From positions 1 to 35,488 of IMG/VR virus record IMGVR_UViG_3300021197_001195: a stretch of DNA of 35,488 nt. One strand, given 5' to 3'. The stretch comes from a virus. The first letter of the stretch is position 1; each line of letters starts with the position of its first letter. Below are positions 1 through 35,488 of this stretch, one piece after another. A model generated the notes under the pieces. That model made no database searches. It had not been told where the DNA came from and worked only from the letters and a program-made list of their open reading frames with translations. The position numbers and the translations under genes are program-made.

Positions 1-1787
1 GTTCTTGCCCACTCAGCGGTATGAGAGGATGCCATCTTGTTGAGGGTATCAGTTTGCTTGTACCCGCTGCCCATTACAGCGGCGGCGCTTGATGCCTGCC
101 TGAATACGTTTGCATAAGAAAGATTTGAGCCTTCAGAGAAGCTCAGGTTGTAGTTGTTAACAAGGGACAGTCCAGCAGCTCCCGCGTTTGTGTTCCCCAC
201 CGTCAAGTTGCCTGACGTATCGATGCGCATGCGTTCTGTAGTAGAGTTTGCAAAAAACTTTAACGCACCTCTTTTATTGCCTATGTCTACGTCAGCTAAG
301 TTGTTACCTACGAAAAACTGCTGTGCGTCAGAGGTAACATTGTTGTTGTAAGTGCTGATCTGGGCTGTTCCGTCTTCAGTGCTATCCTTGACCCGCAGTT
401 CTCCCGCAGGAAGCATAAACACGCCAATAGCGTTCTCCACTAAACCAGCAGAAGAAGAGACAGAGACATTCCCTGACCCATCAATACGCATGCGTTCTGT
501 GCCACTATTAGAAAAAGTCAGACCTGTGCTGGATGCGGGGTTATCAATAATCCAACTTTCAACACTGTCTTGGAAAAGTTGTATTCCTGCCGCCGTACCA
601 GAAGCAGTATTGACCATTAATTTTGACGTATTAGAAGCTGCGCCTTCGCCAACCTTAGTCGTTCCAACAATGGCTAGCTTTGCTGAAGGACTGCCAGTGC
701 CAATACCAACATTCCCGCTTGAGTCAATTTTTAATCTATTAGCTGAACCATTGTATATGTTGAAAGTGCCGCCAAAGTTTGAAATATCCCACTGAACATT
801 GCTTGTATTCTTTAAAGACAACGCTGGGTTTGCTCCACCCACCTGAGCAACACTGGCCCACCCAAGAGCGTTGGTGACGGAGCTAGTGCCAATACCAACA
901 TTCCCTGACGAGTCAATACGCATGTATTCTTTGTCGTAGCCTTCAATGGCTAAATAGCCATTAGCTGGGGTCGCGGCCCACGCTTGTATCTTGGTTCCAC
1001 CAGACGTGTTGCCGTTGGCAATGTTCAAAATGCCGTTAGCGGTGTCTATGGTTAATGCAGAGTATGGTGAGGCACTGCCAATACCAACATTCCCTGACGC
1101 ATCTATGCGCATGCGCTCTGTACCAGAACCTTCTGATCCGCCAACTTCAAAGATTAAATTTGATGCGTTGCTTGACCATGTATGCTGCAAGTGCGTACCA
1201 CTTGAATCAAAGTAAGTAACCAATCTGGGATTGTTTGTGCCATCTGCTTCCTCTAACTTCACTTGCAAACTAGAGTTGCTCACAGTCAGTCCAGCAGCCG
1301 TTACTGCGCCTGAGATGTCTAGTGTCTGAGCAGTAGTTGTACCACTTAATACAGCATTAGAAACATTGGCGGCCAAACCACTCAAAGCATCTGTTACTGC
1401 CGCGCCAGATCCGGCACCGTCAGTCACAATCATCTTCACAGCGCCAGCAGGCACCGCCACGTTAGCGCCAGAGCCCTGGCTAAAGGTCAGTGTGTAAGAC
1501 GTTTCGTTTGAAATAATCCAAGTTTTTGAAATCGTGTTTGGCGCAAAAGTCACGGTGCATGCCTGGCCACCGCCAGTGCATTTCAAGTACATGCTACGCG
1601 CTTCGTCTGCAGCGCCATCTGCCAGGGTGATTGTGTGCGTCGATGCGTTAGGGATAGCCTCGCTGCCCTGACCGAATGCTGACGCCAGGTTGCTGATCGT
1701 CGTGTTCAGCAGGCCGCCCCAAGTGCCACTGTTCGATCCGGCTTCTTGCTCACGAACGCGCAAGTCATTATTAAAAGTATCAGCCAT
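1..1787 (-). CDS. Phage tail fibre protein with RIDSSGNVGIG repeats (C-terminus cut by the window)
   Basis: The reading frame opens at an ATG at 1787 (MADTFNNDLRVREQ) and stays open through position 1, so about 595 residues are visible and the C-terminus is missing. The N-terminus has the look of a virion-attachment fibre domain. From about residue 220 there are five copies of a motif near (M/L)(R/K)IDSSGNVGIGT, at plus-strand positions of about 1077-1123, 891-926, 700-734, 467-499 and 197-238, separated by Asn/Ser/Thr/Gly-rich spacers. This motif is typical of long phage fibres that usually end in a peptidase S74 intramolecular chaperone. The chaperone would lie beyond the window, so its presence is inferred. 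The product should be a trimeric receptor-binding or side fibre. It starts 10 bases after the stop of the neighbouring repeat protein and is probably co-transcribed with it. Confidence 0.8.
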   Translation of the reverse strand, partial: MADTFNNDLRVREQEAGSNSGTWGGLLNTTISNLASAFGQGSEAIPNASTHTITLADGAADEARSMYLKCTGGGQACTVTFAPNTISKTWIISNETSYTLTFSQGSGANVAVPAGAVKMIVTDGAGSGAAVTDALSGLAANVSNAVLSGTTTAQTLDISGAVTAAGLTVSNSSLQVKLEEADGTNNPRLVTYFDSSGTHLQHTWSSNASNLIFEVGGSEGSGTERMRIDASGNVGIGSASPYSALTIDTANGILNIANGNTSGGTKIQAWAATPANGYLAIEGYDKEYMRIDSSGNVGIGTSSVTNALGWASVAQVGGANPALSLKNTSNVQWDISNFGGTFNIYNGSANRLKIDSSGNVGIGTGSPSAKLAIVGTTKVGEGAASNTSKLMVNTASGTAAGIQLFQDSVESWIIDNPASSTGLTFSNSGTERMRIDGSGNVSVSSSAGLVENAIGVFMLPAGELRVKDSTEDGTAQISTYNNNVTSDAQQFFVGNNLADVDIGNKRGALKFFANSTTERMRIDTSGNLTVGNTNAGAAGLSLVNNYNLSFSEGSNLSYANVFRQASSAAAVMGSGYKQTDTLNKMASSHTAEWAR

Positions 1788-1797
1788 TATCTATTCC

Positions 1798-3705
1798 TTA
1801 CGCTGCCTCTTGCCATGATGTGCTGGCACTGGGCTGTTTTGTGTATGTGGTTGTGCTGTCGCTCTCAGCCGACCAGCTAGTTGTGGCAGAGGGCTGAACT
1901 AGGTAAATCGTGCTCGCGCCAGATTCGTCTGCCCAAGCCGTCGTTGCGCCTGGTTCGGTTTGCCATTTGATTTCACCGTTCGCTGCAACGCCGCTTTGTG
2001 CAGAGATCGCTGCAGAGCCAAGTCGGATCTGACCGCCGCCTGCTACTACCGTCGAGACTGCATCAATCGACGCTGCGCCAACTTGGATTACAGAAGCCGC
2101 TGCAGAGACAGTGCTGTTAGCCGAGACTTGCGCGGCGCCAGTTGTGATCGACAACGCAGTCGCGCTGACTGACGACGCTGCAGTGATTGCGACATCTGCG
2201 CTTCTACGCCTTTGCGCATCAGCCGTAACAGATGCTGCAGATTGCAGTGCAGCCGCTGCATTTCGTAGCAATGCTGCGCTTGCAGAAACGCTCGATGCCG
2301 CGTCGATTGCAGCCGCTGCAGAAACGATGACATTGGAGTCAGCGCTGATGGCGCTCGATGCGCTGACATTCGCACTTCCGGCAACCACCGTCACTGCCGC
2401 TGAACTTATTGTTGAAGAAGCAGCGATCAGCGCCTGGACGTTCTCGAATTTTTGGCCGGTTGCTGTAATTGTTGCAGCTGAAGCCAGCGCAGCAGAACCA
2501 AATCGGATGCGTCCGCCACCAGCTGAGACACTTGAGCTCGCAGCGACAGCTGCAGCGGCACTCGTCAATGTGATTGCGTCAGCGCTTACTGAGCTCGATG
2601 CAGCGATGTCTGCTGCAGACGCAACGACAGTCACAGACGAAGCAGAGAATGCAGAAGCAGCCGCAATCGCGGCCTGGCCGTTTCTTCGCCTTTGACCGGC
2701 AGAGACAATTTGCGACGCGCCTGCAATGACGACACTCGCCGGTCTAATGCGACCAGCTACAGCACTTACCGCAGAGCTCGCTGCGATGCTTGCTTCAGCC
2801 GTCGTGATCGATTGGCCAGCAGACGTAATTCTCGACGTTGCGACGACCAGGGCATCGAAATTTCTAAAGCGTTTTGCAGCAGCAGTAATCGTAGACGAGC
2901 TCGCAAGAAGCGCTTGTGCAGCCTTCGTGCTTACACTGGTCGCTGAGATCGCAGAAGCCGCGTTTAGCGACGCGGCAGCGGAAACGACAGTAACGGCGCT
3001 TGCGCCGACCGTCGCGCTGCTTGCTAAGGACGCCTGGTTATTTCTAAACCTTTGCGAATCCGCAGAAACAGTTGATGAGCAAACGATTTCAGAACTCGCA
3101 GTCCTCGTTCGCTCCGCGTCCGCAGAGACCGCAGAGACTGCGTCAATCGCTGCAGCCGCACTCGTAATGATCTCAGCATCTGCAGAAACGCCTGATGCAG
3201 ATGAGATGGTGACTGACGACTTTGTGATAACTTCTGCGTCAGCCGAGATACTTGATGACGCAGAAATTGCAACAGCCGCTGGGGATATGACTTCCGCTGA
3301 AGCTGCAATAGAAGATGTCTCGGTGATCGCAACAGACGATCCAGAGATGACTTCCGCTGCAGCTGCGATCGAAGACGACGCAGAGATTGCGACAGCTGAG
3401 CCCGATATGACTTCAGCGCTTGCTGCCAATGAGGACGATGCGGCAACCAGCGCGCTAGCGGTTCTAAAACGTATCGCCGAACTAGAGACCGAAGACGTGC
3501 TGGCAATGCTCGCGTTTGCCGTGCGAGCTCGCTTGCCAGCGGCAGAAACCACAGAAGCAGAATTGACAGCTGCGCCAGAGATCGCAATGACCTGCGGAGC
3601 CACTGCCACAGCCGATGAAGTTGTGACAGTCGCACTAGCATCGACATAACTCCACTGGCCATATCGTCCCTCACCAAAACTGCCGTAACCCCACCCTTGA
3701 CTCAT
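1798..3705 (-). CDS. Ala/Ser-rich fibrous virion protein built of 20-residue repeats
   Basis: This is a 635-residue protein of very low complexity. Residues 1-16 (MSQGWGYGSFGEGRYG) form a Trp/Gly-rich start of a kind often seen in phage virion proteins. Residues 17-576 divide into 28 units of exactly 20 residues with no insertion or deletion. The loose consensus is xxxIxxxAAxIxAxSxVSAx, with alternating Ala/Ser and aliphatic residues. Residues 577-635 carry a different, shorter repeat (QPSATTSW, QPSASTSW) with Trp and Thr. Strict register and alternating polarity suggest a regular beta-solenoid or another extended fibre, which is inference. The gene overlaps the upstream gene by one base (TGATG) and is followed by the tail fibre gene, so a fibre or host-surface role fits. 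No enzymatic motif is visible. Confidence 0.8.
   Translation of the reverse strand: MSQGWGYGSFGEGRYGQWSYVDASATVTTSSAVAVAPQVIAISGAAVNSASVVSAAGKRARTANASIASTSSVSSSAIRFRTASALVAASSSLAASAEVISGSAVAISASSSIAAAAEVISGSSVAITETSSIAASAEVISPAAVAISASSSISADAEVITKSSVTISSASGVSADAEIITSAAAAIDAVSAVSADAERTRTASSEIVCSSTVSADSQRFRNNQASLASSATVGASAVTVVSAAASLNAASAISATSVSTKAAQALLASSSTITAAAKRFRNFDALVVATSRITSAGQSITTAEASIAASSAVSAVAGRIRPASVVIAGASQIVSAGQRRRNGQAAIAAASAFSASSVTVVASAADIAASSSVSADAITLTSAAAAVAASSSVSAGGGRIRFGSAALASAATITATGQKFENVQALIAASSTISSAAVTVVAGSANVSASSAISADSNVIVSAAAAIDAASSVSASAALLRNAAAALQSAASVTADAQRRRSADVAITAASSVSATALSITTGAAQVSANSTVSAAASVIQVGAASIDAVSTVVAGGGQIRLGSAAISAQSGVAANGEIKWQTEPGATTAWADESGASTIYLVQPSATTSWSAESDSTTTYTKQPSASTSWQEAA
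1978..3657 (-). repeat. 28 tandem 60-bp (20-codon) coding repeats
   Basis: The coding sequence of residues 17-576 of the Ala/Ser-rich protein is an uninterrupted array of 28 units of 60 bp. Units differ strongly at DNA level, so this is an old, diverged array rather than a recent expansion. The most similar neighbours are units encoding AEVISGSAVAISASSS, AEVISGSSVAITETSS and AEVISPAAVAISASSS. Some units carry a basic RxR triplet at positions 3-5 (RFR, RIR, RTR, RRR) and others a hydrophobic VIS/VVS. The array also creates long antisense open frames, because Ala and Ser codons read openly on the other strand. Confidence 0.9.
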
Positions 3706-4088
3706 CAGTCTAAGGTGATGTCCACGTCACCAGCTGGGAATCGAAAAACGTCGCCGGTCTCGATCGTTCTGCTAGACGTCAGATTAGACCATCCCAAGAA
3801 ATTTCCGCTGGAAGATGCGTCGAAGATGCCAACAGCGACAATCGTGCCCCAGTTGCCTGTGGCGGTTGGGAAGTCAACGGCGGATGCGTTCGTTGACGCA
3901 GCGCCCGTTGTCGTGAACGCGCAACTTTGACGCGCATAGGCACTACCACTTAGCTCTGTGCCACCACCGGCGTCCGTTGGCGCACTGGTAAAAAGACCAA
4001 GGTACACTGTGCTTGGGCTCGTGTAAGACGTGTTGCTGAACGCATGCGCCAGCAATTTGTTTTCTAGGTAGTCAGAAAATCCAGCCAT
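3705..4088 (-). CDS. Small phage tail/fibre-associated protein (Gp80-like family)
   Basis: The protein has 127 residues and begins MAGFSDYLENKLLAHAF, followed by YLGLFTSAP and ELSGSAYARQ, and later by TGNWGTIVAVGIFDA and SGNFLGW. This pattern matches a widespread family of small phage structural proteins encoded next to tail fibre genes, sometimes annotated as Gp80-like or tail fibre protein. The fold is probably all-beta. No enzymatic residues stand out. Its exact place in the virion is unknown; its position between the adaptor and the repeat fibre suggests a link between tail and fibre. Its stop overlaps the next start by one base, so translation is probably coupled. Confidence 0.6.
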   Translation of the reverse strand: MAGFSDYLENKLLAHAFSNTSYTSPSTVYLGLFTSAPTDAGGGTELSGSAYARQSCAFTTTGAASTNASAVDFPTATGNWGTIVAVGIFDASSSGNFLGWSNLTSSRTIETGDVFRFPAGDVDITLD

Positions 4089-4097
4089 TTTAGTTTC

Positions 4098-4724
4098 CTA
4101 TTGGAGCGCAGCGGCTCTCATCTTCACGCTGGTCTGACCAGCTGTTCGTTGGTTTGAAATTTCCAGGTCATCGATCGCGCGCTGATATAGGCTCGCCCAA
4201 ACCTGAATTCTTTCGTCGTTCTGCAAATACGGCGCGCTTTGCAGCAGCGTCCCGTAGAGGTAGATGTCGGGGTTATGTGTCAGTAACCAGTTTGTTGTGT
4301 TCGAGTCTGAGAGCGCGTCGATCTTGCCGTAATACACGAGCTCTGCCGTGTAGCCTGTAGACGTGTTGTCGGGCGCCGGAAAAACCTGGATCTCAGTGCC
4401 GACATGCGAATAATGACTCGGCGTGCCTGTCGCACTGCTGCCGCTTTTGAGCCCGTTAAGCGCCTCGTTAGTGACGTACTCCATCTGCGTCACAGGGTTG
4501 GTCTCGAGAATCAGACTCACCGTCTGTATCCAATCCGCCGGTGTTGCGCTGTATTCGCTGTCAATCGTCGCCTGAGACCGAGTAATCATGTAGCGATGGC
4601 GGATGCTGCGGTTAAACTGCGATTCCGCCAAAGCCACAAAGTCACCTATCGCACTCGTCAAATCCGTGCGGTTTAGCCAATCTGCTACGCTCGCCTGGAG
4701 CTCTGAGTACGTTGCGATCGCCAT
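4098..4724 (-). CDS. Head-tail adaptor protein (SU10-like / P22 gp4-like role)
   Basis: This 208-residue protein begins with a helical segment (TYSELQASVADWLNR) and continues with FVALAESQFNRSIRHRYM, then TPADWIQTVSLIL and a C-terminal part with YQRAIDDLEISNQRT. The helix arrangement and the position just downstream of the capsid match the phage adaptor family seen in SU10-like and other podoviruses, which binds under the portal and forms the first ring of the neck. It abuts the upstream small gene (shared base at 4724). The family assignment is from pattern recognition, not a search. Confidence 0.65.
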   Translation of the reverse strand: MAIATYSELQASVADWLNRTDLTSAIGDFVALAESQFNRSIRHRYMITRSQATIDSEYSATPADWIQTVSLILETNPVTQMEYVTNEALNGLKSGSSATGTPSHYSHVGTEIQVFPAPDNTSTGYTAELVYYGKIDALSDSNTTNWLLTHNPDIYLYGTLLQSAPYLQNDERIQVWASLYQRAIDDLEISNQRTAGQTSVKMRAAALQ

Positions 4725-5050
4725 CAGATACGCGCGTCTCGCGTGCGGAACGCGCGGTTGTCTGGGTCGTTAAGCCATGCCTTCATCTTTTTAGGATCGT
4801 CGGCAATGCCTCTCGCTTTCAGGTCGTACAAGACGCTCAATGGGATTGACGCAACCTTTGACCACTCACCATGCTTCTGGTGTCGATCTATCTCGTTACG
4901 AGCTCGCTTGTTCGCTTCAACGATTGCCGTCACGTCTTGCGATGTCGCAATTGTGATTTTGTCGTCTTTCAGCGTCTCGCCGGCTTCGTATACGAAGTCT
5001 GATTTGATGCCTGTTGTGGCGTCGTTAGACAGGTTGCGTTTTATTTCCAT
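4724..5050 (-). CDS. Conserved phage protein of unknown function in the capsid-adaptor interval
   Basis: The protein has 108 residues and is hydrophilic, with a helical centre (VTAIVEANKRARNEIDRHQKHGEW). It ends with a segment rich in short motifs: SIPLSVLYDLKARGI, KMKAWLNDPDNRAFRT. Proteins of this size and C-terminal style (LNDPDN..FRT) recur between capsid and adaptor genes in marine podovirus-like genomes, where no function is known. It lies 10 bases from the capsid gene and shares a base with the adaptor gene, so it is probably translated in the same late operon. A minor virion or head-completion role is a guess from position only. Confidence 0.6.
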   Translation of the reverse strand: MEIKRNLSNDATTGIKSDFVYEAGETLKDDKITIATSQDVTAIVEANKRARNEIDRHQKHGEWSKVASIPLSVLYDLKARGIADDPKKMKAWLNDPDNRAFRTRDARI

Positions 5051-5059
5051 TGGTCAGTC

Positions 5060-6028
5060 CTAGCTAGTGGATAGGTCAGCCACAACGCCCAAACCAGCCT
5101 CTTGAGTGACGACCAAGCCGTACTCAGACAAGGTGAGAAATTTCGTTGCATCACCGGTTTTGGCGAGTTCTTCAGCCTGGATTGGGCGAAGCGTTGCAAC
5201 CTCACACATATCTGGGTCGATGACGTAAGCGTCGCGTGCGCGGCTTTTGGTAGAAGGTACGATCTGAACGCTACCAAAATCGCTAAGGTAGACGTCAGCC
5301 GCACCTATAATCGTAGTAGGGCCGTCAGAAGGTGCCATGTAACGCTGCGCAGCGATGCCGCCAAAGCCACTAATGACTGTCTTAACGTGAGGGCCAACCA
5401 TGACAAACTGAGGCGAGCCCCCGTTAGAGAAGATGCCCTGTAGGACTGTTTTTAGCATGGGCTCCGTCATGGCGCGCTGGGTGCCATCAGTAGCCGCACC
5501 GTTTACAACGCCGCCAGAAACCGTTGGGTTAGCGCCGTTCGTTCCTCGAGATGTGTTGGTTCTAATGAACGCAGCCAGGGGCGCAGTCTTACGCGCAGTC
5601 GTGCTGTTGCCAGCGACAGCTGCATGGTTCAAACCACAGAGGTTATGTTCCATATCGTTTAAGAGACGCTTCGAGGATAGGCTTATCTGGTACGCCGTCT
5701 CCGCGCGCCTACCGGCCAAATCTAACGCTTTCATTGTGTCGGACACGATGAAGTCTTTTCGGCTGATTTGCGTGTAGTTACCCAAACGAGTTGTTGGAGT
5801 TACTGCAGTGAACGCAGCTAGGTCGTCGCCTTCCAAATGATGGTTAGCTGCAGCTGCGCCAAGGTCATCAGTCTGCCATTCAAAAAATGTGTTCGTGACT
5901 GAGCGACTCTTGGTCATGTTGCTCATAAAAGGTCGGGTCTCTGGCGATATCATGGTTACGATATTGGACAAGTCCTCCCGAACGCCTTTCGCGTCGTACT
6001 TTAGAAAAGTGTTAGCAATAATGGTCAT
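5060..6028 (-). CDS. Major capsid protein (SU10-like, DUF5309 type)
   Basis: The protein has 322 residues. The N-terminal segment YDAKGVREDLSNIVTMISPE followed by TRPFMSNM and TNTFFEWQTDDL is the recognisable signature of the SU10-type major capsid protein family (DUF5309), which has an HK97 fold. Later landmarks include SRKDFIVSDTMKALDLAGR and GPHVKTVISGF, and the C-terminus LTLSEYGLVVTQEAGLGVV closes the axial domain. Length is normal for the family. It sits between the scaffold-like gene (11-base gap) and small head-completion genes, the usual order in podovirus head modules. There is no separate prohead protease in the head module, which is normal for SU10-like phages that use a scaffold. 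Confidence 0.9.
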   Translation of the reverse strand: MTIIANTFLKYDAKGVREDLSNIVTMISPETRPFMSNMTKSRSVTNTFFEWQTDDLGAAAANHHLEGDDLAAFTAVTPTTRLGNYTQISRKDFIVSDTMKALDLAGRRAETAYQISLSSKRLLNDMEHNLCGLNHAAVAGNSTTARKTAPLAAFIRTNTSRGTNGANPTVSGGVVNGAATDGTQRAMTEPMLKTVLQGIFSNGGSPQFVMVGPHVKTVISGFGGIAAQRYMAPSDGPTTIIGAADVYLSDFGSVQIVPSTKSRARDAYVIDPDMCEVATLRPIQAEELAKTGDATKFLTLSEYGLVVTQEAGLGVVADLSTS

Positions 6029-6039
6029 TGTTTTAAGCC

Positions 6040-7062
6040 TTATAAAAGAGATTCAATCAAAGACGCTGCATTCTCTGCAGTGCCTCGCTCTTTGAGACGT
6101 TGATACGCGGCTTTAGTTTTGCGAGCGCTTGGCTTCACTTGCTGTTGACGAGATCCTGACCTGACTGTCTTGCCCGATTGACCAGCCTTGCGTGCTTTAC
6201 GCACCCTGCTCTGGCCTTTGTCGAAGAGCATCGCCTTTCGCAATACTGCGATATGGCTAGCGCGCACAAGTGCGCCAAGCTCCTCTTCCGCAACGCCACT
6301 ATCGAGCAAGTAGCTCTTTAGCTCTTCGCGTTCGCGGCTCGCCACCTTTTCGTCTTTCCACTCTGGGATGACGTCAGGCAGTCGGGCTGCTTCCTGAGTG
6401 ATAAGCCCGCGCATTTGCTCCGTTTGCTCTTGAGCGTTGGCGTCATTCACACGCTGCTGCTCGATCGCAATGGCTTGCATCTTTTGCGCACGCTGCTCAG
6501 TCCGCAGTCGGTACTGTCGCTCAAGGCGACTTGCCTCAATCGGATCTTCCTCATACATACGATCGAAGTCCGGCGCTGGCTCGTCAAAAGCCGTTAGCTG
6601 CTGCTGCAAAGCTCCCAGTAACTGGGAATACTGTGTCCGCTCAAGAAGAACCGCGTCTCGGTCTTGTTGGAAAGCCTTACGCTCTTCCGCCAATGTCTGG
6701 CTCTTCTTTGTGTAGTCGGCCTGGCGTGAGTACCCGTTCTGAAGCTCATCAAGACTTACCTCTACGTTTTCACCATTTACTTTTACGGTGAATGTATCGG
6801 CCTGCTCTTGTTCGCCCTCGTCTTCGTCGTATTCCTCTTCATCCAGATCGTCGGCATCATCGTCTTCTGAGTCGAATTCCTGCTCGGATTCTTCAAACTC
6901 AGCGCCTTCCAGTGCCTCGCCCCCCTCAAGAGACTCGTCAACGTCGCTTGAATCTTCGGCTTGCCCTTCTGCGGGTTCCATCAATTTAGCGATAGCAGCC
7001 TGGGCGTCGCCCAAGGTGCCCCCCATATATGGGGTTTCTTGTGTATCTATTTTATCACTCAT
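6040..7062 (-). CDS. Capsid scaffolding-like protein
   Basis: The chosen ATG at 7062 overlaps the upstream stop (TGATG); an in-frame GTG one codon earlier is less likely. The product is about 340 residues. Residues 30-85 are extremely acidic (Asp/Glu runs). A short domain around FTVKVNGENVEVSLDEL follows, then NGYSRQADYTKKSQ, which is the classic segment of phage scaffold-type proteins (YSRQADYTKK). A long coiled-coil region comes next, and the C-terminus is basic with KAGQSGKTVRSGSRQQQ. Acidic start, helical middle, basic end and position directly before the capsid gene all fit a scaffold. It directs capsid assembly and is removed before maturation. Confidence 0.75.
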   Translation of the reverse strand: MSDKIDTQETPYMGGTLGDAQAAIAKLMEPAEGQAEDSSDVDESLEGGEALEGAEFEESEQEFDSEDDDADDLDEEEYDEDEGEQEQADTFTVKVNGENVEVSLDELQNGYSRQADYTKKSQTLAEERKAFQQDRDAVLLERTQYSQLLGALQQQLTAFDEPAPDFDRMYEEDPIEASRLERQYRLRTEQRAQKMQAIAIEQQRVNDANAQEQTEQMRGLITQEAARLPDVIPEWKDEKVASREREELKSYLLDSGVAEEELGALVRASHIAVLRKAMLFDKGQSRVRKARKAGQSGKTVRSGSRQQQVKPSARKTKAAYQRLKERGTAENAASLIESLL

Positions 7063-7292
7063 CACGAATTCCGTTGTTTTGCGAAAGCAATCTCGTCGGC
7101 TGCTGCGCGCATGCGCACAACAATGTCGTCAAGGGCTTCCTGTTTTTGATGTAAGCGCTCCCGCATAGCGGGGTCACGTTCCTTGCACCACAGCTCGAAG
7201 AAATCGAGCCTTAGCATCTTGATGAGCTCGGCGAAGTCTTCGTCGTCCGCCAAGCGTTGGATGTTGAGTAGCGAGTTATGCGACAGGGGCAT
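7062..7292 (-). CDS. Small helical phage protein between portal and scaffold
   Basis: The protein has 76 residues and is almost entirely predicted helix (FAELIKMLRLDFFELW, then RERLHQKQEALDDIVVRM). It overlaps the portal gene by 17 bases at its start and the scaffold start by one base at its end, so it is translationally coupled on both sides. Small helical proteins at this place are common in podovirus head modules, but no function is established. A chaperone or portal-scaffold linker role is possible only by position. The ATG at 7292 lies inside the portal frame. Confidence 0.6.
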   Translation of the reverse strand: MPLSHNSLLNIQRLADDEDFAELIKMLRLDFFELWCKERDPAMRERLHQKQEALDDIVVRMRAAADEIAFAKQRNS

Positions 7293-9357
7293 TCGGCACC
7301 TGTTGTTGTGCGGCCAGCTGTCTTACGAGCTCGCGGTCGCGTTCTGAGTTAGCTCGGATGCCGGCAACATCGACCTGCGCGCCATACCTGGCAGCAATCT
7401 CAGCCGCCTTGAGCGCAATGTCTGCCTCGTCTTTGTCGCGCCGGCGATCGTCTTCGCGCTGCATCTTTTCGCGCTCGAGATCCAACTCTGCTTTTTTCTT
7501 CTCTATGTTCGCGTTGATCTCTGCCATCTGAACCTGGATCAGCTGCTCGTTTATGTCCGGCTTTGGCGGCTCCGGTGGTGTTGGAGGCTGCTGACTTGGG
7601 TCTTTGAAGAACCGCTGCGGGTCTTTGAAGCCAGAGACTTCGAGTATTTGCACCAGCGTCTGGTAGTAGTTCTCGACGCTGACCAGTGGATTTTCGGGGC
7701 CAAGTTGCTGCAATAGCTGCTCTTGCTTCTGCGCGACTTGCTGCAACATCTGCATGCGCTCAACGTCGCCGCCCTTGCCTAGCGCCACATTGCTCACAAC
7801 GTCCATGTCGGCGTTCCAGCGATCAGGGCTCATGGGCACAAACGTGTTGCGCAGCCTGATCATCCGCGGCTTGTCCATGTGCTTGATGATCAGCTGCAGC
7901 AAGCCCTTATAGAGCCGCGTCATGCCGCCATCGGCGAACAGCCTGGCAATCATCTCGGTGCGCTGCTGAGCGGCCCCAATCGTCTGCTGTACGGCCATTA
8001 ACGTGGAGCTCTGCAATGCGCTAGGGTCGAGCCCGTCAGCCGCCTTAGAGACGCCTGTGCGGTTCTCACGCATCTGGTCTAGGTAATCCAGCATCGGGAA
8101 TGCTTCTTTGCCGACAAAGGGCAAATTGAACGGCACCACGGCGCCAGGCTGACGCATTCTGATCACGCCGCCGGCTTCGTTGTTCATCACGTCTTCTAGG
8201 CTCGCTTGGCCTTCGACAATGCCCACCCTGGGGTGCGTGCTCATCGCCAGGCTGTCCAGGCTTGCCCGCAACACGGCGGTCTTGATCCGCTGTATGTCCA
8301 TCGTCAGGTCAGCGATCGACATGCCAAACATCGCGTGCGGCTCTGGATCTGGGCAGAAGAACGCAAACGGCACCATGTCGGTCGGCTCGTTGCGCAAGAT
8401 TTCGTAGTTAGGGCCAGCGCAGCAAATGCGTCGCAATTCGGCAACGCCATCGCCGTCTGTGTCGATCTTGGCGTATGCCTCAACGTAAAGAACGCGGCGC
8501 ACCATCTCCGAGTTTTCAAACGAGCTCTGCTGATAGCGCTCGCGGGCCTCGACGTTGAAGAGCTCAAAGTCTGTGTCGCTGGTGGTGGCGTATTGCTCAA
8601 TCTCGTCAGCGTCGTAGCCGAGCTCAACCATGTCGCTGATGGTCAGGTAAGCGCGGTGCGCGACCAGGTCAGCGTCTTCCAGGCTGCGAGCATTGCGATT
8701 AATGACAATTTCTTCTGGCGGCACTGACTCGACCTTGATCTTGCCAACCTTCTTGCGGTGCGTGACGCGAACGGAGTGCATCGCCTCTGGGTTGTCGCTC
8801 GACGTCATGCTTTTCAGCATGTCGATCTCAACGTCTGGGTTACTGTTGAGCGCAGCCAGTGCCTGGTCGTCTAGGTTTTCGAGCTCGTAGCTCTGCGTAT
8901 TCTCTGACTCGTCGTAGCAATATTTGATGAAGCCAGAGCCCTTCACCAGAGCGTCTTTCATCGTGGCGTAGATGATCTCGATGTACGACTGATCCTGGTC
9001 TTGGTTCAGTATGTAGTTAACGTAGTCGGTCGCCTGCTTCGCCATCTCGACGTCTTCAGGGCCGGTCGGTGCGTATTCCACAACGTGGTCAGAGCCACAG
9101 AAAATGCGCATAAGAGACGGCAGCATCGCCTGGACGGTATCGCGCACGTCCATCGTTTGTGCGGTACTGCGGCCCTCTTCTTCGTTGCCCAGGGGCTCGC
9201 CGGCGTAGTACTCGGCTGCCTCTGCGCGCTGGGGCGAAATGGTGTTGTCGATGAAGTCCACGGCATCTTCGATGGCGAGCGTGATCGCGGCTTGGATCTC
9301 TTCGTCGCCCATGCCCATTTCTTCTTCAATAAATTCGTCTTCGTATTGTTCTGCCAT
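7276..9357 (-). CDS. Portal protein (SU10/P22-like podovirus type)
   Basis: The protein has 693 residues. An acidic N-terminus is followed by DAVDFIDNTISPQRAEAAEYY, TMDVRDTVQAMLPSLMRIFC and YATMKDALVKGSGFIKYCYD, the characteristic segments of large podovirus portals. The C-terminal 120 residues form a charged coiled coil (KKKAELDLEREKMQREDDRR) ending in a Gln/Pro-rich tail, which would be the barrel or tail reaching into the capsid. Length agrees with P22/SU10-type portals (about 700). The dodecameric ring forms the DNA entry vertex and docks terminase. The gene lies between the virion metallopeptidase and the scaffold module. Small terminase is not adjacent but near 15680. Confidence 0.9.
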   Translation of the reverse strand: MAEQYEDEFIEEEMGMGDEEIQAAITLAIEDAVDFIDNTISPQRAEAAEYYAGEPLGNEEEGRSTAQTMDVRDTVQAMLPSLMRIFCGSDHVVEYAPTGPEDVEMAKQATDYVNYILNQDQDQSYIEIIYATMKDALVKGSGFIKYCYDESENTQSYELENLDDQALAALNSNPDVEIDMLKSMTSSDNPEAMHSVRVTHRKKVGKIKVESVPPEEIVINRNARSLEDADLVAHRAYLTISDMVELGYDADEIEQYATTSDTDFELFNVEARERYQQSSFENSEMVRRVLYVEAYAKIDTDGDGVAELRRICCAGPNYEILRNEPTDMVPFAFFCPDPEPHAMFGMSIADLTMDIQRIKTAVLRASLDSLAMSTHPRVGIVEGQASLEDVMNNEAGGVIRMRQPGAVVPFNLPFVGKEAFPMLDYLDQMRENRTGVSKAADGLDPSALQSSTLMAVQQTIGAAQQRTEMIARLFADGGMTRLYKGLLQLIIKHMDKPRMIRLRNTFVPMSPDRWNADMDVVSNVALGKGGDVERMQMLQQVAQKQEQLLQQLGPENPLVSVENYYQTLVQILEVSGFKDPQRFFKDPSQQPPTPPEPPKPDINEQLIQVQMAEINANIEKKKAELDLEREKMQREDDRRRDKDEADIALKAAEIAARYGAQVDVAGIRANSERDRELVRQLAAQQQVPNAPVA

Positions 9358-11141
9358 TAGAAAATATCCAATAAGGATTCACCGACTAGTCTGGCGCGCT
9401 GCGGTAACTGGCGAGCCATATCGGCAATGGGTTCTAGGGGTTCTAGCAAACTGCCAGCTGCAGACATGGGCGCAGCCAAAGCGCCGCCGATGGCACGTTG
9501 TGCGCTTTCGCTTGCTTGTCGGCCAATGTCGGTGCGTGGCTGGTAGTCAAATGCGGATCGAGCTTGCTGCTGCGTTTGCGCCATCTGTGGCGTTGTGACC
9601 GGCAACGGCGCTTGTTGCATGACCAAGCTGGAAGTCATTAGCGGCTCAACAAGTCCGCTTGCTGCGTTTGCTAGGAAGTCGGCGCCGCCAAGCACGCCTT
9701 CAGTGAAGCGTTGCGCTGGTGTGGATTGTGAGACTGTTGGCATCTCGCCAAACTCATTTGCAGCAAGCAGGCTCCCGCCTCCTATCGCTGCTGTGGGCAT
9801 TAAAGCTGCAGGTGTTGCGAAACCAGCGTTTTGGCCACGCTGCATGGGGCTATCTGGGAAGAGTTGAGAGGCGCGCGGCACGTCCTCAGTATCAGGAGGA
9901 TAGCTTTCGTATCGCTCCTGCGGCGTCATTCCTAAACGTGTTTGCACGTTACGCGCCTCAACCTCGCCAGCCGTTCTTTTGTAAAGGTCATAGGGGTCAG
10001 CGGTTTGTATTTCACGCTTCCGCGTCTTAATTTGATGCAATTCTTGCGCTTTGCCGCGACGCTTATCTAAATACCGCTCGACCCTAGACCGAGCGCGCTT
10101 GAGCGACTGCAGATCGGTCGTGTCTAGCGAATCGGGGCCAACGTCTATGCGCAAAAGACCCATAGCCTCACCGCGCTTGGCGTTAAGCACACGGTTTAGA
10201 TTTTGATAGTCATAGGCCGTTACGCGGTTTCTCTCCATGTCTGCTAGCTGTTGCCAAGCAGCACTGAGCCACGCGTTTCGCTCTGCTTTGGGTCTGTGGC
10301 GCTTTGGCATCACGCCTAGACGTCGCGTGATCTCGTCGCCGTGCTGATACCACTGACTGTTACCAAAAAGCAGGCGTTGTTTTCCGGTTAGATTCTCGTC
10401 GCGCGATAGCTGCTCGTATCTCTTGAGTCGCTCGAATTTACCCAAAGAGCGCAAGCCCTCGATGGCATTGTCAAATTCCCTAGCTACTTCCGATAAATCA
10501 CCTAACCCATCTCCGCGATCGAAGTTACGCAGCAATCTGTCTTGTATTTCTTGGGCGTTTGCCCCACCAGCCATGCCTTGAGAGGTCTGCGCGGCGTGCT
10601 GAAGCTCGTGCATAAACACACTGCGAGCCATTTCTGGGTCTGCCAACAGACCTTCTTCTATGGCTATTTGATTTTTGAAAGGACTGTATGTGCCTCTGTA
10701 ACCAGCTGAAGATAAACGCTCGTCAGCGATAACCTGTGGGGTGCCGATATTGTCAGCCAACAACGAGCCGTAATCAGAGTCCAAAACATCAGTAGTCAGT
10801 TGCCGCACGTCTGCTTGACGAGGAAGCAAACCAGAAACGCGGGCCTCATCGTCAGGAACCTCAAATCTTATGCCCCCATCAGCGCCTTTGAAAAATCCCG
10901 TTTCCGAATAAATTTTGCGAGGCGATTCGTTGCGCGCATACATTTCCTGCGCTTTCGCTAGATTCTCTTGCGTTGCTTTTTCTGGCAAAAAGTCGCCACG
11001 CTCCTGCGCTCTTAACAAACGTTCAGGGCGCGCTTTGAGAAAAATCGCCTCCGCATCTTCGGGCGTGGCAAGCAGTCCAGCGCCAACGGCTACTGGTGCC
11101 GCCGCTTTGGCTACATCTAGCAGGCCACCAGCGACTGCCAA
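9357..11141 (-). CDS. Virion-associated metallopeptidase-like protein (polyvalent/LPD23-like domain)
   Basis: Start is a TTG at 11141, directly after the TAA of the upstream gene and about seven bases after a strong AAGAAGGG ribosome site. The 594-residue product has an HExxH zinc motif (HELQH, residues 178-182) in the helix SVFMHELQHAAQ, and a conserved YKRTAGEVEARNVQTR at 387-402, whose Glu could be the third ligand. This HExxH plus GExEAR pairing is characteristic of peptidase-like domains in large polyvalent phage proteins that travel with injected DNA. The middle is charged and helical. The C-terminal third has Ala/Gly-rich, mildly hydrophobic stretches. Its place between terminase and portal suggests a virion or ejected protein. 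Substrate unknown. Confidence 0.7.
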   Translation of the reverse strand: MAVAGGLLDVAKAAAPVAVGAGLLATPEDAEAIFLKARPERLLRAQERGDFLPEKATQENLAKAQEMYARNESPRKIYSETGFFKGADGGIRFEVPDDEARVSGLLPRQADVRQLTTDVLDSDYGSLLADNIGTPQVIADERLSSAGYRGTYSPFKNQIAIEEGLLADPEMARSVFMHELQHAAQTSQGMAGGANAQEIQDRLLRNFDRGDGLGDLSEVAREFDNAIEGLRSLGKFERLKRYEQLSRDENLTGKQRLLFGNSQWYQHGDEITRRLGVMPKRHRPKAERNAWLSAAWQQLADMERNRVTAYDYQNLNRVLNAKRGEAMGLLRIDVGPDSLDTTDLQSLKRARSRVERYLDKRRGKAQELHQIKTRKREIQTADPYDLYKRTAGEVEARNVQTRLGMTPQERYESYPPDTEDVPRASQLFPDSPMQRGQNAGFATPAALMPTAAIGGGSLLAANEFGEMPTVSQSTPAQRFTEGVLGGADFLANAASGLVEPLMTSSLVMQQAPLPVTTPQMAQTQQQARSAFDYQPRTDIGRQASESAQRAIGGALAAPMSAAGSLLEPLEPIADMARQLPQRARLVGESLLDIF

Positions 11142-11294
11142 TTACTTACCCTTCTTGCTTGGCTTCTTAGCAGGCGACTTTTTGCTGAGCATCTTCGCGA
11201 TGTCATTTGCAGCGTCTTGCACGCCGCCAGGGCCACGTCGATAGGTTTTTTGGTCTGTGTGCGCCACTCGTGCCCCCATATATGCCGATTTCAT
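11142..11294 (-). CDS. Small basic protein, 50 residues
   Basis: This frame runs from ATG 11294 to a TAA at 11142-11144 that abuts the TTG start of the metallopeptidase gene. The protein begins MKSAYMGARVAHTDQ and ends in the Lys/Ser/Pro-rich tail KKSPAKKPSKKGK, giving a very basic C-terminus. A second possible start is the ATG at 11279 (MGARVAHTD). No clear ribosome site precedes either start, but the gene fills the gap between terminase and the next gene and its end carries the ribosome site for the downstream gene. Function is unknown; DNA or RNA binding is only suggested by charge. Confidence 0.5.
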   Translation of the reverse strand: MKSAYMGARVAHTDQKTYRRGPGGVQDAANDIAKMLSKKSPAKKPSKKGK

Positions 11295-11312
11295 GGGGTC
11301 TAATTTTACCAG

Positions 11313-12713
11313 TTAGGTAATTGACAGCCCTCGCCTGAGAGGTTTCTGCCAGCTGCTGGCAGCGCTCATCGCGCCGCTGAGCGTCATCGCGTCGCTCGCG
11401 AACGTGAGGCAAAGCGAGTCAGCCAAGTCAGGCGAGCGCAGTCCGCGCTTGCGCATCTGGTCTTTGCTTTCTAGCTGCATCTTGCCGGAGCTCGTGAATT
11501 TGTACTTGGCGCTAACGAGCTCGGCGAGCAGGTCGTCGTCCTGGGGCAGCGACACGTCGCGGGCCTCGAGCCAGGCTTTCACCTTAAACCAGAGCTCAGC
11601 GCGCAGGTTGATGTAAGTCGCCTTGCTGCTCGGGCTCTCGCTGGTGTTGATGCCTACCGCCGGCAGGCCGAGCTCACGCAGGCGATCGCACACACCACCG
11701 CCAAGGCCAATCGAGTCCACGTTGATCTGCACCGGCCGCGTTCGCGGCTGCTGGCTTTCATACTCAGCAACAACCGCCCCGCACAGCTGCATCAGATCCA
11801 AGCCCTGCCAGGTTTGTATGCCCATGAGCTCGCGCCCTCGGCGCTTACAAAGCGCGCTGCGGTCGGAGCCAAAGCGGCTCACGTCCAAGCCCCACACGAT
11901 CGGCTCGTCTTCAGTGACGACAACCTCGCGCCGCTGAGCACTTTCAACGAGCTCGAGCGGGATCGCCGTGTCGTCGTCGCGCTGCGGAAACTCGCCAAGC
12001 ACGCGCACGCGAAAGGCATTGCTCTCTTCGCCAAAGCGCGCAGCCATCTCGCTCACATAATCGTCACTGACCCTGGGCGAGTCGATGCAGCTGACCTTGC
12101 GCGTCCACCAATCACCCGCCATGCGGTGGTGGGTATCGAAGAAAAAACCAGAGCTCCTGGTTGGGTTGCCGAGCAGAACGGTCGTTGCGTGCTCGCCCGA
12201 CATCGAGCCAGCTGCGGCCTCAAATACCGCCTCGGGGATACCGGAGGCTTCGTCGCACACCAACATCACGTTGTCTGAGTGAACGCCCTGCAGCGCTTCT
12301 GGCGTTTCTGCCCTGGATGTCCGGCATGAAATAAACGCCTCGCTGGGCGCGGCCTTTAGACTGACGCGGTCGCTCTTCACTTCCAAGAGCTCTTTGATCG
12401 CCACAGGGCATTCGTTGATCCAGCGCTTGAGCTCGGCAAACAGCGCGTCGAACAGCTGCGCGCTGGTCGGCGCCGTTACGACGACTTTGACGGGATAGCG
12501 CGTCAGCAAAAAGTGCAGCATCGCCCACGAGCTCGCCGTGGATTTGCCGGTGCCATGGCCAGAGCGCACGCTGATTTTACGCTCGCCAGATGCTATGGCA
12601 TTGAGGAATTCTTTTTGCCAGGCGTCGGGCGACTGCTTGAGCACTTGCTCAACAAAAGCGACGGGATCGTTACGAAAGCGCTTAACAAACGCCACATATG
12701 GGTTTTCAGGCAT
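11313..12713 (-). CDS. terL: Terminase large subunit (ATPase and nuclease)
   Basis: The protein has 466 residues, normal for the family. The N-terminal ATPase has Walker A SGHGTGKS (51-58), Walker B VMLVCDEAS with D154/E155 and the coupling motif LGNPT (181-185). The C-terminal RNase H-like nuclease shows its acidic residues in GLDVSRFGSD (D277), NVDSIGLGG (D333) and SPDLADSL (D429, D432). It pumps DNA into the prohead through the portal and cuts concatemers. The gene is separated from the small subunit (15680-16120) by about 3 kb of unrelated genes, which is unusual since the pair is often adjacent. The start at 12713 (MPENPYVAF) has no strong ribosome site; the upstream 119 bases hold short repeats. 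Confidence 0.95.
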   Translation of the reverse strand: MPENPYVAFVKRFRNDPVAFVEQVLKQSPDAWQKEFLNAIASGERKISVRSGHGTGKSTASSWAMLHFLLTRYPVKVVVTAPTSAQLFDALFAELKRWINECPVAIKELLEVKSDRVSLKAAPSEAFISCRTSRAETPEALQGVHSDNVMLVCDEASGIPEAVFEAAAGSMSGEHATTVLLGNPTRSSGFFFDTHHRMAGDWWTRKVSCIDSPRVSDDYVSEMAARFGEESNAFRVRVLGEFPQRDDDTAIPLELVESAQRREVVVTEDEPIVWGLDVSRFGSDRSALCKRRGRELMGIQTWQGLDLMQLCGAVVAEYESQQPRTRPVQINVDSIGLGGGVCDRLRELGLPAVGINTSESPSSKATYINLRAELWFKVKAWLEARDVSLPQDDDLLAELVSAKYKFTSSGKMQLESKDQMRKRGLRSPDLADSLCLTFASDAMTLSGAMSAASSWQKPLRRGLSIT

Positions 12714-12832
12714 GCCATATTCTACCGCTTTATGGTCTGAGCAATGGTCTGAGCAGAAATGAGCAGCGTTCCGAGCAGAAATGGGACGCTCTGAGCAGGT
12801 CAGGGATAGGTCAGGGATTGAATAGGGACAGG
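12714..12832. repeat. Short direct repeats upstream of terminase large subunit
   Basis: The 119-base gap between the unknown gene at 12833 and terL holds five copies of (T/C)GAGCA (12738, 12750, 12760, 12772, 12792; spacing 12, 10, 12 and 20), often followed by GAAATG, and then two copies of GGTCAGGGAT (12798-12807 and 12809-12818). No reading frame is convincing here. The cluster could be a packaging site, a protein-binding array for late regulation, or leader structure for terL. Nothing in the sequence decides between these. Confidence 0.5.
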
Positions 12833-13192
12833 CTATTCGTATATGTGGCGCGGGTTGAGCTCGTCAGTTGGGTTGTCAAACGGGTCGTCAATGACTAGGC
12901 CGTCAGTGCTGAAGGTGATTTCTTGTTCAATCAAATCCCTGACCATTTGATCTATCTCGTCGCTTGGGCTTCCGTCTACATAGTCGCCTATCCAGCCAGT
13001 AGCGCGCACCAAGTCGATAAACTTAGGCGACGGATCGTCATACCGAAATCTCTTAACATCTGGCGGGCTGACGTGGTAACTCTCATATGCAGCGCCAAGC
13101 TCGAAGTAAATGCTAATCGTGCCCCTGCGCCACATCTCAGAGTCTTCGAGCTCTACTTCGACCAACAAATCGCGAAACTTTTTACTTATCAT
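12833..13192 (-). CDS. Hypothetical acidic phage protein, 119 residues
   Basis: I do not recognise this family. The product starts MISKKFRDLLVEVELED, contains a likely beta region (GTISIYFELGAAYESY) and a strongly acidic C-terminal half (DEIDQMVRDLIEQE, VIDDPFDNPTDEL). No membrane segment, cysteine cluster or nucleotide-binding motif is present. It stands in the leftward operon that begins with the methyltransferase-like gene, 54 bases after the preceding gene, and is followed by the repeat-bearing gap before terL. The acidity could suit a nucleic-acid mimic or inhibitor, but that is speculation. Confidence 0.6.
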   Translation of the reverse strand: MISKKFRDLLVEVELEDSEMWRRGTISIYFELGAAYESYHVSPPDVKRFRYDDPSPKFIDLVRATGWIGDYVDGSPSDEIDQMVRDLIEQEITFSTDGLVIDDPFDNPTDELNPRHIYE

Positions 13193-13246
13193 GCCTGCAG
13201 CCTATCACTTTGCGCCCGCGTTAGCGGGCTCCTGGGTATGCAGCTG

Positions 13247-13771
13247 CTAGTTTTTTAATTCGTCGGGTCTAATCGCTTTAGCAGTTGCTCGTGCGATCTG
13301 CTTCAATGCTTCAAGCTCTAAAGCCTCGTAAAGTTCTGGGCTGCGCTCTTTCAAGATCGCAATCATTTGCTCACTTTTCTTTTTATAAACAACTCGGCTT
13401 TTTGGCATTTTTTTCAATTGCTTATCAATTAGCTCAACTTTGTTGGCTGCTGTAAGCACTGAACCGAGCTCTTGAGCCGTATAGCGCCTTATCCTTTTTA
13501 ATTTTTTCAAAGTCCTAACGTCGTGAGTTGCGCTATTCGGAGCTTGCAAACTGACAAGTGTGATCCTTTTATCAATGTCGTGCTTGCGTCGAAAATCAGC
13601 AATTTTCTGCTGTAGCTCTACTTTTTGAACGATTAGCGCCTCACGGTTGTAATCTGTTTCAAGGATATGCCGACCATGATCGACGTACCCCCGCCGTGAC
13701 CCGTGGGTCGAATACTGGGATGTGCGTTCCATAAAGTCGGCTGCTTTCGAGTTGTTTAGACTATGTGCCAT
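13247..13771 (-). CDS. Hypothetical basic helical phage protein, 174 residues
   Basis: I do not recognise this family. The protein is basic and mainly helical. A first part (STHGSRRGYVDHGRHIL) is followed by a likely coiled coil (LIVQKVELQQKIADFRRKH) and a Lys/Arg-rich section (VRTLKKLKRIRRYTAQELG, KKMPKSRVVYKKKSEQM), and the end is again helical. The gene starts four bases after the stop of the 70-residue gene before it, so it is probably translated from the same leftward message. Charge and helices would fit nucleic-acid binding; no specific domain supports that. Confidence 0.6.
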   Translation of the reverse strand: MAHSLNNSKAADFMERTSQYSTHGSRRGYVDHGRHILETDYNREALIVQKVELQQKIADFRRKHDIDKRITLVSLQAPNSATHDVRTLKKLKRIRRYTAQELGSVLTAANKVELIDKQLKKMPKSRVVYKKKSEQMIAILKERSPELYEALELEALKQIARATAKAIRPDELKN

Positions 13772-13774
13772 AGC

Positions 13775-13987
13775 TCATACCTGCTCCAACAGCCGATCCG
13801 ACGCGGCGAGTAATATGTCGGCCAAGCCAACAGCTGATATGTACCTGTGGTTCTTGCCATTTGGACTGATGTCCGGCGCTCGCTCTGCGTCGGCGGCGAT
13901 GGCCTCTAAAAGCAGCGCCAGCGTAGATGTGTCGAGATCCAGCGGATGCTTGCCGTGCCAGGGGGCTGGCAATTGTGTTGTCGTCAT
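13775..13987 (-). CDS. Hypothetical small protein, 70 residues
   Basis: The ATG at 13987 is preceded by a strong GGGAGG at five bases, so it is preferred over an in-frame GTG four codons upstream. The product, MTTTQLPAPWHGKHPLDLD and onward, has a helical middle (STLALLLEAIAADAERA) and a second helix near its end (VGLADILLAASDRLLEQ). It is not recognised. It lies 15 bases after the methyltransferase-like gene and four bases before the next gene in the same leftward operon. Leu/Ala-rich helices could mediate dimerisation. Confidence 0.6.
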   Translation of the reverse strand: MTTTQLPAPWHGKHPLDLDTSTLALLLEAIAADAERAPDISPNGKNHRYISAVGLADILLAASDRLLEQV

Positions 13988-14002
13988 ACTGCCTCCCACC
14001 GC

Positions 14003-14686
14003 TTACGCGGCCTCCATTTGAGCAAACAAACTGCCCCATTGATCGGCCATAGCTTGGGCCAGACCTTTGTGAAACTTGCTGCGCAATTTCCAGCGATCCT
14101 TCGATGGCGGCGCTTTGTGAATGTCGTCCCTGGCTGTTTCGCGAGTTAAGTTTGACGTCTTTTGTAGGGGCGGCAGACCTTTCAGCCACAAGCAAGTGCG
14201 CTTGGTAACGTTGTCATCAGCATCGACCGACTCAGCAAACTCGTAGGGCTGAACAGACGTCAAAACAAACTCGCCGTCGTTTTTGGATTTCTTTTCCCAG
14301 CCTTCTCCCCAGATCCGCTGCTTGGCATACTTGTGCATGACGGGGTTTTCAACAGCGATGTACGGCACGTCAGCGTCCATCAATTCGCGGAAAAGTGCCG
14401 CGCCTTCGTCTAACTCAGCCCACATAGATTCTAAGGTTCGCCCTGGAGGTGCTTTGTGTAGCCAGCGCACACCGCTGTTGCAAAGCCTGGTGCATGGCGG
14501 GTGTGCAATGATCAGCATGTCCCAAGAGTCCATTTTGAGCACGTCGCGAACGTCGCCTTGGATGTGGCGATTGGTGGGAGTGTCGGCGGGCAAAATGTCG
14601 CACGACCATGCGTCGTGGCCAGCCCAGTAGAACGCATCGCGGACAGTGCCGCTGGTTTCACAAGCTACTAATACTTTTAGTTCCAT
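14003..14686 (-). CDS. Compact DNA cytosine methyltransferase-like protein
   Basis: The protein has 227 residues. VLVACETSGTVRDAF (5-19) occupies the place of SAM-binding motif I, SCDILP (28-33) motif II and GDVRDVL (44-50) motif III. AHPPCTRLCNSG (61-72) resembles motif IV with a Cys at residue 65, and VENP (112-115) resembles motif VI (usually ENV). Proteins like this are common in phages and are generally annotated as DNA cytosine methyltransferase. The protein is much shorter than typical C5 enzymes, motif I lacks the FxGxGG pattern, and no target-recognition domain is evident, so activity is uncertain. A GAGGAA ribosome site precedes the ATG. It heads a leftward operon behind a promoter/operator at 14713-14754, so early or repressor-controlled expression is likely. 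Confidence 0.65.
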   Translation of the reverse strand: MELKVLVACETSGTVRDAFYWAGHDAWSCDILPADTPTNRHIQGDVRDVLKMDSWDMLIIAHPPCTRLCNSGVRWLHKAPPGRTLESMWAELDEGAALFRELMDADVPYIAVENPVMHKYAKQRIWGEGWEKKSKNDGEFVLTSVQPYEFAESVDADDNVTKRTCLWLKGLPPLQKTSNLTRETARDDIHKAPPSKDRWKLRSKFHKGLAQAMADQWGSLFAQMEAA

Positions 14687-14712
14687 ATCCGTTCCTCGTT
14701 GTTATGGCCCTA

Positions 14713-14754
14713 ATTATACCGATATTGTTCTACTTGTCACCTTTTAGGAGACAA
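14713..14754 (-). promoter_or_regulatory. Leftward promoter with overlapping 21-bp operator
   Basis: On the minus strand a perfect -10 TATAAT (plus 14713-14718) lies 16 bases from a -35 GTGACA (plus 14735-14740). The -35 is inside a 21-bp dyad (14734-14754) whose halves are TTGTCACC and GGAGACAA around TTTTA, with one mismatch between arms. The same half-site GTCACC occurs in the immunity region and a related dyad in front of the early operon. Binding of the phage repressor here would block leftward transcription of the methyltransferase-like operon. On the plus strand the dyad also begins with TTGTCA, a possible weak -35 for the small genes at 14813-15377. Confidence 0.6.
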
Positions 14755-14812
14755 TAAATAGAAATAAATATGAGAAAATTAGAGCACCAACACCACCACA
14801 TATGGAGCTCCT

Positions 14813-14944
14813 ATGTACGGATCACACTCGAAAACTATGAAGGCCATGAAAGGCAAGCGCACGGCCACCAAAGAAGCTCGCAATGCCCGCATGGCTGCCG
14901 GCACCAACATGCCCGTCGTTAAACCGCCCTACCCACCACGCTAG
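14813..14944 (+). CDS. Small basic phage protein, 43 residues
   Basis: ATG 14813 follows GGAG by five bases (inside the palindrome GGAGCTCC). The product starts MYGSHSKTMKAMKGKR, continues TATKEARNARMAAGTNM and ends VVKPPYPPR. It is Lys/Arg-rich, has no acidic cluster and resembles the many tiny basic proteins that marine phages encode next to packaging genes. Function unknown; DNA condensation or a capsid-interior role is plausible but unproven. It is the first of three tightly packed plus-strand genes that interrupt the leftward gene order. Confidence 0.6.
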   Translation: MYGSHSKTMKAMKGKRTATKEARNARMAAGTNMPVVKPPYPPR

Positions 14945-14946
14945 CC

Positions 14947-15201
14947 GTGGCCACGCCACGCAAGGGCAAAGCGCGTGTCAAAGTGACTGCCAGCGGCAAG
15001 AAAGTGTCGTATGGCCAGGCGGGCAAGGCGAAAGACGGCTCGCGGCGCGTGCAGCCGTCGAGCAAGAAAGGCGACGCCTACTGCGCCAGGTCAGCCGGCC
15101 AGATGAAGAAGCACCCCAAGGCCGCCAAAAACCCCAATAGCCCGCTTCGACTCAGCCGTAAGCGCTGGAAGTGCGCGGGGACGAAATCTAGGAGGAAGTG
15201 A
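14947..15201 (+). CDS. DUF6321-like small basic phage protein
   Basis: The frame starts at GTG 14947, two bases after the previous stop, so translation is probably by coupling because no ribosome site is visible. The 84-residue product has VKVTASGKKVSYGQAGKAK, then GDAYCARSAGQMKKHP, and ends NSPLRLSRKRWKC followed by GTKSRRK. The GDAYCARS...NSP..LSRKRWKC pattern with two conserved Cys is a recognisable conserved phage domain that I associate with DUF6321. Function is unknown. The protein is strongly basic. It overlaps the next gene by one base. Confidence 0.7.
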   Translation: MATPRKGKARVKVTASGKKVSYGQAGKAKDGSRRVQPSSKKGDAYCARSAGQMKKHPKAAKNPNSPLRLSRKRWKCAGTKSRRK

Positions 15202-15377
15202 TGCCACGAAGAGGACTCTACGCTAACATCGCCGCGAAGCGGCGGCGGATCAAGGCGCAGAAAGCGGCTGGTAAAAAGCCAGAATCGATGCGCAAGCCAG
15301 GCAGCAAAGGTGCGCCTACAGCCAAGGCCTTCCGTGCTGCGGCGAAGACTGCGAAGAAGGGCACGCGAAGAAAATAA
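15201..15377 (+). CDS. Conserved tiny basic phage protein (MPRRGLYANI family)
   Basis: ATG 15201 overlaps the previous TGA by one base and follows AGGAGG by five bases. The 58-residue protein MPRRGLYANIAAKRRR... has the conserved segment ESMRKPGSKGAPTAKAFRAA and ends in Lys/Arg. The MRKPGSKGAPTAKAF motif is shared by many cyanophage and marine phage small proteins of unknown function. A very high positive charge suggests contact with DNA or RNA, which is inference. With the two genes before it, it forms a small plus-strand operon ending in the repeat-rich intergenic region. Confidence 0.7.
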   Translation: MPRRGLYANIAAKRRRIKAQKAAGKKPESMRKPGSKGAPTAKAFRAAAKTAKKGTRRK

Positions 15378-15679
15378 AATTTTTTTTCGGTGCGCGGAAG
15401 TCTAGTCCTCCACCCCCCACCACCCTGCTGGTTCAATGGGGGGGTCAGCCATTGTTCCACGGCGTGTTCCACGGCCCTTTTGCGGCCCAATTTAACATAA
15501 TGATTATTACGCGCAATTGCGCGAATACGTAAGTCATTGATTTTATTGATCTAACAGTTTTTCGCGTAATTATCTGCGGTGTTCCACGGCAAAACGCCCC
15601 TTAACCCAGCCGTCGCAGCAAATTGTTCCACGGCCATTTCCTGCGCGCAAAGCCGGCTGCGCGAGCCAGTGTCTGCGAG
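15378..15679. other. Convergent intergenic region with four TGTTCCACGGC iterons and an AT-rich core
   Basis: This 302-base gap between the plus-strand basic-protein genes and terS holds no credible gene. It contains four direct copies of TGTTCCACGGC (15453-15463, 15465-15475, 15580-15590, 15624-15634). Between copies two and three lies an AT-rich stretch of about 90 bases with the perfect palindrome GCGCAATTGCGC. A T8 tract follows the upstream genes at about 15381-15388, and a C6...G7 inverted pair lies near 15411-15443; either could aid termination. Repeats flanking an AT-rich core, beside terS, suggest a replication origin or a packaging (pac/cos) recognition site. Confidence 0.6.
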
Positions 15680-16120
15680 CTAGGTTTCGTCCTCTTCGTG
15701 CTCGATCACGCTGTCGTTTGTGAGCTCACGAAGCGCAGCCAAATGCTGGTCACCGAGCGTGATATTTACCAACGGATCGCGCTTCTCACGCCACTGGTCA
15801 GGGTTCACATTACCGGCCAACCACTTGCGCGTGTCGATGCGCAGTTTACGAACAGTCGCGTCGTGCGCGTCCATCGTGCCATCGGCGATCTCGAGACACT
15901 CTTCGGCCAGTGCGTCAGCCCACAACCTCCGAGCTTGCATGTACCGATCGTGCCTACCCTCGCCCTCTTCAAGCCAGCGGTAGAACGCACGCCGGCCAAC
16001 CTGGCACTCTTTCATCGTGTTCACCACAGTCATGCCACCGGCAATCATATTAAACACGGCTTCCTCGCCACGCTCTTCCAGGCTCTTGATCTGCGCTCTG
16101 ATTATCGGTCTACCAGGCAT
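15680..16120 (-). CDS. terS: Terminase small subunit (Sf6-like)
   Basis: The protein has 146 residues. An N-terminal helix-turn-helix segment (MKECQVGRRAFYRWL) is followed by a helical oligomerisation region (YMQARRLWADALAEECLEIA) and the segment TRKWLAGNVNPDQWREK, typical of the Sf6 gp1-type small terminase family (R.WLA....P..Y/W..K). The C-terminus is acidic (EHEEDET). It recognises the packaging site and activates the large subunit. The neighbouring 15453-15634 repeats are the nearest candidate binding sites. The gene lies two bases after the NrdR-like gene and about 3 kb from terL. Confidence 0.8.
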   Translation of the reverse strand: MPGRPIIRAQIKSLEERGEEAVFNMIAGGMTVVNTMKECQVGRRAFYRWLEEGEGRHDRYMQARRLWADALAEECLEIADGTMDAHDATVRKLRIDTRKWLAGNVNPDQWREKRDPLVNITLGDQHLAALRELTNDSVIEHEEDET

Positions 16121-16121
16121 C

Positions 16122-16391
16122 CTAGTTCGCTCCTAGTTCGTTGAGTATGTCGTCTAACTCGCTGTCCCAACCATCGGCCAAGTCTTCGAGCTCTTCACGT
16201 CGATACGCGGGCTCCACGGGCTTGCGCTCCGGCTTCGCCTTCGGCTCTGCCGGTCGCTCGACCAGCACGGTCTCCATTGTGTTCCACCTGTGTCCGCATC
16301 GCAAACACTCGCGACGCCGTCTAACGCCCTCTCGCGCCTTGTCAGAGCTAATTACCCTGTTACCGCTACTACCGCACTGCTTACACTTCAT
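16122..16391 (-). CDS. NrdR-like zinc-ribbon protein, stand-alone
   Basis: The protein has 89 residues. The first 40 carry four cysteines as two CxxC pairs (C3, C6, C29, C32) with VISSDKAREGVRRRRECLRC between, which closely follows the zinc ribbon of the ribonucleotide-reductase repressor NrdR (RV.DSR....IRRRREC..C..RF.T.E). The ATP-cone domain of NrdR is absent. The remainder is a Pro/Lys linker and an acidic tail (EELEDLADGWDSELDDIL). A DNA-binding or transcription role is therefore likely; which promoters it acts on is unknown. It lies between terS and a nuclease gene in the leftward operon. Confidence 0.75.
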   Translation of the reverse strand: MKCKQCGSSGNRVISSDKAREGVRRRRECLRCGHRWNTMETVLVERPAEPKAKPERKPVEPAYRREELEDLADGWDSELDDILNELGAN

Positions 16392-16406
16392 ATCGCCTCA
16401 CAGCCC

Positions 16407-16793
16407 CTATACGGCGCTCTCAGCGCCTAGTATGTCCATGACTTGCGCTATCGCCTCGCCCTTCGTCACCATGTCCGTCGTGTACCGCAGAACCCGATAG
16501 CCAAGCTCGAGCGCCTTGTTGTATTTGAAGCAGTCCGATCGAAAGCCAACGCCGCTGGTATGTCGGCCCCCGCTCCACGTTCCGCCCTCAACCTCAATTA
16601 CCAGGTCGCTGCCGGTGATCACAAAGTCGAACCGAAACCTGCGGCCAGGTATCAGCAGCTGCTCCCGCTCGAAGCTCACGCCCGCCGCCTGCAGCTGCGC
16701 TGCAAGCGCCTCTTCGCCCTTGCTGCCGGCCGACTGCTTCTTGGCCTTCGCCTTCGGCTTGGCTTTGGCCTTTGGTTTTTTAGCCTTTTGCAT
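16407..16793 (-). CDS. PD-(D/E)XK superfamily endonuclease with basic tail
   Basis: The protein has 128 residues. The first 20 are an Ala/Lys/Pro tail rich in lysine. The core shows E27 in GSKGEEALAAQL, D56 in RRFRFDFVI and E67/E69 in LVIEVEGGTWSGGRH, followed by GVGFRSDCFKYNKALELGY and VLRYTTDMV. This is the familiar phage version of a small PD-(D/E)XK nuclease (related to DUF559/Vsr-like folds), here with E-V-E where many members have E-x-K. It may process branched DNA or nick DNA during replication and packaging; the substrate is not clear from sequence. Its start codon overlaps the first iteron of the region at 16789-16938. Confidence 0.7.
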   Translation of the reverse strand: MQKAKKPKAKAKPKAKAKKQSAGSKGEEALAAQLQAAGVSFEREQLLIPGRRFRFDFVITGSDLVIEVEGGTWSGGRHTSGVGFRSDCFKYNKALELGYRVLRYTTDMVTKGEAIAQVMDILGAESAV

Positions 16794-16938
16794 CAGTCAT
16801 GCATCACTACTTTTGCAGCACCCAAAACCTGCATCAGTAGTACTCTGCCGGTACAAGTAAAATTTGTACCGATGCAGGTACATTTCGATGCTCGCCGCTG
16901 CATCGCTCTGCATCAGTAAAAAACACGCTACTGATGCA
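16789..16938. repeat. Iteron cluster TGCATCAGTA beside the Prim-Pol helicase gene
   Basis: Seven copies or near-copies of TGCATCAGTA lie in 150 bases. Forward: 16789, 16800 (one change), 16830, 16899 (partial) and 16909. Reverse: 16868-16876 (one change) and 16929-16938. The last two form a perfect 10-bp inverted repeat around a 10-base loop. A second dyad, CGGTACAA...TTGTACCG with a 7-base spacer, lies at about 16849-16871. There is no gene of its own here. Iterons next to a replicative primase-helicase gene are typical of phage and plasmid origins; a regulatory role for the nuclease-terS message is the alternative. Confidence 0.65.
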
Positions 16939-16941
16939 CCG

Positions 16942-18906
16942 TCACTCATCGATCTCACCCTCGCTCACCCACTGTCCGACGATCACAAACTTGCGCATCA
17001 TTCGCGTCTTGTCAGGCCGCTCAGTGACCCGCAAAGCGCCGTTGTCTATCCAAGTGCTCAGCATGTGGCGCACCTTGGTACGCACATAGCTGTCGTTAAT
17101 ATCGAGGTTCAGCACGTCCGCTACGGCGTTACCCACCCAATCTTTAGCTCGATGGCTCTCGCGGTATTCGCCTGCAGCCACGGCGCGCTGCACGCTCTCC
17201 AAGTCGTTTCGCGTTACGTCAGAGAAGGCGTCCGGCCACTGCCATGGCTCGCTCACACCGACGCTGTCGCCGTTCGGGAGCTCCACGCTGACCATTTGGC
17301 GCCACGTCGAGTCGCCGGAAGGCGGCGCCAGGTTGTCTTTGCTGTCGCCCTCGCGGCTGTATCGCCAGAATTGGTCTTCATCGATGCCGGCATTGCGCGC
17401 CTCTTCTGCCGTCATGCGCTGTAGCCGGCGAACGTGACGGGCTGCGTCTACTAGGGCCGAAGCGCCCCTGGCGTCGGAGACTGTCGCCTCCTGCATGCCG
17501 TTTCCCTTTCTGACGTGATGCACGAGCTCGATGCTGCAATTGGCGTCGTTGGCAACCTGCGCCCAGCGTTTGACCACCATGTCGATGGCCTTGTTGTCGT
17601 TCTCGCTGAGATGGTGCGAGCTCACAAACGGGTCAACGATAACGACGTCCACGTTCATGGCCTTTATATGGTGTGTCAGTGCGTCGGCAGCTGGCGTGAG
17701 CACGTTGGCCCCGCCGGCCTGCTCGGCAATGATCAGCGGCTCGTCTCGCCCGCTGTTAACAAGCAGCCTGTCGCCAAGATCGTCTTGCGTGATGTTGTGA
17801 TGTTGCGCGATGCCCGCGATCCGGCGCTGTAGCTCTTCCAGCGGGTCTTCCAGGTTCCAAACCCACACTCGCCGCTTGGGTGACTCCACGCCCATGATCG
17901 AGCGCCCTGTTGCCATCGCCACGGCCTCGGCCAGCGTGATCGCCGTTTTGCCAGTGCCGCCAGGCGCTACCGTCACGCTCAGAAATTTTCTGATGTAGTG
18001 CCGGCCATAGACCCACTCTCTTGGCGGTATTTTGCTGGCGTCGCCGAGCACGAAGGGCTTTGGCTCGAGCGCCACCTTCTGCGCTTCAGCGGCTTCGGCT
18101 TGCGCCTCGCGCGCTTCGCGCTGCTCAGCTGCGCTGTTGCGGGCGTGCGTCTGCGCGATGCTGTTGACGGTGCGCTCTACCTCGTCGCGATCGAGCGGCG
18201 GGCTGTTGTAAGTATTCCACTGCAGCACCTGCTCGAGCACGGCGTCAGTGCTCAGCCCCTGGCGAAACAGCCGGCCAGCCTCGGCAGCTGCTTGATGGTT
18301 GCGGTTGCCCTCAGAAACGCCCGCGTCTTTCACGCTGAAAGACAGGCCAGTATCCACCGGGCCCGGAGCCGGTTCGTTGAAAGACTTGATTTTGCGCAGG
18401 TCTGCAGCGCAGAGCTTCGGCAGACTCCCCCACCACACATCGACGTCAGGATCGTCGTCGCGTGCGTATATGTGGCCGCTTTCGTGAATGCCACCCGCCG
18501 CTATGACATACCCGCCTTGCCCGCGCAGGTCAATGCGCAAGTCTGGATTCACGCCATTGCGCAGCGGGTAGTTGGGATCTACTTGGTAGTAAAAGTGCTT
18601 GCCTTTCGACGTCGTAACGCGCCTTGGCGTGTAGGTGAGGTTCTCGCGCACGAATTTGACGGCGTCGTCAGAGTCGGCATCGACGACAACGACTTGCTTA
18701 CCAGTCAAGAGCGCATAATTGCAGTTTTGATAATTGGCACTATTCAACCAATACTCTTGCTGCGCGGGCGGCATGTCGGCGTCCTGCCACCTACGCCATT
18801 TTTCGACAGTTTCTTTGCCTCTGGCCGGCACCAACGTAAAGCCTTCTTCAGCAAGCTCCCGCGCCGCCTCTCTCACCCCTTCGCGTGTGTACACCGGCTC
18901 AGCCAT
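16942..18906 (-). CDS. Primase-polymerase / helicase replication protein
   Basis: The protein has 654 residues. Residues 1-165 form a Prim-Pol domain: the metal-binding DxD in VVVVDADSD (D76, D78), TTSKGKHFYY (98-107) and IDLRGQGGYVIAAGG (125-139). Residues 195-260 (GNRNHQAAAEAGRLFRQG) match a primase C-terminal (PriCT-1-like) helical domain. A charged linker leads to a RecA-fold ATPase with Walker A APGGTGKT (314-321), Walker B VVIVDP (D425) and a downstream ELVHHVRKG, as in RepA-type hexameric helicases. The C-terminal region is a probable winged helix. The protein should prime and unwind at the phage origin. Its start overlaps the Cro-like gene by eight bases, and an iteron array lies just past its stop. 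Confidence 0.85.
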   Translation of the reverse strand: MAEPVYTREGVREAARELAEEGFTLVPARGKETVEKWRRWQDADMPPAQQEYWLNSANYQNCNYALLTGKQVVVVDADSDDAVKFVRENLTYTPRRVTTSKGKHFYYQVDPNYPLRNGVNPDLRIDLRGQGGYVIAAGGIHESGHIYARDDDPDVDVWWGSLPKLCAADLRKIKSFNEPAPGPVDTGLSFSVKDAGVSEGNRNHQAAAEAGRLFRQGLSTDAVLEQVLQWNTYNSPPLDRDEVERTVNSIAQTHARNSAAEQREAREAQAEAAEAQKVALEPKPFVLGDASKIPPREWVYGRHYIRKFLSVTVAPGGTGKTAITLAEAVAMATGRSIMGVESPKRRVWVWNLEDPLEELQRRIAGIAQHHNITQDDLGDRLLVNSGRDEPLIIAEQAGGANVLTPAADALTHHIKAMNVDVVIVDPFVSSHHLSENDNKAIDMVVKRWAQVANDANCSIELVHHVRKGNGMQEATVSDARGASALVDAARHVRRLQRMTAEEARNAGIDEDQFWRYSREGDSKDNLAPPSGDSTWRQMVSVELPNGDSVGVSEPWQWPDAFSDVTRNDLESVQRAVAAGEYRESHRAKDWVGNAVADVLNLDINDSYVRTKVRHMLSTWIDNGALRVTERPDKTRMMRKFVIVGQWVSEGEIDE

Positions 18907-19096
18907 TCGCCGCGTTGCTGTAAAGGTCTGGCCTGAGCTCTTCGCGCTTGATGCCGGTAATGGCCTCCACTTGCACGACGCGCTCGGCAGGAATCTTGTC
19001 TGCCCATTTCCATTTGTAGACGGAGCCGCGCGAAATGTTTAGTTGGCGCGCGAGCTCGGCGATTTGGATGTCTTCCCAGATTTTTGTATTGCTCAT
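18899..19096 (-). CDS. Cro-like helix-turn-helix regulator
   Basis: The protein has 65 residues with a helix-turn-helix at about 10-30 (IQIAELARQLNISRGSVYKW), followed by KIPAERVVQVEAITGIKREE, the order typical of short Cro/YdaS-type phage regulators. It is divergent from the repressor at 19221 and overlaps the Prim-Pol gene start. The best promoter places the -10 only seven bases before the ATG and no ribosome site is visible, so the message is probably leaderless or nearly so. It probably binds the same dyads and turns down repressor synthesis during lytic growth. Confidence 0.8.
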   Translation of the reverse strand: MSNTKIWEDIQIAELARQLNISRGSVYKWKWADKIPAERVVQVEAITGIKREELRPDLYSNAANG

Positions 19097-19220
19097 CGCT
19101 GCGAATGTACACCTTTAAGGTGACAGTCACAACACACAATCAGTTTGTCACCGAAAGTGTTGCTCATTGTCACCCTTTGCGATACATTCGGGTGACGACT
19201 TAAATTAGGAGACAAAAACC
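19097..19220. promoter_or_regulatory. Immunity switch: divergent promoters and repressor operators
   Basis: Leftward (cro): -35 TTGTGA at plus 19127-19132 and -10 TACATT at 19104-19109, spacer exactly 17. That spacer is filled by a dyad (19106-19126) with core CACCTTTAAGGTG and right half GGTGACAG. Rightward (repressor): -35 TTGCTC at 19160-19165 and -10 TACATT at 19183-19188, spacer 17. Further half-sites GTCACC/GGTGAC occur at about 19147-19152, 19170-19175 and 19191-19196, bracketing the rightward promoter. AGGAG at 19207-19211 serves the repressor start. This spacing lets one protein repress cro while influencing its own synthesis. Hexamer matches are moderate. Confidence 0.65.
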
Positions 19221-19559
19221 ATGAAGGACATCGCCGACCGCATACGCGATCTCCGGAATGCACGCGAACTTAGCCTGCGTCAATTGGCTGACCTGTCCGG
19301 AATCAATCACAACGTCATCCACAAATGGGAAACAAGAAAGGCAACACCAAACCGATCGAACGTCGTAAAGCTCGCCGATCTGTTTAACGTGAAGCCTGCC
19401 TGGCTGCTGTTTGGCCGTGACGACAACGCAACGGGCCTGAATGTGCAAGACACCTTTGCCGCACTCTCTATCCCATCTCAACAACAAGTAAACGCGCTCA
19501 TCAATCATCTATTGGACATAGAAAGCGCTAGGGAATCAGCACATGGAAAAGACTCATAA
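19221..19559 (+). CDS. Phage repressor (XRE helix-turn-helix), short form
   Basis: The protein has 112 residues. A classical XRE/CI-type helix-turn-helix occupies about 5-60: IADRIRDLRNARELSLRQLA, then DLSGINHNVIHKWETRK and LADLFNVKPAWLLFG. The C-terminal half (ALSIPSQQQVNALINHLLDI) is a short helical segment, likely for dimerisation. The LexA-like S24 autocleavage domain of lambda CI is missing, so classical RecA-stimulated self-cleavage is not expected. A good AGGAG lies nine bases before the ATG. It is divergent from the Cro-like gene and overlaps the next gene by 17 bases. Maintaining lysogeny is the inferred job. Confidence 0.8.
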   Translation: MKDIADRIRDLRNARELSLRQLADLSGINHNVIHKWETRKATPNRSNVVKLADLFNVKPAWLLFGRDDNATGLNVQDTFAALSIPSQQQVNALINHLLDIESARESAHGKDS

Positions 19560-20010
19560 CGAGCGACATAAAACCTGGGACATCTACGCGAATAAAGCTT
19601 TAGTCGAAGCAACCGATAATTTTTGCTCGGGGCACGGGCTACACTTTTATTCGTTGCCGGACGACTCGCAGTCTGCGCAGGCGATCCAGCTGCTCCAAGA
19701 ATTGATCGGCCCATGCAGGCATGGCGGCTGCAGCACACATCGGGCCTTCCGCGCCGTCGCAAAAGAAATGGCGCATTTCTATGAAGGCTACTCTGCAGAG
19801 ACGCTCGTGCTCCACAAAGACAGCGCGTTTGTGTGTGTGCGCATCGAAAACGAGCTCATGTACGTCAGCGTTCACCCTTGGGATCTGCCTGCCGTTAAGG
19901 CGCACGCAAGGGAAAACAATTTGTTTTACGACATGCGTAACGTCGAACTGCTTTACCTAAAGGGCAAAAACGCCGCATGGATGAAAAACGTGGTCGTTGC
20001 CTCTTTCTGA
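19543..20010 (+). CDS. Unknown protein coupled to the repressor (candidate lysogen-expressed gene)
   Basis: The protein has 155 residues and is not recognised. ATG 19543 lies inside the last codons of the repressor gene (17-base overlap). The protein has several Cys and His residues (FCSGHGLHFYSL, GPCRHGGCSTH) and a mixed alpha/beta second half (FVCVRIENELMYVSVHPWD). No membrane segment or signal peptide is seen. Because it follows the repressor and is cut off from the early operon by the promoter at about 20025, it would be made in lysogens. That is the usual position for immunity, superinfection-exclusion or anti-phage genes, but the function here is inference from location. Confidence 0.6.
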   Translation: MEKTHNERHKTWDIYANKALVEATDNFCSGHGLHFYSLPDDSQSAQAIQLLQELIGPCRHGGCSTHRAFRAVAKEMAHFYEGYSAETLVLHKDSAFVCVRIENELMYVSVHPWDLPAVKAHARENNLFYDMRNVELLYLKGKNAAWMKNVVVASF

Positions 20011-20024
20011 ATTAACTGTTCCAT

Positions 20025-20094
20025 CTGTCTCCTTTTTGTTGACAGCAAGTTAGGTCGTCTATAGTGTTCTCTTTGTCAACGAACAAGGAGACAC
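20025..20094 (+). promoter_or_regulatory. Early rightward promoter with repressor operators
   Basis: A 21-bp dyad lies at 20025-20045: arms CTGTC and GACAG, with a TCC and a T-rich centre resembling the 14734 site. It overlaps a perfect -35 TTGACA (20039-20044). A -10 TATAGT follows at 20060-20065, spacer 15 (short; using TTGTTG as -35 gives 18). A second partial dyad, TTGTC...GACA, lies at 20073-20093 and merges with the ribosome site AAGGAG before ATG 20098. This arrangement would let the phage repressor shut off the recombination/replication operon. The exact -35/-10 pairing is uncertain. Confidence 0.6.
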
Positions 20095-20097
20095 TCG

Positions 20098-20511
20098 ATG
20101 ACCGACGAAACGACACGCAACGGAAACAACGAGCCAACGATCGAATCGCTAGTCGCTAGGCTGGCAGAGCTCAAAAAGATCGAAGACGACGCTAAGCTCG
20201 AACGAGTTAAGCACGAAGCCGAAATCTTGCCCTTTCTCGATCAAGTCGAAGAAGGCAGCAAAACCACCACCCTCGCCAACGGCACGAAAGTCACAGTCAA
20301 AAATGGCTTCAACCGCCGGCTGGATCAAGAGGGCTGGAAGCGCATTAAGCACAAGATCCCAACGAACCTGCACCCTGTGCAGCTGAAGGAAGTGCTGAGC
20401 GACACGCAAATGCGTTACCTGCAAAACAACGAGCCAGACTTCTACAAAGAAATGTCTGCCGCCGTGACGACCTCCCCTGCGAAACCATACATAACCATCA
20501 AGGAGGCGTAA
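20098..20511 (+). CDS. Conserved phage protein of the Sak4/SSB operon (DUF7173-like)
   Basis: The protein has 137 residues. After a polar start there is a helical, charged segment (SLVARLAELKKIEDDAKLER) and a short beta region (KTTTLANGTKVTVKNGFNRR), then HPVQLKEVLSDTQMRYLQNN. Proteins of this form precede Sak4-type ATPases in many phages (I associate them with DUF7173) but have no assigned activity. It is the first gene of the early rightward operon, with AAGGAG before the start, and its stop lies two bases before the ATPase gene. A partner or regulator of the recombinase is a reasonable inference. Confidence 0.6.
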   Translation: MTDETTRNGNNEPTIESLVARLAELKKIEDDAKLERVKHEAEILPFLDQVEEGSKTTTLANGTKVTVKNGFNRRLDQEGWKRIKHKIPTNLHPVQLKEVLSDTQMRYLQNNEPDFYKEMSAAVTTSPAKPYITIKEA

Positions 20512-20513
20512 TA

Positions 20514-21269
20514 ATGGCCTTTGATCTCAAGTCGGTATCACCGACACAATCTGCGCGCGCGCTGTTCGGGCTCGTCTTCGGCACCTCTGGTGTTGGCAAG
20601 ACGACCTTTGCCGCCGACGCGCCCAACGCTGTTTTTATCCCAACGGAAGACGGCGCCGGCAGTCTCACGCTGCAGGCATTCCCGATAGCTAAATCATACG
20701 ACGACGTCATGTCTGCGATCGAGGCGCTCTGCGGTAAGCACGAATACAAAACTGTGGTGATCGACTCGCTCGACCACCTGGAGCCCTTGATCTGGAAGAA
20801 GGTCTGCCAGGACAACAACGTCGCAAGCATCGAGCAGCTGACTTACGGCAAAGGCTACGTCATGGCTTTAGACCTGTGGCGCGACCTGCTGTCTGGCCTG
20901 CGTTTTGTTCGCGACAACCAGGGGATGAACGTCCTGCTGATCGCGCACCACCAAATCCGCAAGCACGCAGACCCTGAGATGGAGCAGATCGATCGTTACG
21001 AGATCAAGCTCCACGCCAAGGCCAGCGCGCTGGTGCAAGAGTCCTGCGACCTAGTGCTGTTCGCAAAGCACAAAGTGATGGTCAAGAAAGAAGACACGGG
21101 CTTCGGCAACACGCGAGCTCGCGGGATTAGCACCGGCAAGCGCGTGCTCTGCACGGTCGAAACGCCTGCGTATGTGGCCAAAAACCGATTTGGCTTGCCC
21201 GACGAGATCGATCTGAGTTGGGAAGCCCTCACCACCGCAATGAACAACAAACTTGAAGGAGCAGCCTAA
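20514..21269 (+). CDS. Sak4-like recombination ATPase
   Basis: The protein has 251 residues. It is a RecA-fold ATPase with Walker A GTSGVGKT (23-30) and Walker B TVVIDSLDHLE (D84), plus MNVLLIAHHQIRKHAD and an RARGISTGKRVL segment. This is the phage AAA_24/Sak4 type, a single-strand annealing or RecA-like recombinase that works with a phage SSB. The following gene encodes just such an SSB-like protein (DUF669), with start and stop overlapping by one base, and an exonuclease follows. Together these make a compact recombination module for phage DNA replication and repair. Confidence 0.85.
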   Translation: MAFDLKSVSPTQSARALFGLVFGTSGVGKTTFAADAPNAVFIPTEDGAGSLTLQAFPIAKSYDDVMSAIEALCGKHEYKTVVIDSLDHLEPLIWKKVCQDNNVASIEQLTYGKGYVMALDLWRDLLSGLRFVRDNQGMNVLLIAHHQIRKHADPEMEQIDRYEIKLHAKASALVQESCDLVLFAKHKVMVKKEDTGFGNTRARGISTGKRVLCTVETPAYVAKNRFGLPDEIDLSWEALTTAMNNKLEGAA

Positions 21270-21769
21270 TGGCCCAGTTTCAATTTAGCACCGCCGGTAT
21301 CGAGCCGGCATCCGCGCCACAAGAGCGCCAGCCTCTGCCGGAAGGCACATACAAGGCCGTCATCACTGACAGCGAGATGCGGGCAACAAAAGCCGGCACT
21401 GGCCACTACCTAAATTTCACCTGGGAGATCACGTCTGGCGAGCATCGAGGCCGAAAGGTTTGGGCTAACTACAACGTCGATAACCCAAACGAAAAGGCCG
21501 TTGAGATTGCTAAGCGCGACCTGGCAAGCGTCTGCACGGCGATGGGTAAGGATGGCTTTGCAGACAGCCAGGATTTGCACTTCCACGAAATTGAGGTGCT
21601 GGTCAAAGTGCGAGAAGCATCGAACGGCTACCCCGCCAGCAACGAGATCCGTGGCTACTCGGCGCCAGCTGGCGCTGCGCCACCACCACCGGCTGCCCCA
21701 GCTGCACCAGCTGCTGAAGCGGCGCCGGCCCCTCTGGTAGAGAAGACGACACCGCCTTGGAACGAATAG
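21269..21769 (+). CDS. DUF669 single-strand DNA-binding protein
   Basis: The protein has 166 residues. The N-terminal 120 match the DUF669 OB-fold type of phage ssDNA-binding protein: PEGTYKAVITDSEMRATKAG, GHYLNFTWEITSG, HRGRKVWANYNV and NEKAVEIAKRDLASVCTAMG. An Ala/Pro-rich linker of about 35 residues leads to the tip TPPWNE, which resembles the partner-recruiting acidic/hydrophobic tip of bacterial SSB. It overlaps the ATPase gene by one base and the next frame by 13 bases. It should coat ssDNA and load the Sak4 ATPase. Confidence 0.8.
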   Translation: MAQFQFSTAGIEPASAPQERQPLPEGTYKAVITDSEMRATKAGTGHYLNFTWEITSGEHRGRKVWANYNVDNPNEKAVEIAKRDLASVCTAMGKDGFADSQDLHFHEIEVLVKVREASNGYPASNEIRGYSAPAGAAPPPPAAPAAPAAEAAPAPLVEKTTPPWNE

Positions 21770-22806
21770 CCGCCAGCCAAACGCTCGAAGCGATCGACAA
21801 GAGCATTGAGGCTGACCAGGACTCAGCGCCTGGCCGGCTTCACTTTGGCGCGTCGATTGCTGGCGAGGAATGCAGTCGCAAGTTGTGGTACGGCCACCAC
21901 TGGGTCATAGCCCAGCGGCATGGCGCGCGACTGCTGCGCCTGTTCGCCCGCGGCGAAACGGAAGAAGTGCGCTTCGTGAATTACCTGCGCCGCGCTGGCG
22001 TGACAGTCTGGGAAGTTGATCCAGACACCAACCAGCAATGGCGCATCGAAGATCACGCAGGGCACTTTGGCGGATCGCTCGACGGCATGGGCAAGGGCTT
22101 GCCCGACGCACCCGAAGAGCCGCACGTTCTCGAGTTTAAGACGCACAACGCAAAGAGTTTCGCCGACATGGTGAAGCGCGGCGTGTATGAGTCGAAGCCA
22201 ATGCACTACACGCAGATGCAGATCTATATGCACAAAATGGACGTGCAGTGGGCGCTCTACATGGCCGTCAACAAAAACGACGACGACCTGTACCTGGAGC
22301 GCGTGCCGCTCGACCAGGCGCACGCGCAGCGCATGCTAGATCGCGCGAAGCGCATCATCACAAGCGACCGCCCGCTCGAGCGCATGAGCGACGACCCGAG
22401 TTGGTTCAAATGTAAATGGTGCGACTTCTATGATTTGTGCCACGGCACTGCTACGCCGGCGATGAACTGCAGAACCTGCGCTCACGCCACGCCAACGATG
22501 GACGGCGACGGACGCTGGCACTGCGAAAAGCACGACCGGCATCTCGACAAGGCCAGCCAGCGTAATGGCTGCGACGACCACAATTTCATACCGCCGCTGC
22601 TCGCAAACTGGGCTGAGCCCATTGACGCAGACGGCGACGGCGTGACCTACGAAAACAAAACGAACGGAAAACAATTCACTAACAGCCACGCGCACTACAG
22701 CTCAGCTGAGATTGCGTCAGTCGAGTCGCCAAAAATCATTGGCGACGCAACGACCGATCGTCTGAAGCTTGATTTTGACGCGCGCCTGGCAGGAGAAGCG
22801 AAATGA
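21757..22806 (+). CDS. Cas4-like PD-(D/E)XK exonuclease
   Basis: The protein has 349 residues if the TTG at 21757 is the start; no nearby ATG fits, and the start overlaps the SSB stop. Nuclease residues are GGSLDG (D109), HVLEFKTH (E126, K128) and HYTQMQIYM (Q153, Q155). EECSRKLWY near the N-terminus and CKWCDFYDLCH later supply cysteines in the style of the Cas4/AddB iron-sulphur cluster. An additional CRTCAH...WHCEKH segment adds a zinc-knuckle-like insert. Such enzymes resect DNA ends and pair with Sak4/SSB in phages. The C-terminus past residue 270 is unlike the family core and may be a small accessory domain. Confidence 0.8.
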   Translation: MERIAASQTLEAIDKSIEADQDSAPGRLHFGASIAGEECSRKLWYGHHWVIAQRHGARLLRLFARGETEEVRFVNYLRRAGVTVWEVDPDTNQQWRIEDHAGHFGGSLDGMGKGLPDAPEEPHVLEFKTHNAKSFADMVKRGVYESKPMHYTQMQIYMHKMDVQWALYMAVNKNDDDLYLERVPLDQAHAQRMLDRAKRIITSDRPLERMSDDPSWFKCKWCDFYDLCHGTATPAMNCRTCAHATPTMDGDGRWHCEKHDRHLDKASQRNGCDDHNFIPPLLANWAEPIDADGDGVTYENKTNGKQFTNSHAHYSSAEIASVESPKIIGDATTDRLKLDFDARLAGEAK

Positions 22807-23063
22807 ACCTGACAGACATACCGATGGGCGAAGTTGTAAGCGGCATTGAAAAGCCTATGCCAAGGACTAAAAAAGCGCGTTCTGCGACGAAATGGGCGCG
22901 TTTTAAGGCAGACATGAAGGTTGGCGACTGCGTGCGAGTTGCAGACGTCAAAGAAAAAGACGCAATGAAATCGTACTTTCGCGCCAACAAAGTCGGCTGC
23001 CAAACCCTAGCAGTCGGCGACGGTAGCTTCGTTGTTTGGCGCACTCGTTGGTCGAGCAAGTGA
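22803..23063 (+). CDS. Hypothetical protein, 86 residues, early operon
   Basis: ATG 22803 overlaps the exonuclease stop (ATGA). The product is basic in its first half (PMPRTKKARSATKWARFKAD) and then has a compact beta-like segment (VGDCVRVADVKEKDAM, VGCQTLAVGDGSFVVWRTRW). I do not recognise it. The C-terminal half looks like a small DNA-binding or AT-hook-free regulator fold, but no motif proves that. It is coupled to the next gene by a GTGA overlap. Confidence 0.6.
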   Translation: MNLTDIPMGEVVSGIEKPMPRTKKARSATKWARFKADMKVGDCVRVADVKEKDAMKSYFRANKVGCQTLAVGDGSFVVWRTRWSSK

Positions 23064-23272
23064 GCGAAGAATGGGTGCAAGTGCTGACCGACATGCGCGC
23101 AGCCGCAAAGGCCGCTCAGCGTGAGCGCGAGAAGAAGCCAGAAAACTGCTTTTTCTGCGAGCACATGGATCGTGAGCCAGGCTTTTGCGGAAAGCATATG
23201 GCGCGTCCGCCAGCTGACTTTATGCCGAAAGAAGGCGCTTGCCCCGATTTTATCGAAGAGATTCCATTTTGA
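23060..23272 (+). CDS. Small cysteine-rich, probably zinc-binding protein
   Basis: The best start is GTG 23060, which overlaps the upstream stop (GTGA); an upstream in-frame TTG at 23036 is less likely. The 70-residue product has an N-terminal helix (VQVLTDMRAAAKAAQRERE) and then NCFFCEHMDREPGFCGKH and a final ACPDF, so a CxxC...C..H...C pattern fits one zinc site. Small proteins like this are common in phage early operons. No specific role can be read from the sequence. Confidence 0.6.
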   Translation: MSEEWVQVLTDMRAAAKAAQREREKKPENCFFCEHMDREPGFCGKHMARPPADFMPKEGACPDFIEEIPF

Positions 23273-23369
23273 TCCGGCCTCTGCGCATCAGCCTCTCCTT
23301 CAGTGCGCAGCCTTCCCCTGGGCACGTTCCCGTCCGTGTGGCCAAAGGCGGGCTTTTTTGGAGCATCGT
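23273..23369 (+). terminator. Possible terminator/attenuator hairpins in the early operon
   Basis: Two structures fall in this 97-base gap. The first is a 7-bp stem CTGCGCA (23281-23287) / TGCGCAG (23304-23310). The second pairs GCCTT (23310-23314) with AAGGC (23345-23349), or CCCG (23329-23332) with CGGG (23349-23352), and is followed at once by a run of six T (23354-23359). The ribosome site GGAG (23360-23363) of the next gene directly follows. This could be a Rho-independent terminator or attenuator before the excisionase/integrase end of the operon. Stem strength is modest and the alternative pairings weaken the case. Confidence 0.35.
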
Positions 23370-23534
23370 ATGAACCACTACGAGTTTGAGATTTTGATTA
23401 CGACAAGAAAATACATTACTGCGGAAGCGACCTGCATCGAAGAGGCCAAAGACAAGGTATTGAAAGTAGCGCGCGATCGCATGGGCGACGACTTCCACAG
23501 CCTGCAAATCAATGAGCAGCCAAAAAAGCAATGA
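23370..23534 (+). CDS. Hypothetical small protein, 54 residues
   Basis: ATG 23370 follows GGAG by about six bases. The product, MNHYEFEILITTRKYITAEA and onward, has a beta-strand start and a helix (CIEEAKDKVLKVARDRMG), and ends INEQPKKQ. It is not recognised; the strand-helix order is like a small antiparallel alpha/beta fold. It lies after the putative attenuator and overlaps the next gene by four bases (ATGA), so it is translated as part of the same message. Confidence 0.55.
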   Translation: MNHYEFEILITTRKYITAEATCIEEAKDKVLKVARDRMGDDFHSLQINEQPKKQ

Positions 23535-23800
23535 GCGATCTGTTTTTCCGAGCAATCAAGGCGCAGCGGCAGGCCAAACACCTGATGTCGCCAAAGACCA
23601 AGCGGTCTGGCAATCGCCAGTTTCACCGAGCGCTGACCGATGAGCAGATCAGAATTGTTCTAAAACTATGGCATGGAGGCATGCGCAAAGTCGCGATCGC
23701 CGACGCCACAGCGCTCAACCAATCGACCGTATATAACGTCATCAATCGATACGAAATCACCGATGGCCAAGTCAAAAAAATAAAGCGAGATATCGAATGA
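23531..23800 (+). CDS. Small helix-turn-helix protein
   Basis: The protein has 89 residues. A basic N-terminus (KHLMSPKTKRSGNRQFHRA) is followed by LTDEQIRIVLKLWHGGMRKV and a helix-turn-helix (AIADATALNQSTVYNVINRY, about 54-73) of the resolvase/Hin or homeodomain-like type. No catalytic domain is attached, so it is probably a regulator, or a DNA-binding helper of recombination or excision. It overlaps both neighbours by four bases. A good candidate target would be the attP or early promoter region, but this is inference. Confidence 0.65.
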   Translation: MSDLFFRAIKAQRQAKHLMSPKTKRSGNRQFHRALTDEQIRIVLKLWHGGMRKVAIADATALNQSTVYNVINRYEITDGQVKKIKRDIE

Positions 23801-24051
23801 GCATCGACAACGCAACGCCTGCAGAATGGGACGCCTTGCGCAATCCGCCAGAGCACTACACCCAGGGCAGCATCGAAGTGATCGAAGTAATACGCGACAC
23901 GCTCGATAGTGACCAATTCAAAGCCTACTGCCAGGGCAACATCTTGAAGTATGTCATGCGTGCCAATCACCACCGCCAGCCTACCGTCGAGCATCTGCGC
24001 AAAGCGCGGGATTATCTGAACTGGTGGATCGATGAAGAGGTGCAGTCGTGA
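23797..24051 (+). CDS. DUF3310 protein
   Basis: The protein has 84 residues and carries the DUF3310 signature: NPPEHYTQGSIEVIEVI (16-32), then FKAYCQGNILKYVMRA (41-56) and VEHLRKARDYLNWWID (64-79). The family is widespread in phages and is sometimes annotated as nucleotide kinase-like, although activity is not established for this short form. The domain is complete. Start and stop each overlap neighbouring genes (ATGA and GTGA), so it is tightly coupled within the early operon. Confidence 0.85.
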   Translation: MSIDNATPAEWDALRNPPEHYTQGSIEVIEVIRDTLDSDQFKAYCQGNILKYVMRANHHRQPTVEHLRKARDYLNWWIDEEVQS

Positions 24052-24317
24052 TCGTGACTGAAGCAAAGTTGACTGAGATCACTGGCTACACAAAGAATCA
24101 GATTAAGCACCGCCGGTTGCAAGCGTGGGACAAAGGCATCCATTATTGGCCTGATCCTGCAAACACGACTGTCTACGATACGGAGGCAATAACGGCATGG
24201 CAGACAAAACAGCGACCGGAATCAGAAACAAGCGCGGAAAATGCGAAATCCGTTGGTGGGAAGGAAGCGTCAGGCGGTCAGAGACGTTACCCATCGCCTA
24301 TAACGCAACTGGTATAG
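24048..24317 (+). CDS. Putative excisionase (recombination directionality factor)
   Basis: Start is GTG 24048, overlapping the DUF3310 stop (GTGA). The 89-residue product has a winged-helix-like N-terminus: AKLTEITGYTKNQIKHRRLQ, then AWDKGIHYWPDPANTTVYD and TEAITAWQ. This is the usual pattern of small phage excisionases (helix-turn-helix, then a wing ending near a Tyr/Asp). The last 30 residues are polar and probably disordered. Its reading frame overlaps the integrase gene by 121 bases, more than is common. Position just before int supports the assignment; it would bend attP DNA and drive excision. Confidence 0.65.
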   Translation: MIVTEAKLTEITGYTKNQIKHRRLQAWDKGIHYWPDPANTTVYDTEAITAWQTKQRPESETSAENAKSVGGKEASGGQRRYPSPITQLV

Positions 24318-25273
24318 CGTCAGCGCAGCGCATTCGCGCGCGCAAGATTCAAGCATTTATCGAAGGGCGCGAAGAGGCGACAGAATGGCAGCCCATGCCA
24401 ACCTTCGGGCAAATGGCTCAGGACAAACTGAACGAGATTAGGCACGGCAAGCCGTCGTCGCATCGCGCAATCAAAAGCCGACTGCAAATTTACTGGATGC
24501 CCAAACTGGGTCAGCACCTGTTGACGCAGATCAAACAAAAGCACGTCAAAGAAATCGTTAACGAAATGCGAGACCTGGGGCGCTCGCCCAAGTACATCCG
24601 CGAAGTGATTAGCGCAGGGAGCAGTGTCCTGCAGATGGCGATCGAAAACGAATACATCGACCACAACCCCGCCTTAGCAGTCTCGCGCGCCTTCACGCGC
24701 AAAACAAAAACAAAGGTGCAAATAGATCCGTTTACGCAAGAAGAAATGGACGCTGTTATGCCGCTGTTGAATCAAGACGACAAACTCTTCTTTGCTTTGC
24801 GTTGGTACTGCGGGCTACGGCCTGGCGAAGTGATTGCGTTGACTCGCCAAGATGTTCGAGATGGCTACATCCACGTCACGAAGTCGCGTGTCGAGGGTAA
24901 CGACGGTACGACGAAAACAGGAACCGAGCGCAAGGTGCCGTTACCGCCTCAAGTTGCAGCGCTGATATCAAGCAGAGTAACCGACTTGCGAAACGACCAT
25001 TTACTGCTCACTCAGTACGGAGAGCCATACCTAAAGCCTAGAGTCTTCAATGAGCGTTTTGTGCGCGCTTTGAAAGAAGCGGACGTTAGGTATCGCAACC
25101 CTTACAACGTGCGACATGGTGCTGCGTGCCGGATGCTAGCGGCAGGTATGAAGCCAGGTTATTGCGCAAAAATTCTTGGTCATTCGCTGCAAATGTTCTT
25201 CAACACATACGCGAACTGGATTGATGCGGAAGAGACAAAAGCGCAAGAGAATATAATGCGCTCACTTAAATAA
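24197..25273 (+). CDS. int: Tyrosine recombinase integrase
   Basis: The protein has 358 residues, normal for phage integrases. It has an N-terminal arm-binding domain (about 1-65), a core-binding SAM-like domain (about 68-165) and a catalytic domain. Catalytic residues are R208 in GLRPGEVIAL, the beta-hairpin Lys (K240 in GTTKTGTERK), R306 in YNVRHG (the usual leading His of HxxR is Tyr303, as in several phage integrases), H329 in ILGHS and the nucleophile Y338 in NTYANWI. ATG 24197 follows GGAGG by ten bases. The attP site begins 12 bases after its stop, so int and its site travel together. Confidence 0.95.
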   Translation: MADKTATGIRNKRGKCEIRWWEGSVRRSETLPIAYNATGIASAQRIRARKIQAFIEGREEATEWQPMPTFGQMAQDKLNEIRHGKPSSHRAIKSRLQIYWMPKLGQHLLTQIKQKHVKEIVNEMRDLGRSPKYIREVISAGSSVLQMAIENEYIDHNPALAVSRAFTRKTKTKVQIDPFTQEEMDAVMPLLNQDDKLFFALRWYCGLRPGEVIALTRQDVRDGYIHVTKSRVEGNDGTTKTGTERKVPLPPQVAALISSRVTDLRNDHLLLTQYGEPYLKPRVFNERFVRALKEADVRYRNPYNVRHGAACRMLAAGMKPGYCAKILGHSLQMFFNTYANWIDAEETKAQENIMRSLK

Positions 25274-25284
25274 ATTGGTTATGG

Positions 25285-25504
25285 TGGGCCCAAACTGGGC
25301 CCAAATTGATCCGTAAAAAATAAATTCCTTACCAATCAATAAGTTAAGTGGTCGGGGTAGAGAGATTCGAACTCTCACCGCTACTGGCGCAGCTTGGCGC
25401 AGCCGTAATTGACCTCAATAAAATCAATCACTTACAAATCCGGCTTGGCGCAGCTTGGCGTAAATTGGCGTATTTCGAGCTCTAACTGGGCCCAAACTGG
25501 GCCC
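25285..25504. other. attP attachment site with arm-type repeats
   Basis: Identical copies of TGGGCCCAAACTGGGCCC lie at 25285-25302 and 25487-25504, each made of two units about 11 bp apart (one helical turn). Between them are the core with a tRNA 3' end (25349-25376) and five head-to-tail 10-bp units of (C/T)TGGCG(CAGC/TAAA/TATT) at 25384, 25394, 25445, 25455 and 25465. Core plus ordered direct repeats on the P arms is the layout of lambda-like attP sites, where integrase and bending proteins bind. Phage genes on both sides show that this is attP and not attL/attR. Confidence 0.75.
25349..25376 (-). other. tRNA 3'-end identity segment (att core), probably tRNA-Pro
   Basis: On the minus strand the segment reads GAGAG TTCGAAT CTCTC, a perfect 5-bp T-stem with its loop, followed by the acceptor strand TACCCCG, discriminator A and CCA. 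Only the 3' part of a tRNA is present; the D-arm and anticodon arm are not found upstream, so it is not a functional tRNA gene. Integration here would restore the 3' end of a host tRNA gene. The acceptor strand implies a 5' strand of CGGGGTA, most like proteobacterial tRNA-Pro. The tRNA identity is inferred because the anticodon is not in the window. Confidence 0.75.
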
Positions 25505-25513
25505 GCTTTGCGT

Positions 25514-25720
25514 TTAGACCAGCAAATTAAGCGTCGAAGACGACGCCAGCTGCTGCACTTCAACGCGGCCTTCCTTGGCCGTGTAAAGCGTTGGCTGGAT
25601 CGTCTCAACGGCCTCACGCACGAGCTCGCCCTCGCCGCCAGTTCTCAGCACTTCCTGGCGTTGCACGGCCACCGTCTTCCAGGTAACTGGCGCTGGCGCG
25701 CTTGTCATCGAGACGTCCAC
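25514..25720 (-). CDS. Hypothetical small protein, 68 residues
   Basis: The frame runs from ATG 25720, which shares its base with the upstream stop, to a stop at 25514. The product (MDVSMTSAPAPVTWKTVAVQ and onward) has a polar beta-like start and a Val/Thr-rich middle, ending in STLNLLV. No family is recognised. It is the last gene of the minus-strand late operon before attP. The overlap with the preceding gene and consistent orientation support it as real. Confidence 0.5.
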   Translation of the reverse strand: MDVSMTSAPAPVTWKTVAVQRQEVLRTGGEGELVREAVETIQPTLYTAKEGRVEVQQLASSSTLNLLV

Positions 25721-27345
25721 TACTGGGCGATCAAGTTTTGGTTCACGTTCAAAAGTTGTTGCAGTTGTTGAAACGCTTCTTCTTCTTCGGTGGCTGCACG
25801 GTCTAACATACCAATACCTCTTGACCTACTTGCTGCGCTTGGCAGATCAATGTTTGATTGAACAGACTGCGCAAGGGACGAAAGCATAGGGTTGCCTTCT
25901 GCGAGCATTTGCTGCGCGTCACTCAATGCTCGCACCCCTTGACCTGACAAGTTTGCAGTTTCGCCCATGAGACGCGGAGAAGTGAAAGGCAGCAAAGCGG
26001 CGGTTTTTGGGTTAGCCAAAGATTGCAGCGCCGCCAATCCACCTGCCGCACGGCCAAGGCCTCGGGGTGCAATTGCTTGCAGGTCTTGGCCTGCTACCTT
26101 GGGTATCAGCAAGGCATCCCCCGCTTTTTCTAATTGCTCAACCAAACGCAACCGAGAGCCAAAATTTGCGTTTACATTGTCACGCATAACGGACTGCAAC
26201 TTTCTTAACGCCGTATCAGCTGCAGATGAATCGCCGAGACTTAGTGCTTTCTGCATCTCAATCTCAAGCCTGCGCGCTTGCTCGTAAGGCCGCATGACCG
26301 TGTTGTATTCTGGCGCTTGAGCCAAGATTGCGTCTTTTACTATGTCTCGAGCTCTGGCAACGATCACGGCTTCGTTACCAGGGTTTATGTCACGAGGATA
26401 CAAGTCGTCGATCGCTCTTTTCAGTGCGTCTAAACCGTAAGCAGTTTGCACCGCCTCGTTGGTTTGAAAGTTTTTGATTAACTTGTTTAGCTCGCGCATT
26501 TTCGTTTGGCCAGCAGAGCTAAGCTCACTGAAACCCTCGTAGTCGAACGAAGCCTCCAAATCTTTTATTTGCTCTGCTATTGGAAAAAAATCAATTTGCG
26601 TTTGTTGTAGCTGCAGTGCGTCTTTGCTCTGCTTGAACTCAGCGCGCGTGTCTTTTTTCATCCGCTGGAAAGCCTCGCGAGCGTCGTCAACGACCTCTGC
26701 AGGATCTACTGCGCCGCGCATGTTTTCCACAAACGCTTCTTGACGCGCACCGCCTTCACGACCAGCTTTGTATGCTTCGCCAAGGCTTTGGCCAGACGTG
26801 CCCGTAGTCAAGCCGATAGCTGCTGGAACCGCCATCCCAACGCCTTTTGCGCCAACTTTTACGCCGCCTGTTGCGATGTTTATTGGATCAACAGCCTCGC
26901 CTATTTTTTGTGCTGTTTGCGCGACACTGCCAATTTTACCTGGCGCTCTGACTGCCGCACTAGCCCCGCCAGTAATGATCATAGAAGCATCGCCAAGAAA
27001 ACCAACAGGGTCAGCCGCGAACGTGCGTTTAGCGTCTTCTAGGCTACCGTATCGATCAACGAAATAAGCCCCGACTGCTCGAGCAGTTTTTTCATCTTCT
27101 TGCTCGCCTGGTATCGCTAACTGAACAATACCCTTGCCAAGACTTGCAATGCTGTTTGCAGTGCCGATTGGGTCAACAAAAGGTTGCACTAAGTCTTCGC
27201 CAAACTGCGCTGCACTTGCTGGCGTGTTTGTAATGGCCTGATCGACCATCTCAAAAAAACTGAGGCTAGGTTGCGCAACTGCCGTTTCAGCGCCGCCTGC
27301 GCTGCGTGCGGCAATCGCGTCTAATACGTCTTGATTTGTAGCCAT
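25720..27345 (-). CDS. Probable internal/ejection virion protein, 541 residues
   Basis: The protein has 541 residues. The early part, FGEDLVQPFVDPIGTANSIA, with IPGEQEDEKTARAVGAYFVD and FAADPVGFLGDASMIITGG, is of a type seen in internal proteins of marine podovirus-like phages. A Gly/Ala-rich, mildly hydrophobic stretch follows (GVKVGAKGVGMAVPAAIGLT), then a long helical region with many Glu/Gln/Lys. Such large helical proteins near the hub are usually stored in the capsid and ejected to form a channel. No lytic domain is recognised. Assignment rests on position and composition. Confidence 0.6.
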   Translation of the reverse strand: MATNQDVLDAIAARSAGGAETAVAQPSLSFFEMVDQAITNTPASAAQFGEDLVQPFVDPIGTANSIASLGKGIVQLAIPGEQEDEKTARAVGAYFVDRYGSLEDAKRTFAADPVGFLGDASMIITGGASAAVRAPGKIGSVAQTAQKIGEAVDPINIATGGVKVGAKGVGMAVPAAIGLTTGTSGQSLGEAYKAGREGGARQEAFVENMRGAVDPAEVVDDAREAFQRMKKDTRAEFKQSKDALQLQQTQIDFFPIAEQIKDLEASFDYEGFSELSSAGQTKMRELNKLIKNFQTNEAVQTAYGLDALKRAIDDLYPRDINPGNEAVIVARARDIVKDAILAQAPEYNTVMRPYEQARRLEIEMQKALSLGDSSAADTALRKLQSVMRDNVNANFGSRLRLVEQLEKAGDALLIPKVAGQDLQAIAPRGLGRAAGGLAALQSLANPKTAALLPFTSPRLMGETANLSGQGVRALSDAQQMLAEGNPMLSSLAQSVQSNIDLPSAASRSRGIGMLDRAATEEEEAFQQLQQLLNVNQNLIAQ

Positions 27346-27349
27346 CGGT

Positions 27350-28756
27350 TTATCCCCCTGCCCGTTTTTGCACTACTGACTTGATAACGTCCCTTTCCAA
27401 CGGACTCGTTAGTGGGTTGCTAACAATTGATATCAGTTCATCGTTATTCAAGCCTGAATAGTCTTCTGGTTGGTACATATTTTTTTCAAATTGAGGCAGG
27501 CTAGCGGTCAGCGAAGTAACACCTGGCCCCCAATCCTTGAGCGTTCCTTTGTTTCCATAAAACGCAACAGCGGATTCTATGTTGGCGTAGGCCCCTTCCA
27601 TTTGAGAGCGCAAACGTCTGATACGGTCTGCGTTGACCTTAGCCGGCAAAATGACGTTGAAACTGCGGTTGATGAACTGTTGCGCTTCGTCTGCGGCGAA
27701 CTGAGCACCAATAATTTGACGCATTCCTTGCGTTATAACGGCAGCCACATTCTCTTGTAGGGCCAGCGTTTCTGCTGGCAGTAAGTTTTCTGGACGTCCA
27801 AGATACTTGCGTCCCGTCAGGTCGTCGTTTTTCTGCAGCGCAGCAATGCTCTGATTAAGGCTAGATATGTTGGCAATTTTTGTGTTTAAGCCGCCTTCTA
27901 AGGCAAAAGAGGTGAAAATACTTGCGAATGCCTCGTCAATCTTTGCTTGCCCTGGCGTGAGCACTAAGCCGCCGTTTTCAGCTTTTGCCTTGGCTTCAGC
28001 CAGGGCAATTTCTTGCTGCAAAATCCTTTCAAAGTATTTATCAATGTCACCGCCGACGTTGCGCAAAATTGTGGCTTTTTCATCGAGATTTTTTGCATCC
28101 CAAATTGCTTGTTGTGCTTGCGAAAGCTGAACGTAGCCTTGAGCAACTTTTATGCTGTCTGCCGGATTCAAAACCGTGCGCACTTGCATAGCCGCTTCAA
28201 AAGCTTTTGGGTTTTGCCTTTGGAGCTCACGGAAAAACAAAGTTTCCCTAGTGTCGTCTGTGAGCAGTCGGTCGCGCTCGCTGCCTAACGCAGAGACAAG
28301 TGAATCAATGTCACCTGATGCTTGAGCAGCCCTCAAAGCGTCGCCATACGGCCCTTGAAATTCACTTAAATCAACATTTTGAGCTCGCTGAAATGCGCTT
28401 TGATCGCGAGCAAGCTCCACCAAGTCGTTGTACATTGATATGTTTTGCGCGTCAGTCCTAGCTCTTGTCAGCCTCTGCTCTGGCGACTCGCGCAACCCAA
28501 GTTTGTACTGTAGCGGTCGCACTAACGCATTTTGAAACACGTTTGTAACGCCTTCTCGAAAGTTCTCTGGCTTCTTGATCGTTTGCTGTGTTGGCACAAG
28601 TAATCGCTGAAGATCCGAGAGCGGGTTGTTTGGCACGGCTTTTGGTAGCGCCATCTCTCTTACTTCTGGCGCAATTTGCGGAACCGCAATTGGGTTGTTT
28701 ATTGGCAGACCTTGCATCAAAAGACGCTGCTGCTCTTCGGTTAATGCTTCAGCCAT
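27350..28756 (-). CDS. Probable internal virion protein, 468 residues
   Basis: The protein has 468 residues and is mostly helical. It starts MAEALTEEQQRLLMQGLPIN, and later segments include YNDLVELARDQSAFQRAQN, LTPGQAKIDEAFASIFTSFA and FINRSFNVILPAKVNADRIR. No enzymatic motif was found. It lies between two other presumed internal proteins, spaced four bases from one and sharing a base with the other, so it is in the late operon. By analogy with P22 gp7/16/20 or T7 gp14-16 a DNA-ejection role is likely, but homology cannot be shown from sequence alone. Confidence 0.6.
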   Translation of the reverse strand: MAEALTEEQQRLLMQGLPINNPIAVPQIAPEVREMALPKAVPNNPLSDLQRLLVPTQQTIKKPENFREGVTNVFQNALVRPLQYKLGLRESPEQRLTRARTDAQNISMYNDLVELARDQSAFQRAQNVDLSEFQGPYGDALRAAQASGDIDSLVSALGSERDRLLTDDTRETLFFRELQRQNPKAFEAAMQVRTVLNPADSIKVAQGYVQLSQAQQAIWDAKNLDEKATILRNVGGDIDKYFERILQQEIALAEAKAKAENGGLVLTPGQAKIDEAFASIFTSFALEGGLNTKIANISSLNQSIAALQKNDDLTGRKYLGRPENLLPAETLALQENVAAVITQGMRQIIGAQFAADEAQQFINRSFNVILPAKVNADRIRRLRSQMEGAYANIESAVAFYGNKGTLKDWGPGVTSLTASLPQFEKNMYQPEDYSGLNNDELISIVSNPLTSPLERDVIKSVVQKRAGG

Positions 28757-29184
28757 TAAATGAGTCCTCGTTGAGCGTCGTTAAAATAGCCTGTGGGCAA
28801 CTGGACTGCTCGCTCTGCAGAGCCGTAGTCAGAAAGACCTTGGTTCATAAAAGCCTGCGCGCGCTGCCTGCTTCGGGCATTAGCGATTCTTTCTTTTTCC
28901 AGCGAACCATCTAGCGCCATACGCATACGTTGCTCCGCGTATGCAGCTGGATCTTGTACTAGGCTAGTCAGCGAATCGAAACTTGGCTGCACTGTGTTCA
29001 TAACGTACTCGCCAGGATTGCTTATAGCGTTTCCGATCTCATCGACCCTTTCGCCTAGCAACTCGCGCATGGTTTTTTCGTCTGGGGCCGGCAATTTCTC
29101 TATATCGTCCTCGCTGCTAAGCAAAGCATCCGGCAATCCTGCAGCAGCTGATGCTGCAGCCATCATCTTGCTAAACATAGCCAT
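28756..29184 (-). CDS. Small virion-type protein, 142 residues
   Basis: The protein has 142 residues. An Ala/Met-rich start (MAMFSKMMAAASAAAGLPD) could act as a short membrane-active helix. The rest is polar and helical (EERV-type segments such as TMRELLGERVDEIGNAI, and EKERIANARSRQRAQAF). It is not recognised. It shares its start and stop bases with neighbouring internal-protein genes, so it is coupled with them. A minor internal or ejection protein is the most economical reading. Confidence 0.55.
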   Translation of the reverse strand: MAMFSKMMAAASAAAGLPDALLSSEDDIEKLPAPDEKTMRELLGERVDEIGNAISNPGEYVMNTVQPSFDSLTSLVQDPAAYAEQRMRMALDGSLEKERIANARSRQRAQAFMNQGLSDYGSAERAVQLPTGYFNDAQRGLI

Positions 29185-30800
29185 TATGAAATCCCCGCGT
29201 TAAACCCGCTGCCTTTGCTCGCACTCGTCAGCGGATTAGGCAGCAAGCCAGCACCACTTCTAAGCACGTCGAACATGCGGAATGGGTACTCTCTGGCCTC
29301 TGCAAATCTGCGGTAACGATCGTCAAGCAGCTGCTGCCCTGCCGCTTGCTGCTGAGCACCTACGCCTTGGAGCGCCGCAGCGTCTGCAAACTGAGTGCCG
29401 CGCAAGTCGCCGCCTAGGTTTGCCAGCTGAGCAGCTGCACCCTGGCGCATACCAGACGCCTGCATGCCGGCACGTTGATTGGCGAGCGCCGCTTGCAGGC
29501 CAGCGTCTGCGTTAAAGCGCTGAGCGTCGAAGCCTAGCTGCTGACTGCGCAGTGCGGCATTTTGGTTAGCCAGGGCTGCACGCATTTGCGCATCCTGATT
29601 CGCCAGCTGTCCGCGCTGCCCTAGTTGCGCGGCCTGAATGTTTCCTTGCTGAGTTGCCTGTTGCGCTGCCAGGTTGTTTGCTGCGTTTAGCTGACCGGCG
29701 CGCATAAAGTTTGCGGCTGACGTGGTATCGGCTGCCAAGCCTGCTTGCTGGTTGGCAAGCGCTGCACGCATGTTGGCGTCCTGCGAAGCCAAGCCGCTTT
29801 GCAAGCCCATCTGAGCCATCTGCTGGCTCGCTTGTTGAGCTCGACCTGCAGTGTCCTGCGCTGCCGTCAAAGACGCCCGCTGATTTGCTTGCTGGCGAGC
29901 CAAGTCAGCCTGCAGGTTTTGCCCGCCAGCTGTTAGGCCGGCTTGCTGATTAGCGAGCGCCGCCTGCTGACCAAACTGCGCCGTCTGCATGCCGGCTTGC
30001 TGAGCTCGATTGAGATCCGCCTGCGCTTGCTGCTGCGCGTTCTGGAAGCCTTGCTGGCGCAGGTTGACTGCTGTGTCCGCTGCTTGTCGCGCGAAATTCC
30101 TGTTCGTTTCTGCTTCGACCAGCGCCTGGCGATCGCCGCCGAACGCGCCAGCCGACACTGCGCTTGCTGCGTTTTGATTCTGCGTCATCTGCCGCGCTCG
30201 ATCTAAGTCGCCGAGCGCCGCGTCAATAACGCCAGAGTCGTATTGGTTTTGATAAGGCGTCAGATTCGTTTGCGCCAGGCTTTGCCCTGCAACGGTTTGG
30301 CCCTGCACCTGTTGTGCTTGCACTGGGGTTAAGCCGCCGATTTGTTGGGCGTTGATGCCTTGGCTTTGAATGTTACCGACACCCACTGGCCCTGTTGGGC
30401 CTACTTGCTGCGCCCCTACGCCTTGCGATTGAACCTGCTGGTTATTGATTGGAGCAAATCCAAATCCGCTCTGCACGTTCGATGCGCCTACATTGCCAAC
30501 TTGACCTGGCGCATTGATCGACCCAGCGGTTACTTGCGTAGGCTGAAAGCGGGCCTCCGCTCGCGTCGTTGCGATCGCGTCGTTGATCTCGCCCTGGCCT
30601 ACGCCGGCACGCGCCGTGTCTGCGGCCATGTTCATGCCTTCTAGCTGCGCAGGCGCCAAGGGCGCAATCGTTGCGTAGTTGTATGGCGTGTATGGCGTTG
30701 CAGCGACACGTTGCCCTTGTCGGAACGTGTCGGTCAGCATGCCTTTGAGCTCTGGATCGAATGTTTGCTCAGAGCTCTGCTTGTTTTTGCCTAAACTCAT
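29184..30800 (-). CDS. Ala/Gln-rich repetitive internal virion protein
   Basis: The protein has 538 residues with an extreme Ala/Gln/Asn bias. The first part has QSQGVGAQQVG and QSQGINAQQIG repeats. A conserved centre (TPYQNQYDSGVIDAALGDL, then SAVSAGAFGGDRQALVEAET) matches a widespread marine phage structural protein type. The C-terminal half repeats a MRAALANQxAxLxA unit about five times and is a continuous helix. The end (RYRRFAEAREYPFRMFDVL) is conserved-looking. Long Ala/Gln helices are typical of ejected internal proteins that line the DNA channel. Function is inferred. Confidence 0.65.
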   Translation of the reverse strand: MSLGKNKQSSEQTFDPELKGMLTDTFRQGQRVAATPYTPYNYATIAPLAPAQLEGMNMAADTARAGVGQGEINDAIATTRAEARFQPTQVTAGSINAPGQVGNVGASNVQSGFGFAPINNQQVQSQGVGAQQVGPTGPVGVGNIQSQGINAQQIGGLTPVQAQQVQGQTVAGQSLAQTNLTPYQNQYDSGVIDAALGDLDRARQMTQNQNAASAVSAGAFGGDRQALVEAETNRNFARQAADTAVNLRQQGFQNAQQQAQADLNRAQQAGMQTAQFGQQAALANQQAGLTAGGQNLQADLARQQANQRASLTAAQDTAGRAQQASQQMAQMGLQSGLASQDANMRAALANQQAGLAADTTSAANFMRAGQLNAANNLAAQQATQQGNIQAAQLGQRGQLANQDAQMRAALANQNAALRSQQLGFDAQRFNADAGLQAALANQRAGMQASGMRQGAAAQLANLGGDLRGTQFADAAALQGVGAQQQAAGQQLLDDRYRRFAEAREYPFRMFDVLRSGAGLLPNPLTSASKGSGFNAGIS

Positions 30801-31465
30801 AGTCCTATATTCCCAATATCAAAGTTGCGGAAGTCCGGTTTCACTTCTTGCATCACAGGCCTGCGTTCAGGCAACGGCTGTGGTATGAACGGCGCCATTT
30901 GCGGCAACGGCTGTGGTACGAACGGCGCCATTTGCGGCACCGGCTCCGGTATGAACGGCTCAGTCACCGGCATAACTGCAGGCTGAAAGTTGTTCTCAGC
31001 CATGTCCAAAATAGGCATCGACTGACGCGGCGGCTGGTACGCATCGATCGTATCTTGTGCTGCCTTGCGCTTGCGCGAGCTCACCGACTGTCTGTTTCTG
31101 ACTTCAAATGCTTCAGCCAAGGCCGCAGGCACCGATCGACCGCTTTCACTGCCAATCCCAATGTCAAAAATCGGAATGCTGTACGAGGGCGTGTTTACAA
31201 CAGGACTCGCTGAGCTCGCCGACGCCTGCGCGGCAGGCTCACTGCCAGGAAGAGGAAACTGCTCGTAATACGCCATGTCGGGTTGTGTGATCTCAGTGCC
31301 AGACCCGTAAAAATCTTCTGGCAACGCGGGAGGCGCGGCCATTGCCTGCTCGGTGAGCGACGGCCCGCCGCCTTGCTGTAAATCGCCCATCAACCCTGGG
31401 TTGATGCGTAACAATTCTTGCAGGCCGATGTTGATACCGCCCCCGCTGCTTCCGTCTTTGCTCAT
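30797..31465 (-). CDS. Proline-rich virion-type protein, 222 residues
   Basis: The ATG at 31465 overlaps the upstream stop (ATGA) and is preferred over an upstream in-frame start. The product is largely disordered: a Gly/Ser start (MSKDGSSGGGINIGLQELL), a middle with FDIGIGSESGRSVPAALA, and near the end three tandem 11-residue units of the type PF(I/V)P(Q/E)P(L/V)PQMA (about 170-199, 33-bp DNA repeats at 30870-30957). The end is KPDFRNFDIGNIGL. Pro-rich repeats may extend through the neck or bind a partner. Not recognised; probably a minor structural protein. Confidence 0.6.
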   Translation of the reverse strand: MSKDGSSGGGINIGLQELLRINPGLMGDLQQGGGPSLTEQAMAAPPALPEDFYGSGTEITQPDMAYYEQFPLPGSEPAAQASASSASPVVNTPSYSIPIFDIGIGSESGRSVPAALAEAFEVRNRQSVSSRKRKAAQDTIDAYQPPRQSMPILDMAENNFQPAVMPVTEPFIPEPVPQMAPFVPQPLPQMAPFIPQPLPERRPVMQEVKPDFRNFDIGNIGL

Positions 31466-31845
31466 ATCTGCTTGACCAATGTTGTGTGGGCTTCTTCCCA
31501 ATTCATTTCTTTTAACGCCTTCGTCCAGCCTTTGCGCCCGCTCATGCTGAGCGCCGAGCACTTCAGACTTTTGGCAAACGAAATCAAACTGGCTTCCATA
31601 TCTTTTATCTCAACCAAATCACCAGCCGCTAGGAAAACATGCAACGCTCGCAGGCGCGGGTACTGCACGATCTCAGTGACCAAGCAGCTTTTGCTTGCCG
31701 GCCAAAAAAACATGTCGCCAACGCTGATCGACTGCAGCACGTCTTCGTAAGTGTGCGTGCCGCCTGCTCGAGCTAGCGCCATCTCTAATAGCTCGCGGTA
31801 TGGCCCAACGACGTCTTCTGCCGTATGTAAAACTGCCTCGCTCAT
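31462..31845 (-). CDS. Small acetyltransferase-like internal protein (T7 gp13-like type)
   Basis: The protein has 127 residues. The segment YEDVLQSISVGDMFFWPASK, followed by SCLVTEIVQYPRLRALHVFL, AGDLVEIKDM, SLKCSALSMSGRKGWTKAL and the ending EEAHTTLVKQI, follows the GNAT-like pattern of a small protein common in podovirus late operons. T7 gp13 is the best-known example and aids virion assembly. The usual acetyl-CoA loop is not clearly conserved, so catalysis should not be assumed. It overlaps both neighbours by four bases. Confidence 0.65.
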   Translation of the reverse strand: MSEAVLHTAEDVVGPYRELLEMALARAGGTHTYEDVLQSISVGDMFFWPASKSCLVTEIVQYPRLRALHVFLAAGDLVEIKDMEASLISFAKSLKCSALSMSGRKGWTKALKEMNWEEAHTTLVKQI

Positions 31846-32048
31846 AATGACGTCGCCGAAATGGTGCCGTCGTTCGCGACCGTGATGCTGAATCGCGTGC
31901 CGTCAGGGCTCTGCAGGATCAGTCGCTCATTGCGCAACTCGACGTCCTGGTTCTTTTTGCGATTCAAGTTGTCAGCCTGCTCAATCAGGTTGTTGCGCTG
32001 GTTTTCTTGCACAAAATCGTAATTACGCTGCGCCTCGGGCAAGATCAT
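31842..32048 (-). CDS. Small coiled-coil-like protein, 68 residues
   Basis: The protein has 68 residues. It starts MILPEAQRNYDFVQENQRN, with many Asn/Gln/Glu in a helical heptad-like first half (NLIEQADNLNRKKNQDVELR), then a beta end (FSITVANDGTISATSL). Four-base overlaps on both sides show tight coupling in the late operon. Family and role are unknown. Its place next to the hub gene suggests a small virion or assembly factor. Confidence 0.55.
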   Translation of the reverse strand: MILPEAQRNYDFVQENQRNNLIEQADNLNRKKNQDVELRNERLILQSPDGTRFSITVANDGTISATSL

Positions 32049-33541
32049 CGTCTGCTGCCCTCCCGTACATCGAGCCGCATGTTGCCTACTCGCCAGCTGC
32101 TAGGCGTGTTGCCTGTGACTGTCATCTGTACCTGGCGACCCTGAAAACGCACACTGGTTGGCGCTGCCATGTCGAACGGGCCAAACGTGCTCTCAGCTGC
32201 ATTCGGATAAAAACGTGTCTTAAATGTGGCGGTCACGTCGCCCTGGGTTTTTTCGTCAGGGATCAGCGACGTCGCGAGCATCATCCGGTCGCCATTGCCG
32301 AGTTGCAGCGGGCCTGTTTGGGCAAAAACGACACTGTCGGTGTCATAGCTGTAGCCGACTTCGTGCTCGTAAACATAGCCGTCAGCTGACACATAATTGG
32401 GGAAGACGAACGTGCCAACATCGACTCCTGCAGTGCGAGCGAGCGAGCCAATCTGCCAATGGTTTTCCATATAGTTATAGGCGACGTAGCTGTCGTTTTC
32501 GCTTGATCCGCTGCTTGGGTAAAACCAAATGATCTCGCTGAAATTGCTATTTTGTACCGCGTAAACCTTCGAGCGCTCTGTGACGTTTAAGTTTTCAAAT
32601 ATGAAGTCGCCGACACTGCTGCGCAGCGGCTGCACGCTGCCGTTGTAAACAAAAAAGCCGTTGTTTCCCATCCAGTAAGCCGCGCCGCCCGCAGTCGCGC
32701 AGGCGTTTGCGCTGATGACACCACAACCCGTGCCGACCTGCTGAAAGCCATAGACGAATGGCGGCCCCTGGTATCTGGCCGTATGCGCATCTGTGTCTGT
32801 CAGCAACAGCGTCTCGCCGCGCATGCGCTTGCCGGCCATCAGGTTGCCGTCTGTCGCCAGAGTAAAACTACCTGCTTGGTTCGTAGCTGCAGGCGTCCAG
32901 ACGTTGCTCTGCTCCTGGTCTGAGAATGCGACTTTGTTGCCTACCCCACCGGCGCCTAGAGCAAAAACAAAACGCTCTGGGCTAACGACGATGGCTGTAT
33001 TATCAACCGGCGCATTGCTTAGAAGTGCCGCCGCAGCCGTTTTGTTATTGGCCCATTGATAGATCTTGCCGTCACTCGTTGCACACCCAATGACATATTC
33101 ACCAAAAGTGTCTAACGACCAAGTCGTCGCCGGCGTGTAAGTCCCGCTGTCTGGTCGAGGCGTGTTCCAGGTACTTGCGCCCCACGTCAGACCGCCGTAT
33201 CCAAGATTTTGCACCGCGTTAGCACTGCCCGTCGTAAACCCAGATGGTGTGATGTCTGTGACTGCATTGTCTTCGCCGACGAAATACAAATTAGTGTGCG
33301 TGCCAGCGACCGTGCGGCGATTGCGACTGTTGTCCAAGTACACAATCAGCGAACGGCAAACACCGCTCATCGCTGACGTTGTGCGAGCTCGCCATCCTCC
33401 GACCGGCTGCAACGCACCTTCGTACCAGCGCACAAGGTTTGCGTCTGACCAAGTATTTGCCTGCTGCAAATCAGTGCCGTTTTTTACGACGCCTGGCGGC
33501 GGTGCAATGCTAAGAAAAGACACGATATTCACCCGTTTCAA
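32045..33541 (-). CDS. DNA stabilisation / neck hub protein (P22 gp10-like)
   Basis: The protein is about 498 residues, near P22 gp10 (472). APPPGVVKNGTDLQQANTW, LVRWYEGALQPVGGWRA and SLIVYLDNSRNRRTVAGTHT form the typical N-terminus of packaged-DNA stabilisation proteins. The rest is rich in beta structure with repeated WTP/YQG-type loops, e.g. YMENHWQIGSLARTAGVD. It forms the ring under the head-tail adaptor that seals the capsid and carries the fibres. Start codon is uncertain: TTG 33541, or GTG 33523 with a GGGTGA site; either overlaps the lysozyme gene. It heads the internal-protein cluster to its left. Confidence 0.75.
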   Translation of the reverse strand: MKRVNIVSFLSIAPPPGVVKNGTDLQQANTWSDANLVRWYEGALQPVGGWRARTTSAMSGVCRSLIVYLDNSRNRRTVAGTHTNLYFVGEDNAVTDITPSGFTTGSANAVQNLGYGGLTWGASTWNTPRPDSGTYTPATTWSLDTFGEYVIGCATSDGKIYQWANNKTAAAALLSNAPVDNTAIVVSPERFVFALGAGGVGNKVAFSDQEQSNVWTPAATNQAGSFTLATDGNLMAGKRMRGETLLLTDTDAHTARYQGPPFVYGFQQVGTGCGVISANACATAGGAAYWMGNNGFFVYNGSVQPLRSSVGDFIFENLNVTERSKVYAVQNSNFSEIIWFYPSSGSSENDSYVAYNYMENHWQIGSLARTAGVDVGTFVFPNYVSADGYVYEHEVGYSYDTDSVVFAQTGPLQLGNGDRMMLATSLIPDEKTQGDVTATFKTRFYPNAAESTFGPFDMAAPTSVRFQGRQVQMTVTGNTPSSWRVGNMRLDVREGSRR

Positions 33542-33944
33542 TCATGTCGCAGAGCTCGTCCGCTCTGTAGCCAACCTGCTCTGCCCAGCGGCTTGCGTTG
33601 AATTCAGTGCTGGCCCAAAAGTAATCGCCCGACTCCATCGCGGCCAACGCTTTCTTGAATCCAAGCAGTTTGGTCAGGCCAAGGTTAAAGGCGATGTCGA
33701 TCATTGCTTCGCGCCGCACACTGTCGAGTTTGCTGTACCAGGTAAATCGATCGGTGAGCTCTTGCTCAACGCGCTTGATGTCGTTCGCAAGCAACATGTC
33801 GATCTCAGAGTCGCTCAGACCAATGCCACCGTCCTCGTCAATGTTTCGGCCAACGCCCACCGTCACCTTGCCGGCGCTGCATTTGTAGGCGTGGCTTTTC
33901 ACGCCTTCGTGGCGCTTGAGCATCTTAATAAGTCGTTCACTCAT
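33510..33944 (-). CDS. Endolysin: T4-type GH24 lysozyme (muramidase)
   Basis: The start at 33944 (MSERLIKMLKRHEG) overlaps the holin stop and follows GTAAGGATC at good spacing; an in-frame ATG at 33971 is less likely. The 144-residue product has the catalytic triad of the E-D/C-T lysozyme type: E13 in KRHEG, C22 in YKCSAGK (Asp in T4) and T28 in VTVGVG, with the exact 8- and 5-residue spacing of T4 lysozyme. No signal peptide is seen, so it needs the holin. It cleaves cell-wall glycan to release virions. Confidence 0.9.
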   Translation of the reverse strand: MSERLIKMLKRHEGVKSHAYKCSAGKVTVGVGRNIDEDGGIGLSDSEIDMLLANDIKRVEQELTDRFTWYSKLDSVRREAMIDIAFNLGLTKLLGFKKALAAMESGDYFWASTEFNASRWAEQVGYRADELCDMIETGEYRVFS

Positions 33945-34422
33945 TACTTGTCTGATCCTTACTAGAAGCACCGAAATAGAAACTTATGATTGAGCTAACG
34001 ATTCCGCCAAGGTATCCAAGCACCAGGTTAATTACTGCGTCTGAATTTTGATTTGGCTCTTGGATCGTGACCATAAAAATGTAGCTGCCAAAAAACAGGA
34101 CGCACATGATCGCAATAAGCCTGGCAGTCCAATCGCCGCTAAATCGCTTGCGCGCGTCTTGCGTGTCTGCTGTCTGCAGAGCAAATACGTCCACGTCTAG
34201 CTTTTTCATTTGAACGGCAAAGTCGTTATCTGCGCGCTTTATCTCTGCCAGTTGTTCGGGCGTAGCGTTTTGCACCGCCTGCTGCAGAGCCTTTGGCTCT
34301 GGCTCGCAATCGAGCGCCTTCGCGATCGCTGACGCTGCAGTGCCGGCCAACGGGCCGCCGAGCGCTTGCGCTACTGTTGGTGCTAGCGTGCCGATAATTC
34401 CTTTGATTGCGTCAAACTTCAT
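33937..34422 (-). CDS. Holin (GTA_holin_3TM type)
   Basis: The protein has 161 residues. An amphipathic N-terminal segment (GIIGTLAPTVAQALGG) is followed by a long soluble helical middle (about 40-95) and two strong membrane helices: about 101-120 (ARLIAIMCVLFFGSYIFMV) and 130-150 (VINLVLGYLGGIVSSIISFY). This matches the three-TM holin family of gene transfer agents and many marine phages. It overlaps the lysozyme gene by eight bases, so the pair forms a holin-endolysin unit. It makes the timed hole in the inner membrane. Confidence 0.8.
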   Translation of the reverse strand: MKFDAIKGIIGTLAPTVAQALGGPLAGTAASAIAKALDCEPEPKALQQAVQNATPEQLAEIKRADNDFAVQMKKLDVDVFALQTADTQDARKRFSGDWTARLIAIMCVLFFGSYIFMVTIQEPNQNSDAVINLVLGYLGGIVSSIISFYFGASSKDQTSNE

Positions 34423-34440
34423 TCGTTCGTCCTTTGTGCG

Positions 34441-34890
34441 TTATCGCGTCAGGTATGCCAGCAAGAGCGCCAATGTCGTTGGGAGCAAAATTAAAAGAAC
34501 CGCTATCACAACCCCCCACTGCCTAGCCTCTCTCCAAAACTTTTTTTTCGCTGCCGCTTTTCTTGCAAGCTCCTGCTGTTTTGATTTTCGAGCATCGGCC
34601 ATTGCGCTCAATGCCTCCTGGTACAGTTCTGAGTGTCCGCTATATGTAAAAATATCGCGGATATCTTTCGTCAGGTCTGATATCTGTTTCTTTGCTAAGG
34701 CAGCCTTGATAGCGTCAGCTTCCGAAAGTTTGCCTTCGTTTTGAGCGCGTTGCAGTTCATAGTCTGCCTCACCAATCGTTGCTAAAAACGATGAGATACT
34801 TGAGATATCTGACGTGGTTTCCGCAATTTGCTTGATCGCGCTTGTTGCCGCATTTACGCCAGCGACGATTGTTGCGATCTCGCCGACCAC
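34441..34890 (-). CDS. Membrane-anchored helical protein of the lysis cassette
   Basis: Start is GTG 34890, four bases after the upstream stop. The 149-residue product has an Ala/Ile/Thr start (IATIVAGVNAATSAIKQIAE), a helical charged middle (RKSKQQELARKAAAKKKFW) and one strong C-terminal membrane helix (GVVIAVLLILLPTTLALLLA) with LTR after it. Topology resembles a tail-anchored or spanin-like helper rather than a holin. It lies just upstream of the holin, so a lysis-control role is reasonable. No outer-membrane lipobox is present. Confidence 0.6.
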   Translation of the reverse strand: MVGEIATIVAGVNAATSAIKQIAETTSDISSISSFLATIGEADYELQRAQNEGKLSEADAIKAALAKKQISDLTKDIRDIFTYSGHSELYQEALSAMADARKSKQQELARKAAAKKKFWREARQWGVVIAVLLILLPTTLALLLAYLTR

Positions 34891-34893
34891 GGC

Positions 34894-35100
34894 TCAACCC
34901 ATGTTCAACAAAATTGGCAACAAAACTGAACCAAGCACGATCGCGTACAAGCCAAAAATTAAACGCTCTAGTTTTTCAAAATTCTTTGCGCCACTATCTA
35001 GCCGGCGCTCTATGTTCTGAAAGCGAACGAGGCACTCGCGTTCGTGCGCCTCGATCTCAGCCAGCGCTTTCTGCGCTAACTCTTTCTGCGTCACGGCCAT
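34894..35100 (-). CDS. Small coiled-coil membrane protein (XhlA-like)
   Basis: The protein has 68 residues. A charged helix (ALAEIEAHERECLVRFQNIE, then RRLDSGAKNFEKLERL) is followed by one C-terminal membrane helix (FGLYAIVLGSVLLPILLNM). This coiled-coil-plus-TM plan is that of the haemolysin XhlA family found beside phage holins and lysins. It shares one base with the preceding gene. It may help holin assembly. Assignment is by topology, not close motif identity. Confidence 0.6.
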   Translation of the reverse strand: MAVTQKELAQKALAEIEAHERECLVRFQNIERRLDSGAKNFEKLERLIFGLYAIVLGSVLLPILLNMG

Positions 35101-35318
35101 TAGGCTGACTCTTCCTCGTCGTCTTCGACCGCATGTACCAGGTCATGCAAATCAGCCGACCAGGCGTTAATCGTTCGCTCGCTTTCAATCATTTGAATCT
35201 GCAGCTGTTGTTGCTGATCACGCAACATGCGCACTCGCTGAACGATGATTTGCGCTTCAGGCTGCAGATCGCTGAAGTTAAAATCGGTATCGCCGATCGT
35301 AATTACTGCGTCTTCCAT
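35100..35318 (-). CDS. DUF6447-like small protein
   Basis: The protein has 72 residues: ITIGDTDFNFSDLQPEAQII, then RVRMLRDQQQQLQIQMIES and ERTINAWSADLHDLVHAVE, ending acidic (EDDEEESA). The start VTI-(G/D)...F...DL followed by a Gln-rich helix is the pattern of the short DUF6447-type phage proteins. Function unknown. It precedes the XhlA-like gene with a one-base overlap and so belongs to the late or lysis transcript. Confidence 0.65.
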   Translation of the reverse strand: MEDAVITIGDTDFNFSDLQPEAQIIVQRVRMLRDQQQQLQIQMIESERTINAWSADLHDLVHAVEDDEEESA

Positions 35319-35327
35319 TTCTTTTCC

Positions 35328-35488
35328 TTATGCCGCCCAGGGCGTGCCGCTTGCGGTTTCAGGCGTGATCTGCCCGTCAATATTGGCTTGCAAAGACGTT
35401 TGAATCGCATCTTTGTCAACGCCATCAGCCCAGCACCAACCAAGTACATCAGCTTCAGTCAAATCCGCATACGCTATGTAATCGGAAG
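35328..35488 (-). CDS. DUF7936-like protein, partial (N-terminus beyond the window)
   Basis: Only the last 53 residues are visible. The frame ends at TAA 35328-35330 and stays open to the window edge. The visible part reads YADLTEADVLGWCWADGVDK, then AIQTSLQANIDGQIT and ends TASGTPWAA. The LTEADVLGW.W..GVDK...IDGQI....GTPW pattern is a conserved small phage protein (DUF7936 type, usually about 100 residues) often found near fibre genes. About 50 residues are therefore missing. Its neighbour across the window edge may be the fibre gene at 1, if the map is circular. Confidence 0.7.
   Translation of the reverse strand, partial: SDYIAYADLTEADVLGWCWADGVDKDAIQTSLQANIDGQITPETASGTPWAA

What the first reader, a model, noticed from the sequence alone, without database searches (positions are those of the whole stretch)
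1978..3657. 28 exact 20-residue repeats in a virion protein
Residues 17-576 of the 635-residue protein fall into 28 units of exactly 20 residues with no indels, alternating Ala/Ser with aliphatic residues, and with RxR or VIS triplets at fixed positions. No standard fibre repeat I know has this register with this composition; a beta-solenoid with one turn per 20 residues is the natural hypothesis. Regular ice-binding or adhesin solenoids would be structural analogues.
Basis: partly seen in the sequence, partly recalled or inferred. Interest (0 to 1): 0.8.

Follow-up and report, generated by a model that had tools for sequence, protein, structure and literature searches.

The report
Repeat-built phage fibre protein beside gp80
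This marine virus makes a long all-beta protein from 28 similar 20-residue blocks, and its relatives carry the same protein with 7, 11, 21 or 22 blocks, nearly always encoded right next to a known tail-fibre protein (gp80), so it looks like the variable-length shaft or rope of a phage fibre that no database searched has named.

Summary
ORF 1798-3705 (-) encodes 635 aa: a 16-aa G/W/Y cap, exactly 28 x 20 aa without indels, and a C-cap of W/Y decapeptides. Residue identity at lag 20 is 0.37 (shuffle maximum 0.23). Relatives in IMG/VR share both caps and differ only by whole units (7, 11, 21, 22 or 28). The window protein has no Pfam, PHROG, NCBIfam or PDB-sequence match. The gene next door (3705-4088) is a homologue of gp80, fibre I protein of podophage GP4. 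In 80 gp80 loci from IMG/VR, 43 of 51 distinct genes directly downstream have period 20, against 3 of 298 control ORFs; those 3 are the same kind of protein, displaced. In reverse, 47 of 47 repeat-protein loci with enough upstream sequence have gp80 upstream. Units carry aliphatic ladders at positions 4, 11 and 17. AlphaFold2 gives two strands per 20 aa and no helix: pLDDT about 64-80 over the middle units of a relative, only 44 for the window segment. Foldseek's PDB hits are mostly beta-solenoids but not significant. Most likely this is the beta-repeat shaft or 'rope' of a gp80-type fibre, with length set by unit number. The solenoid reading is favoured, not proven.

The parts
3658..3705 (-). 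N-terminal cap, residues 1-16 (MSQGWGYGSFGEGRYG), G/W/Y-rich
   Evidence: Conserved in the 7-, 11-, 21-, 22- and 28-unit relatives
1978..3657 (-). 28 tandem 20-residue units (residues 17-576); big hydrophobics at unit positions 4, 11 and 17; A/G/S at 1, 7, 9, 13, 15, 19; polar variable residues between
   Evidence: Autocorrelation, family unit profile, AF2 all-beta
1801..1977 (-). C-terminal cap, residues 577-635: W/Y decapeptides (..GEIKWQTEP GATTAWADES GASTIYLVQP SATTSWSAES DSTTTYTKQP SASTSWQEAA)
   Evidence: Length in complete relatives is 29, 39 or 59 aa, i.e. steps of 10
1798..3705 (-). whole repeat-protein gene (635 aa)
3705..4088 (-). gp80 homologue (127 aa; podophage GP4 fibre I protein family), directly upstream; its stop codon overlaps the repeat gene's start by one base
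   Evidence: Pfam PF23140 E=3.9e-46; PDB 8jou_a E=2.7e-9; pairing test
4098..4724 (-). SU10-type head-tail adaptor, upstream neighbour placing the locus in the neck/tail region
   Evidence: PF24175 E=2.3e-35
3..1787 (-). putative tail-fibre gene downstream (595 aa read, runs off the record; no Pfam hit)
   Evidence: its start resembles the phiM5 'host-binding tail fiber'

Best explanation
The protein is the beta-repeat shaft or scaffold ('rope') of a neck/tail fibre built together with the gp80-like protein encoded just upstream. The G/W/Y N-cap would dock one end. Each 20-residue unit would form one coil or rung of an elongated beta structure, most simply a single-chain beta-solenoid with an inward Ile/Val ladder at positions 4, 11 and 17 and Ala/Gly/Ser in between. 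The W/Y decapeptide C-cap would finish the other end. The number of units (7 to 28) sets the fibre's length and perhaps how many gp80 subunits it carries. Shown: exact 20-aa units, integer length variation, purifying selection, near-obligate genetic pairing with gp80, and a regular all-beta prediction for a relative. Inferred: incorporation into the virion, solenoid topology, physical contact with gp80, and the polarity of the caps.
For: Unit counts are only integers: 7, 11, 21, 22 or 28, with both caps kept. The gp80 pairing: 43/51 downstream genes have period-20 z>4 versus 3/298 controls, and those 3 controls are the same kind of protein displaced further downstream in exception contigs; in reverse, 47/47 repeat-protein loci with at least 420 bp upstream have gp80 upstream, 42 within 120 bp of the listed match start and 5 where that start lay inside the repeat protein. 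The same unit profile follows gp80 in phages MW202462, phiM5, C72C1 and MEP402 (profile z 72, 8.7, 7.5, 15). GP4-type phages also have a period-20 protein after gp80; in BcepIL02 and BcepMigl both are annotated virion-associated, and the CSP3 and BcepIL02 proteins are PHROG 19041 'virion structural protein'. Selection at inward positions. AF2 and Foldseek.
Against: The window segment model is low confidence (pLDDT 44) and Foldseek hits are not significant. The GP4-type repeat proteins share period and position but not the unit profile (z about 0), so 'same rope' is by analogy. In JC1 virions the gp80 homologue was found by mass spectrometry but the repeat protein was not (PMC9144972 Table 6); in phiM5 the repeat gene is not among those flagged as found in the particle. 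That the GP4 paper describes a rope linking gp80 dimers is from my memory of its abstract; the paper is not held.
Confidence: 0.5

Rival explanations
1. A homotrimeric beta-fibre shaft (intertwined or prism type), like many tail-fibre shafts, that works beside gp80 without binding it; low single-chain AF2 confidence would reflect the missing partner chains.
For: Tail-fibre shafts are usually trimeric (general knowledge). AF2 of the window segment without partners was weak. The W/Y decapeptide C-cap could be a trimerising end (inference).
Against: A single chain of relative L145 is already modelled with regular strands at block-mean pLDDT about 64-80 over the middle units. The pairing with gp80 is near-obligate, although a conserved operon could explain part of that.
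Confidence: 0.25
2. An extended rope: the units are not a solenoid but separate strands that thread through and complement a chain of gp80 subunits, one or two units per bead, so the protein is ordered only in the fibre.
For: PDB 8jou holds 10 gp80 chains, and the GP4-like CSP3 repeat protein has roughly 11 units (my count by eye from the sequence). Bead-chain neck fibres exist in A-1(L) (PMC10966104).
Against: Odd unit numbers (7, 11, 21) do not fit two units per gp80 dimer. The three-ladder pattern per 20 residues is typical of solenoids. The stoichiometric match rests on one phage and a rough count.
Confidence: 0.15
3. A receptor-binding or host-surface adhesin whose variable unit number reflects selection by the host rather than a shaft length.
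For: A similar protein in another phage is annotated 'serine-rich adhesin'. Outward positions are the variable ones.
Against: No recognised tip, enzymatic or lectin domain. dN/dS 0.34 shows constraint. A separate tail-fibre gene lies downstream.
Confidence: 0.1

Closest known systems
Podophage GP4 fibre I (gp80, PDB 8jou, Pfam PF23140) and the gene next to gp80 in Bcep22-like phages (PHROG 19041)
   Same: A gp80 homologue directly upstream, and a roughly 20-aa periodic, caps-plus-units protein directly downstream
   Different: The unit profile is not recognisably shared; composition and caps differ; the window protein has 28 units versus roughly 11
Sinorhizobium phage phiM5 gene 18 and MW202462 'serine-rich adhesin'
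   Same: Same position after gp80 and same unit profile (z 8.7 and 72); W-repeat C-cap
   Different: Far fewer units; annotated hypothetical or adhesin; no work on function found here
Single-chain beta-solenoids (ice-binding DUF3494 proteins, SufB/SufD, pectate lyases)
   Same: They dominate the Foldseek PDB hits
   Different: E-values 0.2 or more, TM mostly about 0.3 or below, no sequence match; an exact 20-aa coil was not checked in them
Anabaena phage A-1(L) bead-chain neck fibre (gp80/gp81/gp82 of that phage)
   Same: Idea of a bead-chain fibre on the neck (PMC10966104)
   Different: There the length comes from about 14 copies of one protein trimer; the shared gene number gp80 is coincidental; no homology tested

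Membership tests
gp80-type fibre locus (GP4 fibre I) | gp80 homologue adjacent | tested here: met
   PF23140 E=3.9e-46 at 3705-4088; 8jou_a E=2.7e-9
gp80-type fibre locus (GP4 fibre I) | period-20 partner protein beside gp80 | tested here: met
gp80-type fibre locus (GP4 fibre I) | sequence homology of the partner to the GP4-like partner (PHROG 19041) | tested here: not met
   Unit-profile z about 0 for CSP3, BcepMigl, POI1126; no PHROG hit for the window protein
gp80-type fibre locus (GP4 fibre I) | physical link to gp80 in the virion | not testable with these tools
   needs cryo-EM or pull-down
beta-solenoid | regular beta strands with one coil per repeat | tested here: inconclusive
   Regular 5+11 strands per 20 aa in relative L145; window segment pLDDT 44; Foldseek not significant
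beta-solenoid | inward aliphatic ladder at fixed positions | tested here: met
   Positions 4, 11, 17 hold big hydrophobics in 82-100% of window units and 88-95% of family units; that they point inward is inferred
Filamentous haemagglutinin repeat (PF05594) | Pfam match above cut-off | tested here: not met
   Only E=0.39, 11.9 bits versus cut-off 21.5, for relative L007; none for the window protein
Trimeric tail-fibre shaft | three chains per shaft | not testable with these tools
   only single chains can be modelled here

The most novel reading that the evidence does not exclude
The unit number is a built-in ruler: each 20-residue unit binds a fixed number of gp80 subunits, so the phage encodes the length of a bead-chain fibre in the copy number of a DNA repeat, across a large group of marine podoviruses.
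Probability: 0.15. Interest if true: 0.75.

Novelty: new variant of a known kind. Interest (0 to 1): 0.55.

Why it matters
It defines an unnamed but widespread phage protein family (no Pfam, PHROG or NCBIfam model matches the window protein) that travels with gp80, and it makes the partner of gp80 in these fibres a concrete, testable gene in many marine phages. Integer variation from 7 to 28 units on a constant chassis is a natural experiment on how fibre length is encoded, and exact 20-residue beta units are attractive modules for designed fibres.

Tried and rejected
Compositional artefact: rejected by shuffles, integer indels and selection. Super-repeat of 7 units (7, 21, 28 are multiples): no lag-7 signal in protein or DNA. 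Two units per gp80 dimer (lag-40 signal in some relatives): not general, and odd counts exist. Shared unit profile with GP4-type and mycobacteriophage repeats: not supported. Haemagglutinin repeat: below cut-off. GP4 and its close relative P2110 were not in the collection under their accessions. The diverse gp80 alignment was too variable for a scan. Phage tblastn with the window protein found nothing, probably in part because low-complexity masking is on. Literature searches found no description of the repeat. The genome scan gave only three loci, one of them a 7,746-base contig in a MAG labelled Opitutia that matches the L006 contig in length and in its gp80 coordinates, probably mis-binned.

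Full report
OBSERVATION. The window is a 35,488-bp IMG/VR virus record with SU10-type capsid, portal and adaptor proteins. ORF 1798-3705 on the minus strand encodes 635 residues. Residues 17-576 tile into exactly 28 units of 20 residues. Residue identity at lag 20 is 0.369, with harmonics at every multiple of 20 up to 120; the highest value over lags 2-100 in 500 shuffles is 0.23. The DNA has its strongest lags at multiples of 60 (0.44 at lag 60), which suggests descent by duplication, but the units have diverged (neighbours share about 7 of 20 residues). The C-terminal 59 residues keep the register but are W/Y decapeptides.

RELATIVES AND INTEGER LENGTHS. Two scans of viral contigs gave full-length relatives with the same caps. 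The repeat region measures exactly 140, 220, 420, 440 or 560 residues, i.e. 7, 11, 21, 22 or 28 units, in the 41 distinct proteins measured (lengths listed). The C-cap is 29, 39 or 59 residues, i.e. 10-residue steps (one further value belongs to a contig-end truncation). MAFFT alignments place gaps of 20 residues between clades. Between the window and L002 (92% DNA identity) dN/dS is 0.34 in the repeats, and amino-acid changes avoid the inward-type positions (13/252 versus 40/308, p=0.002).

THE NEIGHBOUR. The gene directly upstream, 3705-4088, matches Pfam 'Podophage GP4 fiber I protein gp80' (E=3.9e-46) and PDB chain 8jou_a (E=2.7e-9, 10 chains). I tested the pairing systematically. A scan with this gp80 found 566 related stretches in IMG/VR, of which the best 80 loci were kept. 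Among 51 distinct complete proteins directly downstream of gp80, 43 have a period-20 z-score above 4 and 45 have their best lag at 20 or 40. Among 298 other plus-strand ORFs in the same loci only 3 reach z>4, and all 3 are the same kind of protein lying further downstream in contigs that were exceptions. In reverse, among 47 repeat-protein loci with at least 420 bp upstream, 42 have gp80 within 120 bp of the listed match start, and in the other 5 gp80 is also upstream but the listed start lies inside the repeat protein. The 80 loci are the closest gp80 relatives, so the test covers this part of the family; conservation of one virion operon could account for part of the pairing.

ANNOTATED PHAGES. 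The same arrangement with the same unit profile occurs in Sinorhizobium phage phiM5, phage C72C1, Methylophilales phage MEP402 and MW202462 (profile z 8.7, 7.5, 15.4 and 72 against shuffles). In GP4-like phages (CSP3, BcepIL02, BcepMigl, POI1126, PBC5) the gene after gp80 also has period 20, but the unit profile is not shared (z about 0), so homology there is unproven. BcepIL02_gp55/gp56 and BcepMigl_gp56/gp57 are annotated virion-associated, and the CSP3/BcepIL02 protein is PHROG 19041, virion structural protein. Against this, the JC1 virion proteome lists the gp80 homologue gp53 but not gp54 (PMC9144972 Table 6), and the phiM5 record does not flag gene 18 as found in particles.

FOLD. Over 251 distinct family units, big hydrophobics occupy position 4 (90%), 11 (95%) and 17 (88%); positions 1, 7, 9, 13, 15 and 19 are mostly Ala/Gly/Ser; the others are polar and variable. 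Single-chain AF2 of window residues 437-635 with a 26-row alignment in unit register is all-beta with no helix but weak (pLDDT 44, pTM 0.37). AF2 of the 217-residue relative L145 with 30 rows gives a 5-residue and an 11-residue strand about every 20 residues, block-mean pLDDT 64-80 over residues 71-180, pTM 0.56, and no helix. Foldseek against the PDB returns mostly beta-solenoids (ice-binding proteins, SufB/SufD, PL3 pectate lyases), none significant (best E 0.21); against viral models the best hits are largely uncharacterised phage proteins (best E 5.5e-3, prob 0.98). The coordinates could not be read, so parallel stacking and handedness are inferred.

MECHANISM. I take the protein to be the length-setting shaft or scaffold of a gp80-type fibre. 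From memory of the abstract of the GP4 structure paper (pmid 37660940, not held), its chain-like fibres are gp80 dimers linked by an elongated rope protein; if that is right, the gene beside gp80 is the natural rope candidate. No sequence similar to the CSP3 partner is in the PDB. Whether the units form a solenoid rod or an extended rope through gp80 beads is open; I favour the rod.

NOVELTY. No Pfam, PHROG, NCBIfam or PDB-sequence match exists for the window protein. The kind (beta-repeat fibre protein) is known; the exact 20-aa family, its integer copy-number variation and its near-obligate pairing with gp80 appear undescribed in the papers searched, with the caveat that most subscription papers are not held.

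Noticed in passing
L087:4765-5964 and L090:4824-5981 (mycobacteriophages Lolly9, ChrisnMich): Minor tail proteins with a Gly_rich_2 C-terminal domain carry period-20 repeats and sit directly upstream of a gp80-family gene, so gp80 and 20-aa repeats also meet in mycobacteriophages, in the opposite order.
   Followed up: partly
L086:5962-6354 (phiCbK gp72): A gp80-family protein lies just after the head genes of Caulobacter phage phiCbK, followed by a 647-aa protein without period 20; possibly linked to that phage's head appendage.
   Followed up: no
L036:5389-6219 (residues 9-32) and nozzle-like gene L036:6220-7878 (residues 413-436): The N-cap of the repeat protein in MW202462 (TLDSLDNLKASLDDLTLSLDSALY) matches a segment of the same phage's stabilisation protein (58% over 24 aa, E=2e-5); perhaps a shared docking motif.
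   Followed up: partly
L035 (Venkman) 7259-9451: A 730-aa protein with a strong 17-residue period, annotated FhaB-like adhesion protein; another repeat-built phage protein of different register.
   Followed up: no
window 29184-30800 (-): 538-aa Gln/Ala-rich protein with internal near-repeats; only a weak PHROG hit; possibly an internal virion/ejection protein.
   Followed up: no
window 1-35488: No exact direct terminal repeat of 12 bases or more; the downstream tail-fibre gene runs off the left end. Related circular phages are 34.7-34.9 kb, so the record may be nearly complete.
   Followed up: partly
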